The notes beneath the pieces were generated by a model. It saw only the letters and a list, made by a program, of their open reading frames with translations, ran no database searches and was not told the origin of the DNA. From Kangiella geojedonensis (GTDB lineage: Bacteria > Pseudomonadota > Gammaproteobacteria > Enterobacterales > Kangiellaceae): a stretch of 64,000 nt of DNA. Below, piece by piece: positions 1 to 64,000 of this stretch. The DNA is taken from NCBI RefSeq assembly GCF_000981765.1, contig NZ_CP010975.1, positions 1,054,001 through 1,118,000 on the forward strand, given 5' to 3'. Both the position numbers and the translations under genes were made by a program. Position 1 is the first letter of the stretch. Each line of letters opens with the position of its first letter.

Positions 1-1
1 C

Positions 2-544
2 GACGTGCCGATGGGTGCTTCTGCTGAGCAAGCGGAAAAAGAAATTCGTTTATTGATGACGGTTAATGATGTCTCATTACGTAATTTAATCCCAGGCGAG
101 TTGGCGAAAGGCTTTGGTTTCTTCCAAGCAAAACCGTCATCAGCATTTTCACCTGTTGCAGTAACTCCTGATGAGTTAGGCGATAAGTGGGACGGTAAAA
201 AAGTTTACTTACCATTAATTACACACTTGAACGATAAAGAGCTTGGTCACCCAGATTGTGGTGTGGACATGGTGTTTGACTTCCCAACGTTGGTTGCGCA
301 TGCTGCCAAAACACGTCCTCTTTCAGCGGGCACTATTGTGGGTTCTGGCACGATTTCAAACAAAGACCGCTCGGTTGGTTCTTCATGCCTTGCAGAAGTT
401 CGTATGCTTGAAATCATCGCTGACGGTAAGCCTTCAACACCATTTATGCAGTTTGGTGATCGCGTCACTATCGAGATGTTTGATGAGAATAACCAGAGCA
501 TCTTCGGACAGATTAACCAAGTTGTAGAAAAGTACGAAGCATAA
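2..544 (+). CDS. fumarylacetoacetate hydrolase family protein, C-terminal part (5' end outside window)
   Basis: The reading frame is open from the first bases of the window (Asp-Val-Pro-Met-Gly), so this is the last 180 or so codons of a longer gene rather than a gene starting at the GTG at 5. It carries the FAH-fold signature NDVSLRN, the FGFFQAKPSSAFSP segment and a C-terminal GTISN...GDRVTIEMFD block typical of the fumarylacetoacetase family, which cleaves fumarylacetoacetate to fumarate and acetoacetate in tyrosine degradation. It lies 22 bp upstream of maiA on the same strand, the usual partner, which supports the role. The N-terminal metal-binding half cannot be seen. Confidence 0.9.
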   Translation, partial: DVPMGASAEQAEKEIRLLMTVNDVSLRNLIPGELAKGFGFFQAKPSSAFSPVAVTPDELGDKWDGKKVYLPLITHLNDKELGHPDCGVDMVFDFPTLVAHAAKTRPLSAGTIVGSGTISNKDRSVGSSCLAEVRMLEIIADGKPSTPFMQFGDRVTIEMFDENNQSIFGQINQVVEKYEA

Positions 545-566
545 GAAATAGATAAGGAGAGGGTTT

Positions 567-1217
567 ATGTTGAAGCTTTATAGTTACTGGCGCTCTACGG
601 CGGCTTACCGCGTAAGAGCAGCTCTTAATATTAAGCGTTTGTCATATTCCATTATACCCATACATTTGGTCAAAGATGGTGGCGAACAACATAAACCCGA
701 ATATGCTGAAAAAAACCCACAGGAGCTAGTGCCGTTACTAGACGATAATGGCAAGCTCTTGAGCCAATCTATGGCTATCTGTGAGTACATAGATGAAGCC
801 TATGATGGGCCTAAATTACTTCCCAGTGAACCTTTCCTAAAGGCTAAAGTCAGAAGTGTATGCCAGGTCATTGCTTGTGATATTCACCCCCTAGATAACT
901 TGCGAGTATTGCAGTATTTGAAGGGGGAGCTACAAGTTAGTGATGAGCAAAAAACAACATGGTATGCGCATTGGATTCTAAAAGGATTCGCAGCTCTTGA
1001 AGAGACGTTAACTGAATACAAAGCGCAAGGGCCTTTTTGTTTTGGCGAAGATTTAACATTGGCTGATGTGTTTTTGGTGTCACAAATGTACAATGCTCGA
1101 CGATTCGATGTTGATTTATCGGACTTCCCACGTTTGGTGGAGATCGAAAAGCACTGTTTGACTCTGGATGCTTTTAGAAATGCGACCCCTGAATCGCAGC
1201 CTGACGCTGTTATTTAA
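567..1217 (+). CDS. maiA: maleylacetoacetate isomerase (zeta-class GST)
   Basis: A 216-residue cytosolic protein with the zeta-class glutathione transferase layout: an N-terminal thioredoxin-like domain beginning LYSYWRSTAAYRVR (the family's SxWR active-site motif near residues 6-10), a NPQELVPLLDDNG and QSMAICEYID glutathione-binding segment near 50-76, then an all-helical domain with GEDLTLADVFLV. The enzyme isomerises maleylacetoacetate to fumarylacetoacetate using glutathione, feeding the gene just upstream. The ATG follows an AAGGAGAG Shine-Dalgarno at a normal distance. Length matches the family. The two genes look co-transcribed. Confidence 0.95.
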   Translation: MLKLYSYWRSTAAYRVRAALNIKRLSYSIIPIHLVKDGGEQHKPEYAEKNPQELVPLLDDNGKLLSQSMAICEYIDEAYDGPKLLPSEPFLKAKVRSVCQVIACDIHPLDNLRVLQYLKGELQVSDEQKTTWYAHWILKGFAALEETLTEYKAQGPFCFGEDLTLADVFLVSQMYNARRFDVDLSDFPRLVEIEKHCLTLDAFRNATPESQPDAVI

Positions 1218-1257
1218 TAGTGAAATACACTGACATAGTTTGCGAAAGAGAGAATTA

Positions 1258-2520
1258 ATGAAATTTAAAACGACAAAAACATTGCTTGCGCTAAGTATTG
1301 CTACTTTGACCTCTGGGTCTATCGCTGCTCCTTATGAGATTGTTGATTTGGGCGGTCTTGGAGGCGACACAAGTGTCGCGAATGATATTGACTCAGCAGG
1401 GAATGCCTTTGGCTACGCAGACGCTGAAGTGGTAGACGGGACAAGTGATTTTATTACTCACGCAGTTCAGTTCGATGAAACCCAGGGAAATATCGATTTA
1501 GGTTCTTTGCCTGAAGGAACCGAAAGCTATGCCGTTGGCGTTAATGACTCTATGGTTGCCGTCGGTTACTCCAATGAAATTACAGAGGAAGAGAATGATA
1601 ATGGGCAGCTGATTAAGGTGATAAATCATCATGCTGTGTTTTTTGAAGGTGGCGTAGTAACAAAGTTTCCTGAGTTTGCTAACTATAGTTCACCCGTAGC
1701 GCTCGATATTAATAACAGCCAAATGGCTATATTAACCGGTAAATTTGACGCTGATACTACTGATGAAGCTAGTGGTGTGGATCGTGGCGCCGTTTACGAT
1801 AGACAAAATGATACTTATCAGGTTGTTGAACCGTTTGCTGCCGGTACTGATAGACGGTCTTATATTACTGATATTAATAACTTAAATGATATTGTTGGTT
1901 TTGCTGATAAAGAAGTTGGCGAAACTATACAGATAGCTTCGTATATCGCCAATACATCAGATATAACTAATCGTGTTGAAATAGAAACTATTGACAACAG
2001 AGCAATTTTTGCAATGGCGATTAATGACTCTAAGGAAGTTGTCGGGAGTATGTTTATCCCAAATTCAAGAGGGCAACGAGAAGCGTTTTATATAGATATG
2101 TCTGATGCAAATCCGCAGATTGAATTTCTAGGATTCTTTGATAACGCATTCAACGACTCAAGAGCTCGTGATATTAATAATTTGGGACAAATCGTTGGTC
2201 GCGCATTAATATCTGTCCCTACGTTAGGTGAAAATGGCGCTTTCCTTTACGAGGATGGTGAAATGAAAAACCTTAATGAATTAATAGCATGTGACTCTGG
2301 CTGGACCTTAACGGAAGCTAGAGCTATTAACGACTCTGGTCAGATAGTTGGTGTCGGCACTGTCGATGGAGAGGTTCGTGCTTTTCGCTTAGACCCGACT
2401 GGTGAGCCAGTCGAAGACTGCGGCGATAGTAACCCACAGCCTAGTGACGGCGGTGGTAGTGTTCCAGCAGTATTGTTAGCCTTATTGGCGGTAGTTGGTT
2501 TAAGAAGACGCTTTTCATAA
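1258..2520 (+). CDS. secreted HAF-repeat (DUF3466-like) protein with GlyGly-CTERM-type tail
   Basis: About 420 residues. I start it at the ATG at 1258, which follows AAGAGAGAA and gives a clean signal peptide (MKFKTTKTLLALSIATL...SIAA); the in-frame TTG at 1240 only adds six residues. The body holds at least five copies of the HAF-type unit (A/D)INxxxxIVGxA, for example DINNLNDIVGFA, DINNLGQIVGRA and AINDSGQIVGVG. The C-terminus runs DGGGS, a hydrophobic stretch and RRR, the layout of GlyGly-CTERM proteins that rhombosortase cleaves after export. So it is probably a type II secreted surface or extracellular protein. Its molecular function is unknown. Confidence 0.75.
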   Translation: MKFKTTKTLLALSIATLTSGSIAAPYEIVDLGGLGGDTSVANDIDSAGNAFGYADAEVVDGTSDFITHAVQFDETQGNIDLGSLPEGTESYAVGVNDSMVAVGYSNEITEEENDNGQLIKVINHHAVFFEGGVVTKFPEFANYSSPVALDINNSQMAILTGKFDADTTDEASGVDRGAVYDRQNDTYQVVEPFAAGTDRRSYITDINNLNDIVGFADKEVGETIQIASYIANTSDITNRVEIETIDNRAIFAMAINDSKEVVGSMFIPNSRGQREAFYIDMSDANPQIEFLGFFDNAFNDSRARDINNLGQIVGRALISVPTLGENGAFLYEDGEMKNLNELIACDSGWTLTEARAINDSGQIVGVGTVDGEVRAFRLDPTGEPVEDCGDSNPQPSDGGGSVPAVLLALLAVVGLRRRFS

Positions 2521-2542
2521 AGTTAACGACTAATCGTTCAAT

Positions 2543-2572
2543 AAAAAAGCCTCCGTATTGGAGGCTTTTTTA
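2543..2572. terminator. Rho-independent terminator, probably bidirectional
   Basis: An 11-bp stem (AAAAAGCCTCC / GGAGGCTTTTT) with a five-base loop and flanking A and T runs sits between the convergent HAF-repeat gene and the ETF-QO gene and can serve both. Confidence 0.85.
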
Positions 2573-2591
2573 TTTCCGCAGTATAAGAGTA

Positions 2592-4247
2592 TTACATGTT
2601 TGGATAGTTCGGGCCACCAGCACCTTCAGGCGTAACCCAGGTGATATTTTGGCTTGGATCTTTAATATCACAGGTTTTGCAATGGACGCAGTTTTGAGCG
2701 TTAATCACAAATTGTGGGTTATTACCCTCGTCATCGCGAACCACTTCATACACGCCAGCAGGGCAGTAGCGTTGTGCTGGCTCGTCATATTTTTCTAGGT
2801 TGACATCAATGGGGATTGACTTGTCTTCTAGCTTTAAGTGGACAGGCTGATCTTCTTCGTGGTTTGTATTGGACACAAACACAGAAGACAGCTTATCAAA
2901 TGATAACTTCCCATCTGGCTTTGGATAGTCGATCTTCTTGCATTGATCAGCTGGTTTCATCTGGGCGTAATCTGGCTTTGGATCGCTTAGCGTCCAAGGC
3001 AGCTTGCCGTTAAAGATATTCAAATCAATAAAGGCGTAGGCAGACCCTAGGAAGTTGCCCCACTTATGTTGTGCTGGACCAAAATTACGTTGTTGATGAA
3101 GTTCTCTCCAAGCCCATGAAGCCTTATAGTTTGCTTCATATTCAGTTAACTCATCATTCGCACGGTCACCGCCAAATGCAGCCATAATGGTCTCTGCTGC
3201 AATCATTCCAGACTTCATGGCGGTATGCGTACCTTTGATCTTTGCGAAATTCAAGGTTCCCGCATTATCTCCTATCAATATCCCGCCCGGAAAAGCCATC
3301 TTAGGCTGTGATTGCAAACCGCCTTTAGTTAAAGCGCGAGCACCGTAAGAAATCCGCTCTCCACCTTCTAGGTATTGCTTGATAACCTTTTGGTGTTTAT
3401 AACGTTGGAACTCATGGAATGGGCTGACATGTGGGTTTGAATAGGAGAGGTCAGTGATTAGGCCAACCACAACTTGATTGTCTTCAATGTGATACAAGAA
3501 GCCGCCGCCTGCAGATCCTGATTCACTCAAAGGCCATCCTGCGGTATGAACCACCAATCCTTCTTGGTGTTGTTCGTCAGATACTTTCCAAAGCTCCTTG
3601 ATGCCGATGCCATAATGTTGCGGCTCTTTACCTTGGTCAAGGTTGAACTGACTGATCAATTCTTTACCGAGGCTACCTCGGCACCCTTCAGCAAAAAGAG
3701 TGTATTTTGCATGTAGCTCCATGCCCGGCATGTAACCGTCTTTTTTCTCACCATCTTTGCCGATACCCATATCGCCAGTGGCAATACCTTTGACCGATCC
3801 GTCTTCGTTATAGAGAACCTCTGATGCAGCGAAACCAGGGAAAATCTCAACGCCTAAAGCTTCAGCTTGTTCGGCCAGCCAGCGACACAAGTTACCTAAG
3901 CTAATGATGTAGTTACCATCGTTGTGCATTGTTTTCGGAACAAAGAAATTTGGTACCTTAGTCGCTTTGTCTTCATTTTTCATGAGGTAGATGGTATCGC
4001 CAGTAACTTTTGTCTTAAGTGGCGCGCCTTTTTCTTCCCAGTCCGGAATCAGTTCGTTAAGCGCAGTAGGCTCAACGACAGCCCCCGATAAAATATGGGC
4101 CCCAACTTCAGAACCTTTCTCTACTACACACACCATCAATTCTTTATCGTTCTCGATGGCGAGTTGGCGAAGCTTAATAGCAGCAGAAAGACCAGAAGGG
4201 CCTGCACCCACTATCACAACGTCAAATTCCATAAATTCGCGTTCCAC
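2592..4247 (-). CDS. electron transfer flavoprotein-ubiquinone oxidoreductase
   Basis: A 551-residue inner-membrane-associated FAD/[4Fe-4S] enzyme that takes electrons from reduced ETF and reduces ubiquinone. The N-terminal dinucleotide-binding motif VIVGAGPSGLSAA is at about residues 10-22. The C-terminal ferredoxin-like segment near residues 495-540 contains CPAGVYE and NCVHCKTCDIKDPSQNI, the cluster ligands. The start is a GTG at 4247: AGGAG lies six bases upstream, whereas the ATG at 4232 is too far from it. It is divergent from etfB, its electron donor. Length and motifs are normal for the family. Confidence 0.96.
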   Translation of the reverse strand: MEREFMEFDVVIVGAGPSGLSAAIKLRQLAIENDKELMVCVVEKGSEVGAHILSGAVVEPTALNELIPDWEEKGAPLKTKVTGDTIYLMKNEDKATKVPNFFVPKTMHNDGNYIISLGNLCRWLAEQAEALGVEIFPGFAASEVLYNEDGSVKGIATGDMGIGKDGEKKDGYMPGMELHAKYTLFAEGCRGSLGKELISQFNLDQGKEPQHYGIGIKELWKVSDEQHQEGLVVHTAGWPLSESGSAGGGFLYHIEDNQVVVGLITDLSYSNPHVSPFHEFQRYKHQKVIKQYLEGGERISYGARALTKGGLQSQPKMAFPGGILIGDNAGTLNFAKIKGTHTAMKSGMIAAETIMAAFGGDRANDELTEYEANYKASWAWRELHQQRNFGPAQHKWGNFLGSAYAFIDLNIFNGKLPWTLSDPKPDYAQMKPADQCKKIDYPKPDGKLSFDKLSSVFVSNTNHEEDQPVHLKLEDKSIPIDVNLEKYDEPAQRYCPAGVYEVVRDDEGNNPQFVINAQNCVHCKTCDIKDPSQNITWVTPEGAGGPNYPNM

Positions 4248-4414
4248 CTAGATCTCCTCTTAAAATTGATTAAAAATCATTCAAAATATGGCTAAAATCA
4301 CGATCAACTATTGACCTTAAGCCAGTAAAACGTCACCATTACGCCCTATTTTACAAAAGATAGGCGCCTAGATCGTCTATATTTGGCAGAGATTATACAT
4401 ACGATAGGGTTTTC

Positions 4415-5164
4415 ATGAAAATTCTAGTTGCAATAAAACGAGTAATTGACGCGAACGTAAAGGTTCGTGTAAAGCCAGACAATAGCGGTGTGGAAACTGC
4501 TAACGTAAAAATGTCTATGAATCCATTCTGTGAGATTGCTGTTGAAGAAGCGGTTCGCCTGAAAGAAAAAGGCATTGCTTCTGAGGTTGTCGCAGTATCT
4601 ATTGGCAACCAACAATGCCAAGAAACATTGCGTACAGCATTGGCACTAGGTGTTGATAAAGCTATCTTGGTAAAAACTGATGATCAGTTAGAGCCATTAG
4701 CAGTATCAAAAGTATTGAAGAAAATTGTTGAGCAAGAGGGGCCTGAAATGGTGCTTCTTGGTAAACAATCTATCGATGGTGATAATAACCAAACCGGCCA
4801 GATGCTTGGTGCATTGCTAGGTTGGGGCCAAGGTACTTTCGCTTCAGAAGTTGAAGTCGAAGATGGCAAAACTAAAGTAACTCGTGAAATTGATGGCGGC
4901 TTACAGACTATTGAGTTAAAGCTACCAGCAGTTGTGACGACTGACTTACGTTTAAACGAGCCTCGCTTCGCATCGCTTCCAAACATTATGAAAGCGAAAC
5001 GTAAGCCTCTTGATGAAATCGCACTAGCTGATTTGGGTGTTGATACTGCGAACCGTACAGAAACCTTGAGTGTAGAAAATCCACCTGAGCGTAGCGAAGG
5101 TATTAAGGTTGAGACGGTAGCTGAGCTAGTAGATAAATTGAAGAATGAAGCGAAGGTGATCTAA
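4415..5164 (+). CDS. etfB: electron transfer flavoprotein beta subunit
   Basis: A 249-residue ETF small subunit beginning [20 protein letters not shown], with the family segment [19 protein letters not shown] and the AMP/FAD-region pattern [24 protein letters not shown]. With EtfA it forms a soluble heterodimer that collects electrons from acyl-CoA and other flavin dehydrogenases. Its stop codon abuts the ATG of etfA, indicating translational coupling. The 167 bp separating it from the divergent ETF-QO gene must hold promoters for both; I could not fix convincing -35/-10 boxes there. Confidence 0.97.
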
Positions 5165-6094
5165 ATGACGACTTTAGTAATTGCAGAGCACAATAACAGC
5201 GAATTACAGGCTTCTACTTATAACGCTATCGCTGCAGCGAAGCAGCTTAGTGGTGAAACGGTCGTATTAGTAGCTGGTCATGACTGTCAATCGGTGGCCG
5301 ATCAAGCGGCTAAAGCAGAAGGCGTTGATAAGGTTCTATTGGCTCAGGCCGAGTTCTTAGAGCACTTATTAGCGGAAGATGTCGAAAAGGCTGTGATGGC
5401 TCAGGAAGGCGACTACTCGCACATTCTAGCGCCAGCTTCGACGTTTGGTAAGAACATGATGCCACGTATCGCGGCTTTGTTGGACGTGCAGCAAATCTCA
5501 GACATTATCGCTGTAGATTCAGATGATACTTTTAAACGTCCTGTGTATGCAGGTAATGCTATTGCTACCGTAAAGAGTAACGATGCCAAGAAAGTAATTA
5601 CTGTTCGTGCCACAGCGTTTGATGCATTAGCTACTGAAGGCGGTTCTGCTTCCATTGAGAATGTAGATTCTGGCTCACACACTGAACTAAGCAACTATGT
5701 AGGCGAAGAGTTGACGGAATCTGAGCGTCCTGACTTAGGCACAGCAAGCGTTGTAGTTTCTGGTGGTCGTGGCATGGGTAACGGCGAGAACTTTGAAATG
5801 CTAGAAACATTGGCGGACAAGCTGGGTGCCGCTGTAGGCGCATCGCGTGCAGCAGTTGATGCTGGTTTTGTTCCTAATGATTACCAAGTAGGCCAAACGG
5901 GTAAAATCGTTGCCCCTGAATTGTATATTGCCGTAGGTATTTCTGGCGCGATTCAGCACTTGGCGGGTATGAAAGACTCAAAAGTTATTGTCGCTATCAA
6001 CAAAGACGAAGAAGCGCCTATTTTCCAGGTAGCAGATTACGGCTTAGTTGAAGATTTATTTAAAGCGGTACCAGAGTTAATTGACGCTCTGTAA
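5165..6094 (+). CDS. etfA: electron transfer flavoprotein alpha subunit
   Basis: A 309-residue ETF large subunit. The C-terminal FAD-binding domain is complete: [20 protein letters not shown], then [22 protein letters not shown], then [17 protein letters not shown] and [16 protein letters not shown]. The N-terminal domain is typical ([10 protein letters not shown]...). It starts immediately after the etfB stop and ends before a strong terminator, so etfBA is a two-gene operon. It should donate electrons to the ETF-QO encoded divergently at 2592-4247. Confidence 0.97.
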
Positions 6095-6114
6095 TTTCTT
6101 TAAAAGTAAGATAT

Positions 6115-6142
6115 AAAAAAACCGCCGTTTGGCGGTTTTTTT
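6115..6142. terminator. Rho-independent terminator
   Basis: AAAAAACCGCC-GTTT-GGCGGTTTTTTT between convergent etfA and the DUF1338 gene. It has A and T runs on both sides, so it can end transcription from both directions. Confidence 0.88.
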
Positions 6143-6168
6143 ATGCTTAAGTATTTCTTGGTCTTTAA

Positions 6169-6978
6169 CTAGGCTGCGTTAGTAGATTCAAAGATTTTGT
6201 CTGCACTTGCTGCAACAAAACCTTGGTACAAGTCACCGTTATCCATAGCGAACCGTTCAGCAAACTCGTAGAAACAGGAACGAATAGGGTGTTTACCACC
6301 ATTGAATTCCCAGTCAACGATATTCGCCATTGTTGCACTTTGCTTTAAACAAACGTCTTCATTACCTTTGATTTCGCCGCCACTCGTATTTAACTCGAAT
6401 CCTTTGTCTTTCAGGAATTGATTTACAGTCTCAATGTTTTTCATATCACGTAATTTATTGACTGATACGGTGAAGTGGTTCGCTCGAAGGCCAAAAGCTG
6501 CCAACCATGCTGCATATTCACTTTCTTCAAGCAAGCGCTCGTAAGCTTCACGAGTAATTTTACCCCATGGACGAGAAGGGAGCGTTAATCCGTCTTTGCG
6601 AATATTCCAATTGGCTTCTGCAATCAGTCCACGGCAAAACATTTGTAGCTCTGCTGAAAACTCTTCAAGCAATAACTCACTGACAAAAATCTTAGGTGCA
6701 TCTTCATCGCTTTCATGTTGGAAATGCTTTGCGTAAAGCTTTTTCTCTTCAAAGTGATATTCGCCAGCGGCATAGTAACCAAATTGTTCTAGGTGCTTAC
6801 CGATGTTTTCCAAATTGATCGAGCCTTCGTTAAAAGTACGAAGCGCAATATGATCATTGATAATAGTGTCATCGCCAAGCGCTTTGAATTCTTTATGAAT
6901 TGCCTCAGCGTCAGGTGTGATCGCTAGATAATCGTTCCACAATGCGTCAAATAGAGCTTTGTGATTTTGGGTAGACAT
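6169..6978 (-). CDS. DUF1338 family protein (2-oxoadipate dioxygenase/decarboxylase-like)
   Basis: A 269-residue cytosolic protein of the DUF1338 family. The best-studied relative is HglS, a non-heme iron enzyme that turns 2-oxoadipate into D-2-hydroxyglutarate in lysine breakdown. Candidate metal ligands are visible in family positions: His43 in NDHIALRTF, His168 in RANHFTVSVN and a Glu in CFYEFAER near 238-241. The protein is much shorter than HglS (about 460 residues) and belongs to the short subfamily, so the substrate is not certain. It stands alone, with a nested palindrome upstream (7030-7060). Confidence 0.75.
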   Translation of the reverse strand: MSTQNHKALFDALWNDYLAITPDAEAIHKEFKALGDDTIINDHIALRTFNEGSINLENIGKHLEQFGYYAAGEYHFEEKKLYAKHFQHESDEDAPKIFVSELLLEEFSAELQMFCRGLIAEANWNIRKDGLTLPSRPWGKITREAYERLLEESEYAAWLAAFGLRANHFTVSVNKLRDMKNIETVNQFLKDKGFELNTSGGEIKGNEDVCLKQSATMANIVDWEFNGGKHPIRSCFYEFAERFAMDNGDLYQGFVAASADKIFESTNAA

Positions 6979-7029
6979 AATTCTAAAAACCTACTTATTT
7001 AAATGTTTCTTTCATGAAAGTGGTAAGAG

Positions 7030-7060
7030 GACAGACCAATTGTACAATCTTTGGCCTGTC
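7030..7060. promoter_or_regulatory. nested palindrome upstream of the DUF1338 gene
   Basis: Outer arms GACAGACCAA and TTGGCCTGTC pair over 10 bp (one G-T). Inside lies the perfect palindrome TTGTACAA. No T run follows, so it looks like an operator for the downstream gene rather than a terminator of suhB. The regulator is unknown. Confidence 0.4.
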
Positions 7061-7104
7061 ACTTTCAAATATTTGGCTGCTTATATGGCGATATGTTCTG
7101 CGAT

Positions 7105-7881
7105 TTAAAGGTCTTTTACATTTTTCATAAAGTGTTTGAAGACACCAGGAGTCGCAGCAAGGATGCTTTTCGACTTTTCTTGGTGTGGATTACCTTTTAT
7201 GTCTCCAACAAATCCGCCTGCTTCTTTAATGATTAAAATACCAGCAGCCGTATCCCATTCGCTTAAACCAAACTCCCAGAATCCATCTAAACGGCCTGCA
7301 GCTACGTATGCTAAATCCAGCGATGCAGAGCCAGCGCGACGCATATCAACACATAACGGGAAAATGGTTTCGAAGTAACGCATATAATCGCCAAGATCTT
7401 GATGGCCACGGAACGGAAAGCCAGTCGCTAGAAGAGCAGTATCAAGTTTTTTCTTGTCACTAACACGAATACGAGTGTTATTAAGTTGGGCACCGCCGCC
7501 ATTAGAGGCTGTAAAACACTCGTCTTTAATCGGATCGTAAACAACTGCAGCAAGTGTTTTGCCTTTTTGCTTTACGGCGATTGATATGGCGAAATGTGGG
7601 ATGCCTTGTAGAAAGTTGGTTGTGCCATCGATTGGGTCGATAATCCAAACGGTGTCGCTATCGCCGTGCTGGCCACTTTCTTCAGCAAGGATCGCATGAT
7701 CAGGATAGCTGTATTTGATGGCATCAATAATGATTTCTTCAGCTTGCTTGTCGATATTACTGACATAGTCGTTAGGTCCTTTGCTTTGTGCAATGATCCG
7801 CTCACGATTCGCAAACGCTTTCGCCACAAAATTTCCAGCACGTTCTGCCGCGCGCACGGCAATGTTTTTGTACGCATTCAT
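7105..7881 (-). CDS. suhB: inositol-1-monophosphatase family protein SuhB
   Basis: A 258-residue Mg-dependent phosphatase that also has a known role in ribosome and transcription-complex biogenesis in E. coli. Metal-site motifs are intact: EES near residues 67-69, IIDPIDGTTNF at 80-90 and EWDTAAG near the C-terminus. The frame is open for another 32 codons upstream, but I choose the ATG at 7881 because homologues begin with this MxxxxNIAVRAAxxAG segment and a GGTGG-type ribosome site precedes it. It is divergent from trmJ, as in many gammaproteobacteria. Confidence 0.93.
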   Translation of the reverse strand: MNAYKNIAVRAAERAGNFVAKAFANRERIIAQSKGPNDYVSNIDKQAEEIIIDAIKYSYPDHAILAEESGQHGDSDTVWIIDPIDGTTNFLQGIPHFAISIAVKQKGKTLAAVVYDPIKDECFTASNGGGAQLNNTRIRVSDKKKLDTALLATGFPFRGHQDLGDYMRYFETIFPLCVDMRRAGSASLDLAYVAAGRLDGFWEFGLSEWDTAAGILIIKEAGGFVGDIKGNPHQEKSKSILAATPGVFKHFMKNVKDL

Positions 7882-8122
7882 ATAGATACCACCAAAGTCA
7901 AAGAACAGTTCTGTAAGAACAGAGTCCATATTGGACAAATAATGAGCATATGCTCGAAACGGAGCGAATAATAGCAAATGTTGTGGATATTAAGAAGTCC
8001 CCAACGCAGTTTTTTCACGCTTTTTGTTCAATTAAACTGACAGCAGCGACCAATTAATAGTGGGGTTATGGGAAATGCTCTGCTACTATACCTTCTTGTA
8101 AATTATCGACTTTTTCACGTGA

Positions 8123-8944
8123 ATGACTGAACAAACGCTACCATCAAACACTCCAGATATATTGCACAACATCAAGATAGTGCTTTGCCAGACGAGTCAT
8201 CCAGGCAATATTGGCGCAGCTGCAAGAGCCATGAAAACCATGGGTTTGAAGCAATTAGTGTTGGTTAATCCGAAACAATTTCCTTCGGAGGAAGCTACAG
8301 CTCGCGCGTCAGGAGCTACCGATGTTCTGGACAATGCGAAAGTTGTCGCTTCGCTAGAAGAGGGTATTGATGATTGTCGGTTGGTGATTGGAACCAGCTC
8401 CCGTAACCGAGCATTACCTTGGCCTCTTGTAGAGCCTCGTGAAATTAAAAGTATCATCGAGCGTGAACCGACAGCCCTGCCTATGGCGATTGTGTTTGGT
8501 CGTGAAAGCACTGGGTTACTGAATGAAGAATTACAACTTTGTCATTATCACGTTAATATTCCCGCAAATCCCGACTATATGTCGCTGAATTTGGCTGCTG
8601 CGGTTCAGGTTATATGTTATGAATGTCGGTTATTAGCCTTAGGGCTACAAAGTTCGTTACATTCAGCCGATGCTATTGAAGAGGCAGAAGCCGAAGTGAG
8701 CGGTGAGCGTAAGGCGACAGTTAAACAGACGGAAGGCTTATATCAGCATTTTGAAAGTGTGATGACCGAGACTGGCTTTTTCGATCCAGCTGAACCAAAG
8801 CTTCTCCCGGCGCGGTTACATCGTCTTTTTGCAAAAGCACAGCTGACAGAAGCCGAAGTCAATATTATGCGCGGATTCTTAGCGTCCATGACTAAGCACA
8901 TAAAGTACAAATCCAACAATACTGACAAGAGCGATGAGGATTAA
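8123..8944 (+). CDS. trmJ: tRNA (cytidine/uridine-32-2'-O)-methyltransferase TrmJ
   Basis: A 273-residue SPOUT methyltransferase that modifies position 32 of the tRNA anticodon loop. Diagnostic segments are the N-terminal [18 protein letters not shown], the [14 protein letters not shown] loop and [19 protein letters not shown], which form the trefoil-knot SAM site. It has a C-terminal extension usual for the family. It overlaps the cysE start by one base (TAATG), so translation of the two is coupled. Its position upstream of cysE-iscR matches Pseudomonas and relatives. Confidence 0.95.
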
Positions 8945-9759
8945 TGATGTTTTCTCGAATCAAAGAAGACATTAAAAGCGTGTATCACCGCGATCCAGCG
9001 GCACGCAATAATTTCGAAGTTTTGACGAATTATCCAGGGCTTCATGCTATTTGGGTACATCGTGTTGCGCATAAACTATGGAATGCCAACTGGAAGTGGT
9101 TGGCCAGAACTCTATCAACCATAGCGCGTTGGTTAACGGGTATCGAGATACATCCAGCGGCAAAAATTGGGCGTCGCTTCTTTATTGATCACGGCATGGG
9201 CGTAGTCATCGGCGAAACTGCCGAGATTGGTGATGATTGCACGCTTTATCATGGAGTCACTTTAGGGGGCACCAGCTGGAAAGAAGGTAAAAGACACCCA
9301 ACCTTAAAAAACGACGTGGTGATTGGTGCTGGTGCTAAGGTTTTGGGCCCTATTACTCTTGAAAGGGGCGCTCGAGTTGGCTCGAATGCTGTAGTGGTTA
9401 AAGACGTGCCTGAAGACACGACGATGATTGGTATTCCTGCACGCCAAGTCAGCCGCCAAAAAGATGCTGAGCAAACGGTATTTGAAGCTTATGGCATCAG
9501 TACCCAACAGCAAGATCCTATTTCTCAAGCTATTCGTAGTCTACACGAACACTCTCGCGCTCTCGAAAAACAAATGGAGCTTATTGCCTGTGCTTTGAAG
9601 AAGCAGGGTATCGATTGCGCTGAGCTTGACCTTCCTGACGTTGAATGTGACGAATTGACTCGTTTTGACCTTAAAGATCCTGATGGTGTGTATGACGAGG
9701 GACAGCATGATGATGCCACCCCCGAAAACACGTCTAAAAAGCCCGACAAGCGGTTTTGA
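8944..9759 (+). CDS. cysE: serine O-acetyltransferase
   Basis: A 271-residue enzyme that makes O-acetylserine, the precursor of cysteine. It has the N-terminal helical domain ([24 protein letters not shown]) followed by left-handed hexapeptide repeats with [47 protein letters not shown] and [14 protein letters not shown]. The start is either the ATG overlapping the trmJ stop or the one directly after it (8947). Its placement just before the ISC operon makes sense because cysteine is the sulfur source for IscS. The C-terminal 60 residues are acidic and variable. Confidence 0.95.
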
Positions 9760-9807
9760 TGATTTCCTAAGCTATTGATTTCCTTTAATGAGAATCAGTT
9801 GCATTTA

Positions 9808-9828
9808 GTTGAGTAAAATACTGGGTAT
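9808..9828 (+). promoter_or_regulatory. degenerate second IscR-like site
   Basis: GTTGAGTAAAATACTGGGTA resembles the strong IscR site 135 bp downstream, but it is one base shorter and its second half-site is altered. It may be a weak or decayed copy. No function can be claimed from sequence alone. Confidence 0.3.
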
Positions 9829-9924
9829 TTATACTTATGCAACTGGTCTTTTCGATTAGTTTATCTAATTCTTTGTTTGATAATACTATATTTATCAATA
9901 GATTATCCCTTACTTCTGCTCTGC

Positions 9925-9967
9925 TGGTCACTGCTTGCTAAAGTTGACTAAAATAGTCGGGTATGAG
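9925..9967 (+). promoter_or_regulatory. iscR promoter with type 1 IscR operator
   Basis: At 9943-9964 the sequence holds GACT-aaaat-AGTC inside a TTGACT...GGGTAT context, a close match to the type 1 site bound by [2Fe-2S]-IscR. TAAAAT (9949-9954) inside it could be the -10, with TGGTCA (9925-9930) as a weak -35 at 18 bp. That would place the start near 9961, with IscR occupying the core promoter. The operator is well supported; the exact promoter boxes are inferred. Confidence 0.7.
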
Positions 9968-9998
9968 ATCATTAAGTTATCGAAGTAAAGGTACTGAT

Positions 9999-10466
9999 AT
10001 GAAGTTAAGCACCAAGGGTCGATATGCTGTAACAGCGATGCTGGACTTAGCATTGCACACAGGCAAGGGCCCGATAACACTGGCAGAAGTCTCTGGAAGG
10101 CAACACATTTCGTTGTCGTACCTAGAGCAACTGTTTGCACGACTGCGCAAGGCCAACTTGGTTGAAAGCGTTCGTGGGCCAGGCGGTGGTTATGAGTTAA
10201 AGCGCCCAGCGACACAAATTAGTATCGCAGAGGTTGTTTTAGCGGTAAACGAACCCATTACTGCCACGCGCTGTAATGGTAAAGGCGATTGCCAAGGTGG
10301 CGATGTCTGTTTATCACATCAGTTATGGTCAGAGTTAAGTGACCAAATTTATCAGTTTTTGAGTGGGATAACGTTAGATCATGTTATCCAACGAGATTTT
10401 GTTCAGCAGGTAGCTGAACGCCAAAATGTGCGCTTCCGTGAAGAAGACGTCATTGCTTTTGGTTAA
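9999..10466 (+). CDS. iscR: iron-sulfur cluster regulator IscR
   Basis: A 155-residue Rrf2-family repressor that senses Fe-S status by binding a [2Fe-2S] cluster. The winged helix begins MKLSTKGRYAVTAMLDLALH. The cluster ligands Cys92, Cys98, Cys104 and His107 (RCNGKGDCQGGDVCLSHQ) are all present at E. coli numbering. An upstream in-frame ATG at 9963 would add 12 residues and lies inside the operator, so the ATG at 9999 is taken. It leads the isc operon and very probably represses it through the site at 9943-9964. Confidence 0.96.
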   Translation: MKLSTKGRYAVTAMLDLALHTGKGPITLAEVSGRQHISLSYLEQLFARLRKANLVESVRGPGGGYELKRPATQISIAEVVLAVNEPITATRCNGKGDCQGGDVCLSHQLWSELSDQIYQFLSGITLDHVIQRDFVQQVAERQNVRFREEDVIAFG

Positions 10467-10502
10467 TTTTTGAATTGTGCTTGATATTTAGCGGAGAAGA
10501 GA

Positions 10503-11717
10503 ATGAAGTTACCCATCTATCTTGATTATGCAGCCACCACGCCGGTCGACCCGCGTGTTGCCGAGAAGATGGTTCAATACATGAGTGTTGATGGCATCTA
10601 CGGTAACCCTGCGTCACGTTCCCACAAATTTGGTTGGGAAGCAGAAGAGGCCGTTGATGAAGCAAGACAACATGTGGCGGATCTAATCAACGCCGACCCA
10701 CGCGAGATTGTGTGGACTTCAGGCGCTACTGAATCAGATAACTTGGCGATTAAAGGTGCAGCGCACTTTTACGGCAAGAAAGGTAAACACATCATTACAG
10801 TTAAAACTGAGCACAAAGCTGTGCTTGACACGACTCGTCAGTTAGAGCGTGAAGGTTATGAAGTAACTTACCTAGACGTTAAAGACGATGGCCTTGTTGA
10901 CTTAGAAGAGTTTAAGAAAGCCCTGCGTGATGACACTATTGTTGTCAGTATCATGCACGTGAACAACGAAACGGGTGTGGTTCAAGATATCGACGCTATC
11001 GGTGAATTGTGCCGCGAGCGAAAAATCATTTTCCACGTGGATGCAGCGCAAAGCGCAGGTAAATTACCAATCGACGTGCAAAGTACCAAAGTAGATATGT
11101 TGTCTATTTCTGGGCATAAAATGTATGGTCCAAAAGGTATCGGTGTACTGTATGTTCGTCGTAAACCTCGCGTTCGCTTAGAAGCGCAAATGCACGGAGG
11201 TGGTCACGAGCGTGGTATGCGTTCAGGTACGTTACCAACACACCAAATCGTTGGTATGGGTGAAGCAGCTCGTATCGCTAACGAAGATATGGCGAAAGAC
11301 AACGAACGTATTATCAGCCTCCGCGAGCGTTTGTGGGCTGGCGTTAACGATATGGAAGAAGTCTATCTTAACGGTCACGAAGAACAGCGTGTGGCGGGTA
11401 TTATCAATATCAGTTTCAACTTTGTTGAAGGTGAATCATTAATCATGGCACTGAAAGATCTAGCAGTGTCGTCAGGCTCAGCATGTACATCTGCGAGCTT
11501 GGAGCCTTCGTACGTATTACGTGCTTTAGGTCGTGACGACGAGTTGGCGCACAGCTCAATTCGCTTCAGTATCGGTCGCTTCACTACTGAAGAAGAGATT
11601 GACTACACAATTGAGAAGGTTCGAGAAGGTATTGGTCGTTTACGTGACTTATCTCCACTGTGGGATATGTACAAAGACGGCATCGACCTGTCTAAAGTTG
11701 AATGGCAGGCGCACTAA
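10503..11717 (+). CDS. iscS: cysteine desulfurase IscS
   Basis: A 404-residue PLP enzyme that takes sulfur from cysteine for Fe-S clusters and thiolated tRNA. PLP lysine is Lys206 in [10 protein letters not shown]; the catalytic mobile-loop cysteine is Cys328 in [14 protein letters not shown]; the N-terminal [13 protein letters not shown] is classic. A GGAGAA ribosome site precedes the ATG, 36 bp after iscR. Length and residue numbering match E. coli IscS, so it is intact. Confidence 0.98.
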
Positions 11718-11737
11718 TTTAAGCGGGAGATTTTATT

Positions 11738-12121
11738 ATGGCATATAGTGAAAAAGTTATTGATCATTACGAGAACCCACGTAACGTCGGTTCGTTCGAA
11801 AAAGATGATACGACTGTAGGTACTGGCATGGTAGGTGCTCCAGCTTGTGGTGACGTCATGAAACTACAGATCAAAGTTAATGAGCAAGGCATTATCGAAG
11901 ATGCTAAGTTTAAGACTTACGGCTGTGGTTCTGCGATTGCATCTAGCTCACTAGTAACAGAGTGGGTTAAAGGTAAAACTGTTGATGAAGCTCAAGCGAT
12001 CAAGAATACCGACATCGCTGAAGAGTTAGCGTTACCGCCAGTGAAAATTCACTGTTCAGTTCTTGCAGAAGATGCAATTAAAGCTGCGGTAAAAGACTTT
12101 AAAGATAGAAGTCAAAAGTAA
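11738..12121 (+). CDS. iscU: Fe-S cluster scaffold IscU
   Basis: A 127-residue scaffold protein on which IscS builds [2Fe-2S] and [4Fe-4S] clusters. Ligands Cys37, Asp39, Cys63, His105 and Cys106 are in place (GAPACGDVM, YGCGSAIASS, LPPVKIHCSVL). The LPPVK motif that HscA recognises is present. It sits 20 bp after iscS in the operon. Confidence 0.98.
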   Translation: MAYSEKVIDHYENPRNVGSFEKDDTTVGTGMVGAPACGDVMKLQIKVNEQGIIEDAKFKTYGCGSAIASSSLVTEWVKGKTVDEAQAIKNTDIAEELALPPVKIHCSVLAEDAIKAAVKDFKDRSQK

Positions 12122-12158
12122 ACTATCAAGTAATAGCGAAATAGGTACAGGTTAATTT

Positions 12159-12482
12159 ATGGCGATCACTTTATCAGACTCAGCAGCAGAGCGAGTAAAG
12201 TCATTCCTTGATAATCGTGGTAAAGGCATCGGGGTAAGGCTCGGTGTGACAACTACTGGTTGTTCAGGGTTGGCTTACGTTCTAGAGTTTGTAGATGAAC
12301 TTAACGACGAAGATATCGTGTATGAAGATAAAGGCGTAAAAGTCATTATCGATCCCAAAAGTAAGCTGTACCTAGAAGGCACACGCCTCGAATTCGTGAA
12401 AGAAGGCTTGAACGAAGGTTTTGAGTTCGTGAATCCCAACGTAAAAGGCGAGTGTGGGTGTGGTGAGTCTTTCACCGTCTAA
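12159..12482 (+). CDS. iscA: A-type Fe-S carrier IscA
   Basis: A 107-residue A-type carrier that passes clusters or iron to targets. The three conserved cysteines are present: one in [13 protein letters not shown] (about residue 35) and the pair in GECGCGESF at the C-terminus. It is separated from iscU by 37 bp. A 172-bp gap with a long hairpin follows before hscB, so this is the last gene of the first operon segment. Confidence 0.97.
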
Positions 12483-12513
12483 ACGAGCTGCCTAAATTCT
12501 TTATGACTTTGTT

Positions 12514-12574
12514 AAATCTAAATTAAAGTTTAGTCATTTACTGGGGATAAACTCCCTCACTTTAATTTAGATTT
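12514..12574 (+). other. 15-bp perfect inverted repeat between iscA and hscB
   Basis: AAATCTAAATTAAAG at 12514-12528 is exactly complementary to 12560-12574, and a smaller inner pairing (GTTTA/TAAAC) sits in the loop. No T run follows, so it is not a canonical terminator. In the isc mRNA it would form a long AU-rich stem that could mark a processing or stability boundary between iscRSUA and hscBA-fdx-iscX. Confidence 0.6.
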
Positions 12575-12654
12575 GCCTCGTCCTAAAAAATTTATTCTAA
12601 CTCGTTACTGAGTAAACTGAATCGATAAATAACTTTTCCTAAAGAATTCCTACT

Positions 12655-13188
12655 ATGGCAAATGCGCAGCAAAATTATTTTGAATTATTCGGCCTTGAGC
12701 CGAATTTTTTCATCGATCAAAAAGATTTATCGAGTAAGTTGAAGCGCTTGTTGCAATCAGCTCATCCTGATCGTCATGCGCAAGGTGGTAGTCAGCAACA
12801 AATGTTGGCGATGCAGAAAACGACTCGATTGAATGATGCATTTGCGGTTTTAAAACACCCAGTTAAACGTGCTCAGTATTTATTACAGGTTGTGAAAGGC
12901 ATTGATACGACCAAAGACCATACCGTTAATGATCCCGAGTTTTTGATGCAGCAATTAGAGCTGCGTGAAGAACTGGATAATCTCGCTCAGCAAAAAGATG
13001 CGTCTGGTTTAATGGCTTTTGCCGATAAGATTGAAACGATGGCAGAAGAGCAAGAAGCTTCATTAGGTCAACGATTTGAACAAGACGAGTGGGACATTGA
13101 GGCATTGAAAGTTTCCATTTACAAACTTCAGTTCTTGCATAAAACGTTGCATGACATTGAGATTGCTGAAGACAAAATTTTAGACTAA
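12655..13188 (+). CDS. hscB: Fe-S assembly co-chaperone HscB
   Basis: A 177-residue J-domain protein that delivers IscU to HscA and stimulates its ATPase. The N-terminal J domain has HPD at residues 37-39 (SAHPDRHAQGG). The C-terminal three-helix domain (LELREELDNLAQ...) binds IscU. The ribosome site upstream is poor. It directly precedes hscA with a 9-bp gap. Confidence 0.96.
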   Translation: MANAQQNYFELFGLEPNFFIDQKDLSSKLKRLLQSAHPDRHAQGGSQQQMLAMQKTTRLNDAFAVLKHPVKRAQYLLQVVKGIDTTKDHTVNDPEFLMQQLELREELDNLAQQKDASGLMAFADKIETMAEEQEASLGQRFEQDEWDIEALKVSIYKLQFLHKTLHDIEIAEDKILD

Positions 13189-13197
13189 GTACATATT

Positions 13198-15054
13198 ATG
13201 GCATTACTGCAAATTTCAGAACCCGGTCAAAGTACCGAACCGCATCAACACAAACTTGCGGCTGGTATTGATTTAGGAACGACAAACTCACTGATTGCTA
13301 CAGTGCGTAGCGGTAAAGCAGAAACACTAGCTGACGCCAATGGAAAGCACACAGTTCCTTCTGTTGTGCACTACATGAGCGACGATAATTTTGAAGTTGG
13401 TCATAAAGCCAAAGAGCAACAAGCGATAGAGCCTGGTAATGTTATCAGCTCGATTAAGCGCCTGATGGGGCGTGGTTTAGCCGACATGGACAAAATCAAA
13501 GAGTTTAGCGCCAATCAGTTAATCGAGTCCGAATCGGGGATGCCTGGTGTGGTACTTGATAATCACGTTGAAAAAAATCCTGTCGAAGTTTCAAGCGATA
13601 TATTACGAACCTTAGCTGAACGCGCTGAGCAAACCCTCGGTGGCGAATTAGGCGGCGTTGTAATCACCGTTCCTGCGTACTTTGATGAAGCGCAGCGCCA
13701 AGCGACAAAAGATGCGGCGCAACTAGCTGGGTTAAAAGTTTTACGTCTGCTTAACGAACCTACAGCTGCTGCAGTGGCTTATGGCTTAGACTCGGGTAGC
13801 GAAGGTATTCATGCGATCTATGACCTAGGTGGCGGTACTTTTGATATCTCTATTTTACGCTTACAAAAAGGCGTATTTGAAGTGTTAGCGACGGGCGGCG
13901 ATAGCGCACTGGGGGGCGATGACTTTGACCGTGCCATTGCACACTACTTAGTTGAGCAAGCCAATGTGGATAGTGATGACCGCCGCGCGCATCAACTAGC
14001 GATGATTAAAGCGCGAGATATCAAAGAAGCTTTAACGGACACTGATACGGTTGAAGTGAATTTCTTAGATTGGAATGGCCAAATGAGCCGTACGCAAATT
14101 GAAGAGATTATTGCGCCTATCGTTGATAAAACATTACTTTCTTGCCGCCGTACTTTGAAAGACGCCGGTATCAAAGTTGATGAAGTCGATAAAGTTGTCA
14201 TGGTAGGCGGCTCGACGCGCGTACCTTTGGTGCGTGAGAAAGTTGAGCAGCACTTTAAAGTACCGCCGTTGACGGATATCGACCCAGACAAAGTGGTCGC
14301 GATTGGTGCAGCGATTCAGGCTAACGTTTTAATCGGTAATAAGTCTGATGATGACATGCTATTGTTGGACGTGATTCCTTTATCGCTTGGTGTCGAAACC
14401 ATGGGTGGTCTTGCGGAAAAGATCATTCCAAGAAATACGCCAATACCAATTGCTAAGGCGCAAGAGTTTACTACCTTTAAAGATGGTCAAACAGCCATGG
14501 CGATTCATGTGGTGCAAGGCGAACGTGAATTAGTGGAAGATTGTCGTTCACTGGCTCGGTTTGAGCTTCGTGGCATTCCGCCGATGGTTGCAGGGGCTGC
14601 GCGCATTAAAGTCACTTACCAAGTTGATGCCGATGGTTTGTTGCAAGTTCTGGCAGAAGAGACCACGAGCGGCGTTAAAGCCGATATCACCGTGAAGCCA
14701 TCTTATGGCTTAAGTGATGACCAGATTACCAACATGCTTCAAAGCTCTTTCAGTCATGCTGAAGGCGATATGGAAGCAAGAATGTTGCGTGAGCAAAAAG
14801 TAGAAGCTGCGAGAGTTATAGAAGCGGTTTCTGCTGCATTGAATGAGAATGGTAAAGAACTTCTTAGCGAAGAAGAATATACTGCGATTCAATCATCGCT
14901 AGAGCAATTAAATCAGACATCTCAGGGCGACAGTATCGAGGCTATCGAGAACGCGATTGAGATAGTAGAAAAAAATAGTAATGAATTTGCTAGCCGTCGT
15001 ATGGACGCTAGTATCGCCAAGGCTCTTGTGGGCCATGAAGTTGACGAAATATAG
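13198..15054 (+). CDS. hscA: Hsp70-type Fe-S assembly chaperone HscA
   Basis: A 618-residue specialised Hsp70 that releases clusters from IscU. The nucleotide-binding domain begins [16 protein letters not shown] and holds [29 protein letters not shown] and [15 protein letters not shown]. The C-terminal substrate domain follows ([23 protein letters not shown]). No EEVD tail is present, as expected for HscA. It lies between hscB and fdx, 9 bp from each. Confidence 0.97.
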
Positions 15055-15063
15055 GGTAAATAA

Positions 15064-15402
15064 ATGCCAAAAGTAATCTTTTTACCTCACGAAGAGTTGT
15101 GCCCAGAAGGCGCAGAAGTGGAAGCGGAGAAGGGGCAGTCAGTACTGGATGTCGCTTTGGACAATAAAATCTTTATTGAGCATGCTTGTGAAATGTCTTG
15201 TGCTTGCACCACGTGTCACGTGGTTGTACGCGAGGGATTTGATTCGCTTGAAGAAAGTGATGAATTAGAAGATGATATGCTAGATAAAGCTTGGGGCTTA
15301 GAGCCAGAGTCACGCTTAAGCTGTCAAGCGATGGTGGACGATGAGGATTTAGTGGTAGAAATCCCTAAGTATACCATTAACCAAGTCTCTGAGCGCCACT
15401 AG
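15064..15402 (+). CDS. fdx: ISC-type [2Fe-2S] ferredoxin
   Basis: A 112-residue adrenodoxin-like ferredoxin that supplies electrons for cluster assembly. Ligands Cys42, Cys48, Cys51 and Cys87 are present (ACEMSCACTTCHVVV and RLSCQAMV), with the additional conserved Cys46. The spacing after hscA is 9 bp. Confidence 0.97.
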   Translation: MPKVIFLPHEELCPEGAEVEAEKGQSVLDVALDNKIFIEHACEMSCACTTCHVVVREGFDSLEESDELEDDMLDKAWGLEPESRLSCQAMVDDEDLVVEIPKYTINQVSERH

Positions 15403-15425
15403 GCGTCTTTTGGTAGGAGTAGCTT

Positions 15426-15626
15426 ATGGGCTTAAAGTGGACAGATAGTTTAGATATCGCTATTGAGTTGTATGAGAAGTTCCCTGAACAGGATCCGACT
15501 CGTATTAACTTTATGGACTTACGCAGTAAAGTCATTGAGCTTGATGAGTTTGATGATGATCCAAAGCGCAGCGGTGAGCGAATCCTAGAAGCGATTCAAG
15601 CTGCTTGGATAGAAGAGGCTGAGTAA
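15426..15626 (+). CDS. iscX: Fe-S assembly modulator IscX
   Basis: A 66-residue acidic protein that binds IscS and tunes cluster assembly. It begins LKWTDSLDIAIELYEKFPEQDPTRINFMDLR and ends with the family's ERILEAIQAAWIEEAE. A GGTAGGAGT ribosome site precedes the ATG. It is the last gene of the isc operon. I see no obvious terminator before the tRNA promoter. Confidence 0.96.
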   Translation: MGLKWTDSLDIAIELYEKFPEQDPTRINFMDLRSKVIELDEFDDDPKRSGERILEAIQAAWIEEAE

Positions 15627-15669
15627 GGCTCAGAAACGATAAAAAAGCTTAAAAATTCGCGTTTAAAGG

Positions 15670-15697
15670 TTGTATTTTCCGTAAAAAACAGTATTAT
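15670..15697 (+). promoter_or_regulatory. tRNA-Lys promoter 1
   Basis: TTGTAT (15670-15675) and TATTAT (15692-15697) with a 16-bp spacer, followed by the GC-rich ACGCG discriminator typical of stable-RNA promoters under stringent control. The same arrangement recurs before the second tRNA-Lys. Confidence 0.65.
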
Positions 15698-15748
15698 ACG
15701 CGTCTCACCAGATACGGTGAGCTTGGCGAGAAAGATAGCCAAATCAAT

Positions 15749-15824
15749 GGGTTGCTAGCTCAGTCGGTAGAGCATCTGACTTTTAATCAGGTGGTCACAG
15801 GTTCGATTCCTGTGCAACCCACCA
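15749..15824 (+). tRNA. tRNA-Lys (anticodon TTT), copy 1
   Basis: A 76-nt cloverleaf with a GGGTTGC/GCAACCC acceptor stem, D arm GCTCAGTCGGTAGAGC, anticodon loop CTTTTAA (TTT) and T arm CAGGTTCGATTCCTG, with the CCA end encoded. It is identical to the second copy. Confidence 0.97.
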
Positions 15825-15844
15825 TATTCATCCCCTCGGGGAGC

Positions 15845-15879
15845 AAAAAGCCGCATAGCGAAAGCTAAGCGGCTTTTTT
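15845..15879 (+). terminator. terminator of tRNA-Lys copy 1
   Basis: AAAAAGCCGC...GCGGCTTTTTT with an inner AGC-GAAA-GCT tetraloop stem. A small CCCC/GGGG hairpin lies between it and the tRNA. Confidence 0.88.
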
Positions 15880-15942
15880 GTGTGTGATTGATAATCTCTA
15901 TAGCGCTATAAAAAATTATTACAGATTTATGGCGTTAAAGGG

Positions 15943-15970
15943 TTGTCTTTTTGGCTAAAGAAGGTATTAT
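15943..15970 (+). promoter_or_regulatory. tRNA-Lys promoter 2
   Basis: TTGTCT (15943-15948) and TATTAT (15965-15970), 16-bp spacer, followed by ACGCG as at copy 1. Each tRNA therefore appears to be its own transcription unit. Confidence 0.65.
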
Positions 15971-16006
15971 ACGCGCCATCAAATGAGGCGTTGCCTTGAT
16001 TGATTT

Positions 16007-16082
16007 GGGTTGCTAGCTCAGTCGGTAGAGCATCTGACTTTTAATCAGGTGGTCACAGGTTCGATTCCTGTGCAACCCACCA
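16007..16082 (+). tRNA. tRNA-Lys (anticodon TTT), copy 2
   Basis: A 76-nt sequence identical to copy 1 at 15749-15824, again with encoded CCA, its own promoter and its own terminator. The pair looks like a roughly 258-bp tandem duplication whose flanks have since diverged. Confidence 0.97.
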
Positions 16083-16102
16083 TATTCATCTCTTCGGAGA
16101 GC

Positions 16103-16137
16103 AAAAAGCCGCATAGCGAAAGCTACGCGGCTTTTTT
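16103..16137. terminator. terminator of tRNA-Lys copy 2
   Basis: AAAAAGCCGC...GCGGCTTTTTT with a GAAA loop, nearly identical to the terminator of copy 1. It has flanking A and T runs and could also serve the convergent regulator gene. Confidence 0.87.
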
Positions 16138-16157
16138 GTGTCTGGATGCTTTTAATC

Positions 16158-16868
16158 TTAAGACTGCTTATCGATTCGATAGAAGCGAGCTTCGACAATC
16201 AAGCCAAGAATTCCTAGAGTTGCAAGAAATACCGAGAATATTAAGAAGATATTGTTGGCTGTGCTGCGCTTATCTTCTAAACGTTTTGCGTGATAGTTCC
16301 TATAACCAACATCAAGCTTTTCATAAATTTCACTTCCCTGATAATTAGTCGTAATAAACGTCTTTGCAGCGGTGTTCATATCAGAGCGAGGGTCACCAGT
16401 AAATTTAAGTTGGCACTCCTGGGCACTCCTGTCTTTACTGCAGTGCGCTATCTCTTCCTCAAAAAAAACGCCAGAAGAAATATATTCCCATCGCTTATTA
16501 CTCGAAAGTAGCTCTAGGTGGGCTATAAAAAAGAAGAGAACTGCAACCAGGATAAAGGTCGAACAAACGATCACCGCCGCTTTACGTTTGCCTTTAGCTA
16601 ATTCGTGCTTGCTATTGGTCGCATTAGCGATAATCGGGATATGCATCAGCTTTTGGCGGACATAATCCTTATCCAAGTCTTTAATCATATCGTCCGGCGT
16701 AATTTCATAAGCGGTACACAGCTTATCGAAAATCTCCACGGAAGGGATGCTTCTATCATTCTCAAGTTTCGACAGGTAGGATTGTTCAATCCCCAGCTTT
16801 TGCGCAAATTCAGGCTGTGTCCAGCCGCTGGTTGAACGTAATGAGCGTAGCTTTTCACCAAGTGTCAT
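16158..16868 (-). CDS. membrane-anchored XRE-family transcriptional regulator
   Basis: A 236-residue protein with an N-terminal Cro/XRE helix-turn-helix (residues 3-62: LGEKLRSLRSTSGWTQPEFAQKLGIEQSYLSKLEN written across two helices), a charged linker, TM helix 1 (about 97-117), a roughly 85-residue region with two cysteines (CSKDRSAQEC), TM helix 2 (about 206-226) and a short basic tail. The region between the helices would be periplasmic, so it may sense an envelope signal and act on DNA from the membrane. Target genes are unknown. GGAGA precedes the ATG. The phased repeats just upstream (16920-16979) may be its operator. Confidence 0.75.
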   Translation of the reverse strand: MTLGEKLRSLRSTSGWTQPEFAQKLGIEQSYLSKLENDRSIPSVEIFDKLCTAYEITPDDMIKDLDKDYVRQKLMHIPIIANATNSKHELAKGKRKAAVIVCSTFILVAVLFFFIAHLELLSSNKRWEYISSGVFFEEEIAHCSKDRSAQECQLKFTGDPRSDMNTAAKTFITTNYQGSEIYEKLDVGYRNYHAKRLEDKRSTANNIFLIFSVFLATLGILGLIVEARFYRIDKQS

Positions 16869-16919
16869 TATTGTGTCTCCATGTGGTTAATTGACGCTAT
16901 CATTGTTTTAAAAAGCCCT

Positions 16920-16979
16920 AGGAATAACCAGATGAATTGATTGGAATAACTAGGAATATACAGGAATGTTTAGGAATTT
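16920..16979. repeat. helically phased ATTCCT/AGGAAT 10-bp repeats
   Basis: GGAAT occurs at 16921, 16943, 16953, 16963 and 16973, with TGAAT at 16933: the last four steps are exactly 10 bp. On the gene strand the consensus is ATTCCTNNNN. The array ends about 50 bp upstream of the XRE regulator's start codon and puts every motif on the same face of the helix, as expected for cooperative operator binding. Confidence 0.6.
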
Positions 16980-17000
16980 GTAGAGGTTAAAGCCAACTCT

Positions 17001-17040
17001 TGTCATTGCGAGGAGCACTAGCGCGACGTGGCAATCTGTT
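17001..17040. repeat. dispersed-type palindromic repeat
   Basis: CATTGCGAGGAGC...CGACGTGGCAATC, with ATTGC/GCAAT ends, has the look of the CATTGCGAG...GCAATC intergenic repeats I know from many bacterial genomes. Only one copy is seen in this window. Confidence 0.5.
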
Positions 17041-17090
17041 TTCATATCGTTTGAGTCATTGTTTCGCCCTACGGCGAGATACTTTCTCTG

Positions 17091-17170
17091 TAGCCTCGAA
17101 TAGCGTAATCGAGGAGAGGAGTTAATGGTTTGATATAAAACCTCGAAGTCACTTTGTTCCTTCGAGGCTA
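17091..17170. repeat. 80-bp element with 10-bp terminal inverted repeats and two internal hairpins
   Basis: TAGCCTCGAA (17091-17100) and TTCGAGGCTA (17161-17170) are perfect inverted repeats. Each end also forms its own hairpin: CCTCGA/TCGAGG on the left and CCTCGAA/TTCGAGG on the right. It carries no ORF. It could be a small non-autonomous element or a pair of REP-like units. Confidence 0.5.
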
Positions 17171-17253
17171 CGCTAGCTGATTTTTGCATTGAGTTGGAAA
17201 GAGAAGCCTATGATACTAGAGTGGTTACTTGGTATTCATGGAACAGTGTTTTT

Positions 17254-17312
17254 GAGTTAATGGGGGTAGAGTCTGACGGCTCCCCACGAAATTAATGGGG
17301 TCAGAGTACATT
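17254..17312 (+). repeat. two directly repeated TTAATGGGG(T)..AGAGT motifs
   Basis: GAGTTAATGGGGGTAGAGTC and AAATTAATGGGGTCAGAGTA lie 35 bp apart. I associate the second form with repeats near REP-associated tyrosine transposase genes, but no such gene is present here, so these look like remnants. Confidence 0.4.
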
Positions 17313-17406
17313 TTCAACCTTCCAATTAATTTTTAAGATATTAGAATGGAGGGATAAGGCTAATTGTTTTTTTGCTAAAAAACGTAATGCCATGCAGTTG
17401 GCTGTA

Positions 17407-17443
17407 AAAATAAAAAAGCCGCGGATTTGACTCCGCGGCTTTG
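17407..17443 (-). terminator. terminator of the proB-proB-proA cluster
   Basis: On the minus strand, AAAGCCGCGG and CCGCGGCTTT pair over 10 bp with an 8-nt loop, followed by a T-rich tract, just past the proA stop. Confidence 0.87.
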
Positions 17444-17489
17444 AGTATAGGGCTTGGTAGAACCCTATTGCTCGAACGCTTTCTAATAA

Positions 17490-18776
17490 TTAATAGTGCT
17501 TCGCTTGGCCTTGGCCTGTAACAACGTATTTTTCCGTTGTTAGTTGGACTAGGCCCATTGGTCCGTAGGCGTGTAGTTTACTGGTTGAGATACCAATTTC
17601 TGCACCTAGACCAAGTTCGCCACCGTCTGAGAAGCGTGATGAAGCGTTAACCATCACAACAGACGAGTTGATGCGTTTTACGAATTCGTTACCACGGTCG
17701 ATATCTTTAGTGACGATGACTTCAGTGTGGCTTGAGCTGTGATTTTGAATATGCTCAATAGCTGCTTCGTAAGAGTCAGCTTGTGACACACTCATGGCTA
17801 GGCTCAAGTATTCGTTGTGGTAGTCTTCAGGGTTTGCAACTTCGGCGTTATCCAACTTGCTGGCAGAGTCTTTGTCTGCTTTGAACTGGATGCCGAATTC
17901 GTTGCCTAGTGCGTTGACACGCTTAAGGAATTCTTCAGCGATGTCTTTGTGGATCACTAAACTTTCTAGCGAGTTACAAACGCCTGGGCGCGATACTTTA
18001 CCGTCTTTAAGCAATTTCTCTGCTTTGTCTAAGTCAGCATATTTGTCGACGTATAAGTGGCACACGCCTTTAAAGTGCTGAATCACTGGAATCTTACTGT
18101 TGTCCGTTACCGCTTGAATCAAGCGCTCGCCACCACGTGGGATCACGAGATCAATGGTGTCACGGAACTGGAGCAGGTGATTCACAGCTGAGTGGCTTTG
18201 TGAAGGCACGATGCAGACCATTTCTTTGCTGAATCCACACGCTTCAATCGCTTGGTGCCAGCAGTCGATAATGGCGTTGTTTGAGTGCCATGCTTCTTTA
18301 CCGCCACGCAGAATAACCACGTTACCGGATTTTAGCGTTAACGCTGCTGCTTCAACGGCAACGTTTGGACGCGCTTCATAAATCATTAGTACGACGCCTA
18401 GTGGAATACGCATCTTAGCGACACGGATGCCGTTAGGGCGTAGGGTGCTTTCACCCATCTCACCCACAGGATCGGCCAGGTTCATCACGTTATGCAGGGC
18501 GCTAACCATGCCGTCGACACGCTCTTCGTCAAGCAATAGACGGTCGACCATAGCGTCTGACAAGTCGTTTTCTTTAGCGTACTCAATGTCTTTTTTGTTC
18601 GCTTCAAGAATCTGTGCTTGGTTGGTCTTCAGCTGTTTTGCCATCGCAGCAAGCACGTCGTTCTTTTGGCTACTGGTTAATGTAGCAAGAGTTTTCGCCG
18701 CTTCTTTCGCACGAAGGGTTAAATCATATAACTCTTGCTGTTCTTGATCTTCAAATGAATTCTCTTTCATGTTCAT
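17490..18776 (-). CDS. proA: gamma-glutamyl phosphate reductase
   Basis: A 428-residue NADPH-dependent aldehyde dehydrogenase-fold enzyme that makes glutamate-5-semialdehyde in proline synthesis. Family segments are IPLGVVLMIYEARPNVAVEAAALTLKSGN (split around 125-155), the IPRGGERLI block and the catalytic cysteine in SRPGVCNSLESLV, with NASSRFSDGGELGLGAEIGIST near the C-terminus. It begins 19 bp after the first proB, so the two are co-transcribed. The N-terminal 15 residues (MNMKENSFEDQEQQE) are poorly conserved, so the exact start is less sure. Confidence 0.96.
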   Translation of the reverse strand: MNMKENSFEDQEQQELYDLTLRAKEAAKTLATLTSSQKNDVLAAMAKQLKTNQAQILEANKKDIEYAKENDLSDAMVDRLLLDEERVDGMVSALHNVMNLADPVGEMGESTLRPNGIRVAKMRIPLGVVLMIYEARPNVAVEAAALTLKSGNVVILRGGKEAWHSNNAIIDCWHQAIEACGFSKEMVCIVPSQSHSAVNHLLQFRDTIDLVIPRGGERLIQAVTDNSKIPVIQHFKGVCHLYVDKYADLDKAEKLLKDGKVSRPGVCNSLESLVIHKDIAEEFLKRVNALGNEFGIQFKADKDSASKLDNAEVANPEDYHNEYLSLAMSVSQADSYEAAIEHIQNHSSSHTEVIVTKDIDRGNEFVKRINSSVVMVNASSRFSDGGELGLGAEIGISTSKLHAYGPMGLVQLTTEKYVVTGQGQAKHY

Positions 18777-18795
18777 AATTACTCCTAAAAATCTC

Positions 18796-19605
18796 CTACG
18801 CGACTTCTACTTCGTCTTTCTCAGCGGTGTTGCGAACTAATGTACCTGGGTTCTGATTACTGAATAGACGCATGTAACTTTCGTTTGTACCGTTACAAAT
18901 AATCGTATCAATACCATTCTCCGAGGCGAACTTCGCAGCTTTAAGCTTGGTACGCATACCACCAGTACCTTGTGCGCTGGTGCTTTGCTTACCCATCGCT
19001 AGAGCTTCTTCGCTGATGCCTTCAAATTGATTCACTAATTCGGCGTCTGGGTTTACTTTCGGGTTGTCATCGTAAACACCGTCGATGTCACTACAAATAA
19101 TCAGTAGATCCGCATCTGTTAGTGCTGCAACTTGTGCAACGAGGTTATCGTTGTCACCAACCGTGAGCTCTTCCGTCGCTACCGTATCGTTTTCGTTCAC
19201 AATCGGTAGGGCGCCGAGTTCTTCAAGTGTTTTGAATGTATTACGTGCGTTTTGAGCACGCTCAGGATTTTTAATGTCTGCTGAAGTTAGTAATACCTGG
19301 GCTACAACATCGTCAAAGAAACGTTGCCAGTGAGCGACGACCATAGACTGACCGACAGCTGCAAGAGGCTGCTTCTCTTTACGAGTAAGTTTGTCGTAAT
19401 CAGGCTTTAGCAAGTTGAAACCTGCTGCTACGGCTCCTGATGATACCAGCGTGACTTGCTTACCAGCTTTGCGGCACTTTCTAACAAAGTGGGCAATAGG
19501 TAGGCAGTACTCTGCTGAGCAGGAGTGACCGTCTGGCGCAATAAGCGCTGAGCCAACTTTAACGACGATGTTGTTGTAATTACCAAATTCGATATGTTCG
19601 AGCAT
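18796..19605 (-). CDS. proB: glutamate 5-kinase, first copy (no PUA domain)
   Basis: A 269-residue amino-acid kinase fold protein that phosphorylates glutamate, the feedback-controlled first step of proline synthesis. Motifs: IVVKVGSALI, VSSGAVAAGFNLL, IVNENDTVATEEL, GDNDNLVAQVAAL, IICSDIDGVYDDNP and GTGGMRTKLKAAK. It ends after the kinase domain, so it lacks the C-terminal PUA domain of the roughly 367-residue E. coli enzyme. Proline inhibition in PUA-less enzymes does occur in the family, so this does not imply loss of feedback. A full paralogue lies 384 bp upstream. Confidence 0.95.
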   Translation of the reverse strand: MLEHIEFGNYNNIVVKVGSALIAPDGHSCSAEYCLPIAHFVRKCRKAGKQVTLVSSGAVAAGFNLLKPDYDKLTRKEKQPLAAVGQSMVVAHWQRFFDDVVAQVLLTSADIKNPERAQNARNTFKTLEELGALPIVNENDTVATEELTVGDNDNLVAQVAALTDADLLIICSDIDGVYDDNPKVNPDAELVNQFEGISEEALAMGKQSTSAQGTGGMRTKLKAAKFASENGIDTIICNGTNESYMRLFSNQNPGTLVRNTAEKDEVEVA

Positions 19606-19664
19606 GAAATGACCTTTCTCTTTTAAAGGATTAATGTATGACGAGTTAAAAGTGACGTGGCGTG

Positions 19665-19793
19665 CTAGAACACGTTACCCAAGCGCAAGGCTTGTTTTCT
19701 AATCTTAGACATAATCGGACTTGGCTGGCCTGAAATGCCTGCCGTGGAAAGTGTCGCTATGTCTTTTCGATTAATGTTAAGCACGGTTCGCAT
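19665..19793 (-). CDS. putative leader ORF upstream of the first proB
   Basis: A 42-codon ORF (ATG 19793, TAG 19667-19665) in the proB leader, with AAGGA 14 bases before the ATG. It contains GISGQPSPI and later KQALRLGNVF, which can be lined up with GLPGLPMPF and KQTGLRTQLSNTF of the leader before the second proB. It has two proline codons (CCA, CCG) and no strong terminator behind it; the best candidate is a mismatched GTAACGTG/CACGTCAC stem followed by TTTT. It may be a decayed leader. It could also be chance. Confidence 0.3.
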   Translation of the reverse strand: MRTVLNINRKDIATLSTAGISGQPSPIMSKIRKQALRLGNVF

Positions 19794-19819
19794 TATTATG
19801 ATAGAGATCCTTATGTCAA
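19792..19819 (-). promoter_or_regulatory. candidate promoter for the first proB
   Basis: On the minus strand TTGACA (19819-19814), a 16-bp spacer and AATAAT (19797-19792) precede proB by about 180 nt. Transcription from here would start downstream of the ATG at 19793, so it would not express the leader ORF from that start. Confidence 0.45.
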
Positions 19820-19876
19820 ATCTGACTCGAAAAAATTTTGTGAGACGCTCTGAGCGCCTATTAGCGCTTAAAACCT

Positions 19877-19904
19877 TATATAACTGGGGGGTATGTTGGC
19901 TCAA
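19877..19904 (-). promoter_or_regulatory. alternative upstream promoter for leader ORF and first proB
   Basis: On the minus strand TTGAGC (19904-19899), a 16-bp spacer and TATATA (19882-19877). A transcript from near 19870 would include the whole 42-codon leader ORF. It competes with the stronger-looking TTGACA box at 19819. Confidence 0.35.
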
Positions 19905-19989
19905 AAGAACACATCTTATCTCCACAGCTCGTTATATCTCAGCGATTTCACACAATTTCAAAAATAATTAGAAATAACAATAGCTTATA

Positions 19990-20817
19990 CTAAAGATTAG
20001 AATTTCTAATGCTTTTGCCTGAGTTTAGGTTCAATGACTTATGTGAACGTATCCAGGTACCAGGGTTATAGTGATGAATAAGCTGATGGTAGGCTTCTGT
20101 TTTACCGTTGCAGATAATCGTGTCTATTCCTTCGTCACTGGCAATATGCGCCGCTGATAATTTAGTCATCATGCCTCCAGTGGCCTGTGGGTTGTGGCTC
20201 GACTGCCCTAGCTTCATGATATCGTCATTGAGCTCTTCGATGATTGGTAACAACTCAGCCTGTGGATTCGTATGAGGGTTATCATTAAAAACGCCATCAA
20301 CATCACTGCAAATAAGCAGTAAGTCAGCATCGATTAATGATGCCACTTGAGCCGCTAGTCGATCATTGTCGCCAAACTTTAACTCATCTACCGCGACCGT
20401 ATCGTTTTCATTAATGATCGGTAATACGCTGTACTCATGGAGTGTGAATAGGGTACGCTTGGCGTTGGCTGAGCGGTGACTGCTTTGGATATCAGCTGCT
20501 GTTAATAGCACTTGTGCCACATGTTCATCGAAGAAGCGTTGCCAGTGGTTAATGACTTTAGATTGTCCAATGGCAGCTAATGCTTGCTTTTCATTGAGTG
20601 ATAAGTTGTCGTGCTTAGGCTTTAGGGTATTAAACCCAGCAGCTACAGCACCGGAGCTGATGAGCGTGACCTTTTTAGCACTGTGTTGACACTTCTTAAT
20701 GAAGTTGGCGAGCGACAAGCAATATTGAGTCGAGCAGGAGTGACCATCCGGAGCGACTAAAGCCGAGCCCACCTTAATCACGATATTATTGTACTGCGTA
20801 AAATCGATGCGATTCAT
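19990..20817 (-). CDS. proB: glutamate 5-kinase, second copy (no PUA domain)
   Basis: A 275-residue paralogue of the neighbouring proB, aligned over its whole length with the same motifs: IVIKVGSALVAPDGHSCS, LISSGAVAAGFNTL, IINENDTVAVDEL, GDNDRLAAQVASL, LICSDVDGVFNDNP and ATGGMMTKLSAAH. Catalytic positions look intact, so it is probably active. The last 20 residues are basic and serine-rich, unlike copy 1. It is preceded by an intrinsic terminator and a proline-codon leader ORF (20874-21064), suggesting separate control from copy 1. The 384-bp gap before copy 1 contains promoters, so the two copies may be independent units. Confidence 0.93.
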   Translation of the reverse strand: MNRIDFTQYNNIVIKVGSALVAPDGHSCSTQYCLSLANFIKKCQHSAKKVTLISSGAVAAGFNTLKPKHDNLSLNEKQALAAIGQSKVINHWQRFFDEHVAQVLLTAADIQSSHRSANAKRTLFTLHEYSVLPIINENDTVAVDELKFGDNDRLAAQVASLIDADLLLICSDVDGVFNDNPHTNPQAELLPIIEELNDDIMKLGQSSHNPQATGGMMTKLSAAHIASDEGIDTIICNGKTEAYHQLIHHYNPGTWIRSHKSLNLNSGKSIRNSNL

Positions 20818-20873
20818 TTCTGTGACCTTGTGTCTTTTTTCTCTTGTTAAAGCTTTCAGTTTTTTTCAGGCAA

Positions 20874-20907
20874 TAAAAAAGCCCGCGAAGCGAGGCTTGC
20901 GAGCTTT
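20874..20907 (-). terminator. intrinsic terminator inside the leader of the second proB (putative attenuator)
   Basis: On the minus strand AAAGCTCGCAAGC pairs with GCTTCGCGGGCTTT (13 bp, one bulged C, one G-U) around a 3-nt CTC loop, and TTTTTT follows. It lies 57 bp upstream of the proB start and 19 bp downstream of the leader ORF stop, so it must be read through for proB to be expressed from the upstream promoter. Its left arm (20901-20893) can instead pair over 9 bp with 20987-20979 in the leader ORF. Confidence 0.75.
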
Positions 20908-20926
20908 AATGCGTAATTAATGTCGT

Positions 20927-21064
20927 TTAAAGTATTTGGTTAAAGAAACTTACCTTAAACGTATTACTTAGTTGCGTGCGCAAACCTGTCTGCTTCCCAG
21001 TGGGGAAGGGCATGGGTAGACCGGGAAGGCCATTGATTAAATTTACGCTAACAACATCATTCAT
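20927..21064 (-). CDS. putative proline leader peptide of the second proB
   Basis: A 45-codon ORF (ATG 21064, TAA 20929-20927). Residues 12-21 read GLPGLPMPFP with prolines at 14, 17, 19 and 21, all four encoded by CCC. AGGA lies 10 bases before the ATG. A weak TTGCCA/GATATT promoter (21099-21071, 17-bp spacer) would start at or beside the ATG. Downstream come a 9-nt segment able to pair with the terminator arm (20987-20979), the stop, then the terminator. Placed directly before a proline biosynthesis gene, it looks like a classical attenuation leader. No homologue is known to me. Confidence 0.5.
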   Translation of the reverse strand: MNDVVSVNLINGLPGLPMPFPTGKQTGLRTQLSNTFKVSFFNQIL

Positions 21065-21140
21065 AGGTTAAATATCCTATAAGTGACGGTATTTGGCAAT
21101 GAATAATTGGTTATATCGAGCTAGACTTTATGATCACTTA

Positions 21141-21172
21141 AGAAAAAGGCGCCGATTGGCGCCTTCTTATTC
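21141..21172 (-). terminator. terminator of the prolyl oligopeptidase gene
   Basis: On the minus strand AAGGCGCC-AATC-GGCGCCTTTTT, an 8-bp GC-rich stem plus T run, 10 bp after the stop codon. It separates this gene from the proB leader. Confidence 0.87.
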
Positions 21173-21181
21173 GTACGTTGA

Positions 21182-23296
21182 TTAATCCATCAATTGATCA
21201 GCAAGGTAAGTATAAACTAAGGCATTTAACTTAGCTGTCTGTTCGTTGTTAGCTGCGCCGCCATGACCACCTTCAGTGTTTTCATAGTAAAGAAGATCGT
21301 GACCTTGGCTCATCATCTTGGCAACCATTTTGCGTGCGTGACCTGGATGTACTCGGTCATCACGAGTTGATGTGGTGAAGAAGATTTTTGGATAATCAAC
21401 GTCTTTATGGACATTGTGATACGGCGAGTAAGTTTTAATGTAGTTCCACTCGTCTTCATTATCAGGGTTACCATATTCACCCATCCAGCTTGCGCCAGCT
21501 AATAGTTGGTTGAAACGCTTCATGTCAAGTAATGGAACCTGACAAACTACCGCTTCATACAAGTCCGGACGCATAGTGGCAACCGTACCGACCAGCAAAC
21601 CACCATTACTACCGCCTCGAATACCAAGATGCTTGTTGTCAGTGACTTTGGTTTCAATCAAATGCTCAGCGACGGTAATGAAGTCGTTAAAAGCAATATG
21701 ACGGTTTTTCTTTAACGCTGCTTGGTGCCATCTTGGACCGTACTCACCACCACCACGAATATTGGCTAAGGCGTAAACGCCACCTTGTTCGAGCCAGTCG
21801 ATACCGACAGTTGCTGAATAACTAGGTCGTAGCGACACTTCGAAACCACCGTAACCGTACAGTAGCGTAGGGTTTTTGCCATTTAGTTTCGTGTCTTTTG
21901 CCATGACGAGGAAGTATGGAACTTTGGTTCCGTCTTTGGCTTCAGCAAATTTTTGCTCAACTTTATAAGGTGAAGCGTCAAAGAATGCTGGTAAGCTTTT
22001 CAACACGCTAGCCGAATCTTTTTCAGCATCAAAGTAATACAAGCTACTAGGCGTTAGAAAGTTCTGGTAGTTGATGAAGAAGTTATTGTGTTCATCACTG
22101 GTGCCAGTAACCGATAAAGTACCCAACTCAGGCATGTCGATCTTTTCGTGAGACCATTTACCATCTTTAAACGTATAACGGTACAACTCACTGCTCACAT
22201 CTTTCAGAGTTGTAATTAATACATGGTCTTTAGTGCTCGAAACGCTAGCGATTGATGTGCTTGCATCAGGCACAAGGACCTCAGTGAAATTTTTCTTGCC
22301 TGAAATATACTCATCCATAGCAATAGAGAGTAGTGATGCTTGCTTATAGGTCTTATCGCCCACAGTCCAGTCTGACTTAAGTTCTAGCAATAATTGACCA
22401 TTGATAATTCCACTAAAGCTACTGTCCTTAGGGCGGTCCAGTTTTTGTAGCCCATCGTTAGTTTTGAGGTAAATTTCGGAGGTGTAAAAGTCTAGTCCCT
22501 GGTAGATGATTTGGTATTTATCATCTCCATCATGAGCAACCATGCCAGCTACCCAGACGTCTTTTTGCTCGCCTTCAAATACCGTCTTAGCTTTTTCGAT
22601 AGGCTGGCCACGTTCCCAAACTTTTACAATACGAGGGTAGCCAGAGTCCGTCATACTGCCTTCACCAAAGTCAGTGCCGACATATAGCGTGTCTTTATCA
22701 ATCCAGCTTAAGTTACTTTTAGCTTCTGGGAGTTGGAAGCCATCTTTGACGAAACTTTTTGATTCGATATCAAACTCACGAACCACGGTTGCATCAGCGC
22801 CACCGCGAGATAAGTTTATTAAACAACGATCAAAGGATGGGTAGAGACAGTTAGAGCCTTTGTAAACCCAGTTCTCATCTTCTTTTTCAGCAAGTTCATC
22901 CAAGTTTAAGATGATTTCCCACTCAGGATTTTCTTTTTGGTATTCTTCAAGGGTGGTACGACGCCATAAGCCGCGAGGGTTTTCGTCATCACGCCAGAAG
23001 TTGTAAAAGTAGTCACCCATTTGACCGACGTAAGGAATACGTTCGTCTGAGTTGTATACTTCCAAGTTCTTTTCATACAGTTCTTTGTACAAAGGCTTTG
23101 ACATTAAGTAGCCGAGTGACTTTTCATTTTGCTCTTCGACCCAGTTCAAGGCTTTTTCGCCACCTACATCTTCTAACCAAATGTAAGGATCATCGACTTT
23201 AGATGCTTTTTGCGTATCTTTCGCCATACTTTGTGTCATAACCCCCACCGACGCGACCGAGCCAATAAACAGGCTCGTAATCAGTCTTTTGTTCAT
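21182..23296 (-). CDS. secreted prolyl oligopeptidase (S9A)
   Basis: A 704-residue serine peptidase that cleaves short peptides after proline. The N-terminus is a signal peptide (MNKRLITSLFIGSVASVGVM...SMAK), so the enzyme is periplasmic or secreted. A seven-bladed propeller domain follows (from DPYIWLEDVGGEKAL), then the hydrolase domain with GYGGFEVSLRPSYS, the nucleophile in RGGSNGGLLVG, the acid in TSTRDDRVHPGHARKM and the base in ENTEGGHGGAAN. All of the triad is present. It is a single-gene unit with its own terminator. It fits a protein-degrading lifestyle alongside the M1 and M16 peptidases in this window. Confidence 0.96.
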   Translation of the reverse strand: MNKRLITSLFIGSVASVGVMTQSMAKDTQKASKVDDPYIWLEDVGGEKALNWVEEQNEKSLGYLMSKPLYKELYEKNLEVYNSDERIPYVGQMGDYFYNFWRDDENPRGLWRRTTLEEYQKENPEWEIILNLDELAEKEDENWVYKGSNCLYPSFDRCLINLSRGGADATVVREFDIESKSFVKDGFQLPEAKSNLSWIDKDTLYVGTDFGEGSMTDSGYPRIVKVWERGQPIEKAKTVFEGEQKDVWVAGMVAHDGDDKYQIIYQGLDFYTSEIYLKTNDGLQKLDRPKDSSFSGIINGQLLLELKSDWTVGDKTYKQASLLSIAMDEYISGKKNFTEVLVPDASTSIASVSSTKDHVLITTLKDVSSELYRYTFKDGKWSHEKIDMPELGTLSVTGTSDEHNNFFINYQNFLTPSSLYYFDAEKDSASVLKSLPAFFDASPYKVEQKFAEAKDGTKVPYFLVMAKDTKLNGKNPTLLYGYGGFEVSLRPSYSATVGIDWLEQGGVYALANIRGGGEYGPRWHQAALKKNRHIAFNDFITVAEHLIETKVTDNKHLGIRGGSNGGLLVGTVATMRPDLYEAVVCQVPLLDMKRFNQLLAGASWMGEYGNPDNEDEWNYIKTYSPYHNVHKDVDYPKIFFTTSTRDDRVHPGHARKMVAKMMSQGHDLLYYENTEGGHGGAANNEQTAKLNALVYTYLADQLMD

Positions 23297-23459
23297 ACAA
23301 TGACTCCATTTTGTTAATTAACCGACTGAGAATAGCAAAGGGCAGGGTGATGCGCTAGGATTGAAATGTTTAGAAATATTACAAAAAAATTGAGTAATAA
23401 AAAAGCGCGACACCGTTAAGTGACGCGCTTTAGTAGCAATTGTCAGTTTCGTATAATCG

Positions 23460-25190
23460 TTACTGAGCTTTTTGCAGATCTTCCATTACAGCTGCTAGGA
23501 AGCGAGCTGCCTCACCGCCAGTACAGGCGCGGTGATCGAAGGTTAAGGATAGCGGCAACATTTTTGCGTTAGTGATGCCTTTATCCGTTAGCTTCAACTC
23601 ATTACGGAAACGGCCAGTGCCTAGAATCGCGACCTGCGGTGGCGATACCACTGGTGTGCCGTAACGGCCAGCAATTGAACCAAAGTTCGATAGAGTAATC
23701 GTGGCGTTTTGCTGATCGTCCTGTTTTAACGACTTGGTTTCAATCTTCTGGCGAAGTTCTTGAACACGAGCTCGAACATCGACCATACTCATACGGTCTG
23801 CATTGTGAACCACTGGAACGTATAAACCGTCGCCAGAATCCACTGCGATACCAACGTTGACGTTAGGGTGTAATAGACGCTCGAACTTGTCGCCATCGAA
23901 CCATGCGTTAACTGCTGGAACGGCTTTAGCCGCTGTGACTAATGCGCGAACATAACGCGCTAATGAGTCAGTGCCTTTTGGCCATGCTGAGATATCCACA
24001 TCTTCAACCAATGTCGTTGGAACAACGGTTGAGTGAGAGTGTGACATACCCATCGCCATCGCGCGGCGAACACCACGAACTGTTTCCGGTTTAACTTCAA
24101 CGTTCAACGTTGGCAAGCCACCAGTGCTTGATGGAGTGCTCGATGTTGTTGAGCTTGTTTGTGGTTGAGCTGATTGGCTAGAAGCTGGCGCAGAGCCACC
24201 TTTAGAAGCACTCTCAACGTCATCACGCGTAATGGAGCCTTTGCGGCCTGACGCTTGGCAGTTTCCTAAATCAACACCAAGCTTACGGGCTAGTGCGCGT
24301 ACTGCTGGTGAGGCTCTGTAAGCCAAAGGATTACTCGTATCGAAACCAGACTCTTGGCTCGCAGCTGGAGCTGATCCTGTCTTAGCTGTGCTAGAACCGT
24401 TTTTAGCAGCTTCACGCACATCTTTTTGCGTGATAGCGCCGTCTTTGCCAGTTCCTGTGACTTGCGTCAGGTCAACTTTTAGTTTGCGAGCTAATGCTTT
24501 AACTACTGAGTTCGTGGTTTCAGCAACAACGTTGTTACCAACTTCAACGGCGCCTACAACGGTTCCGCTGTCAGCACGCTTTTCTTCACCAGCTTCTTTT
24601 TTAGGAGCTGGCTTTTTCGAGCTAGAGCCAGAACCACCGAACTCAACTAATGGATCGCCGGTGTTGATAACATCACCAGCCTGACCGTACAACTTAGAAA
24701 TCTTTGCGGCGAATGGCGAAGGAACTTCTACCACAGCCTTTGCTGTTTCCATTTCGACCATTGGCTGATCTACAGTCACGGTATCGCCTTCTTTAACTAA
24801 CCAGCGAACGATTTCTGCGTCAGGTAAGCCTTCACCTAAGTCCGGTAGCATGAAAGTATCACCAACCACATCATCCGATGACGTTTCCGCTGATGCTTCT
24901 GAGTCGGAGCTTTGTGCCGGTGCAGTACTTTCTTGTGAAACGTCGTCTTCTACTGCGCCGTCACCAAAGCTGACAAGCAAGTCGCCAGTATTGATTACGT
25001 CGCCTTCTTGACCGTGTAATTTAGCGATACGACCAGCAAAAGGAGAGGGCACTTCGACCACAGCCTTTGCCGTTTCCATTTCAACCATAGGTTGGTCAAC
25101 AGTTACGGTATCGCCTTCTTTAACTAACCAGCGAACGATTTCCGCATCCGGTAAACCTTCGCCTAAATCGGGTAAATTGAACTGTTTCAT
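23460..25190 (-). CDS. 2-oxo-acid dehydrogenase E2 with two lipoyl and two E3-binding domains
   Basis: A 576-residue acyltransferase core. Two lipoyl domains (about 1-78 and 113-187, lipoyl lysines 42 and 151 in ETAKAVVEVPSP) are nearly identical in protein and DNA. Two peripheral-subunit-binding domains follow (VVKALARKLKVDL near 229 and AVRALARKLGVDL near 296). The catalytic domain ends FDHRACTGGEAARF: His553 is present, but the usual DHRxxDG aspartate is Thr557. It overlaps the E1 beta stop by 4 bp. Substrate is branched-chain 2-oxo acids or pyruvate; sequence alone does not decide. No E3 gene is nearby. Confidence 0.93.
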   Translation of the reverse strand: MKQFNLPDLGEGLPDAEIVRWLVKEGDTVTVDQPMVEMETAKAVVEVPSPFAGRIAKLHGQEGDVINTGDLLVSFGDGAVEDDVSQESTAPAQSSDSEASAETSSDDVVGDTFMLPDLGEGLPDAEIVRWLVKEGDTVTVDQPMVEMETAKAVVEVPSPFAAKISKLYGQAGDVINTGDPLVEFGGSGSSSKKPAPKKEAGEEKRADSGTVVGAVEVGNNVVAETTNSVVKALARKLKVDLTQVTGTGKDGAITQKDVREAAKNGSSTAKTGSAPAASQESGFDTSNPLAYRASPAVRALARKLGVDLGNCQASGRKGSITRDDVESASKGGSAPASSQSAQPQTSSTTSSTPSSTGGLPTLNVEVKPETVRGVRRAMAMGMSHSHSTVVPTTLVEDVDISAWPKGTDSLARYVRALVTAAKAVPAVNAWFDGDKFERLLHPNVNVGIAVDSGDGLYVPVVHNADRMSMVDVRARVQELRQKIETKSLKQDDQQNATITLSNFGSIAGRYGTPVVSPPQVAILGTGRFRNELKLTDKGITNAKMLPLSLTFDHRACTGGEAARFLAAVMEDLQKAQ

Positions 25191-26167
25191 TTGTACTCCA
25201 TAATCGTACGCACTTCGTCAAGAATTCGGTCGACGGTTGGCATATATTGTTTTTCTAAACGATAGTATGGCATAACAGTGTCGTAGCCTGAAACTCGACC
25301 AATTGGTGCTAATAAGTTCAAAATGCCTTTTTCAGCAATTTCTGCAGCAATTTCTGAGCCAACTGAGCCAGACTTTGGTGCTTCTTGAATAATACAAGCG
25401 CGGCCTGTTTTCTCAACGGATTCTAAAATCGTGTCCATATCGATTGGACTGACTGTCGCTACGTCAATAACTTCTGCATCAATACCTTCAGCGGCTAACT
25501 TCTCAGCTGCTTGAAGCGTCTCGTGCATCATAGCGCCCCACGAGATAAGCGTGATATCACTACCTTCACGGTCAACGAAACAGGCTTCTAGCGGGTATTC
25601 TTCGCCGTTATCTTCAACTTCGTGCTTAACGATACGGTAAACACGCTTTGGCTCTAAGAAAATCACCGGGTCCGGATCACGAATCGCCGCAAGCATTAAG
25701 CCATAAGCACGTGAAGGATTCGAAGGAATCACAACCTTCAAGCCGGGAATGTGTGAGAACAAAGCTTCAGTTGACTCAGAGTGGTGCTCAGGCGCGTGGA
25801 TACCGCCACCATAAGGAGCACGGATAACCATCGGTTGAGTTAAACGACCGCGAGTACGGTGACGTAAACGTGCCGCGTGACAGAAAATTTGGTCAACCGC
25901 AGGGAAGATAAAGCCCATGAACTGCATTTCAGCAATTGGCTTCATGCCTTGCGCCGCCATACCAACAGCTAAACCAGCAATCATCGACTCAGCAAGAGGT
26001 GTATCAATAACGCGTTCTTTACCGTATTTTTTCTGTAAGCCGTCGGTCGCACGGAATACACCGCCGTTTTTACCCACGTCTTCGCCAAATAAAACAACGT
26101 CTTGATCATGCTCAAGCTCATACGCCATCGCTGCATTTACAGCTTCAATTAAAGTAATCGCCGCCAT
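25187..26167 (-). CDS. 2-oxo-acid dehydrogenase E1 beta subunit
   Basis: A 326-residue transketolase-like subunit beginning ITLIEAVNAAMAYELEHDQDVVLFGEDVGKNGGVFRAT across residues 4-40, with the VIRAPYGGGIHAPEHHSES and IRDPDPVIFLEPKRVYR segments that shape the ThDP site. It pairs with E1 alpha (26167-27243) as a heterotetramer that decarboxylates the 2-oxo acid. It overlaps E1 alpha's stop by one base and E2's start by four, so the three are translationally coupled. Confidence 0.95.
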   Translation of the reverse strand: MAAITLIEAVNAAMAYELEHDQDVVLFGEDVGKNGGVFRATDGLQKKYGKERVIDTPLAESMIAGLAVGMAAQGMKPIAEMQFMGFIFPAVDQIFCHAARLRHRTRGRLTQPMVIRAPYGGGIHAPEHHSESTEALFSHIPGLKVVIPSNPSRAYGLMLAAIRDPDPVIFLEPKRVYRIVKHEVEDNGEEYPLEACFVDREGSDITLISWGAMMHETLQAAEKLAAEGIDAEVIDVATVSPIDMDTILESVEKTGRACIIQEAPKSGSVGSEIAAEIAEKGILNLLAPIGRVSGYDTVMPYYRLEKQYMPTVDRILDEVRTIMEYK

Positions 26168-27243
26168 TATTTTGCACCTCTTTTGATAGCCGCTTCGCGC
26201 TGAGGCTTAGTTAATTCAGGAAGTTCTGCATAAAGATGATCAAACATCAATTCAGGCGTTGGCTTCGGAGCAGCTTCATAAGCTTTCACCGCAGCATCAA
26301 CTTCTTTAGCAACTTCTTCTTTCATTGCTTCTTCGTCTTTATCAGACCAAGCTTTATTTTTCTCAAGATACTTGCGTAAACGAACCAGTGGTTCGTTCTT
26401 CCAAGCTTCTTCTTTGACTTTAGGATCATCGTAGCGTGACGCGTCATCCGCAGTAGTGTGGTCACATAAGCGGTAGGTGATAGCTTCAATCACTGTAGGG
26501 CCACCACCGTTACGAGCTTTCTCTAGCGCATAATTTGATGCTTCACGAACCGCAACGATATCGTTACCATCGACTTGAATACCTTCGACGCCAGCTGCGA
26601 TAGCTTTTTGCGCATAAGTTTCACAAGCAGTTTGGATATCCGTTGGTACTGAGATTGCCCATTGGTTGTTGTTGATGAAGAACACCACACCAAGGTTCCA
26701 GATGCCGGCAACGTTAATGCCTTCGTAGAAATCACCCTCAGATGTACCACCTTCACCAATCTCCGTCACGACAGCACGTTTTTGTTTACGCATCTGGATC
26801 GCTTTAGCTACGCCCGAAGCGTGAATAATTTGGTTTGCGATTGGAACACAGATAGGGAAGTCTTCTTTAGCGACCGAGTAGTTCGCACCAGCTTCATCAC
26901 CACCCCAATACAACAAGATCTCTTCCATGGTCACGCCATGCTTTAAAAGACCACCTGTAGAGCGGTAGTAAGGAATTAAAACGTCTTCTTTGGTCATAGC
27001 GTCACCATAACCGATACCGATGGCTTCCTGACCTAATGAGGCAGGGTAGGTACCCATTTTACCGGTACGCTGTAATGCATAAGCTTTGGCATCGAATACA
27101 CGTAGTTTGTACATGTCACGATAAAGCTCACGCATAGTGTTCATGTCTTTAGCAAACTCAGGAATGTCTTTCGCAGGTTTGCCGTTAGCATCAAGATATT
27201 GATGATACTCAATCTCGAAAGAAGCAACAGTTGTAGTCGTCAA
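26167..27243 (-). CDS. 2-oxo-acid dehydrogenase E1 alpha subunit
   Basis: A 358-residue ThDP-binding subunit. The cofactor motif reads GEGGTSEGDFYEG through INNNQWAIS, with Glu where GDG enzymes have Asp. The phosphorylation-loop region TYRLCDHTTADDASRYDD is present. It belongs to the bacterial heterotetrameric group (branched-chain, pyruvate or acetoin dehydrogenases); the YPASLGQEAIGIGYG segment fits branched-chain or pyruvate E1. It is the first gene of the operon, with a GGAGAA-type ribosome site and a 523-bp upstream region containing repeated AATCTAA motifs. Confidence 0.93.
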   Translation of the reverse strand: MTTTTVASFEIEYHQYLDANGKPAKDIPEFAKDMNTMRELYRDMYKLRVFDAKAYALQRTGKMGTYPASLGQEAIGIGYGDAMTKEDVLIPYYRSTGGLLKHGVTMEEILLYWGGDEAGANYSVAKEDFPICVPIANQIIHASGVAKAIQMRKQKRAVVTEIGEGGTSEGDFYEGINVAGIWNLGVVFFINNNQWAISVPTDIQTACETYAQKAIAAGVEGIQVDGNDIVAVREASNYALEKARNGGGPTVIEAITYRLCDHTTADDASRYDDPKVKEEAWKNEPLVRLRKYLEKNKAWSDKDEEAMKEEVAKEVDAAVKAYEAAPKPTPELMFDHLYAELPELTKPQREAAIKRGAK

Positions 27244-27278
27244 GGCTACATTCTCCTTTATTGAAGGGGGCTAAATTG

Positions 27279-27336
27279 ATTAGATTACAAAGAGTTATCG
27301 TTTGAATCTAACCTATCCCCTAAGGTTCAATCTAAT
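27279..27336 (-). promoter_or_regulatory. repeated AATCTAA motifs upstream of the E1-E2 operon
   Basis: TTAGATT at 27280-27286 and AATCTAA at 27305-27311 form a perfect 7-bp inverted repeat, and AATCTAA recurs at 27329-27335. Between the last two, AACCT and AGGTT form a further palindrome. All lie 36-93 bp upstream of the start codon and could be an operator. The rest of the 523-bp gap to 27766 shows no gene, tRNA or clear repeat. Confidence 0.4.
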
Positions 27337-27766
27337 ATTTAGCGACGCCGATTGTACGTATTTTTAGCGAATTTGTATAGTGAGATTTACGTTAACGTAA
27401 ACTGACACTAGTTTTATTGCTAAATAAGCTGGTTTGAATAAGTAAAACTAATGCTTGGCTGAGAGCCACAGAACTCTGAAAGCCTATAAGTATAAGGGGT
27501 TAGGATGAAGTTAGTGTGACAGCTGTATAGGAAGAAGTTATCAATCTGTGGTTGAAATAAAGTGAACTAGAGAAAGTTGGAAGTACTGTGCAAGGAAACT
27601 ATTCATGAAACAACATTCATCCAAGCGTTTATTGGCACTGTAATAATCACTTTTCTATGACTACCAGCCGCTCTGTCATCTTAAGAAGTTTAGGCAAAAG
27701 TACTGTTAATATCACTAGGTACGGTTAGGACGCGATTTGCGCCCTAGTACATTTAAACGAGATAAA

Positions 27767-28582
27767 CTACTTGGTGGATAGCTTAAGTTCTACTTCGATA
27801 GTTTTATTAATGAAGTGCTCCATCATTCTTTTCAAGTCTTTTACAGGTCTCACACCGTTAGCGAACCTTTTGAGTAGGTTGTTTAGCGCTTCGTCTTTAG
27901 CAATATCTTCAGTGCTTAATCCTTGATGATGAAGCTCCATTATTCGGTTGACCCAGTTGGTGGCATTTTCTTTATAGCGCTTAAGTCCTTCAGTATTGGT
28001 TATGAAACCATGCCCTGGAACGACTGTGGTGTCTTTGTTTGCAAGCTCTAAAGCTTTATCAATGATTACAGTTTGCCCAGCAAGACCTCCAGCCCAGAAC
28101 GTGGGGTACCAGTTGTTGGTGAAGCTGTCGCCCATCATAAGAACGTTGCTGTCGGGAAAGTAGACGAGGAGGTCGTTAGAGGAGTGTGAAGCAACGTTAG
28201 TGGTGACGATATTGAGATCGTTATTACTCATCTCTCCGTGAGTATGCTTAGCCGCACCAAGTTCTATGAACGATTTATTATTACCCGTGTGATCCATATG
28301 ATCATGAGTATTCACCACAAGTTTTGCCGGCTTTTCTGAAATCGATTCAATGGTCGCCATTAATGACTGGTTGGATTTGGCAAGCATAGTATCAACGATG
28401 ATGAGCCCATCGTTTGTTACTTTGATTCCGACATTGGAGCCGTAGCCATCAGCAAGTAATACGTAAAAGTCGTCGCTAACTTTTTCGTAAGGAATAAGGT
28501 CAACTTCCTTGGCTTCTAAAGTAATCGAGGTGAAAAATAGTAATGTTACTAGTGAGGTTTTGAACTTGCTCGGATTTAACAT
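27767..28582 (-). CDS. secreted MBL-fold (metallo-beta-lactamase superfamily) hydrolase
   Basis: A 271-residue protein with a signal peptide (cleavage near residue 24, LEAKEVDL). The zinc site is complete: HDHMDH with His93, His95, Asp97 and His98, a GDSF aspartate near 150 and VVPGHG near 190. The order resembles subclass B1-type and quinoprotein-relay-like MBL proteins, but the surrounding sequence is not a recognised beta-lactamase, so a hydrolytic role with unknown substrate is the safe call. It is monocistronic, with nothing related next to it. Confidence 0.8.
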   Translation of the reverse strand: MLNPSKFKTSLVTLLFFTSITLEAKEVDLIPYEKVSDDFYVLLADGYGSNVGIKVTNDGLIIVDTMLAKSNQSLMATIESISEKPAKLVVNTHDHMDHTGNNKSFIELGAAKHTHGEMSNNDLNIVTTNVASHSSNDLLVYFPDSNVLMMGDSFTNNWYPTFWAGGLAGQTVIIDKALELANKDTTVVPGHGFITNTEGLKRYKENATNWVNRIMELHHQGLSTEDIAKDEALNNLLKRFANGVRPVKDLKRMMEHFINKTIEVELKLSTK

Positions 28583-28733
28583 GAAGTTCCCTTTTTTGTG
28601 GTTTCCGTAATTTATGCGATTGATTGTATCGGTGAGAATGTTAAGAGTGGGTATGCTTATGTGTCAAAGTGTTTCTTATGAGTAAACTTTCTTTCCTTTA
28701 GACATTTTGGGGCCATTGTGTTGAGTTATTGTC

Positions 28734-28754
28734 ATTCTGAACTTGATTCAGAAT
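28734..28754. repeat. dispersed-type palindrome
   Basis: ATTCTGAA-CTTGA-TTCAGAAT, an 8-bp perfect stem preceded by GTC, matches the style of the GTCATTCTGAACTTGATTCA repeats common in bacterial intergenic regions. The following T run is weak, so I do not call it a terminator. Confidence 0.5.
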
Positions 28755-28810
28755 CTATAACTTTTACTCGCTCGGCTCACTTCAGGGGGGAGCTAGCGGT
28801 TAACCGAGTG

Positions 28811-29356
28811 CTAAATAATGCTTAATAATTTATAAATACTTACTATTGCGAGGATTAAAATTATTACCATCAGGTATGTTTGAAGTTGAGCGCACCTGTA
28901 TATGTTCCTATTGGCACTAAAAATATCTCCTCCTCTTATTTTATTGAAGGAGCGTGCAACGAACCACTTAAATCCTGGCAAAGTTGAACTCTCAACTTCT
29001 TTCATAAATGCATTCATGTCTAAGTCTTCAATGTGGTTATTATTTTTCATATGAGCCTCCATCCTAGTTGCAGATATGGCCATTCCCTGTATGGCTGAAG
29101 TAAGAAGTTTTGATAAGCATGTCATTGGTAGAACAATAAATATGTAAATATATGCCGAAGACATAAAAAGCTGGCTGTTCTGCTCTGTTAATAGTGAGGT
29201 TTGAGTACTAAATATTACAGAAAGTAAGGCTCCTGACCCTGCTACAATCCAATTTATAAACTTATCAGCAAACGTAGAAGATATTTCAGCAGAGTTTAGC
29301 ATTACTTTGCTGGCTAAAAGTTTTGCTTCAAAGTCTTGGTTAGATTTTTGGCTCAT
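28811..29356 (-). CDS. hypothetical membrane protein
   Basis: A 181-residue protein I do not recognise. It has a charged N-terminus, three likely transmembrane helices (about 34-50, 66-86 and 159-180) and a cytoplasmic or periplasmic loop of about 70 residues rich in Met, Asn and Glu. An AGGAAT ribosome site lies just before the ATG. It starts 9 bp after the stop of the Cys-rich gene at 29365 and is probably co-transcribed with it. No transport, enzyme or signalling motif was found. Confidence 0.6.
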   Translation of the reverse strand: MSQKSNQDFEAKLLASKVMLNSAEISSTFADKFINWIVAGSGALLSVIFSTQTSLLTEQNSQLFMSSAYIYIFIVLPMTCLSKLLTSAIQGMAISATRMEAHMKNNNHIEDLDMNAFMKEVESSTLPGFKWFVARSFNKIRGGDIFSANRNIYRCAQLQTYLMVIILILAIVSIYKLLSII

Positions 29357-29364
29357 ATGGATTC

Positions 29365-29733
29365 CTACAGCTTTATATCCATCTCAAAATAGGCGTGGCT
29401 GGGGCAGAAGGCGAGGCCTTTGACGCAGAGTTGGTCGCATTGTTTCCATTGGCAGGTATCGTTGGTGATGCCGCCACGGTTTTGGACCATGAGTTGGATT
29501 TTGAGGTTGGTGGTGTCGAGTTGTTGCCAGTCTTGCTCTGAGGCTATTTTGGCGCATACACCGATATCGTTTTGTTTGGCGATCTCGATGTGCCATAGCT
29601 GTTGGCAGACAGGGCAGCGGTTTAGGGTGGCCCAGCGCTGTGGCGCCCATTCGAGTTCTTCCAGAGATTCGCCAAAAGGATTGTTTTCGTCATTGCCAAC
29701 AAAAACATTGGGCATTTGATTGCATCGACACAT
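29365..29733 (-). CDS. hypothetical cysteine-rich protein
   Basis: A 122-residue soluble protein of unknown function with ten cysteines, including NRCPVCQQLWHIE (a CxxC knuckle with a nearby His) and, at the C-terminus, CQWKQCDQLCVKGLAFCPSH. The pattern suggests one or two zinc-binding sites. The first ATG (29733) has only a weak ribosome site; the ATG at codon 7 is a possible alternative. It lies between two small membrane-protein genes on the same strand, 15 bp and 8 bp away, so the three may form one operon. Confidence 0.6.
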   Translation of the reverse strand: MCRCNQMPNVFVGNDENNPFGESLEELEWAPQRWATLNRCPVCQQLWHIEIAKQNDIGVCAKIASEQDWQQLDTTNLKIQLMVQNRGGITNDTCQWKQCDQLCVKGLAFCPSHAYFEMDIKL

Positions 29734-29748
29734 ATAACTATTAAGCCT

Positions 29749-30114
29749 TTATTCGTTTTTATTTTCTATGCTTTCAGTCAGAGTTTCTTCGTCTTCTTGT
29801 TTATCCCTTACAAGCCATATTGTTACGGGGATTATAAAAGCAATACAAAGCGCTACCTGCATACCGAAAGCATCAGTGCGTGTATAAGTGTGGCCGGTCA
29901 TAAATAGAGTCATGAAAACCGTTGCCAAAGCTAATCCAATAATCGTCACCATCCCTGAGGATTTGTTCTGTTTGAAGGCCACTTTGAGAGCTATGATCAG
30001 AAGTAAGATACTGGCGGGAATTGTCAGTAAGTAGAAAATGCCACCCATATCTGAAGCCATTGCAGTTACTGGGGTTAGAAGTAGTATGCAGAATAGGCAC
30101 CTAAACGTACTCAT
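29749..30114 (-). CDS. hypothetical small membrane protein
   Basis: A 121-residue protein with a cleavable or uncleaved N-terminal hydrophobic segment (MSTFRCLFCILLLTPVTAMA), then three more transmembrane helices (about 25-46, 54-72 and 83-102) and an acidic C-terminal tail (RDKQEDEETLTESIENKNE). GGAATAA precedes the ATG. The family is not recognised. It is first of the three small same-strand genes and divergent from pepN. Confidence 0.6.
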   Translation of the reverse strand: MSTFRCLFCILLLTPVTAMASDMGGIFYLLTIPASILLLIIALKVAFKQNKSSGMVTIIGLALATVFMTLFMTGHTYTRTDAFGMQVALCIAFIIPVTIWLVRDKQEDEETLTESIENKNE

Positions 30115-30246
30115 ATTGTTATTCCGTTGTGTTCTTTTTGCTTTCTTGCGCTATGTTATATCGGATCTGACCTAAGATTGCTACAATCGGACTTTTCATT
30201 TTGTTCGAACCAATATTTCAAAATCAAGGGTTAAAGCAACGACATC

Positions 30247-32940
30247 ATGAGCGATAGTAGCAGTCATCAAGACAGCGCTTCTCAAGAGCAGGCGCCACAG
30301 CAGGAAGTTCAAGTCCATTACCGTAGCGATTATAGGCCGTATCCATACGATATTGAGAGCGTGTACTTGGCGTTTGATTTAGCGCCAAATGCCACGGTTG
30401 TGGATACGACGCTAACGATTCAGCGTAAGGCTGATGTTGCTAGTAACGAGCCGTTACGTTTGGATGGTGTGGATTTGGAGCTACTCTCGATTGCCATTGA
30501 TGGTGAAGAGCTAGGCCAAGAGGGCTATCGCTCGTTTGATGACGGCTTAGAGGTTTTAAATCCTCCGAAGCGCTTTACTTTAACTACAAAAGTTAAAATA
30601 TCACCTGATACCAACACCAGCCTTGAAGGCTTGTATTTATCCAGCGGAAAGTATTGTACTCAATGTGAGGCTGAGGGCTTCCGCAAGATTACCTTTTATC
30701 CAGATCGTCCTGATGTGATGAGTACTTTTACCGTTCGGATTGAAGCCGATGCTGAACAATTTCCCCACTTATTATCTAACGGCAATCGTATTGAACACGG
30801 CGACCTTGAAACTGGTAAGCATTTTGCGGTGTGGGAAGATCCGTTTAAGAAGCCGAGCTACTTATTTGCGCTGTGTGCCGGCGATTATGATTTATTGACC
30901 AGTAGCTTTACTACTATGACAGGGCGAGACGTTCGCCTTGAGATTTATGTGGATAAAGGCAAGTTGGACCAATGTCACCATGCCATGGAATCGCTCAAAA
31001 AGGCCATGAAATGGGATGAAGAGGTTTTTGGTTTAGAGTATGACCTTGATATCTACATGATTGTGGCAGTGGGCGATTTCAATATGGGGGCCATGGAAAA
31101 CAAGGGCCTCAACATATTCAACACCAAGTATGTGCTTGCGAGCCAAGATACGGCTACAGACACTGATTTTATTGATGTGGAAGCGGTTATAGGGCATGAA
31201 TACTTCCACAATTGGACGGGGAATCGCGTGACCTGCCGTGACTGGTTCCAGTTAAGCCTAAAAGAAGGGTTAACGGTTTTCCGTGATCAGGAGTTTACCG
31301 CGGATCAAACGGACCATGGCGTAAAGCGCATTGAAGATGTGAAAGTTATTCGTTCACATCAGTTTGCCGAAGATGCGGGGCCAATGGCACACCCAATCCG
31401 CCCAGATTCTTATATTGAGATGAATAATTTCTATACCGTGACGGTTTATAACAAAGGTGCTGAAATTATTCGTATGTACCAGACTTTGCTAGGGCGTGAT
31501 GGCTTTAAGCGTGGTTTGGATGTGTATTTTGAACGTCATGACGGCCAAGCGGTCACCTGCGAAGACTTTGTGCGCGCCATGGAAGACGCTAACCATTATG
31601 ACTTAAAGCAATTCCGACGTTGGTACTCGCAAGCCGGTACTCCAGAAGTGGAAGTCACCAGCCAGTATGAGGCAGACAAGCGCCAGTTAAGGTTACATTT
31701 GAAGCAGTCTTGTCCTGCAACACCTGGGCAGGAAGAGAAAGAGCCGTTTCATATTCCTGTGAAAATTGGCTTGATTGATGAGCTGGGTAACGACATTGAA
31801 CTGAAGGCATTGCCAGTCAGCGAGTCAGATGCGCGAGTCGAAGGAGATATTGTCCATCTCATGGCTGGTGAGCAGAGTGTGACTTTTGATGAGGTGCCTG
31901 AAAAGCATATTCCTTCCATCTTGCGAGGTTTTTCGGCACCTGTGAAGCTGCGTTACGATTACTCGCTATCTGATTTGATCTTCTTATTCGCACACGACTC
32001 GGACTCTTTTAATCGCTGGCAGGCGGGGCAAGAGTTGTTTAGTCGAGTCATTTTTGACTTGTGCGAGCAACTGAGTGACGGCATTGAGTTATCCTTCGAC
32101 GAGTCTGTGATCAATGCAGCTAAGAACTTGTTGGACGATAGTGGCTTGGATGGACAGTTCAAATCATTGGCTCTGACTATCCCGGGCGTCAGTACTTTGA
32201 TTGAGCAAGTTGACTCAATCAATATTGATCATTTAATTACAGCGCGTCAGTTTTTAAAGCGACGCTTGGCAGAAGAGCTTGAGCTGGACTGGTTGTTGCA
32301 TTATCAGACTAATCACCACATCGGTGATTTTGAACAAGATAAAGGGTCTGTGGCTAAAAGGGCTATTGCGGGCACCTGTCTCTGTTATCTCATGGCGCTT
32401 GAGAAAGACGATGCTTACCAACTGGCTTTAAAACAGCTGAATAACGCTAATAACATGACGGATGCCAGCACCGCGTTGCAGTTAATCGTGCATTCTAATT
32501 ACAGCGAGAAGATGAAGGTTGCAGAAGCCTTTTATCAGAAGTGGCAAAATGAAGAGTTGGTGGTGAATAAGTGGTTGGCGATCATGGCGACAGACCCTTC
32601 CGATGAAACCATTGACAGAATTGAGTCATTACTGGATCATCCATCATTCGAGCTTAAAAATCCGAACAAGGTTCGCTCGCTTATTGGTGCGTTTACTGGA
32701 GCCAATCCAAGCCAGTTTCATCGTGCAGACGGCCGAGGCTATGAGTACTTGGCGCGTCAGATCAAAGCCTTGTACGCCATAAACCCACAAGTTTCGGCTC
32801 GTTTAACAGGGGCTTTTAATCGTTGGCGTAAATTTGATTCGGAACGTCAGTTGAAAATGCAGCAACAGTTGCAAGAAATCTTAAGCATGCCTGAGTTATC
32901 AAAAGATGTGTACGAGATTGCCAGCAAGGCGTTAAAGTAG
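30247..32940 (+). CDS. pepN: aminopeptidase N (M1, E. coli PepN type)
   Basis: An 897-residue cytosolic zinc aminopeptidase that removes N-terminal residues from peptides. The exopeptidase motif GAMENKGLNIFN is near residue 280, the zinc site HEYFHNW...E near 316, and the glutamate-rich approach LSLKEGLTVFRDQEF follows. The long C-terminal helical domain of the PepN group is complete. No signal peptide: it begins with a hydrophilic Ser/Gln-rich stretch, then YRSDYRPYPYDIESVYLAFDL. Length is near the usual 870, with a slightly longer N-terminus. Confidence 0.97.
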   Translation: MSDSSSHQDSASQEQAPQQEVQVHYRSDYRPYPYDIESVYLAFDLAPNATVVDTTLTIQRKADVASNEPLRLDGVDLELLSIAIDGEELGQEGYRSFDDGLEVLNPPKRFTLTTKVKISPDTNTSLEGLYLSSGKYCTQCEAEGFRKITFYPDRPDVMSTFTVRIEADAEQFPHLLSNGNRIEHGDLETGKHFAVWEDPFKKPSYLFALCAGDYDLLTSSFTTMTGRDVRLEIYVDKGKLDQCHHAMESLKKAMKWDEEVFGLEYDLDIYMIVAVGDFNMGAMENKGLNIFNTKYVLASQDTATDTDFIDVEAVIGHEYFHNWTGNRVTCRDWFQLSLKEGLTVFRDQEFTADQTDHGVKRIEDVKVIRSHQFAEDAGPMAHPIRPDSYIEMNNFYTVTVYNKGAEIIRMYQTLLGRDGFKRGLDVYFERHDGQAVTCEDFVRAMEDANHYDLKQFRRWYSQAGTPEVEVTSQYEADKRQLRLHLKQSCPATPGQEEKEPFHIPVKIGLIDELGNDIELKALPVSESDARVEGDIVHLMAGEQSVTFDEVPEKHIPSILRGFSAPVKLRYDYSLSDLIFLFAHDSDSFNRWQAGQELFSRVIFDLCEQLSDGIELSFDESVINAAKNLLDDSGLDGQFKSLALTIPGVSTLIEQVDSINIDHLITARQFLKRRLAEELELDWLLHYQTNHHIGDFEQDKGSVAKRAIAGTCLCYLMALEKDDAYQLALKQLNNANNMTDASTALQLIVHSNYSEKMKVAEAFYQKWQNEELVVNKWLAIMATDPSDETIDRIESLLDHPSFELKNPNKVRSLIGAFTGANPSQFHRADGRGYEYLARQIKALYAINPQVSARLTGAFNRWRKFDSERQLKMQQQLQEILSMPELSKDVYEIASKALK

Positions 32941-33011
32941 GGCGTTAGATATAACCGTCGGTTCTTAGATTTATTTTAATAATTGAGAGAGAATTCAGCA
33001 GAGACAATATT

Positions 33012-33335
33012 ATGGCTATTATTCAGTGTATCGTTTGTAATAAAAGAATTTCGAGTAAAGCAGAAACGTGCAGCCACTGTGGGGCTCGCCTTAAAGGCAC
33101 TACAGAGGAGCAGTTACAACGAGCGTCACACCTTCAAAAGCTAAAGAAAAACCGTCGGTTACAGTCTTTATCTTTTTTAGCCGTTATTGCCTTTGCAGCA
33201 GGCTTCCTATTGAAGTTCTTCCCTCCAGCGCAGAACAGCGAGGTTTGGGAACAGGTTGCATTATACCTTATGGCAGCGGGTTTCTTTGGTTATATCATCA
33301 TGCGTGTTTGGATGATGTTCAATAAACGCAAATAG
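33012..33335 (+). CDS. small zinc-ribbon membrane protein
   Basis: A 107-residue protein with an N-terminal zinc-ribbon CIVCNKRISSKAETCSHCG (two CxxC pairs, residues 6-24), a basic linker (LQKLKKNRRLQ) and two transmembrane helices (about 54-70 and 82-100). The family resembles small zinc-ribbon proteins of unknown role. It stands alone between pepN and asd. Confidence 0.7.
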   Translation: MAIIQCIVCNKRISSKAETCSHCGARLKGTTEEQLQRASHLQKLKKNRRLQSLSFLAVIAFAAGFLLKFFPPAQNSEVWEQVALYLMAAGFFGYIIMRVWMMFNKRK

Positions 33336-33393
33336 CTTAAACCTTGCTGTAATACATTATTTTTTATTAGTTGTCTTTTAGAGGAGTTTTTCA

Positions 33394-34413
33394 TTGGAAA
33401 AGGCAAACATAGCGATCGTTGGTGCTACTGGTGCAGTCGGTGTTACGATTCGTGAAATTTTAGAGGAACGTAAGTTCCCAGTTGATAATCTTTATTTGCT
33501 TGCGAGCGAGCGCTCTGCGGGCGAACGATTAATGTTTAACGGTAAGTCTGTGATGGTGCGTGACCTTGCGGACTTTGACTTTTCGCAGGTCGATGTGGCG
33601 CTATTTTCAGCAGGGGGCTCGATTTCTCGTGAATATGCGCCCAAAGCGGTTGAAGCTGGTTGCGTCGTGGTTGATAACACGTCGGAGTATCGTTATGACG
33701 ATGATATTCCATTAGTAGTGACGGAAGTTAACCCCGAGCGAATTGCGGACTATAAGAACCGTGGCATTATTGCAAACCCAAATTGTTCAACCATGCAGTT
33801 GATGGTGGCTTTAAAACCAATCCAAGATGCTGTGGGTATCGAGCATATTAACGTTTGTACCTACCAAGCAGTGTCTGGTTCAGGTCAAAAAGCGGTTGAA
33901 GAGTTAGCAAAGCAAACAGCTGAGTTGCTTAATGCCAGAGAAGCTACCGCAAAGGTTTACGATAAGCAGATTGCGTTTAATGTGCTTCCAAATATCGATG
34001 CATTACAAGATAACGGCTATACCAAAGAAGAAATGAAGATGGTTTGGGAAACTCAAAAAATCTTTGAAGACGATAGTATCGCGGTTAGCCCCACGGCAGT
34101 TCGAGTCCCAGTGTTTTTTGGACACTCGGAAGCTGTGCACCTTAAAACTCGAGCGCCTTTAGCCTCTATTCAAGCTAAAGAACTGCTAGAAAAGGCTGAA
34201 GGGGTAACGGTTGTAGACGATATGTCGCAGTTAGATTACGCCACGCCAGTCACTCATGCTAGCGGAAAAGACGACGTTTTTGTCAGCCGAATTCGCCAAG
34301 ATGTAGGCATCGAAAATGGGCTTGCGATGTGGATCGTGTCGGACAATGTTCGTAAAGGCGCCGCATTAAATACCGTTCAAATTGCAGAGATACTTGTAAA
34401 AAATCATTTATAG
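33394..34413 (+). CDS. asd: aspartate-semialdehyde dehydrogenase
   Basis: A 339-residue enzyme reducing aspartyl phosphate to the semialdehyde, the branch to lysine, threonine and methionine. NADP site ANIAIVGATGAVGVTIREIL, catalytic cysteine in NPNCSTMQLMVAL and the ...VPVFFGHSEAVHL block are present. It starts with TTG at 33394: GAGGAG sits 8 bases upstream and there is no suitable ATG. It belongs to the Gram-positive-like/Pseudomonas-type group rather than the E. coli Asd group. Confidence 0.95.
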   Translation: MEKANIAIVGATGAVGVTIREILEERKFPVDNLYLLASERSAGERLMFNGKSVMVRDLADFDFSQVDVALFSAGGSISREYAPKAVEAGCVVVDNTSEYRYDDDIPLVVTEVNPERIADYKNRGIIANPNCSTMQLMVALKPIQDAVGIEHINVCTYQAVSGSGQKAVEELAKQTAELLNAREATAKVYDKQIAFNVLPNIDALQDNGYTKEEMKMVWETQKIFEDDSIAVSPTAVRVPVFFGHSEAVHLKTRAPLASIQAKELLEKAEGVTVVDDMSQLDYATPVTHASGKDDVFVSRIRQDVGIENGLAMWIVSDNVRKGAALNTVQIAEILVKNHL

Positions 34414-34455
34414 TAGCAAAATTAGTACCTAACGAGTGAAAACTTAAAGTACATT

Positions 34456-34491
34456 CTTAGATGTGATGCTAAAATGAACATCACATCTAAG
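34456..34491. other. 13-bp perfect inverted repeat between asd and fimV
   Basis: CTTAGATGTGATG and CATCACATCTAAG flank a 10-nt spacer. No T tract follows, so it is either a weak asd transcript end or a binding site for a dimeric protein. The remaining 256 bp of this gap shows nothing else clear. Confidence 0.55.
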
Positions 34492-34669
34492 CGGTATTTA
34501 GGGAAATTGGGTAATGTTTTGTGAAGCATTTATCAAAACGAGGCACACATCACTTCCTATCTTACTGAAATATGGATGTACTGTGGTAAGTTCGCTGGTT
34601 AAAATTAAGATATAAAATTGGGAATCTAGTCGAAGCTATTCGATGATTTTTATCAATGAGGGGAAAGTT

Positions 34670-36973
34670 ATGTTTCGTAAATTGGCTGCAACAGTTGCTG
34701 TATCAGCTGCGCTAATCAGTCCATCTTCTTGGTCGTTGGGGCTTGGAGATATTGATGCGGACTCAGGGTTAAACCAACCGCTAAAGGCTGAAATTGTGTT
34801 GCTATCTTCACGCAATGTAAGTGAGGATGATCTACGAGCCAAACTTGCCTCTTATGAGTCTTACAACAAATTTGGAGTTCAGCGCGAGGCCTATCACAAC
34901 TCTCTAATCTTTAAAATCATCACAAAAAATGATGGTTCAAAAGCTATTGTGGTAGAAAGTCGTGATCCAATTAAAGAGCCATTCGTTAACTTTCTGTTAG
35001 AGCTGAACTGGGCTCAAGGGCGCTTGATGCGTGAGTACACTTTGTTACTCGACCCTCCAGTTTTTGCAAAAACGACGCCAACCCCTCAACCAACCACGGC
35101 TCCTGTTTCCCAGCGTCGTGTTACTAATACTCCCCCTGAGACGACACAACGAACTCAACCCCAACAAAATACGACTTCCAACGAACCGTCAGCCAAACCT
35201 AAGCCACCACAGACAAAAGTTAACGAGCAGGCTCGTCAACTGGCCTCTACAGCAGAGTTTAGTGGTGACAATTGGACCGTTGAGCGCGGACAAACCCTTT
35301 GGAGTATCGCTAAGTCTGTACGCCCTGAGGGAGTGTCAGTACAACAAACTTTGCTCGCTATTTTTCATAATAACCCCGAAGCCTTCATCAATAATGATAT
35401 AAATCGCATGAAGGCTGGCGCAGTTTTAACCGTGCCAGAAACAAGCGCAATCAGTGATGTTTCGCAAACTGCAGCACTTAATACAATTCGTAGCGCTACC
35501 AACCGTGATGAAGCGCCACTAGACGTTCGTAAGAGTGTCGAAGAGACAGAGGTTGATGAGCCTGAAAATTCTGGTGGACGTTTAAGTATCGGCAGTGTTG
35601 ATGAAGGTACTTCTCAGGATTCTGGTGGCAGCACGCTTGATGACGAAATGAGTGGCGATGTGGCTGAGAACGATTCGGCAGACTCTAGTCTCAGTTCGTC
35701 GACAGATGGCGAGTCCACAGAGTTTGGTTCCGACTTATCTACAACCGAGAATGCTACTGATGATGGTATGGCAGTTGAAGATGAAACACTATCCGTCTTG
35801 TCTGGCGCTGCGGATGCGGCCGACGAGACCGATCAAGTTGGTGTGGATGAGCCGGCGGCAGATAGAGTGGACAATAATGACGAGACTGCTACTGCTAATA
35901 CCACTAGCGAGTCTGGCAATGACGCTGATGGTATGGCTGAGTCGAAGTCAAAACCAACGCCTGTGAATTCACTACAAAATAACTCTGATAAACCATTCTA
36001 TGAAGCTGAAAACTTTTGGCTGTATGCTGGAGGGGGCTTAGTGCTTCTTCTGTTGATTGGTGGTGGCATTATTTACCGTCGCAATAGTCAGGACGTTGAA
36101 GATGACGGTGGCTTGTTGGGCATGATGACAGCGGCTAATGAAGCAAAACCTAAGAAGAGTAGAGAGTCATTCATCGGCGATAGTGGCATGCAAGCGCCTG
36201 ACGAAGATGTTGATCCGGTGAGCTCGGCAGATATTTTAATTGCTCGTGGTAAATTATCGGAAGCTGAGAATGTGCTTGAAGATGCGCTAGCTGCAGATCC
36301 TAATAACCAAGACGTCCGTGTAAAGTTGATGGAAGTGGTGGCAAGCCAGCAAAATACACAAAAATTCAACCAGTTAAAGAATGAACTCCCTGAAGATTTT
36401 GATCATGACTCGTCATTAGGTTTGAAAGTTGCAAGCCTGTCTAGTTTGATTGCTCCTGATGAGTCTGAAATTCAAATGGGTACAGACTCTGATGAATTGA
36501 ACTTGCCTAGTGAAGACGATATTTTCGGTTCTGACGAAGACAAAGAGCCTGTAGATTTAGATTTAAGCACTGAACTCGACTCTGATGTCAATGATATCGA
36601 GAAAGTTAGCTCAAGCGATGATGATACGCTTGATTTAGACTTGGGAGATTTTGAAAAGCAGCTAGACACCTCTACTGAAAGTGAACCTAGCGCTGAACAA
36701 GATAACTCTATTGAGTTTACCAGTAGCCAAGATGATGAAGAGTTAGTGACTCAAGAGGACGATACAAGTTCAAATGATGGTGCTGATATGGACTATGCCG
36801 ATGAAGGTGGAGCTGGACTTAGTGCTGATGACGCGGCGACCAAGTTTGACTTGGCTAAAGCTTACATGGAACTGGGCGATGATGATGCTGCCAAAGATAT
36901 TTTGGAGGAAATCAAGTCCGAAGGTAACAGTGAGCAGCGTGCGGAAGCAGACAAGTTGCTTTCAGAACTGTAG
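34670..36973 (+). CDS. fimV: FimV/TspN-like polar membrane protein with LysM domain
   Basis: A 767-residue protein. The start at 34670 follows GAGGGGAAAG; the frame extends nine codons upstream without need. Order: signal peptide (to about 23), conserved FimV N-terminal domain (LGLGDIDADSGLNQPLKAEI), Pro/Thr/Gln linker, LysM peptidoglycan-binding domain (about 201-257), acidic Ser/Asp/Glu region, TM helix (about 448-470), long acidic cytoplasmic part and the C-terminal FimV motif with a TPR-like end (FDLAKAYMELGDDDAAKDIL). FimV proteins organise the cell pole for type IV pili and chemosensory systems. Its place upstream of truA is conserved in Pseudomonas. Confidence 0.93.
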   Translation: MFRKLAATVAVSAALISPSSWSLGLGDIDADSGLNQPLKAEIVLLSSRNVSEDDLRAKLASYESYNKFGVQREAYHNSLIFKIITKNDGSKAIVVESRDPIKEPFVNFLLELNWAQGRLMREYTLLLDPPVFAKTTPTPQPTTAPVSQRRVTNTPPETTQRTQPQQNTTSNEPSAKPKPPQTKVNEQARQLASTAEFSGDNWTVERGQTLWSIAKSVRPEGVSVQQTLLAIFHNNPEAFINNDINRMKAGAVLTVPETSAISDVSQTAALNTIRSATNRDEAPLDVRKSVEETEVDEPENSGGRLSIGSVDEGTSQDSGGSTLDDEMSGDVAENDSADSSLSSSTDGESTEFGSDLSTTENATDDGMAVEDETLSVLSGAADAADETDQVGVDEPAADRVDNNDETATANTTSESGNDADGMAESKSKPTPVNSLQNNSDKPFYEAENFWLYAGGGLVLLLLIGGGIIYRRNSQDVEDDGGLLGMMTAANEAKPKKSRESFIGDSGMQAPDEDVDPVSSADILIARGKLSEAENVLEDALAADPNNQDVRVKLMEVVASQQNTQKFNQLKNELPEDFDHDSSLGLKVASLSSLIAPDESEIQMGTDSDELNLPSEDDIFGSDEDKEPVDLDLSTELDSDVNDIEKVSSSDDDTLDLDLGDFEKQLDTSTESEPSAEQDNSIEFTSSQDDEELVTQEDDTSSNDGADMDYADEGGAGLSADDAATKFDLAKAYMELGDDDAAKDILEEIKSEGNSEQRAEADKLLSEL

Positions 36974-36992
36974 AATAGTTCTTCCAAGGAAG

Positions 36993-37018
36993 CACCGGGT
37001 AATTTGCCCGGTGTTTTT
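36993..37018 (+). terminator. terminator after fimV
   Basis: CACCGGG-TAATTTG-CCCGGTG followed by TTTTTG, 20 bp after the fimV stop and 33 bp before truA. Confidence 0.8.
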
Positions 37019-37050
37019 GTATCTGTATAAGGGTTAAGTAGGTTTAATCG

Positions 37051-37839
37051 ATGAAGTTTGCCTTAGGGATTGAATATGATGGTAGTCAGTTTTATGGCTG
37101 GCAGAGACAATCTCATGCGGTTTCTGTGCAACAAACGCTGGAAAAAGTACTCAGCAACATAGCTGACGAGTCTGTGCAGGTTAATTGTGCAGGTAGAACC
37201 GATACAGGGGTGCATGCCACTGGGCAGGTGGTTGATTTTAGTATAAGCAACGAACGACCTTTAAAAGCTTGGACCATGGGTGCCAATACGCAGTTACCTG
37301 ATTCTGTTGCAGTGCGTTGGGCGCAGCAGGTGCCAGACGACTTTCATGCGCGTTTTAGTGCGACTGCACGCCGTTACCGTTATATTATTGCTAATACTCA
37401 CGCTAGGCCTGCGATTATGCACAAAGGATTAACCTGGTGCCGCCAACCCTTGGATATAGAGGCGATGAACTTGGCCTGCCAGTATTTCCCAGGTGAAAAG
37501 AATTTTGCATCGTTTCAGGCGTCAAGCTGCCAATCCAGAACATCATTTCGGTTTATTGAACATCTTCGAGTCGAACGATATGGGCAGTATATAGTCATTG
37601 ATATAAAGGCTAATGCTTTTTTGCACCACATGGTAAGAAACATCGCCGGCACTTTGATTGAGGTAGGACGAGGGATTAAGCCATACACTTGGGTTAAAGA
37701 ACTGATAGAGGCTGAGGATAGAAATAAAGCGCCTGCGACAGCGAGCCCTAATGGACTTTATTTAATTGATGTGGATTATCCTCAACAGTTTGATTTACCA
37801 AGACTTCCTGTTGGGCCTGTTTTTTTACCAGAAAAATGA
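37051..37839 (+). CDS. truA: tRNA pseudouridine(38-40) synthase TruA
   Basis: A 262-residue pseudouridine synthase acting on the anticodon arm. The nucleophilic Asp51 is in NCAGRTDTGVHATGQVV; FALGIEYDGSQFYGWQRQ opens the protein, and ANAFLHHMVRNIAGTLIEVGRG is the RNA-binding segment near the C-terminus. The terminator before it suggests its own promoter or partial read-through from fimV. It is followed 100 bp later by accD. Confidence 0.97.
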   Translation: MKFALGIEYDGSQFYGWQRQSHAVSVQQTLEKVLSNIADESVQVNCAGRTDTGVHATGQVVDFSISNERPLKAWTMGANTQLPDSVAVRWAQQVPDDFHARFSATARRYRYIIANTHARPAIMHKGLTWCRQPLDIEAMNLACQYFPGEKNFASFQASSCQSRTSFRFIEHLRVERYGQYIVIDIKANAFLHHMVRNIAGTLIEVGRGIKPYTWVKELIEAEDRNKAPATASPNGLYLIDVDYPQQFDLPRLPVGPVFLPEK

Positions 37840-37939
37840 AAACATCATTACAACAGGTATTACCAGAACTCTGTTCCGTTTAGGCTGAAACCTGTTACAA
37901 TGCAACGACTTAGATTGGCGATAACGAATTTAGATATTT

Positions 37940-38803
37940 ATGAGCTGGTTAGAACGATTATTACCGAAACGCAACCCTGAGGGGGAGCGCAAAAAATCCA
38001 TACCTGAAGGCGTATGGAGTAAATGTAAAAGCTGTGAGTCTGTATTGTATTATGCAGAAGTTCAGCGAAATCAATCCGTGTGTCCGAAGTGTAACAGTCA
38101 CATGCGTCTGAGTGCTCGTGAGCGGCTTGAATTATTCCTAGATCAAGACGGAAAACAAGAAATCGCTGCGGACATGAAGCCTGTTGATATGTTGAAGTTC
38201 CGCGATTCCAAGAAATACAAAGACCGTATTTCAGCGGCACAAAAGAAAACCCAAGAGAATGATGCCCTGATTGCTTTTGAAGGCACCGTTAAGGGCGTGC
38301 CGATGGTTGTAGCGTCTTTCAACTTTGATTACATGGGCGGCTCTATGGGCTCCGTAGTCGGGGAAAAGTTTGTACGAGCCGTTAACCGTGCTATTGAAAA
38401 GCGTACCGCTTTTGTTTGTTTCACCGCAAGTGGCGGAGCGCGTATGCAGGAAGCATTGGTGTCTTTGATGCAGATGGCGAAAACCAGCGCTGTTTTGGCT
38501 AAGCTATCCGAGAATAACTTACCGTATATTACGATTTTAACAGACCCAACGATGGGTGGTGTTACTGCGAGTTTGGCTATGCTTGGTGATATTCATATCG
38601 CAGAGCCGAAGGCATTAATTGGATTTGCAGGGCAGCGTGTTATCGAGCAGACCATTCGTGAGAAGCTACCAGAAGGTTTCCGTCTTAGCGAGTTCTGGCT
38701 GGAGCATGGTGCTGTTGACATGATTGTTGATCGCCGTGATATGCGCGATAAAGTTTCATCCTTGGCAGCAAAATTGCTGAAGTCTGATAAACCAGCAGCC
38801 TAG
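37940..38803 (+). CDS. accD: acetyl-CoA carboxylase carboxyltransferase beta subunit
   Basis: A 287-residue subunit that transfers CO2 from biotin to acetyl-CoA in fatty-acid synthesis. The N-terminal zinc ribbon is [17 protein letters not shown]...CPKCNSH. The crotonase-fold core shows [51 protein letters not shown] and [13 protein letters not shown]. It is followed by folC after 14 bp, the order accD-folC-dedD-cvpA-purF being widespread in gammaproteobacteria. Confidence 0.98.
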
Positions 38804-38817
38804 AAGAGACGATATCA

Positions 38818-40134
38818 TTGTCAATCCCTGACAATCCTCAACAATTTACCCATCTTGATGAGTGGCTTGCTTGGTTAGAGCAAGCCCACTCAATTCATAA
38901 CATAGAACTTGGTTTAGAGCGTGCACAGAAAGTCGCCCGCCGACTAGATCTAATCCACTTAGATGCTCAGGTGATTACCGTGGCCGGGACTAACGGTAAG
39001 GGTTCTACTGTGGCCGCGATTGAAGCACTAGCGGTCAGTCATAAAGTGTCTGTTGGATGCTACACGTCGCCCCATTTGATTCATTTTAACGAGCGCATGA
39101 AGCTTAATGGCGAAAGTGCCTCTGACGAACTCATCATCGAGGGCTTTCGTGCGGTTTATGAGGCTAAGGGCGATACGAGGCTGACCTACTTTGAGTTTAC
39201 GACCTTGGTTGCGCTATGGCTGTTTAAACAGCAACAGCTTGATTTGATTGTGCTTGAGGTCGGCTTAGGTGGACGCCTGGACGCGGTTAATATCATTGAT
39301 TCGGATATCAGTGTGGTGACATCCATTGGCCTAGATCATGTCGATTGGTTAGGCAGTGATTTAAAGCAAATAGCTGGAGAAAAAGCTGGTGTGGCCAGGC
39401 GGGATAGGCCGTTAATCATTGCAGATAAGGAAACGGAGTCATTACTCTTGCCGCACTGTGAAACGGTTGGCTGTATTCCTTGGGTGGCTCAACGCGATTT
39501 TTGCATCCAACTCGATCGTAAGTACTGGAGTTATCAGTGTAATAATCTATCGTTAGATTTTCATGAACTTCCTCTTAATGAGTTATTTCTACAAAATCTA
39601 GCGGCAGGTTTAACGGCTTTCTCTTACTGTTATCAGTCCCTGTCTGCCAAAAACGTGTCTTATGCGGCGACTTATAAGGCGTTTGAAAGCTTATCAGTGC
39701 TAGGGCGATTTCAGGTTTTGTCGGAAAGCCCAACAATTATTGTAGATGTTGCCCATAATCCTGACTCAGCTAAGTTATTGAATCAAAAGCTAGCAGAATT
39801 TAAAGACAAAGGTTCACAACGGGTGGTTGCGCTTTGTGGCATGCTGAAAGACAAAGACTGCCAGTCTTCATTGGCTGAAATGAAGCAGGTTGATGAGTGG
39901 CATTTATTGGATTTACCTGAACCGCGTGGTAAAAAGAGCGCTGAACTGTTGCAAAATTTACCTGAAGTGTCGCAAAATACCGCTAAGTGTTACGGTTCAT
40001 TAAGTGAGTTTAGTGAGTCTTGTATCGGGCGATCTTGCCTTGGAACTGATGATGTATTGGTGGTTTTTGGCTCCTTCATTACAGTAGGTTTGTTTGTTGA
40101 GCATTGGAATAAAGAAGGTTTTGCGTGGATATAA
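38818..40134 (+). CDS. folC: folylpolyglutamate/dihydrofolate synthase
   Basis: A 438-residue Mur-ligase-fold enzyme that makes dihydrofolate and adds glutamates to folates. P-loop AGTNGKGSTVAAIEAL is at about 57-72; EVGLGGRLDAVNII, TSIGLDHVDWLGSD and VDVAHNPDSAKLL follow. It begins with TTG at 38818, preceded by AGAAGAGA; no ATG is near. Its end overlaps the start of the SPOR-domain gene by 10 bp. Confidence 0.96.
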   Translation: MSIPDNPQQFTHLDEWLAWLEQAHSIHNIELGLERAQKVARRLDLIHLDAQVITVAGTNGKGSTVAAIEALAVSHKVSVGCYTSPHLIHFNERMKLNGESASDELIIEGFRAVYEAKGDTRLTYFEFTTLVALWLFKQQQLDLIVLEVGLGGRLDAVNIIDSDISVVTSIGLDHVDWLGSDLKQIAGEKAGVARRDRPLIIADKETESLLLPHCETVGCIPWVAQRDFCIQLDRKYWSYQCNNLSLDFHELPLNELFLQNLAAGLTAFSYCYQSLSAKNVSYAATYKAFESLSVLGRFQVLSESPTIIVDVAHNPDSAKLLNQKLAEFKDKGSQRVVALCGMLKDKDCQSSLAEMKQVDEWHLLDLPEPRGKKSAELLQNLPEVSQNTAKCYGSLSEFSESCIGRSCLGTDDVLVVFGSFITVGLFVEHWNKEGFAWI

Positions 40135-40886
40135 AGCTTAAGCATAGATTGGTTGGGGCTTGCGTTATTTTAGCGTTAGCTGTTTTTTTCTTGCCGATGA
40201 TTCTAGACAGTGAAAAATATAATCAGGAGATAGAAAGCAAAATTCCAGAGCAAGCAACCTTAAATATTACATCTCAGGATGGAGACGAAGGCTCTATAAC
40301 CATTAATCTCGATGAAGATGAGCCTGAGAAGGCAATACAAGTACCCGCAAAAATTGAAGAAATTGAATCGCAGACAAGTTCCGAACCACAAGACGCAAGC
40401 GAAGCTAACATTACTGATGAGAATACATCAGAGGCAAAAATACCGTCTCAAGTCACTAAAACGGAGAATGATAATAACGATAAACCAGTAGACACGGTTG
40501 ATAACACCAAACCGAGATCAACTGACAGTGCCGATGAGCAAATTACAGAGCCGGTTGCGACTGAGACTAAAGAAACTGTCGAAGAATCGGTTGTTGCAGA
40601 TGATGATATCCAAAAGACCCCAGAAACGGCAGAAAAGCCAGACTTCGCTGAGAAAGCTTGGGTTATTCAAATCGGTTCATTCTCTAATAAAGCAAACGCC
40701 ACTAGCTTAGTGGCCGAATTGAGAAACAAGGGTTTTAGAGCTTATCAGCGTGATGCGAAGGAATATACACGAGTCTTTGTGGGGCCTTACCCTGATCAAA
40801 GTGCAGCAGAAAAGCGCACTGAAGGCTTAGAGAAAATTGTAGGGGCAGCGGTTAAGGTTATTGAGTTTGACCCTCAAGACCATTAA
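40125..40886 (+). CDS. dedD: SPOR-domain cell-division protein (DedD-like)
   Basis: A 253-residue single-pass membrane protein: a short cytoplasmic N-terminus, TM helix at about 8-26 (VGACVILALAVFFLPMI), a long acidic Thr/Glu/Asp-rich periplasmic linker and a C-terminal SPOR domain (AWVIQIGSFSNKANATSLVAEL to ...VKVIEFDP, about 178-250) that binds denuded septal peptidoglycan. It overlaps folC by 10 bp and precedes cvpA, as in E. coli. Confidence 0.9.
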   Translation: MDIKLKHRLVGACVILALAVFFLPMILDSEKYNQEIESKIPEQATLNITSQDGDEGSITINLDEDEPEKAIQVPAKIEEIESQTSSEPQDASEANITDENTSEAKIPSQVTKTENDNNDKPVDTVDNTKPRSTDSADEQITEPVATETKETVEESVVADDDIQKTPETAEKPDFAEKAWVIQIGSFSNKANATSLVAELRNKGFRAYQRDAKEYTRVFVGPYPDQSAAEKRTEGLEKIVGAAVKVIEFDPQDH

Positions 40887-40978
40887 AAACAGGATGTTAC
40901 AGAAAGCCTATAAAGCATATTCCGCTGAAGGCTTACCTCTGTTAAAATGCGCACTGAATTCTATGAGGCAGCTCTTTA

Positions 40979-41647
40979 ATGATTTGGGTTGATTGGGTCA
41001 TTTTAGCGATCATTGGCGTTTCAGCGCTGATCAGTTTACTCCGTGGCTTTGTTCGAGAAGCCTTATCTCTAGCTGGCTGGATAGCCGCATTTTTCATCGC
41101 TAAGATGTTCTATGAGCCTCTTTCCGAACTCCTAGTTGATCATATTGAAACCAATAGCATCCGGTTGGGTGTTTCTTGGTTAGCCATTTTTGTAGCCATT
41201 CTAATTATCGCCGGCATTATTAATTATGCTGTAGGTCGTATGGTCGATGCTGCAGGCATGAGCGGTACTGACCGTTTCTTAGGTATGTTTTTTGGTGCTC
41301 TACGAGGCATCTTGATTGTAGCTTTACTGGTCCTTGGATTGAAGCAGTTTACCCCTGTGCCTAAAGATAAGTGGTGGGGCGAATCCAGTTTAATTCCTCA
41401 TATGGAAGTTGTTGCTGCTTGGTTCTACGAAAAGTTGGGACAAGTGGTACCAGAACTTAAAGATGACAACCCTGACAGTAAAGGGGATAGTGAGCCAATG
41501 ACACAGTCTGATGCTATTGGCGCATTGATGAAAATGAAAGGACTCGATACTTCAGAAATGAAGGCCGACGGAGCTGGTGCACAGTCTTCTACAGATGATG
41601 ATTCATCTGAAACAAATTCTTCAACCAAAAAAGACGAGCAAAATTAG
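40979..41647 (+). CDS. cvpA: CvpA family membrane protein
   Basis: A 222-residue inner-membrane protein with four likely helices ([58 protein letters not shown] and [20 protein letters not shown]) and an acidic Ser/Asp-rich tail. The family is needed for colicin V production in E. coli and affects envelope homeostasis; the biochemical role is unclear. It ends one base before purF, its conserved partner. Confidence 0.94.
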
Positions 41648-41648
41648 T

Positions 41649-43169
41649 ATGTGTGGTATTGTTGGAATCGTTGGTAAGTCCCCTGTAAATCAAAGCTTAT
41701 TTGATGCGTTAACTGTGTTGCAACACCGAGGTCAAGATGCGGCAGGGATTGTCACTAGCGATCAGGGTAAGTTGTATTTGCGTAAAGATAACGGTCTCGT
41801 GCGTGATGTTTTTCACACAAGACACATGAGACGTTTAACGGGTAACTCGGGTATTGGCCATGTCCGTTATCCGACGGCAGGTAGTTCTACATCTGCTGAA
41901 GCCCAGCCTTTATATGTTAATTCACCTTACGGTATCACTCTAGCTCATAACGGAAATCTGACAAACTCAGATAACCTAAAGAGAGATCTATATTCAACTG
42001 ACCGTCGTCACTTAAACACGAACTCAGATTCAGAGGTTTTGTTGAATGTATTAGCTCATGAGCTGCAAATTCTAGAGAAAAATCAGTTATCACCACAAGA
42101 TATATTCAAAGCCGTGCGTGAAGTATTCAAACGCTGTAAAGGTGCTTATGCAGCAGTTGCTTTGATTAGTGGTCACGGCTTACTTTGCTTTCGTGATCCT
42201 TACGGTATCCGCCCAGCTGTATATGGCAAGCGTGAAACTGAAAATGGAACTGAATTTATGGTCGCATCAGAATCTGTTGCGCTTGACGCCTTAGGTTACG
42301 AACTGATCGATGATATTGGCCCTGGTCATGCCGTTTTTATTTCTGAAGATGGTCAGTTACATACTGAAAAGTGTATTGAAGAAGATACCTTCGCCCCCTG
42401 CATTTTTGAGCATGTTTACTTAGCACGTCCGGACTCGTTGATTGATAACGTTTCTGTCTATAAAGCGCGTTTGCGCATGGGCGAGAAGCTGGCAGAGAAG
42501 ATATTACGTGAATGGCCGGATCATGATATTGATGTGGTTATTCCAATTCCTGATACGTCAACCACCTCTGCCATGCAGTTAGCGAATGAGCTGAATTTAA
42601 AGATGCGTCATGGTTTCATCAAGAACCGTTATATTGGCCGAACCTTTATTATGCCTGGTCAACAAATGCGTAAGAAGAGTGTGCGTCAGAAGCTAAACGC
42701 CATCGATCTTGAATTTGGCGGCAAAAATGTGTTGCTAGTCGATGATTCAATTGTTCGAGGTACCACCTCAGGGCAGATTATTGAAATGGCAAGAGAGGCT
42801 GGGGCAAATAAAGTGTATTTCGCCTCTGCAGCGCCACCAGTACGTTATCCGAATGTGTACGGTATCGATATGCCTGCAGCCGATGAGTTGATTGCGCACA
42901 ATCGTACGGAAGAAGAAATTGGTGAAATTATTGGTGCTGATAAAATCATTTATCAAGATGTCGATGCGATGGTAGAAGCGGTACAAGAGGGTAACCCTAA
43001 GATTAAAACATTCGATTTGTCAGTGTTTACGGGTGAGTATGTAACAGGTGATATCGATATGAATTACTTGCAAGAGCTTGAGCAACGTCGTAATGATATG
43101 GCGAAGTCTTCTCAGGAAACTTCTGAGATTGAAAATTCTGCCATGGTCATGGATTTGCATAACCAATAG
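41649..43169 (+). CDS. purF: amidophosphoribosyltransferase
   Basis: A 506-residue enzyme for the first step of purine synthesis. The ATG at 41649 makes Cys the second residue (MCGIVGIVG), the glutaminase nucleophile that must be N-terminal after Met removal; longer readings of the frame from 41577 would bury it and are rejected. The glutaminase domain shows [12 protein letters not shown] and [10 protein letters not shown]; the PRTase domain has [18 protein letters not shown]. cvpA-purF spacing (1 bp) indicates one transcript. Confidence 0.98.
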
Positions 43170-43179
43170 TGCTTAGATT

Positions 43180-43740
43180 ATGAGAGCTATTATGCGCGGA
43201 TTATTACGGCTTTTTGGATGGAAAGTCGTAGGAGAGTTACCAGAACACGATAAGTGTGTGATGATTTTTGCACCACACACCTCGAACTGGGACTTTGTTT
43301 TGATGCTCATGACTCGCTTCTGCTATAAAATGGATGTGGCTTATTTAGGTAAACATACTTTATTTAAGCCACCATTCGGTTGGTTTTTTCGATGGGTAGG
43401 TGGTATACCCGTAGAGCGTTCTTCAAAAAAAAATGTAGTGAAACAGGTCGTTCAAGAGATTGCGCAAAGAGATAAAGTGCAGCTGGCACTAGCTCCTGAA
43501 GGCACTCGAAGTAAGAAGCCTTATTGGAAGAGTGGTTTTTATCATATCGCTGTGCAGGCAAAGGTACCGATCGTTTTTACTTATCTAGATACCAAAACTA
43601 AAACCTTGGGAATTGGGGATTTCATTCAACCGACTGGTGATATTGAGTCGGATATGGATAAGATTAGGGACTTCTATAAAGATAAATTGGGAATTAAACC
43701 AGAGCTAGCGAGTGACATACAAATCGAGGTTAAACGTTAA
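43180..43740 (+). CDS. 1-acyl-glycerol-3-phosphate acyltransferase family protein
   Basis: A 186-residue PlsC-like acyltransferase. Motif I is APHTSNWDFVLM (HxxxxD), motif II lies around GGIPVERSS and motif III is APEGTRSKKPYWKSGFYHIA. It is short, like the small acyltransferases that finish lipid A or ornithine-lipid precursors, so the acceptor is not known. An alternative ATG lies 12 bp in. It ends inside the start of the next gene (29-bp overlap). Confidence 0.85.
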   Translation: MRAIMRGLLRLFGWKVVGELPEHDKCVMIFAPHTSNWDFVLMLMTRFCYKMDVAYLGKHTLFKPPFGWFFRWVGGIPVERSSKKNVVKQVVQEIAQRDKVQLALAPEGTRSKKPYWKSGFYHIAVQAKVPIVFTYLDTKTKTLGIGDFIQPTGDIESDMDKIRDFYKDKLGIKPELASDIQIEVKR

Positions 43741-46700
43741 ACAATTAGAAAGTCAGCCAATTGGGAAGGCTTTCCATTCTCTACTGCTATTTGCGTTATT
43801 AATAGTCGCGAACACACTTCTTATTCCTCCAGCAAATGCAGAAACAGACATATCCGATAGAATCAGGTTTTACTCTTTAACCATAGAAGATGGTTTAAGT
43901 CAAAGCACAGTCTACGACATCACACAAGACCGCCACGGATTTATGTGGTTTGGAACACAAGATGGTCTGAACCGTTACGATGGAGTCAAGTTTGATCAGT
44001 TAAGACATGTTGCTAGCAAGCCTGAAAGTTTAGTTTCTCCGACCATTAATCAATTGCTCTATGACAATAAAGATACAGTTTGGGTATTAACTCCCCAAGG
44101 GCTTGATGGTGTTGATATTCTGTCATTAGAGATTGTTCACTGGACAGAAGAGCTTAAAAATCTAGCCAATGACGATGATCTTAGCTTTGAAAACTTCCAG
44201 ATACACTCTATTGCTCTTTCTTCTGATAATAAAGTGATGGCTTTGACCAATAATTATCTTGTTTTAATTGAACCTGAGAATGGTGCCATCACTAGGTTGA
44301 CTCAGTTTGATGCTTTCATTAAAGAACATGATTTTTCAAAATTCCTGGTGCTTAATCAGCGACTCTACTTTTTGGAGGATAGCTGCATTGTCTCCGTCGA
44401 TATGCGTGGACGAGACCGTTTTACGGAGTGTCTTTCAAGTGATGTTGAGCTACTAGAGCTTTTACCTAACCATGAATCTGATCAAGAGTTCTTTGTAACT
44501 GGAGAGAAAGGTTTTGCTGTATTTAGCATTCAAACGTTAAACGATGAGTATTCCATACAATATTTTGATGTAAAGGACGGCCGAAAGCAGAGTAGAGTAC
44601 GCGTTAGGCAGCTATTACCCTTTAAAAATGGATATTGGCTTGCAACTGAAGCGGGTCTTAAGTACTGGGACTCTTCTAAAAACTCCATCACAGTCGAGCT
44701 ATACTCTGACTATAGCGATCCTCATTCCATTAATAATGACACCAGCTTGTCTATATGGAAATCAAAAGATGGGCTATTCTGGGTTGGAAGCTTATTCGGT
44801 ATTAACTACTGGAAGTCAAAACAAGAATTCGTTCACTTACTCAAAAAGCGTGAAGTGATGAATTTTAAAAACAATAATTACACCACCAGTTTGTTGAAAA
44901 CTCATGATGGGTATTTATTGGTTGGAACAGACTCCGGTATATACCGCTACAATAATGACTTCTCAATCTTACAGAACTTCAGCCCGCTAAAAGTCGGAGA
45001 GAGCTTTGTCAGTACTGGTTACGTTGGAGGATTAGTTGAGGACCGACATAGAAACTTATGGATAATCACCAATAATGGGTTGTTTTTTAAACCCTTTGGA
45101 GATGAAAGTTTTGTTCACTTAGAAAAAGTTCATGGAGCAAATGGTAGCCTTCTCGATCTAAAAACCTTATCAAGTATTGTCGAAACAAGAAGTGGTGACA
45201 TATGGTTGGGCGGAGAAAATCGTTTTTATCATATTAAAATTGAGTCGAATCAAGGCTCAACTTTGGGAGCATCCAGTTTAAGCTTTCATGATTACTCTAA
45301 ATTTTTACCAGAGCAAGTTATTAGCTCAAAGTATGGTGCTTATACGGTATACGAAGATTTACAGGGATATTTATGGATTGGGAGTGCTCAGGGGCTTGTA
45401 AGGTTTAACCCAATTAACCAAAGTACGGAACACTACACCAGTGTTCAAACTAATACGCAAACCTTATCCAATTCTGATATTACTGTTATTTACGAGGATA
45501 TGCTGGGGGTTCTTTGGATTGGTACCGTCTCTGGATTAAACCGTGTGCGTTATAACTCACAAGGCGATGTTTATTTTCAAAGAGTAACGGAGAGTGATGG
45601 GTTTGTTGATGATTTTATTTGTTCTATTTTAGCCGACAACTCAGGTTACTTATGGGTTTCAACAGCCAATGGTTTAGTGAAATATCACCCTGACAAAGGG
45701 ACGCCAGTAAACTTTACCTATGAAGATGGGCTTCAATACAATGAGTTTTACACCAATGCAGATTTTTCTGACGAAGAGGGCAACTTATTCTTTGGTGGCT
45801 TGAATGGCATTACCATGTTAAGCCCTAATGATATTAGCATCGATAAAGAAGAGAAAAGCCTGCAAATCATCTCAGTAAAGCAAGCCTCCGAAGAAAAAAA
45901 CATTACTAAAGAAGGCAGTACTTATTTTTCTAAAGTTAGTGATCTTGGTACTGTTATTATTCGACTGACTACATTTGACTATATCAACGGACGAGGAGCA
46001 GATTACCGTTATAAAATTGATGCTCTTGATGATAGCTGGATTGACTTAGATGGACCCACGATAAAATTACACAACATTCAGCAAGAACAGTTATTGATAC
46101 GAACCCAGGTGAGGCAAAAAGATGGGCGCTGGGGCGATGAAGAAGTTACGCTATTATTAAGTGTAGAAAAGCGCTTTTGGGCCAGCGCTCAAGGGTTTAT
46201 GCTTTATTTACTTATCTTGTCACTGGTGGTCATTGGGGTGGCCATTTATTTGTCCCGATATTTTTCGAGACGTTTGACCCTGCAGGAAAAAAAGCTCAAG
46301 GAAAGAAAAGCTCAAACTCAATTGCTATTGAGTGAAAAGAAAACACTACTCTACCAAGTTGAAGACTTACAGTATTCTCTCTCCGAGCAACGCTACTTAT
46401 CAGAGCGACTTGAAAATCAATTAGAGAATATCTCTGTCAATGACCAATTGACTGGGTTTAAAAGCAAACAATATTTAAAGAAGCATATTGATTCGGAGTT
46501 AGAAAATATCGCAAAGACTTGGGTTGCGGATGATGGAATCGCTGGTGTGTATCTTGGTGTTTTTGCGGTTGATATCGATAATTTGGCCATGATTAACAAA
46601 GAGCATGGCCATTTATGTGGAAACGAGGTTCTAAAACAAGCCGCAGACTGTTTAAAGACGATTAGTTATGGCACGGATACCTTGGTTCGATGGCAGGGCG

Positions 46701-47104
46701 CTACACTTCTGATATTAAGCCGCGGGATTGAGAAGCGCGAGCAGATGATTATGGCTGAGAAAATACGCTCGATCATAGCGTCTCGTAAGTTTGATCTAGG
46801 CAATGGTGCCAGTATTGATGTTACTTGTAGCGTCGGCTTCGGGCGCTTCCCTTTCTTGGGTGACCCGAGTGAGGTCATTACGTGGGAGCAGTTAATTTAC
46901 GTTATCAACCGCGCACTCAAAGTGGCTAAAAGTAACAGCCGTAACGCTTGGCTTGGTATTTATACCAATCAGTTTTCTCATCCTCAGGAAATTCGGGCCC
47001 AAATCACTACTAATCTCAGCGGACTGTTAGCCAGTGGTCAGTTGGATTATGTGTCTTCAATACCAAAATCAAACAAAATTGATTGGGATGACAACTCCTC
47101 TTAA
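43712..47104 (+). CDS. periplasmic two-component-propeller sensor with degenerate GGDEF domain
   Basis: An 1130-residue protein starting at a GTG that overlaps the acyltransferase gene; no later start keeps the signal peptide (LLLFALLIVANTLLIPPANA). Order: signal peptide, roughly 650 residues of Reg_prop propeller repeats (DRHGFMWFGTQDGLNRYDG, GDIWLGGENR, GYLWIGSAQGLVRF), Y_Y_Y-type domain, TM helix (about 826-850), coiled coil (about 854-906), then a GGDEF fold (about 908-1085). The signature reads RWQGATLLIL where active enzymes have GGDEF/GGEEF near residue 992, so diguanylate cyclase activity is probably lost. It may be a c-di-GMP-independent signalling protein. Confidence 0.9.
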   Translation: MTYKSRLNVKQLESQPIGKAFHSLLLFALLIVANTLLIPPANAETDISDRIRFYSLTIEDGLSQSTVYDITQDRHGFMWFGTQDGLNRYDGVKFDQLRHVASKPESLVSPTINQLLYDNKDTVWVLTPQGLDGVDILSLEIVHWTEELKNLANDDDLSFENFQIHSIALSSDNKVMALTNNYLVLIEPENGAITRLTQFDAFIKEHDFSKFLVLNQRLYFLEDSCIVSVDMRGRDRFTECLSSDVELLELLPNHESDQEFFVTGEKGFAVFSIQTLNDEYSIQYFDVKDGRKQSRVRVRQLLPFKNGYWLATEAGLKYWDSSKNSITVELYSDYSDPHSINNDTSLSIWKSKDGLFWVGSLFGINYWKSKQEFVHLLKKREVMNFKNNNYTTSLLKTHDGYLLVGTDSGIYRYNNDFSILQNFSPLKVGESFVSTGYVGGLVEDRHRNLWIITNNGLFFKPFGDESFVHLEKVHGANGSLLDLKTLSSIVETRSGDIWLGGENRFYHIKIESNQGSTLGASSLSFHDYSKFLPEQVISSKYGAYTVYEDLQGYLWIGSAQGLVRFNPINQSTEHYTSVQTNTQTLSNSDITVIYEDMLGVLWIGTVSGLNRVRYNSQGDVYFQRVTESDGFVDDFICSILADNSGYLWVSTANGLVKYHPDKGTPVNFTYEDGLQYNEFYTNADFSDEEGNLFFGGLNGITMLSPNDISIDKEEKSLQIISVKQASEEKNITKEGSTYFSKVSDLGTVIIRLTTFDYINGRGADYRYKIDALDDSWIDLDGPTIKLHNIQQEQLLIRTQVRQKDGRWGDEEVTLLLSVEKRFWASAQGFMLYLLILSLVVIGVAIYLSRYFSRRLTLQEKKLKERKAQTQLLLSEKKTLLYQVEDLQYSLSEQRYLSERLENQLENISVNDQLTGFKSKQYLKKHIDSELENIAKTWVADDGIAGVYLGVFAVDIDNLAMINKEHGHLCGNEVLKQAADCLKTISYGTDTLVRWQGATLLILSRGIEKREQMIMAEKIRSIIASRKFDLGNGASIDVTCSVGFGRFPFLGDPSEVITWEQLIYVINRALKVAKSNSRNAWLGIYTNQFSHPQEIRAQITTNLSGLLASGQLDYVSSIPKSNKIDWDDNSS

Positions 47105-47835
47105 TAATGCCAATGATGCAGCAGCATGACTAATAATATGCCAATACTCAGTCCTGCGATAAAATAAGCTTTGTGATGAATTGAATTGATAAATTGATGT
47201 TTGGCAGCGGCTTCATGAGTATGCGCATGAGGCTCATCATCTCCATGTCCGTGGCTATGAGGTCTGTGAATTATTACGTGAAGCAGGGTCCCGCTGACTA
47301 TCGCTTGAAAGTAATCAATAAAGGTATTATGCAAGCCAAATAACTGTTTTTCGCCAATATAAAAACCAATAACTGTCATGCCTACCATTAACGAGAAGAC
47401 GATGGCAGTTTTTCGATTTCCCCATAAAGGGTTAACGATCCACCACAAACTTAAGCCGACAACTAGGCGGTGCAAAATGACCGCGTAAGGCAACATTTCA
47501 TTGCCCTCAATGGTAACTACTGCAGCACCATCAATCGCGGAATGGGTCATTAAGCCAACGATACCTAGCAACAAAGCTACGCTGTGTGCTTTATGGGCAA
47601 ATCGACGAAAAGTAATTTCAGCCAGCGCTGGCCCGAAAAAGCCTAGCAATAATAACGGGAATAAAACAAAGCCAATATTACCCCAGAGCACTGGGAGCAC
47701 ATCTAAAAATAATAATGAGCCGACAGACACTAGGACAAAAGGAAATAAAAAATCATCCATGCGTCGATTGTGGCCGATCAACTTAAGAGTGACTGGGCCG
47801 ATCAGCAGGGCAATAACGCTAAGCAATAGTAGCAT
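47101..47835 (-). CDS. ZIP-like metal transporter
   Basis: A 244-residue polytopic membrane protein of about eight helices. THSAIDGAAV and LHRLVVGLSLWW match in position the metal-binding HSxxDG and HExxxG elements of TM4 and TM5 in ZIP transporters, and a His-rich loop (HRPHSHGHGDDEPHAHTHE) fits a divalent-metal sensor loop. Zinc or iron import is likely but not proven, and metal efflux cannot be excluded. Its ATG overlaps the stop of the upstream FAD oxidase by one base. It converges with the propeller sensor gene, overlapping by 4 bp. Confidence 0.8.
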   Translation of the reverse strand: MLLLLSVIALLIGPVTLKLIGHNRRMDDFLFPFVLVSVGSLLFLDVLPVLWGNIGFVLFPLLLLGFFGPALAEITFRRFAHKAHSVALLLGIVGLMTHSAIDGAAVVTIEGNEMLPYAVILHRLVVGLSLWWIVNPLWGNRKTAIVFSLMVGMTVIGFYIGEKQLFGLHNTFIDYFQAIVSGTLLHVIIHRPHSHGHGDDEPHAHTHEAAAKHQFINSIHHKAYFIAGLSIGILLVMLLHHWHY

Positions 47836-49229
47836 TAGAATAATTTTCCAGGATTCATGATGTTGTTAGGATCAAAGGCAGCTTTAATACCCTTCATGTA
47901 ATTGATTTCAGCTTCGGTGCGAGTGTAGTTAAGGTAAGGTTTTTTTAATAGACCAACACCATGCTCCGCAGAAATACTACCGCCAAGCTCTCGCAGCACT
48001 TCAAAGATTAACGGGTTAACGTTTTCACATGCTTTCACGAATTCCGCATAATCCATATCATCTGGTGCAAGAATATTTAGGTGCAAATTACCATCGCCGA
48101 TATGCCCAAACCAGATGACTTCGAATTCAGGATAGTGTTCGGCAACGATGTTATTGACTCTTCCCAAGAACTCAGACACTTTATCTGGCGTTACTGAAAT
48201 ATCATTTTTGTAAGGGCGTCTTGAGGAGATGGTTTCTGATATATACTCTCTGTACTTCCAAAGTTCCGCAGCCTGTTGCTGACTTTGGCTCATGACGCCA
48301 TCTAGGATAAATTCCTGCTCCAGCCCTGACTCAAAGCAACCCAAAGCGTTTTCAAGTATGTCATCAGAGGTTGCATCAAACTCTAAAAGGCAATAAAAAG
48401 GCGCTTCAGTTTCAACAGGGCGGGGTAGGTTGTGGTGAGGCATGACTTTCAAAAGAGCTTCTTCTGAGAAAAACTCGAAGGCGGTCAGATCGACTTCTTT
48501 CTGGAATGTGTTGAGTAGCTCTTTAACCTTATCTAGCTGTGGAATAGCCAGTAATAGAACTGTTAAGTTTTTGGGCTGGCGGGTTAACTTAATAGTCGCC
48601 TCAGTCACAATACCTAGAGTGCCTTCACTGCCAATGAATAAATGGCGTAAATCATAACCGGTTGCGTTCTTTATTAAACCAGCATTAAGTTCAAGAACTT
48701 CACCTTTTCCCGTAACAACGGTTAGCCCCATGATCCAGTCGCGAGTTAGGCCGTAACGAATCACTTTAATGCCACCAGCGTTGGTCGCGATATTTCCACC
48801 AATTTGGCTGGAGCCGCTAGAAGCGAAGTCAACCGGGTAGTATAGGTCATTTTCTTCAGCGAACTGCTGTAACTGTTCCGTAATGACGCCAGCTTGGCAT
48901 TTGACTTGCTGAGTGGCGCTTTCAAACGCTATCACTTGGTTCATCTTATCCAAAGCGATAACAAGTTCTCCATGCTCGGCAACAGCACCGCCACTTAAGC
49001 CGGTACGGCCACCAGAGGGGACGAGCGCCACAGAGTGTTTATTTGCCCATTGCACTATCGCTGCGACCTGCTCGGTTGTTTTGGGTAAAGCAATAGCCAG
49101 AGGTGCAGGCGTGTACTGATTGGTCCAATCCTTGCCGTATTGGCTGAGCGAGTCGGAATCTGTTAATAAGCAATCTGCTTCTAAAATATTGCGTAGTGAG
49201 TCTAGCGATGGTTGCACTGAGAACTCCAT
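47835..49229 (-). CDS. FAD-binding oxidoreductase (D-2-hydroxyglutarate/D-lactate dehydrogenase-like)
   Basis: A 464-residue flavoprotein of the VAO/GlcD family. The FAD domain contains VPSGGRTGLSGGAV, FASSGSSQIGGNIATNAGG and ATGYDLRHLFIGSEGTLGIV. The C-terminal FAD-oxidase cap has WFGHIGDGNLHLNI and GGSISAEHGVGLLKKPYL, with the histidines seen in D-2-hydroxyglutarate dehydrogenase and D-lactate dehydrogenases. D-2-HG is my first choice by length and motif, but D-lactate or glycolate cannot be excluded. Related bacterial enzymes donate electrons to ETF, and ETF/ETF-QO are in this window. It is coupled to the ZIP-like gene. Confidence 0.85.
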   Translation of the reverse strand: MEFSVQPSLDSLRNILEADCLLTDSDSLSQYGKDWTNQYTPAPLAIALPKTTEQVAAIVQWANKHSVALVPSGGRTGLSGGAVAEHGELVIALDKMNQVIAFESATQQVKCQAGVITEQLQQFAEENDLYYPVDFASSGSSQIGGNIATNAGGIKVIRYGLTRDWIMGLTVVTGKGEVLELNAGLIKNATGYDLRHLFIGSEGTLGIVTEATIKLTRQPKNLTVLLLAIPQLDKVKELLNTFQKEVDLTAFEFFSEEALLKVMPHHNLPRPVETEAPFYCLLEFDATSDDILENALGCFESGLEQEFILDGVMSQSQQQAAELWKYREYISETISSRRPYKNDISVTPDKVSEFLGRVNNIVAEHYPEFEVIWFGHIGDGNLHLNILAPDDMDYAEFVKACENVNPLIFEVLRELGGSISAEHGVGLLKKPYLNYTRTEAEINYMKGIKAAFDPNNIMNPGKLF

Positions 49230-49365
49230 AGTTCATTGATTTCAAACAACTCGGCATATTTTGCCAGAGGTTTTGCCCAATTGAAACGAGTTGTTACGAT
49301 CTAGTGCTGATTTAACCTTATGATTCTATAGCTGGGTCGAGGCACTAATGACAAATAATGAAGGT

Positions 49366-49396
49366 AAAAAAAAGCCCCTGAACTAGTCAGAGGCTT
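49366..49396 (-). terminator. terminator of tRNA-Val
   Basis: On the minus strand AAGCCTCTGA-CTAGT-TCAGGGGCTT followed by TTTTTTTT, one G-U pair in the stem. Confidence 0.85.
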
Positions 49397-49430
49397 AGAA
49401 TACAATTCAATCTAAAAAGGGTATGGAAAG

Positions 49431-49506
49431 TGGTGGGTGGTACTGGGCTCGAACCAGTGACCCTCGCCTTGTAAGGGCGATGCTCTCCCAACTGAGCTAA
49501 CCACCC
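49431..49506 (-). tRNA. tRNA-Val (anticodon TAC)
   Basis: A 76-nt cloverleaf on the minus strand: GGGTGGT acceptor, D arm GCTCAGTTGGGAGAGC, anticodon loop TTACAAG (TAC), T arm CTGGTTCGAGCCCAG, CCA encoded. It is close in sequence to E. coli tRNA-Val(TAC). Confidence 0.96.
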
Positions 49507-49727
49507 ACATTCCAGATTTCTTAAGGCTGTGTTCCTCAAGAACGGAGCGCATTCTAGGTTTGTAAGCGGTGAAGGTCAACACTTTTTTTTGAAAAAGTTT
49601 AAAAAACTTTCCTCATAGACGTTTAAGATACTATTTTGCTTAATTATTAGTCGTTTAACGTAAATAGGTTTTGAAAAAGATACGGCCTTGGTAGAATACG
49701 TATAACTTTTGATTACTTGTTTATATT

Positions 49728-51146
49728 ATGACCGTTAAAACTCGCTTTGCTCCAAGTCCTACCGGATATTTACACGTTGGTGGCGCTCGAACTGCGCTTT
49801 ACAGCTGGTTATACGCAAAAAAGCACCAGGGAGACTTTGTCCTTCGAATCGAAGATACCGATCGTGAGCGTTCTACGGATGAATCTGTGGCCGCTATTTT
49901 CGAAGGTATGGAGTGGTTAATGCTTGGTCATGATGAAGGACCATTCTACCAAACACATCGTTTTGATCGTTATAAAGAACAGATTGAAGCCTTGTTGGAA
50001 GAGGGCAAAGCTTATCGTTGTTATTGCTCAAAAGAGCGTCTTGAAAAACTTCGTGAAGAGCAACAGGCGAACAAGCAAAACATTGGATACGATGGGCATT
50101 GTCGTAATTTGTCTGCTGATGAGCAGGATACGTCTAAGCCACACGTGATTCGTTTTAAGAACCCACTGGAAGGGAAGGTCGTTTTCAATGACTTAATCAA
50201 GGGTGAAATTGCTGTGAGTAATTCTGAGCTTGATGACCTAATTATTGCTCGTACCGATGGCACTCCGACTTATAATTTTACGGTTGTGGTGGATGATTTA
50301 GACATGGGAATTAGCCATGTTATCCGTGGTGATGACCATGTTAATAATACTCCGCGTCAAATCAATATGATTGAAGCTTTAGGCTCTGACGTGCCTAAGT
50401 ACGCGCATGTTCCTATGATTTTAGGCGAAGATGGTAAACGCTTATCAAAACGACATGGTGCGGTAGGGGTCATGCAGTATCGTGACCAAGGTTATTTGCC
50501 TCAAGCCGTATTGAATTATTTAGTGCGTTTAGGTTGGTCTCATGGTGATCAAGAAGTGTTTTCTGTTGAGGAAATGATTGAGCATTTTGACTTGAAGGAT
50601 GTAAACCGAGCACCCTCGGCATTCAACACTGAAAAACTCAACTGGCTGAATCAGCATTACATGAAATCCTTGCCTACAGAAGAAGTGATGAAACACCTTC
50701 AATGGCATCTTGGTCAAGCTGGATTAGACCTTACACAAGGTCCCGATATTGAAAAGCTGATACCTGCCATGGCTGAGAGGGTTAAAACTCTGAAAGAGTT
50801 AGTAGCCGCAGTTCACTACTTTTATGAAGACTATGAAGCGTTTGATGCCAAGGCTGCAAAAAAGCACTTGCGCCCAGTAGCTCGAGAGCCATTAGAGTTA
50901 TCACAAAAAAAATTGTCTGAGCAGAATGATTGGTCAGCCGATAAACTTCACGAATTAGTCAGCGCAACCGCTGAAGAATTAGAACTTGGTATGGGCAAGG
51001 TTGGAATGCCATTGAGAGTAGCCGTCACTGGCTCCGGTATGTCACCAGACTTAGGTATTACGCTAGAGTGGATTGGCAAGGATCGTGTCTTGAAGCGTAT
51101 AGATAAGGCGCTTGCATTTATTGCGGAAAGAGAAGCTCAAAGTTAA
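49728..51146 (+). CDS. gltX: glutamyl-tRNA synthetase
   Basis: A 472-residue class I synthetase. The HIGH-type motif is [18 protein letters not shown] (about 9-26), and the KMSKS-type loop is [13 protein letters not shown] near residue 240. The zinc-binding segment [15 protein letters not shown]...YDGHCR has Cys-x-Cys and the later Cys. Anticodon-binding helices complete the C-terminus. It is monocistronic with a strong terminator. Confidence 0.98.
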
Positions 51147-51174
51147 GCAGATCATTTATTGACATACATGAAAC

Positions 51175-51203
51175 AAAAAAGCCTGCGGAGTGCAGGCTTT
51201 TTT
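51175..51203. terminator. bidirectional terminator
   Basis: AAAAAAGCCTGC-GGAGT-GCAGGCTTTTTTT lies between convergent gltX and the lipoprotein gene. Confidence 0.87.
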
Positions 51204-51215
51204 ATAAGCAAGAAG

Positions 51216-51824
51216 CTATTTTTCGACGCTTGTTTTCAAGCGAATGCTTTGTAAGGCTTTTAACACGTCTTTAGCATGAACGCCTTCTAAATCATCAACA
51301 CCAGCGGTTAAGGTATACTTCATACCACCCGCATGGAAGTCGGCCGCCATCATTGAACGCCAGTTTGACAGAGGGAATACTTGGTAGCATTTGTTATTAC
51401 TTTGACAAGTGTGGTGCGTGTAACCGCCTAGCTTATGTTTATCGGTAATTTCATTGTAGTGTCTTTTCTTAGTCTTTGATCCAGTACGGTAAAGAATCGT
51501 TACGCCGGCGAGATCTTTTTTACTTTTGTTGATGTTAAAGTTGGTTTTTTTATCTTTATAACCCGAAATAACCATGTGTACATCACGGTTTTTAATGGTG
51601 TAGCTGACGTAACCTTTGGGCATGATATTTTGCTTCAAATTCCAAGTTGACGGTATGGTCATAAAATTATTTGCGCCAATGTGGACGTCTTTATAAGTTT
51701 TGACTGGCTTTGCTGGAGGTGCTGGCTTTGTAGGAGCTGCCTGTTTTGGAGGTGTCGCACATGCCCAAAGTAGAAGCGAGCCGGCAAGAATGATACCAAT
51801 GTTTTTTAAGCTAGATGTTGTCAT
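51216..51824 (-). CDS. putative lipoprotein, unknown function
   Basis: A 202-residue protein. I start it at the ATG at 51824, which has AGGTGA at normal spacing; a GTG three codons upstream lies inside that ribosome site. Lipobox LLLWAC gives lipidated Cys22, followed by a Pro/Ala/Lys-rich linker and a basic domain of about 145 residues with a cysteine pair (HHTCQSNNKCYQV) that may form a disulfide. It is an unrecognised family, presumably anchored in the outer or inner membrane. Confidence 0.7.
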   Translation of the reverse strand: MTTSSLKNIGIILAGSLLLWACATPPKQAAPTKPAPPAKPVKTYKDVHIGANNFMTIPSTWNLKQNIMPKGYVSYTIKNRDVHMVISGYKDKKTNFNINKSKKDLAGVTILYRTGSKTKKRHYNEITDKHKLGGYTHHTCQSNNKCYQVFPLSNWRSMMAADFHAGGMKYTLTAGVDDLEGVHAKDVLKALQSIRLKTSVEK

Positions 51825-51896
51825 TAATGTCACCTGAAATGTATAAAAGGTTGTTTCTAAACTTGATAATCTAAAAAATTATCATCGATACGACTT

Positions 51897-52715
51897 TTAA
51901 GCCCAGTGTTCGTCAAAAGCTTTATGGTCTGCTGCTTTAAAGCGACTACCGGGGGCTAAAATGTGCATTTGTAAGCCAAATAGCGATATATAGTCACCAC
52001 TACCGGCTGTTCCCATGGATGAATACTGCAGGTTGCTAGGATCGATTAACGTCGCCGAACCATCGCCATAGACCTGTAATTCATCCTGAGGACTAATAAA
52101 AAGTGCTGAACCTTCATCAATTCCTACTCCGATGGTAAACGGGTTGTAGGAGAGGGCGGTTAATAATCGTCCCAGTCGACCAGGTTGCTCAAAATGGTAG
52201 TCGAGCATAAAGCGGTTGGTTAAACCTAATCCTGGAGCCATTGTGACGCCATCTTGCTTAGGCGTGATGGAGTCTTCACCACCGGCTATCATGTGCTCAC
52301 TGAGTAAGGCTGCAGCGCCATAACTGCCCATAACATGAACCCCATCAGCATTAAGCTTACGAAGTTGTTTAGCTATTGGAGTGCCACCAATGAGCGTCGA
52401 TATTTGAAGTGGTTTCTCACCAACAATCACAATCAGCTCTTTGTCCGACATTTGCTTAATCAGTTGCTCATTATTGGTATCTTGTCGTGTTCGAATATCG
52501 AGCTCTACACAAGATTCAAAACCATTGGCTAATAAGGTTTTTTCGATATTGTGTGCAATTTTTTCTTGCCCAACATTCAAAATAACAGCTGTTGCTGATG
52601 CGCTAAGACAGATACTTCGAACTTGCTCCGCAACTATGTCATGTAGCTGATGGCTACAACCGCCAATAGGGATAATGTACCCCCTATCAAATTTACCGCT
52701 ACCTTGTGATGGCAT
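51897..52715 (-). CDS. cyanophycinase-like (S51 family) protein
   Basis: A 272-residue protein of the type 1 glutamine-amidotransferase-like/peptidase S51 fold. DYHFEQPGRLGRLLTAL corresponds to the family's DQHFxxRxRxxRL block and GVGIDEGSAL to GIGIDExTA. The nucleophile elbow reads MGSYGAAALL where cyanophycinases have GTSAGAS: the serine is kept but its neighbours differ. It lacks a signal peptide. Substrate could be cyanophycin-like or isoaspartyl peptides, or activity may be altered. No cyanophycin synthetase is in the window. Confidence 0.75.
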   Translation of the reverse strand: MPSQGSGKFDRGYIIPIGGCSHQLHDIVAEQVRSICLSASATAVILNVGQEKIAHNIEKTLLANGFESCVELDIRTRQDTNNEQLIKQMSDKELIVIVGEKPLQISTLIGGTPIAKQLRKLNADGVHVMGSYGAAALLSEHMIAGGEDSITPKQDGVTMAPGLGLTNRFMLDYHFEQPGRLGRLLTALSYNPFTIGVGIDEGSALFISPQDELQVYGDGSATLIDPSNLQYSSMGTAGSGDYISLFGLQMHILAPGSRFKAADHKAFDEHWA

Positions 52716-52831
52716 CTATAAACTCCGTGGTTATTTTTATCCGCTACCAGTGCCAGCACTTGATAAGCGGCAATACTAACATCAACTTCTGCTGAAAAAT
52801 GTGGCAGAGTTGGTGGTATGCGTAAAAAATG

Positions 52832-52859
52832 TTGACACTTAGCCAGTGACCATTATGAA
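52832..52859 (+). promoter_or_regulatory. candidate promoter of the M1 peptidase lipoprotein gene
   Basis: TTGACA (52832-52837) and TATGAA (52854-52859), 16-bp spacer, about 155 bp before the start codon. The -10 is weak. The rest of the 299-bp gap (52716-53014) holds nothing else that I can identify. Confidence 0.35.
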
Positions 52860-53014
52860 TTAAGTTTCATAAGCTAATGTTTTATATAGCATAATGAAAT
52901 GTAAACTATTCTACACGTTATTAATTTTTAATAAGCTTGCGACTGAGTTTGGAGCTTTACTTCAAATTTTATAATTGGTTAAATGTCTGTCTTCTACGAT
53001 AAAAGAGAATAGTA

Positions 53015-54949
53015 ATGAAGACAAGTTATAAGTATTTGATGTTGGTAGCAGCTTTCGGCTTGACTGCCTGCCAGCAAGAGTCAGGCAATGAACAGCCTGA
53101 AGAGCAAAATGTGGTTGTTGAAAAGAAGGTTGAAACCAAAAAAGAAGAAAAGAAAGCCGTTCAACAAGTTCAGCCTGTTGATGAGCATTCATACGGCAAC
53201 ATCGATGAAGTTCAACTTCATCATTTGGATCTTGAACTAACGGTCAACTTTGATGCGAAAGCTTTAGAAGGCTTCGTGGATCTTACTTTTAAGCGCTTGA
53301 AAGACGATGTATCAGAGTTAGTACTGGATACTCGTGATATCACAATTGATAAAACTCAACAGTGGGTCAATGACTCATGGCAAGATACACCGTTTGACTT
53401 AGCTGATAAAGATCCAGACCTTGGCTCTAAGCTTAGCATCCAAATTAATGATTCTACTCAAAAAGTTCGTGTTTATTACAAAACACAACCGCAAGCGAGT
53501 GGCCTGCAGTGGTTAACACCAGAGCAAACAGCGGGCAAAAAGCACCCATTTGTTTACAGCCAAGCTCAAGCGATCCATGCTCGTAGTTTTATTCCTCTTC
53601 AGGACTCTCCAGCAGTACGTGTGACTTATAACGCTAACTTGAAAACACCGAAAGAACTATTGGCTCTGATGAGTGCTTTCAATGAGCCTGATACTGAACT
53701 GGATGGTGATTATCACTTTGAAATGCCGCAAGCGATTCCACCGTACCTCATTGCTTTAGGTGTGGGTAACCTTGAATTCAAGGCGATGAGTGACCGTACT
53801 GGTGTCTATGCTGAACCGAGCTTGCTCGATCCAGCTGTTGCTGAGTTTGATGATACCGAAAGAATGGTTCAGGTCACTGAAGAAATGTACGGCCCGTATC
53901 GTTGGGGACGTTATGACTTGTTAATTTTACCGCCTAGTTTCCCATACGGTGGTATGGAAAACCCTCGTTTGTCGTTCATCACTCCAACCGTAATCGCGGG
54001 TGATAAAAGTTTGGTTAACCTAATTGCGCACGAATTAGCACATTCATGGTCTGGTAACTTAGTTACTAACGCGACTTGGGAAGACTTTTGGTTAAACGAA
54101 GGCTTCACTAGCTACGTTGAAAACCGCATTATGGAAGAGTTGTTCGGCGAAAAACGTGCAACCATGGAGCGCGCTCTTTCTGTACAAGGATTGCATGAGG
54201 AAGTGAAAGCATTGCCAAAAGAATTTACGATTCTTAATGTTGATTTGAATGGTCGCGATCCTGATGATGCTTTCTCAGGTGTTCCTTACACTAAAGGACA
54301 AATGTTCCTGACGTATCTTGAGAAAAAGTTTGGACGTGAAGTGTTTGACGCTTTCTTAGTTGAATACTTCAACGCGCATGCATTCCAGAGTTTGACGACG
54401 AAAGAGTTTAAGAAGTATTTAAAAGCTAACTTGCTCGATAAGCATCCAGGTGTGGTGAGCATGGATGAAATCGAGACTTGGATTCATGAGCCAATGCTAC
54501 CAGAGATGATGCCAAACCCAACCTCAGACGCCTTCACGACAATTGATGCCGAAACAAAAGCATGGTTGGCTGGTGAGAAGAGTTTAGCGGATCTAGAGTC
54601 AGGTGAGTGGACGGTGCATGAGTGGTTACACTTTATTAATAACTTGCCAGAAGACCTGTCACAAGAGCAGATGGTGCAACTGGATGAAGCCTTTAAGCTA
54701 ACCGACTCAAGCAATAATGAGATCGCTCATGCATGGTTATTATTGTCGTTGAAGAGCAACTACGACGCGGTAATGCCTCGCTTAGAGACCTACTTGATAT
54801 CAATCGGTCGTCGTAAGCTGATTGTGCCATTATACAAGCAGCTAATGGAAACGGACGAAGGCGCTACTTTTGCTAAACGCGTGTATAAAGTCGCTCGACC
54901 TGGTTACCATCCTTTAGCACAGGGTACTCTCGACGCAGTCGTCAAATAA
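53015..54949 (+). CDS. M1 family aminopeptidase lipoprotein (LTA4-hydrolase-like)
   Basis: A 644-residue secreted peptidase. The N-terminus MKTSYKYLMLVAAFGLTAC has a lipobox (LTAC, Cys19), followed by a Glu/Lys-rich spacer. The M1 core has PYGGMENPRLSF near residue 310, the zinc motif HELAHSW near 338, and downstream NEGFTSYVENRIME. The C-terminal helical repeat domain is of the leukotriene A4 hydrolase type (WLAGEKSLADLESGEWTVHEW...). It differs from the cytosolic PepN at 30247. It would trim peptides in the periplasm. Confidence 0.95.
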   Translation: MKTSYKYLMLVAAFGLTACQQESGNEQPEEQNVVVEKKVETKKEEKKAVQQVQPVDEHSYGNIDEVQLHHLDLELTVNFDAKALEGFVDLTFKRLKDDVSELVLDTRDITIDKTQQWVNDSWQDTPFDLADKDPDLGSKLSIQINDSTQKVRVYYKTQPQASGLQWLTPEQTAGKKHPFVYSQAQAIHARSFIPLQDSPAVRVTYNANLKTPKELLALMSAFNEPDTELDGDYHFEMPQAIPPYLIALGVGNLEFKAMSDRTGVYAEPSLLDPAVAEFDDTERMVQVTEEMYGPYRWGRYDLLILPPSFPYGGMENPRLSFITPTVIAGDKSLVNLIAHELAHSWSGNLVTNATWEDFWLNEGFTSYVENRIMEELFGEKRATMERALSVQGLHEEVKALPKEFTILNVDLNGRDPDDAFSGVPYTKGQMFLTYLEKKFGREVFDAFLVEYFNAHAFQSLTTKEFKKYLKANLLDKHPGVVSMDEIETWIHEPMLPEMMPNPTSDAFTTIDAETKAWLAGEKSLADLESGEWTVHEWLHFINNLPEDLSQEQMVQLDEAFKLTDSSNNEIAHAWLLLSLKSNYDAVMPRLETYLISIGRRKLIVPLYKQLMETDEGATFAKRVYKVARPGYHPLAQGTLDAVVK

Positions 54950-54966
54950 CCTGGTGTCATCATTAG

Positions 54967-54994
54967 AAAGGCTTTCTTCGGAAAGCCTTTTTTT
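54967..54994 (+). terminator. terminator after the M1 lipoprotein gene
   Basis: AAAGGCTTTC-TTCG-GAAAGCCTTT plus TTTT: a 10-bp stem with a stable TTCG tetraloop. Confidence 0.9.
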
Positions 54995-55117
54995 ATGCCA
55001 TGTGTTTTGTTAAGCACTTGTGCTAACAATTTGTAACAACTGATGTAAATCACTTGCCTAATCAAATCCAATGATTAGTATTATAGCAATTAGCAATAAA
55101 GACCAAAGGGAATCACA

Positions 55118-57997
55118 ATGAATAATAAATACACCAAAGCACTTATCGCTACGGCTGTTTCAAGTGTGTTTTTGCTGAGTGGATGTCAAAGTACCGATAC
55201 TTCAGACACAGCTCAAGAGACTCACGCCTCAGAGACTTCAGAGTCATCAAACTTTTCAATCCCATATGAAAAATATACGTTAGACAATGGCCTGAAAGTG
55301 ATCTTACATCAAGATAAATCAGATCCGATTGTCGCTATAGCAACGATATTCCACGTGGGTTCAAGTCGAGAAGAACCCGGTAAAACCGGCTTTGCACACT
55401 TTTTTGAACATATGGCGTTCAATAACTCTGAGAACGTTCCTCTAGGTGCTAACCGAAAAATGATTGGCGAGCTTGGCGGCACTCGAAACGGTGGCACATG
55501 GAATGACGGCACTATTTATTACGAAGTTGTGCCAAAAGACGCTTTTGAGAAGTTGTTGTGGATTGACTCTGATCGTATGGGGTACATGATTAATACCGTT
55601 ACCAAGGATGCTTTAGAGCGTGAGAAGCAAGTGGTTAAGAATGAAAAGCGCCAACGAGTCGATAATCGACCTTACGGGCATACCGGAGGTGTCATTTCGA
55701 GTCATTTATACCCAGAGGATCATCCTTACAACTGGTCAGTAATCGGTAGTCTCGAGGATTTACAGAACGCTACTTTGGAAGATGTTAAGAAGTTCTACGC
55801 CAAGTACTACGGACCAAACAATGCAACTTTAGTTATTGCTGGTGATATTGATATTCAAGAAACTAAATCTTTAGTTGAGAAGTGGTTTGGTGAGATTGCT
55901 CAAGGCCAGCCTGTCGGTAGCATGGAACCTAGACCGGTCAGTTTAGACAAAACCATATCTTTGTCACATGAAGATAACTTTGCTAAGTTGCCAGAAATCC
56001 GCTTAACGTTCCCAACGGTTGAACAATACCACGAAGATTCTTATGCACTGGATGCGCTGGGAGAAATTCTATCGCAAGGCAAACGCGCGCCCCTGTATAA
56101 AGTTATTGTGGAGGATAAAAAGTTAGCGCCAGGTGCCAGCGCTTACAATAGTTCACGTGAAATAGCGGGTGAATTTACTATCCGTGTTAGAGCTAATGCA
56201 GGAACTGATCTTGATCAGGTAAAGTCTGCCATCGACGAGGCTTTAGGTAAATTTGAGGAAGAGGGCTTCTCGGAGAAAGACTTGCAACAAATTAAGGCTC
56301 GCCAAGAAACTCAGTTTTATAACGGTATTTCGAGCGTTTTGAATAAAGCGTTTAACTTAGCTTCTTATAATGAATATGCTGGCTCACCTGACTTTCTGCA
56401 AAAAGATATTGAGGCCATTAAAGCCGTAACCAAAAAAGATATTATTGATGCATACAATAAGTATATTAATGATAAGCACTATGTGATGACCAGCTTTGTA
56501 CCTAAAGGGCAGTTAGAACTCGCCGTTGAAGGCTCAAAAGATGCAGGTGTTGTGGAAGAGAAGATTGTTCAAGGCGCAGAAAAAGAGATTGTGCTTAATG
56601 ACAATGAAGACTTTCCACGAACTAAAACTAGCTTTCCACGAAATGAGCCACCCTTAGGTAAGACGCCGTTGCTAACTCCACCACAAGTTTGGGATGAAAC
56701 CTTAAATAATGGTATGAGAGTGTTAGGGGTTGAGCACAACGAACTTCCTTTGGTGCAGTTCGCGTTGCGTATCGAGGGCGGTCACTACTTAGACAAGCTA
56801 GAGAAATCAGGCGTGGCGTACATCCTTTCTGAGTTGATGATGGAAGGTACAAAAAATAAGACACCAGAAGAACTCGAAGATGCGATTGGCTTATTAGGCG
56901 CTAGTATTTCTGTAAACGCTGGTGATGAAGATATTGTTATCACGTCTAATAGTCTCAAGCGTAATTACGCAGAAACCTTGTCGTTAGTAGAGGAAATTTT
57001 ATTAGAGCCACGATTTGATAGCGACGAGTTTGAACGGATAAAAAAACGTTTACTCACTGGCTTAAAGCAACAAGAAGGCGACGCGCAGGCTATCGCTTCT
57101 CGAGTCAGTAAAAAGTTATTATATGGAGAGGACCATATCCTTGGTATACCGACTAGCGGAACTCTTGAAACCGTTTCGGCAATAACCTTAGACGATGTCA
57201 AAGATTATTATTATCAAAACATTTCACCAAGCCTAGCTGCATTCCATGTGGCTGGCGATATTGACCAGCAGGCGGTCGTCGATTCTTTACAGAAGTTAGA
57301 ATCTGCTTGGAAAGCCCAAGACGTTACATGGCCCCAGTATCAAGTCAAAGCGATGGATAATGAGCCAGACCTATATTTTATTGATGTGCCTGATGCTAAA
57401 CAGTCGGTGATTATGGCAGGGCAGTTAACGTTTCCTGGTGGCCACGGTGATTATAACAACTTGGTTTATGCCAATGATCGCTTAGGCGGTGGCTCTAGCG
57501 CTCGCTTGTTCCAGCTACTACGGATTCAAAAAGGCTATACGTACGGTGCTTATAGCTACGTATCTCGCCGTGAATCTATGAGCGCTTTGATGGCTCAAAC
57601 CAATGTTAGAGCTAATGTGACGAAAGAGTCTTTGGATTTACTGTCTAATGAATTTGAGAAGTATGAGGACACGTTTACCCAAGAAGATTTTGAGACGACT
57701 AAAAATATTGTTATTAAACGACAAACGCGTGAGTTTGAGACTTTGGGTAGCTTGCTAGGCATGCTTGAGGATATTAGTCGTTTTGATTTGCCACTCAACT
57801 ATTTAGAGAAAGAACAGGAAGAGCTGGCTAGTTTAAGCCTCGAGGATTTCAAAAATACGATTAACCAGTATATGGATCCGAAGCAGATGGACTACCTTGT
57901 TGTTGGTGATGCTGAAACACAGCTTGAGCGCTTAAGGGAGCTTGATTTTGACACCCTGATTCAGCTCGATATCAATGGCAACCCCGTCAGTAAATAA
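55118..57997 (+). CDS. M16 family (pitrilysin-like) metallopeptidase lipoprotein
   Basis: A 959-residue protein, signal peptide with lipobox LLSGC. It has two tandem M16 units: the first carries the inverted zinc motif HFFEH near residue 94 with the downstream glutamates, and the second is the usual inactive partner (YDVxGGHYLDKLEKSGVAYILSELMMEGTKNK region near 545-575). It probably cleaves peptides in the periplasm. A TTGCCT/TATTAT pair with a 19-bp spacer (55054-55084) may be its promoter. The carboxymuconolactone-decarboxylase-like gene follows after 18 bp. Confidence 0.94.
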   Translation: MNNKYTKALIATAVSSVFLLSGCQSTDTSDTAQETHASETSESSNFSIPYEKYTLDNGLKVILHQDKSDPIVAIATIFHVGSSREEPGKTGFAHFFEHMAFNNSENVPLGANRKMIGELGGTRNGGTWNDGTIYYEVVPKDAFEKLLWIDSDRMGYMINTVTKDALEREKQVVKNEKRQRVDNRPYGHTGGVISSHLYPEDHPYNWSVIGSLEDLQNATLEDVKKFYAKYYGPNNATLVIAGDIDIQETKSLVEKWFGEIAQGQPVGSMEPRPVSLDKTISLSHEDNFAKLPEIRLTFPTVEQYHEDSYALDALGEILSQGKRAPLYKVIVEDKKLAPGASAYNSSREIAGEFTIRVRANAGTDLDQVKSAIDEALGKFEEEGFSEKDLQQIKARQETQFYNGISSVLNKAFNLASYNEYAGSPDFLQKDIEAIKAVTKKDIIDAYNKYINDKHYVMTSFVPKGQLELAVEGSKDAGVVEEKIVQGAEKEIVLNDNEDFPRTKTSFPRNEPPLGKTPLLTPPQVWDETLNNGMRVLGVEHNELPLVQFALRIEGGHYLDKLEKSGVAYILSELMMEGTKNKTPEELEDAIGLLGASISVNAGDEDIVITSNSLKRNYAETLSLVEEILLEPRFDSDEFERIKKRLLTGLKQQEGDAQAIASRVSKKLLYGEDHILGIPTSGTLETVSAITLDDVKDYYYQNISPSLAAFHVAGDIDQQAVVDSLQKLESAWKAQDVTWPQYQVKAMDNEPDLYFIDVPDAKQSVIMAGQLTFPGGHGDYNNLVYANDRLGGGSSARLFQLLRIQKGYTYGAYSYVSRRESMSALMAQTNVRANVTKESLDLLSNEFEKYEDTFTQEDFETTKNIVIKRQTREFETLGSLLGMLEDISRFDLPLNYLEKEQEELASLSLEDFKNTINQYMDPKQMDYLVVGDAETQLERLRELDFDTLIQLDINGNPVSK

Positions 57998-58015
57998 TAG
58001 AACGAAGGAGATATT

Positions 58016-58606
58016 ATGGCCTTTCTAGAGCCTCTTGATAAAAATTTACATCCTGAATTAGCTGCTGATTTCGCAATTTTTGAGGAAATCCTTGGCTTTG
58101 TTCCCAATAGTTTACTGACCATGCAGCGCCGACCTGAGATCGTGAAGGGATTCGGCGTGTTGACCAAAGCAGTGATGTCACCCAATGGTGAAGTCGACTT
58201 AGGCTTTAAGCGTTTACTGGCGCACTTTGCTAGTCGCGCGGCTGGCTGTCAGTATTGTGAAGCCCACTCACTGGTGGCTGCCAAAATTCATGGTATCAGC
58301 GACGAAAAGTTAGAAGCCATTTGGGAGTATCAGACGAGCGAGCTGTATACTGAGGGAGAGCGCGTAGCGTTAGACTATGCCTTAGCTGCCGGCTCAGTGC
58401 CCAATGCTGTTGATCAGCCTTTGATGGAGCGTATGAAACAGCACTGGACTGAGGATCAGATCGTAGAAATCCTAGGAGCTATTTGTTTGTATGGATTTCT
58501 TAACCGCTGGAACGACTCAATGGCGACAGAGCTAGAAGATGTGCCAACATCTGTTGGCGAGAAACTGTTGTCACAAGGTGGGTGGGACGGCAAACGTCAC
58601 AAGTAA
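58016..58606 (+). CDS. carboxymuconolactone decarboxylase family protein (AhpD-like)
   Basis: A 196-residue all-helical protein with the CxxC-x2-H peroxidatic-type motif GCQYCEAHSLVAAKIHG near residues 76-92 and a proton-relay glutamate upstream. The fold is that of AhpD-type alkylhydroperoxidases. The exact role (peroxide reduction or other) is not decided by sequence. An AAGGAGA ribosome site precedes the ATG, and it may be co-transcribed with the M16 gene. Confidence 0.85.
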   Translation: MAFLEPLDKNLHPELAADFAIFEEILGFVPNSLLTMQRRPEIVKGFGVLTKAVMSPNGEVDLGFKRLLAHFASRAAGCQYCEAHSLVAAKIHGISDEKLEAIWEYQTSELYTEGERVALDYALAAGSVPNAVDQPLMERMKQHWTEDQIVEILGAICLYGFLNRWNDSMATELEDVPTSVGEKLLSQGGWDGKRHK

Positions 58607-58610
58607 GCAT

Positions 58611-59075
58611 CTACTGATAAACAACTCCTTTATGTTCAATTTGGCCTCCATCACGACGTTTTTTTGGGTCGTGGTGGGTCCAATGAATTACGCCTCCACG
58701 TTCATTCCATTCATATTGCCCCGTAATCGACACCATATCGCCTTCCCCTAAATCTTTTACTCGTGGTGCTAGATCAATGTTGTGAGCGATCAAAACCGTT
58801 ATGCCTGTGTCGAGTTCTATGATGAACCTTTGGTGACGTGGCTTATGAATATCGTCACTGAGCAGTCGTGAGACCTTGGCAGTAACTCTGACCATCTCCC
58901 CAGAAACTCGTCGTTCGAAATAGTCGTGTACGGTAGCATGCGCTGTGTTTGTAGTCTGTGCTTCTATGGAAGGGATAGAGGTACTCTTATCTTCAGTACT
59001 TTCTAAGTAGAAATAAGCCAGCGCGAGTAAGATAAGAATGATGGTGGAGAGGGTATTTGTTTTTGTGTTTTTCAT
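58611..59075 (-). CDS. DUF3465 domain protein, membrane-anchored
   Basis: A 154-residue protein with an N-terminal TM or signal segment (about 10-24, LSTIILILLALAYFYLE) and a small OB-fold-like domain carrying the DUF3465 signature HWTHHDPKKRRDGGQIEHKGVVYQ split at its end. It is likely periplasmic. Function unknown. It is convergent with the AhpD-like gene, 4 bp apart. Confidence 0.8.
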   Translation of the reverse strand: MKNTKTNTLSTIILILLALAYFYLESTEDKSTSIPSIEAQTTNTAHATVHDYFERRVSGEMVRVTAKVSRLLSDDIHKPRHQRFIIELDTGITVLIAHNIDLAPRVKDLGEGDMVSITGQYEWNERGGVIHWTHHDPKKRRDGGQIEHKGVVYQ

Positions 59076-59265
59076 TATTTAATCGGTTAACCAATAAGTC
59101 ATAATAATCCGATTATGCTAAAACCTTTTAGGATTTGGTAGCCTCAAATGTTTAGGATGTGTTAAATGTGATGCTATATGCTTGAATTTTTTCGTTAAAT
59201 AAGTAACTATTTAAAGGCAGGAGGCTGAGCACATTCAGTCGTATAAACAAAATGAGGTAATAATA

Positions 59266-59595
59266 ATGGCGGGAAAATTCGTAATCTCAAAGGGTAATGA
59301 TGGTAAAAGCTATTTTGTATTAAAAGCTGGTAATGGAGAAGTAATCTTGCAAAGTCAGGGTTATTCGTCTCAGTCTGCTTGCGAGAATGGCATCGAGTCA
59401 GTACGTAAAAATTCACAAGATGATGGCCGATTTGAAAAGAAAACAGCTAAAGACGGCCGCTTCTACTTTGGATTGAATGCTTCTAATGGCCAGCAGATTG
59501 GTAAAAGCCAAATGTATAAGTCTGAAAGCGGTCGCAACAATGGTATCAGCTCTGTTGCACGAAATGCTCCAGACGCGAAAGTCGTTGAAGAGTAA
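59266..59595 (+). CDS. YegP-like protein with two DUF1508 repeats
   Basis: A 109-residue cytosolic protein of two tandem DUF1508 units: GKFVISKGNDGKSYFVLKAG...SACENGIESVRKN and GRFEKKTAKDGRFYFGLNAS...SGRNNGISSVARNA. Such proteins are often stress-induced; their biochemical role is unknown. GAGGTAATAATA precedes the ATG. It is monocistronic. Confidence 0.88.
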   Translation: MAGKFVISKGNDGKSYFVLKAGNGEVILQSQGYSSQSACENGIESVRKNSQDDGRFEKKTAKDGRFYFGLNASNGQQIGKSQMYKSESGRNNGISSVARNAPDAKVVEE

Positions 59596-59606
59596 TCGTT
59601 TCATAT

Positions 59607-59638
59607 AAAAAAAGCCCCGATTTGTCGGGGCTTTTTTT
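59607..59638. terminator. bidirectional terminator
   Basis: AAAAAAAGCCCCGA-TTTG-TCGGGGCTTTTTTT between convergent genes. Confidence 0.9.
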
Positions 59639-59649
59639 ATGCTAGCTTA

Positions 59650-60171
59650 TTAGTGGTTGTTGCCACTTTTAGACGTTAAATAGTCCATAACTGCAAATAA
59701 CAAACCAGAAATGACGAAAACACCGTGGATTAATAGTTTCCACTGTACAATCTCTAAGCTGATAGTGGCGTCGTTATCAAGCTGCATATAAGTTCTGAGT
59801 AAGTCGATACCTGAAATCGCTACGATAGAACTAATAAGCTTCACTTTTAACGTGGAAAAGCCAACTTTGCCCATCCAGCCGGGCTTGTCCTCATGATCCG
59901 CCACGTCAATTTTAGAAACAAAGCTTTCATATCCACTAAAAATAATAATAATCAGTAGGTTAGCGAGTAAGGTCATATCAACCAAAGCCAAGATGCCTAA
60001 GATTGTGTCGGTTTCGCTCAAAGAGCCTAGGTGTGTGAGTAAGTGCCATAGTTCTTTGGCGAAGCCACCAAGTAACACAACTATTGAGAGTATGAGTCCT
60101 ACAAAGAATGGAGCCAATATCCAACGGCTACTAAAAATTCCAGCTTCGAAAGCGTGTTCCACTTTTTTCAT
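59650..60171 (-). CDS. UPF0114 (YqhA-like) inner-membrane protein
   Basis: A 173-residue protein with four likely helices (ILAPFFVGLILSIVVLLGGF, ILGILALVDMTLLANLLIIIIFSGY, LISSIVAISGIDLL and LLIHGVFVISGLLFAVMDYL). The segment FEAGIFSSRWILAPFFVGL opens the family. The frame runs to 60354, but homologues and an AGGA site place the start at 60171. Some relatives have been proposed as ion channels; no role is certain. Confidence 0.88.
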   Translation of the reverse strand: MKKVEHAFEAGIFSSRWILAPFFVGLILSIVVLLGGFAKELWHLLTHLGSLSETDTILGILALVDMTLLANLLIIIIFSGYESFVSKIDVADHEDKPGWMGKVGFSTLKVKLISSIVAISGIDLLRTYMQLDNDATISLEIVQWKLLIHGVFVISGLLFAVMDYLTSKSGNNH

Positions 60172-60372
60172 GGTAAATCCTGCATCAAAAAATAATAACT
60201 GGCTGTATTGTAATCTAATGGTTCTAGCTGTAAATATGTTTGCCAAGATTGTTGTAACAGAGCGTAACAGATCATAAAAGTGTCGCATTAATGTCACAGG
60301 AGGTTTTTGCCGACCAACTATTATCTGCCTAAATGTCACAAGTCTTGAGAACAAGCACTATAGGAAGTCATT

Positions 60373-60876
60373 ATGGGCAGCAAAAAATTGTATATCTTTC
60401 GTCATGGTAAGTCTGACTGGAAAGCCAAGTTTAAAAATGATCATGAGCGGCCCTTAGCCGAGCGAGGTATTGAGGCGGCTAAAAATATGGGCGCACACTT
60501 ACACAAGGTTGGTCAGTCACCGGAGACCGTGATTAGTTCGAGCGCAAAGAGAGCGATGGATACTGCGTTATTAGCTATGGAGTTTGGACAGTGGCAGAGC
60601 ACTATGACCAGTACACGTGATTTATATCTATCGAGTGTTGAAGAAGCTATTGAGTTGATTCAAACCATCGAGTCTGATGACAAACGAATTATGCTAGTGT
60701 CACATGAGCCACTTTGTTCATCACTGGTCTCGGAATTAACGATGGGCGGGCATGTTAAGTTTCCTACAGCCAGCGTTGCGCGTATTGATTTCAAGGTTAG
60801 CTCATGGGCTGAAGTCGATAGTGATAAAGGGCAACTGGCGTGGTTATTAACGCCGAAGAGTGTGATTGGAGGCTAG
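60373..60876 (+). CDS. sixA: SixA-like phosphohistidine phosphatase
   Basis: A 167-residue histidine-phosphatase-fold protein: phosphohistidine loop YIFRHGKSDWKAKF (RHG near residues 10-12), ERPLAERGIEAAKNMG, VISSSAKRAMDTA and MLVSHEPLCSSL carry the catalytic residues. The family dephosphorylates HPt domains or the phosphotransferase system. AGGAAGT precedes the ATG. It is monocistronic, followed by 146 bp before clpS. Confidence 0.85.
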   Translation: MGSKKLYIFRHGKSDWKAKFKNDHERPLAERGIEAAKNMGAHLHKVGQSPETVISSSAKRAMDTALLAMEFGQWQSTMTSTRDLYLSSVEEAIELIQTIESDDKRIMLVSHEPLCSSLVSELTMGGHVKFPTASVARIDFKVSSWAEVDSDKGQLAWLLTPKSVIGG

Positions 60877-61022
60877 TGTATGATGCTGTGCTTGAGCTCA
60901 TCAGCAATATAGAGTGTTGTCAGTAATTTTATAAGTTTCGTCGCTTGAACTCCTTTCAAATGCCCTCATTAATAGCCATAATAGAGGTAACAAAGCCATA
61001 AACCGGCCCTTATTAGCTAGTT

Positions 61023-61355
61023 ATGAGTAACGACCACAATTTTGATGAAGAAAAAGACCATGGGTTAGCGGTAGCTGAAGCAAAACCTAAGCTCAAAAAA
61101 CCGCCAATGTACAAGGTCATGATTTTAAACGACGATTACACACCGATGGACTTCGTTATTGAAGTATTGCGCAAGTTTTTTTCTATGGATCAAGAAAAAG
61201 CAACTCGTGTTATGCTCCAAGTACACAACGAAGGGCAGGGCGTGTGTGGTCTTTATACGCCAGATATAGCCGAAACAAAAGTTGTCCAAGTCAACGAGTT
61301 CTCACGGTCAAACGAGCATCCATTACTGTGTGTGATGGAACCAGAAGACGAATAG
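61023..61355 (+). CDS. clpS: ClpS adaptor
   Basis: A 110-residue N-degron adaptor that hands substrates to ClpAP. Core motifs are [23 protein letters not shown] (hydrophobic pocket with the DD/N acidic residues) and [24 protein letters not shown]. It lies 47 bp before clpA, the conserved pair. Confidence 0.97.
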
Positions 61356-61402
61356 GCTTATAGTGGTAGAGAAACCTATAAGGTTTCTAAGAAGAGGTTA
61401 TT

Positions 61403-63670
61403 ATGCTTGATAAAGAATTAGAGCAGTCACTCAATAAAGCTTTCCATCGGGCCCGTGAGTACCGTCACGAGTTTATAACGATTGAGCATTTAATGTTAGC
61501 GCTTTTGGATAACAAAGACGCTGTTGAAGTATTAAAAGCGTGCTCAGTAGAGCTGTCTAAACTACGAGAAGAACTAGAAAACTTTATCGGTAAAACCACT
61601 CCACAGTTTTCAGAAGATGATGAAGACTACGAGATCCAGCCTACCATTGGTTTCCAGCGTGTGTTACAGCGGGCTGTGTTCCATGTACAGTCTTCCGGTA
61701 AGGAGTCTGTCAGCGGTGCCAATGTGTTGGTTGCTATGTTTAGCGAACCTGAGTCCCAAGCTGTATATCTCTTATCGCAACAAGACGTGTCGCGTTTAGA
61801 TGTGGTGAATTTCATTTCTCATGGTGCGCCAGAGGATGACGATTTTGAAACGTCTGAAATTGAAGATGATGTGCAACCAGAAGAAGCTCCCGAAGCGAAA
61901 CCTTTAGACCAATATGCCATCGATCTCAATAAGATGGCGGAAGAGGGTAAAATCGATCCCTTGATCGGGCGAACTCATGAAGTTGAACGAGTGGTGCAAA
62001 TTTTATGCCGTCGCCGTAAAAACAATCCCCTTTTGGTGGGTGATGCCGGGGTGGGTAAAACTGCTATCGCTGAAGGTTTGGCAAAAAGAATTGTGGACGG
62101 TGAGGTACCTGATGTTATTGCCGATGCGGTGGTTCATTCCTTAGACTTGGGAGTACTGTTAGCGGGTACCAAGTATCGCGGCGACTTTGAGAAGCGTCTA
62201 AAAGCTGTTTTAGCACAGCTAAAGAAAGAACCACACGCTATTCTGTTCATTGATGAAATCCATACTATTATCGGCGCAGGTGCGGCTTCCGGCGGTACCA
62301 TGGACGCTTCTAACTTGATTAAGCCAGTTTTGGCTAATGGTGAATTACGCTGCATTGGCTCGACAACTTTCCAAGAATACCGAGGAATTTTTGAAAAAGA
62401 CCATGCCTTGGCACGTCGCTTCCAAAAAGTCGATATTAATGAACCCACGATCTCTGAAACTGTCTCGATTTTGGAAGGTTTAAAGGATCGTTATGAGCAG
62501 CACCATAATGTTAAATATACTAACTCAGCGTTGAAAACGGCTGCTGAGTTGTCAGCAAAATATATTAATGATCGCCAATTGCCAGATAAAGCCATTGATG
62601 TGATTGATGAAGCCGGTGCAAGACAGCGGATTCAGCCGGAAGAGAATCGTAAAAGTATTATAGAGTCGACCGATATTGAGCATGTTATTGCTAAAATCGC
62701 GCGCATCCCAGAAAAAACAGTCTCTTCCTCAGATAAGAAATTACTGAAGAACCTAGATCGAAACCTTAAAATGGTGGTGTTTGGGCAGGATAAAGCGATT
62801 GATACGCTATCAGAAGCGATTAAGTTGTCTCGAGCTGGTTTAGGTCAAGAAAATCGACCTGTAGGCTCTTTCTTGTTTGCTGGTCCAACGGGTGTAGGTA
62901 AAACTGAAGTCACTAAGCAGTTGGCCAAATCGATGGGCGTTGAGCTGATTCGTTTTGATATGTCTGAATACATGGAGCGTCATACTGTCTCAAGACTCAT
63001 CGGTGCGCCTCCAGGCTATGTCGGCTACGACAAAGGAGGCTTGCTCACTGAAGCCGTGAATAAAAGCCCTCATGCGGTCGTACTGTTAGACGAGATTGAG
63101 AAAGCGCACCCTGATGTCTTTAACCTGTTATTGCAAGTTATGGACCATGGTACTTTGACAGATAATAATGGTCGTAAAGCTGACTTCCGAAATGTCGTTT
63201 TGGTTATGACCAGTAATGCTGGAGCTCAGGATTTAGTAAAACAGTCTATTGGCTTCAAAGAGCAAGATATTTCACGTAACAGTGAAGAGGCAATTAACAA
63301 AACGTTTTCTCCTGAATTTAGGAACCGCCTTGACGCTACCGTATGGTTTAATTCGCTACCTCAGAAGGTTATCTTGTCTATCGTTGATAAGTTCTTAACG
63401 GAAGTACAAGGTCAGCTTGATGCAAAGCAAGTGAACTTGCATGTGGATGATGAAGCTAGAGAGTGGTTAGCTAAGCATGGTTATGATATCAATATGGGCG
63501 CGCGTCCTATGTCACGACTAATCAGCGACAAGGTTAGAAAGCCATTAGCTAACGAGGTCTTATTTGGAGAGTTGGTTGATGGTGGTGATGTGTATATTGG
63601 CCTTAAAAATGGTGAGCTTGATATGCGAGTGGAACCATTAAGAAAGCGTATTACTCAGAGCGAAACTTAA
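61403..63670 (+). CDS. clpA: ATP-dependent Clp protease ATPase subunit ClpA
   Basis: A 755-residue double-ring AAA+ unfoldase that feeds ClpP. N-terminal Clp repeats ([19 protein letters not shown]) are present; Walker [14 protein letters not shown] near 212 and [13 protein letters not shown] near 492; Walker B regions ILFIDEIH and [11 protein letters not shown]; the ClpP-docking loop QSIGFKEQ and sensor GFRNRLD-type EFRNRLD follow. AAGAAGAGG precedes the ATG. clpA-infA convergence matches E. coli. Confidence 0.98.
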
Positions 63671-63699
63671 GTTGATACTTTAGAGTAAAATGGAAAAAG

Positions 63700-63729
63700 A
63701 AAAAGGCGATGGTTTACATCGCCTTTTTT
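63700..63729. terminator. bidirectional terminator between clpA and infA
   Basis: AAAAAGGCGATG-GTTTA-CATCGCCTTTTTT, an 11-12 bp stem with runs on both sides. Confidence 0.9.
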
Positions 63730-63786
63730 GTGTCCTGTCGCTATTAGAGGTTAACCAGAAACACCAATATAGCGTTATCTTGTCAA

Positions 63787-64000
63787 TTAACGTGCACGGA
63801 AGGTAATTCTACCTTTTGATAAATCATAAGGACTGATTTCAACGGTCACTTTATCACCCGTCAAAATACGGATGTAGTTCTTGCGCATTTTGCCTGAAAT
63901 GTGTGCTGTAACGATATGACCATTCTCAAGCTCTACTCGAAACATAGTGTTCGGTAGGGTTTCAAGAACCTTACCTTCTAACTCAATTACGTCTTCTTTT
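63787..64000 (-). CDS. infA: translation initiation factor IF-1 (first codons outside window)
   Basis: The minus-strand frame from 64000 down to the stop at 63789-63787 encodes [19 protein letters not shown], then [20 protein letters not shown], then [19 protein letters not shown] and ends [11 protein letters not shown]. This is IF-1 from about residue 3 to the C-terminus; only the first two codons lie beyond the window. IF-1 occupies the ribosomal A site during initiation. It is close to E. coli IF-1 and convergent with clpA. Confidence 0.97.

What the first reader, a model, noticed from the sequence alone, without database searches (positions are those of the whole stretch)
20874..21064. 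Putative proline leader-peptide attenuator before the second proB
Seen directly: a 45-codon ORF with four CCC proline codons (14, 17, 19, 21), then a 13-bp intrinsic terminator with TTTTTT, then proB. The terminator's left arm (20901-20893, CGCAAGCCT) can instead pair over 9 bp (one G-U) with AGGTTTGCG at 20987-20979. A CTTCCC/GGGAAG hairpin (21008-20993) lies directly over the last proline codons. A ribosome stalled at codons 19-21 would cover that hairpin and end at about base 20989, just freeing AGGTTTGCG. This is the expected geometry for antitermination on low charged proline tRNA. Known attenuators in proteobacteria regulate trp, his, leu, ilv, phe and thr genes; I know of no described one for proB. 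Weakness: the leader stop is about 50 nt past the antiterminator segment, farther than in classical leaders, and the promoter is weak.
Basis: partly seen in the sequence, partly recalled or inferred. Interest (0 to 1): 0.8.

Follow-up and report, generated by a model that had tools for sequence, protein, structure and literature searches.

The report
Proline-sensing switch before proline genes
Ahead of its proline-making genes this bacterium carries a tiny gene rich in proline codons followed by a stop signal for transcription, arranged so that a shortage of proline should switch the genes on; close relatives keep the arrangement, and the papers searched here did not turn up such a switch for these genes.

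Summary
Observation confirmed; interpretation supported by comparison, untested by experiment. The 45-codon ORF (21064-20927, minus), four CCC codons, terminator and alternative 9-bp pairing are as described. All 13 genus genomes with this proB copy show the same plan: proline-rich ORF (Pro at codons 19 and 21 in 12 of 13), terminator, and a segment downstream of the prolines that can pair with the terminator's left arm (6 bp or more in 12 of 13). New here: (1) a protector segment (21048-21039) that pairs with the antiterminator segment and may explain termination despite the distant stop codon; (2) the best promoter puts the transcript start at the leader's own start codon in 15 of 17 leaders; (3) four genomes of two other genera of the family have leaders of unrelated sequence but similar plan before proB (two of them weak). 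A folding model keeps the antiterminator while a ribosome sits between about codon 4 and the last proline and loses it by codon 28. Against: formal covariation is weak, several relatives are poorly predicted without a ribosome, and part of the pairing returns later in G000. Best reading: ribosome-mediated transcription attenuation of proB by charged tRNA-Pro, not found described in ten searches of an open-access library.

The parts
21071..21099 (-). putative promoter: -35 TTGCCA, 17 nt, -10 GATATT ending 6 nt before the leader ATG
   Evidence: the best-scoring promoter ends its -10 box 6-7 nt before the leader start in 15 of 17 leaders
20927..21064 (-). leader ORF, 45 codons plus stop; transcript predicted to begin at or within a base or two of its ATG
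21039..21048 (-). segment 1 (protector), GCGTAAATTT, can pair 10 bp (three G-U) with segment 2
   Evidence: minimum-energy fold; stem recovered by alignment fold
21002..21025 (-). control codons: CCC at codons 14, 17, 19, 21
   Evidence: codons 19 and 21 are Pro in 12 of 13 genus leaders
20993..21008 (-). hairpin CTTCCC/GGGAAG over the last proline codons (accessory, sequence not conserved)
20978..20987 (-). segment 2 (antiterminator strand), AGGTTTGCGC
   Evidence: 9-bp pairing with segment 3; pairing lost once the ribosome passes about codon 25
20924..20961 (-). spacer hairpin holding the leader stop codon
   Evidence: z -2.37 in G000 and -2.07 in G001; between -1.23 and -0.02 in the other 11
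20893..20901 (-). segment 3 = left arm of the terminator, CGCAAGCCT
20875..20907 (-). intrinsic terminator with U tract
   Evidence: -15.5 kcal/mol
19990..20817 (-). proB, first copy in transcription order (glutamate 5-kinase, short form)
   Evidence: TIGR01027 2.6e-80, over cut-off
18796..19605 (-). proB, second copy in transcription order
   Evidence: TIGR01027 1.7e-79, over cut-off
17490..18776 (-). proA (glutamate-5-semialdehyde dehydrogenase)
   Evidence: NF001221 6.5e-167, over cut-off

Best explanation
A ribosome-mediated transcription attenuator that senses charged tRNA-Pro and controls proB, and probably the second proB and proA behind it. Transcription starts at about the leader's own ATG and a ribosome follows the polymerase. 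If proline is plentiful the ribosome runs through the CCC codons; behind it segment 1 re-pairs with segment 2, the terminator forms and the genes stay off. If proline is short the ribosome waits with a proline codon (up to codon 21) in its A site; it sits between segments 1 and 2 and so blocks their pairing, while segment 2, just beyond the ribosome's edge, captures the terminator's left arm before the right arm is made, and transcription goes on into proB. Shown by sequence and comparison: the parts, their conservation and their spacing. Inferred: start site, translation, stalling, read-through, operon structure and response to proline.
For: 13 of 13 genus genomes with this proB copy (the only copy in G004) carry the proline ORF and terminator; the 14th proB-bearing genome, G018, appears to lack this copy. 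Pro at codons 19 and 21 in 12 of 13. Folding with a ribosome placed codon by codon, transcript cut before the terminator's right arm: from codon 4 to the last clustered Pro at least 4.2 bases of the left arm are paired upstream in all 13, and by codon 28 this falls to 1.3 or less in all 13. The contrast stalled versus passed/no ribosome was reached by 0 of 200 dinucleotide shuffles in 8 of 17 leaders (G000 among them), by 2-10 in six and by 17-43 in three. CCC is 40 of 52 leader Pro codons against 50 of 616 in the window. A pattern of two CCC codons, segment 2 and segment 3 hits 9 of 20 genus genomes, each only before proB, reversed control 0 (it was drawn from these leaders and misses 4 of the 13). 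In other genera of the family G024 and G055, and more weakly G052 and G023, have leaders of unrelated sequence and similar plan. Outside the proline core pN/pS is 0.75-1.26, as expected if codons rather than the peptide matter.
Against: No expression data. Formal covariation within the genus is weak: both-sided changes in 2 of 29 and 1 of 38 predicted pairs, covariation terms +0.69 and +1.52, slightly unfavourable. Without a ribosome the model still pairs the terminator arm upstream in G003 (8.9 bases), G004 (7.5), L171 (6.5), G013 (6.3), G011 (5.0), G008 and G014 (4.3 each). After the ribosome has passed segment 2, partial pairing of the arm with other sequence returns: up to 4.3 bases at codons 32-43 in G000, 4.2 in G008, 3.1 in G014, and the 'passed' value stays at 4.8 and 4.9 in L172 and L173. 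G009 has only a 4-bp contiguous 2:3 helix; its duplex energy is reached by 134 of 500 shuffles, that of G006 by 53. The 5' domain is not unusually stable in G000 (z -0.44) or G004 (0.11). The leader stop lies about 49 nt beyond segment 2. In two other genera of the family (g3, g4) no clear terminator-type leader was seen in 12 genomes looked at, and in g5 only 3 of 5 have one.
Confidence: 0.85

Rival explanations
1. Sensor of slow proline peptide bonds (EF-P or ribosome state, or osmotic/magnesium stress through proline) rather than of charged tRNA-Pro, as discussed for proline ORFs of Salmonella mgtA and mgtCBR.
For: Salmonella mgt leaders hold proline ORFs that control transcription into the coding region (PMC3641672, passages); consecutive proline codons are slow in a his-leader assay (PMC4046918, passages); L171, L173 and L174 leaders hold adjacent Pro-Pro codons.
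Against: None of the 13 genus leaders has two adjacent prolines; the controlled gene is the first enzyme of proline synthesis; the paper says the mgtCBR and mgtA leaders lack intrinsic terminators, this one has one.
Confidence: 0.07
2. Nascent-peptide arrest: the leader peptide itself stalls the ribosome in response to free proline or another small molecule.
For: The core LPGQP(M/I)P(F/Y) is conserved in group 1 with pN/pS 0.45.
Against: The second group has a different core (SLPVPGKS or similar) with pN/pS 1.56, and pN/pS is 0.75-1.26 elsewhere; third bases of the aligned proline codons are C in 23 of 24 (group 1) and 14 of 19 (group 2), pointing to codon or RNA constraint; leaders of other genera share little but proline.
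Confidence: 0.05
3. The terminator only ends transcription of the upstream oligopeptidase-like gene, and the ORF and pairings are fortuitous.
For: The terminator lies between two genes of one strand.
Against: A separate hairpin follows that gene's stop directly (21146-21165; one search lists it on the + strand, and on the minus strand it reads GGCGCC AATC GGCGCC TTTTT); the ORF, proline positions and pairings are conserved and the pattern was found nowhere else in the 20 genus genomes.
Confidence: 0.03

Closest known systems
Ribosome-mediated transcription attenuators of amino-acid operons (trp, his, leu, ilv, thr, phe) of proteobacteria
   Same: Leader ORF rich in codons of the end product, protector/antiterminator/terminator pairings, intrinsic terminator before the first gene.
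   Different: Amino acid and operon (proline, proB); control codons lie between segments 1 and 2 rather than inside segment 1; stop codon far beyond segment 2; leader probably without a 5' untranslated region. (Classical details are recalled, not from a call.)
T-box leaders of proBA and proI in Bacillus (PMC3858371, passages; Rfam RF00230)
   Same: Raised expression of proBA on proline starvation through tRNA-Pro.
   Different: A T-box binds tRNA directly and needs no translated ORF (recalled); no T-box match in this window at gathering threshold or at E up to 1 over 19500-21200.
Proline ORFs of Salmonella mgtA and mgtCBR (PMC3641672, passages)
   Same: Proline-codon-rich short ORF, alternative leader structures, control of transcription into the coding region by charged tRNA-Pro.
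   Different: They precede mgtA and the mgtCBR operon, and the paper says those leaders lack intrinsic terminators.
trpL attenuator of Sinorhizobium meliloti (PMC7298713, passages)
   Same: Attenuator RNA whose 5' end is the start codon of the leader ORF.
   Different: Tryptophan, alphaproteobacterium; here the start site is predicted, not mapped.

Membership tests
Ribosome-mediated transcription attenuator | Short leader ORF enriched in codons of the amino acid made by the operon | tested here: met
   13 of 13 genus leaders, 3-5 Pro each, 52 Pro codons in all, 40 of them CCC
Ribosome-mediated transcription attenuator | Intrinsic terminator between leader ORF and first structural gene | tested here: met
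   13 of 13, -13.7 to -19.4 kcal/mol with U tract
Ribosome-mediated transcription attenuator | Antiterminator segment just downstream of the control codons, complementary to the terminator left arm | tested here: met
   contiguous 6-9 bp in 12 of 13, 4 bp in G009; codon-by-codon model
Ribosome-mediated transcription attenuator | Protector segment pairing with the antiterminator segment | tested here: met
   a stem taking in all or part of segment 2 appears in the 5'-domain minimum-energy fold of 13 of 13, but the domain is well below shuffles (z below -2.5) in only 7 of 13; z -0.44 in G000, 0.11 in G004; stem recovered in the alignment folds of both groups
Ribosome-mediated transcription attenuator | Leader translated; stalling at control codons causes read-through | not testable with these tools
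   needs ribosome profiling or reporter assays
Ribosome-mediated transcription attenuator | Usual, not defining (recalled): leader stop codon placed so that the terminating ribosome covers segment 2 | tested here: not met
   stop at 20929-20927, segment 2 ends at 20978, about 49 nt upstream; its role is given to segment 1 in the proposed model
T-box leader | T-box covariance model match | tested here: not met
   the same model reaches its gathering score upstream of proB in 2 of 10 Paenibacillus-type loci given
Proline ORF of the Salmonella mgt type | No intrinsic terminator; precedes mgtA or mgtCBR | tested here: not met
   intrinsic terminator present, gene is proB

The most novel reading that the evidence does not exclude
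The family to which this genome belongs has evolved, more than once and with unrelated sequences, proline leader peptides before proB, mostly on transcripts that begin at the leader's start codon: a terminator-based attenuator in three genera, and a largely terminator-free version in a fourth whose leader ORFs end in P-L-x-G (4 of 6 genomes). This would be a ribosome-sensed, proline-specific control of proline synthesis, the Gram-negative counterpart of the Bacillus proBA T-box.
Probability: 0.5. Interest if true: 0.72.

Novelty: new member of a known kind. Interest (0 to 1): 0.6.

Why it matters
Proline synthesis in Gram-negative bacteria is generally taught as controlled at the enzyme by feedback inhibition (recalled), while Bacillus uses a T-box (PMC3858371). 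A leader-peptide attenuator for proB would add proline synthesis to the pathways controlled in this way, show a second route to tRNA-Pro sensing, and provide a compact, probably leaderless attenuator whose geometry (ribosome edge at the last proline codon) can be tested directly.

Tried and rejected
A T-box or other Rfam family was looked for and not found (one sub-threshold sRNA match on the other strand, E 0.51). A plasmid search found nothing. The genome-contig scan returned its best 80 proB loci, none titled as this genus, which may be left out of that collection. A home-made detector (terminator plus proline ORF) was run on 126 proB upstream regions (16 loci, the best-scoring 30, 80; four genomes of the first two sets are the same) and on 30 class-wide regions (the best-scoring 30 of 111 genomes with proB). 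43 of the 126 had a terminator-like site, and a number of them also an ORF with two or more prolines; I judged by eye that none is convincing, and dropped L192 of the class set likewise. Several Paenibacillus-type hits look like T-box terminators; the T-box model passes its gathering score in 2 of 10 such loci, the other 8 are unproven. The detector itself was not run on the family loci L119-L138, which had a simpler scan. proC as a second target: no proline leader in 20 loci from 19 genomes. A leader remnant in genomes without proBA was not found (best E 0.0058, list cut), but that DNA search also missed the real leaders of the second group, so it says little.

In one search the duplex control started after the very last proline; in G001, G005 and G003, which have a later proline, it therefore left out segment 2 and was reached by 413, 295 and 301 of 500 shuffles; in the other ten the counts were 1-27, except G006 53 and G009 134. 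In one search the last clustered proline of these three was set by hand to codon 21. One search crashed after six genomes; one search used wrong coordinates for G006 (redone); four minus-strand loci were read in the wrong orientation (mended). No covariance model and no structure prediction was made.

Literature: ten searches; I saw listings, and passages of six papers. In some searches the gene names also matched ordinary words such as 'probability' and 'probes', and most lists were cut, so these searches are blunt. I considered calling the design a new variant because of the leaderless start, the control codons between segments 1 and 2 and the distant stop; without experiments I file it as a new member of a known kind.

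Full report
What is there. On the minus strand the window reads: an oligopeptidase-like gene (21182-23296; below NCBIfam cut-offs) with a hairpin and T run right after its stop (21165-21146 and on), then the leader ORF 21064-20927, an intrinsic terminator with its U tract (20907-20875), proB (19990-20817), a second proB (18796-19605) and proA (17490-18776). Both proB products match glutamate 5-kinase over the curated cut-off, but only over about the first 257 of 363 profile positions, so both are short forms.

Conservation. The genus has 20 genomes here; 14 have proB and the same 14 have proA. In 13 the first proB of the cluster (the only one in G004) is preceded by an ORF with three to five prolines and a terminator. 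The fourteenth, G018, has one proB with a different upstream element, like that between the two proB genes elsewhere. The leaders fall into two sequence groups plus G004. Prolines sit at codons 19 and 21 in 12 of 13; G004 has 7, 12, 15, 18. The longest contiguous 2:3 helix (segment 2 with the terminator's left arm) is 9 bp in six genomes, 8 in three, 7 in one, 6 in two and 4 in G009. A search of the 20 genomes for two CCC codons, segment 2 and segment 3 at these distances hits 9 genomes, each only before proB (G014 twice, overlapping), and none with the reversed pattern; it was drawn from these leaders and misses those of G003, G004, G006 and G009.

The missing piece: segment 1. The minimum-energy fold of the window leader pairs GCGUAAAUUU (21048-21039) with AGGUUUGCGC (20987-20978) over 10 bp. 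An alignment fold of the seven group-1 leaders, with no structure given, recovers this stem and the terminator, and the five group-2 leaders give an equivalent stem of different sequence. This makes the classical 1:2, 2:3, 3:4 set. That last step is inference.

Geometry. I folded each leader as it would be when the polymerase has made the terminator's left arm but not its right arm, with the RNA free from 12 nt beyond the first base of the A-site codon, for each codon in turn, and counted left-arm bases paired with any upstream base. From codon 4 to the last clustered proline the count is 4.2 or more in all 13; by codon 28 it has fallen to 1.3 or less in all 13. Later, partial pairing with other sequence returns in some: up to 4.3 at codons 32-43 in G000, 4.2 in G008, 3.1 in G014. 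For G000 the counts are 8.3 at Pro21, 0.7 with no ribosome and 0.1 eight codons later; 0 of 200 dinucleotide shuffles reach that contrast. Over 17 leaders the contrast was reached by 0 of 200 shuffles in eight (G000, G014, G001, G005, G002, G019, G006, L174), by 2-10 in six (G011 2, G009 4, G013 4, L173 8, L172 9, G008 10) and by 17-43 in three (G004 17, L171 40, G003 43). The poor cases come mainly from a high count without a ribosome (8.9, 7.5 and 6.5); in L172 and L173 the 'passed' count also stays near 4.8.

Leaderless start. Scanning for sigma-70-like sites, the best one ends its -10 box 6 or 7 nt before the leader start codon in 15 of 17 leaders (exceptions G008, where that site is second best, and L173, 5 nt with a GTG start). 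The transcript would then begin at the start codon or within a base or two. Such a start is reported for the trp attenuator RNA of Sinorhizobium meliloti (PMC7298713, passages). Here it is a prediction.

Codons. CCC makes 50 of 616 proline codons in 38 long ORFs of the window and 40 of 52 in the 13 leaders. Among the 41 tRNA genes found in the genome those for proline have anticodons TGG and GGG, so CCC is presumably read by the GGG tRNA, which should also read CCT; the preference for CCC over CCT may be partly a matter of RNA pairing. The general question of why leaders favour certain synonymous codons is treated in PMC1183508 (passages).

Beyond the genus. In other genera of the family, leaders of unrelated sequence precede a proB: G024 MSIFNCQNSVNAPAPVPPKGGG* (6 contiguous bp with the terminator arm in the detector), G055 MTTCNLLPQHPRIIFY* (6 bp), and, weaker, G023 VTAFSSISYTDVPPSD* (7 bp, GTG start, terminator 185 nt before proB) and G052 MNTFNTSLIYRAIPPI* (4 bp). 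By genus: 13 of 13 here, 3 of 5 in g5 (at their second proB), 1 of 1 in g6, 0 of 6 in g4, and in g3 none clear in 6 (L120 borderline). In g3, 4 of 6 instead have an ORF ending PLVG, PLKG or PLVGN before the stop, three of them with P-x-P, and only L120 has a hairpin with a T run soon after; L120 and L124 have no ATG close by. Outside the family I saw no convincing case in the regions scanned, judged by eye.

What speaks against. Formal covariation is poor inside the genus: changes on both sides in 2 of 29 pairs (group 1) and 1 of 38 (group 2), with slightly unfavourable covariation terms, which one may expect when one segment must pair with two partners. The 5' domain of the window leader alone is not unusually stable (z -0.44; 7 of 13 genomes are below -2.5, G004 is 0.11). 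Nothing here shows translation, stalling or regulation.

Novelty. Ten full-text searches of an open-access library found no description of a leader-peptide attenuator for proB; they were blunt, lists were cut, and most subscription papers are not in that library. The attenuator survey PMC2965389 has no occurrence of the word proline in its main text. Known neighbours are the Bacillus proBA T-box (PMC3858371) and the Salmonella proline ORFs before mgtA and mgtCBR (PMC3641672).

Verdict. A well-conserved proline attenuator for proline synthesis: known mechanism, new amino acid and operon as far as I could search, with some unusual geometry.

Noticed in passing
window 19600-19899, minus strand (between the two proB genes): 300 nt that are strongly conserved (mean column identity 78% in 13 genomes) with a near-consensus promoter (TTGACA-16-AATAAT, 11 of 12) and a small ORF VLNIN...VF* of 39 codons in 8 of 13 genomes (38 in G008, frameshifted in G009, longer in three); a GGCAGGC/GCCAGCC hairpin seems by eye to keep pairing through changes. 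I saw no clear intrinsic terminator; it may be a second regulatory leader.
   Followed up: partly
L120, L121, L122, L124 (genus g3 of the same family, upstream of proB): ORFs otherwise unrelated end in PLVG, PLKG or PLVGN at a CCCCTTGTGGGT-like motif (for example MFICNKKQFISIPSFNPLVG*, MINCRLLTHFFVSTLPAPLVG*); a possible proline leader mostly without a terminator.
   Followed up: partly
genus genomes G007, G010, G012, G015, G016, G017: Six of 20 genus genomes lack both proB and proA but keep proC: perhaps proline auxotrophs or users of another route.
   Followed up: no
window 18796-20817: Two proB genes in a row with about 60% identity, both without the C-terminal part of the proB profile; why two kinases are kept side by side is unexplained.
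   Followed up: no
L020 (G034, same order), upstream of proB: Short ORF VTQLRNYHHSTNIPPPQSSSLKN* with three adjacent prolines before proB, no clear terminator.
   Followed up: no
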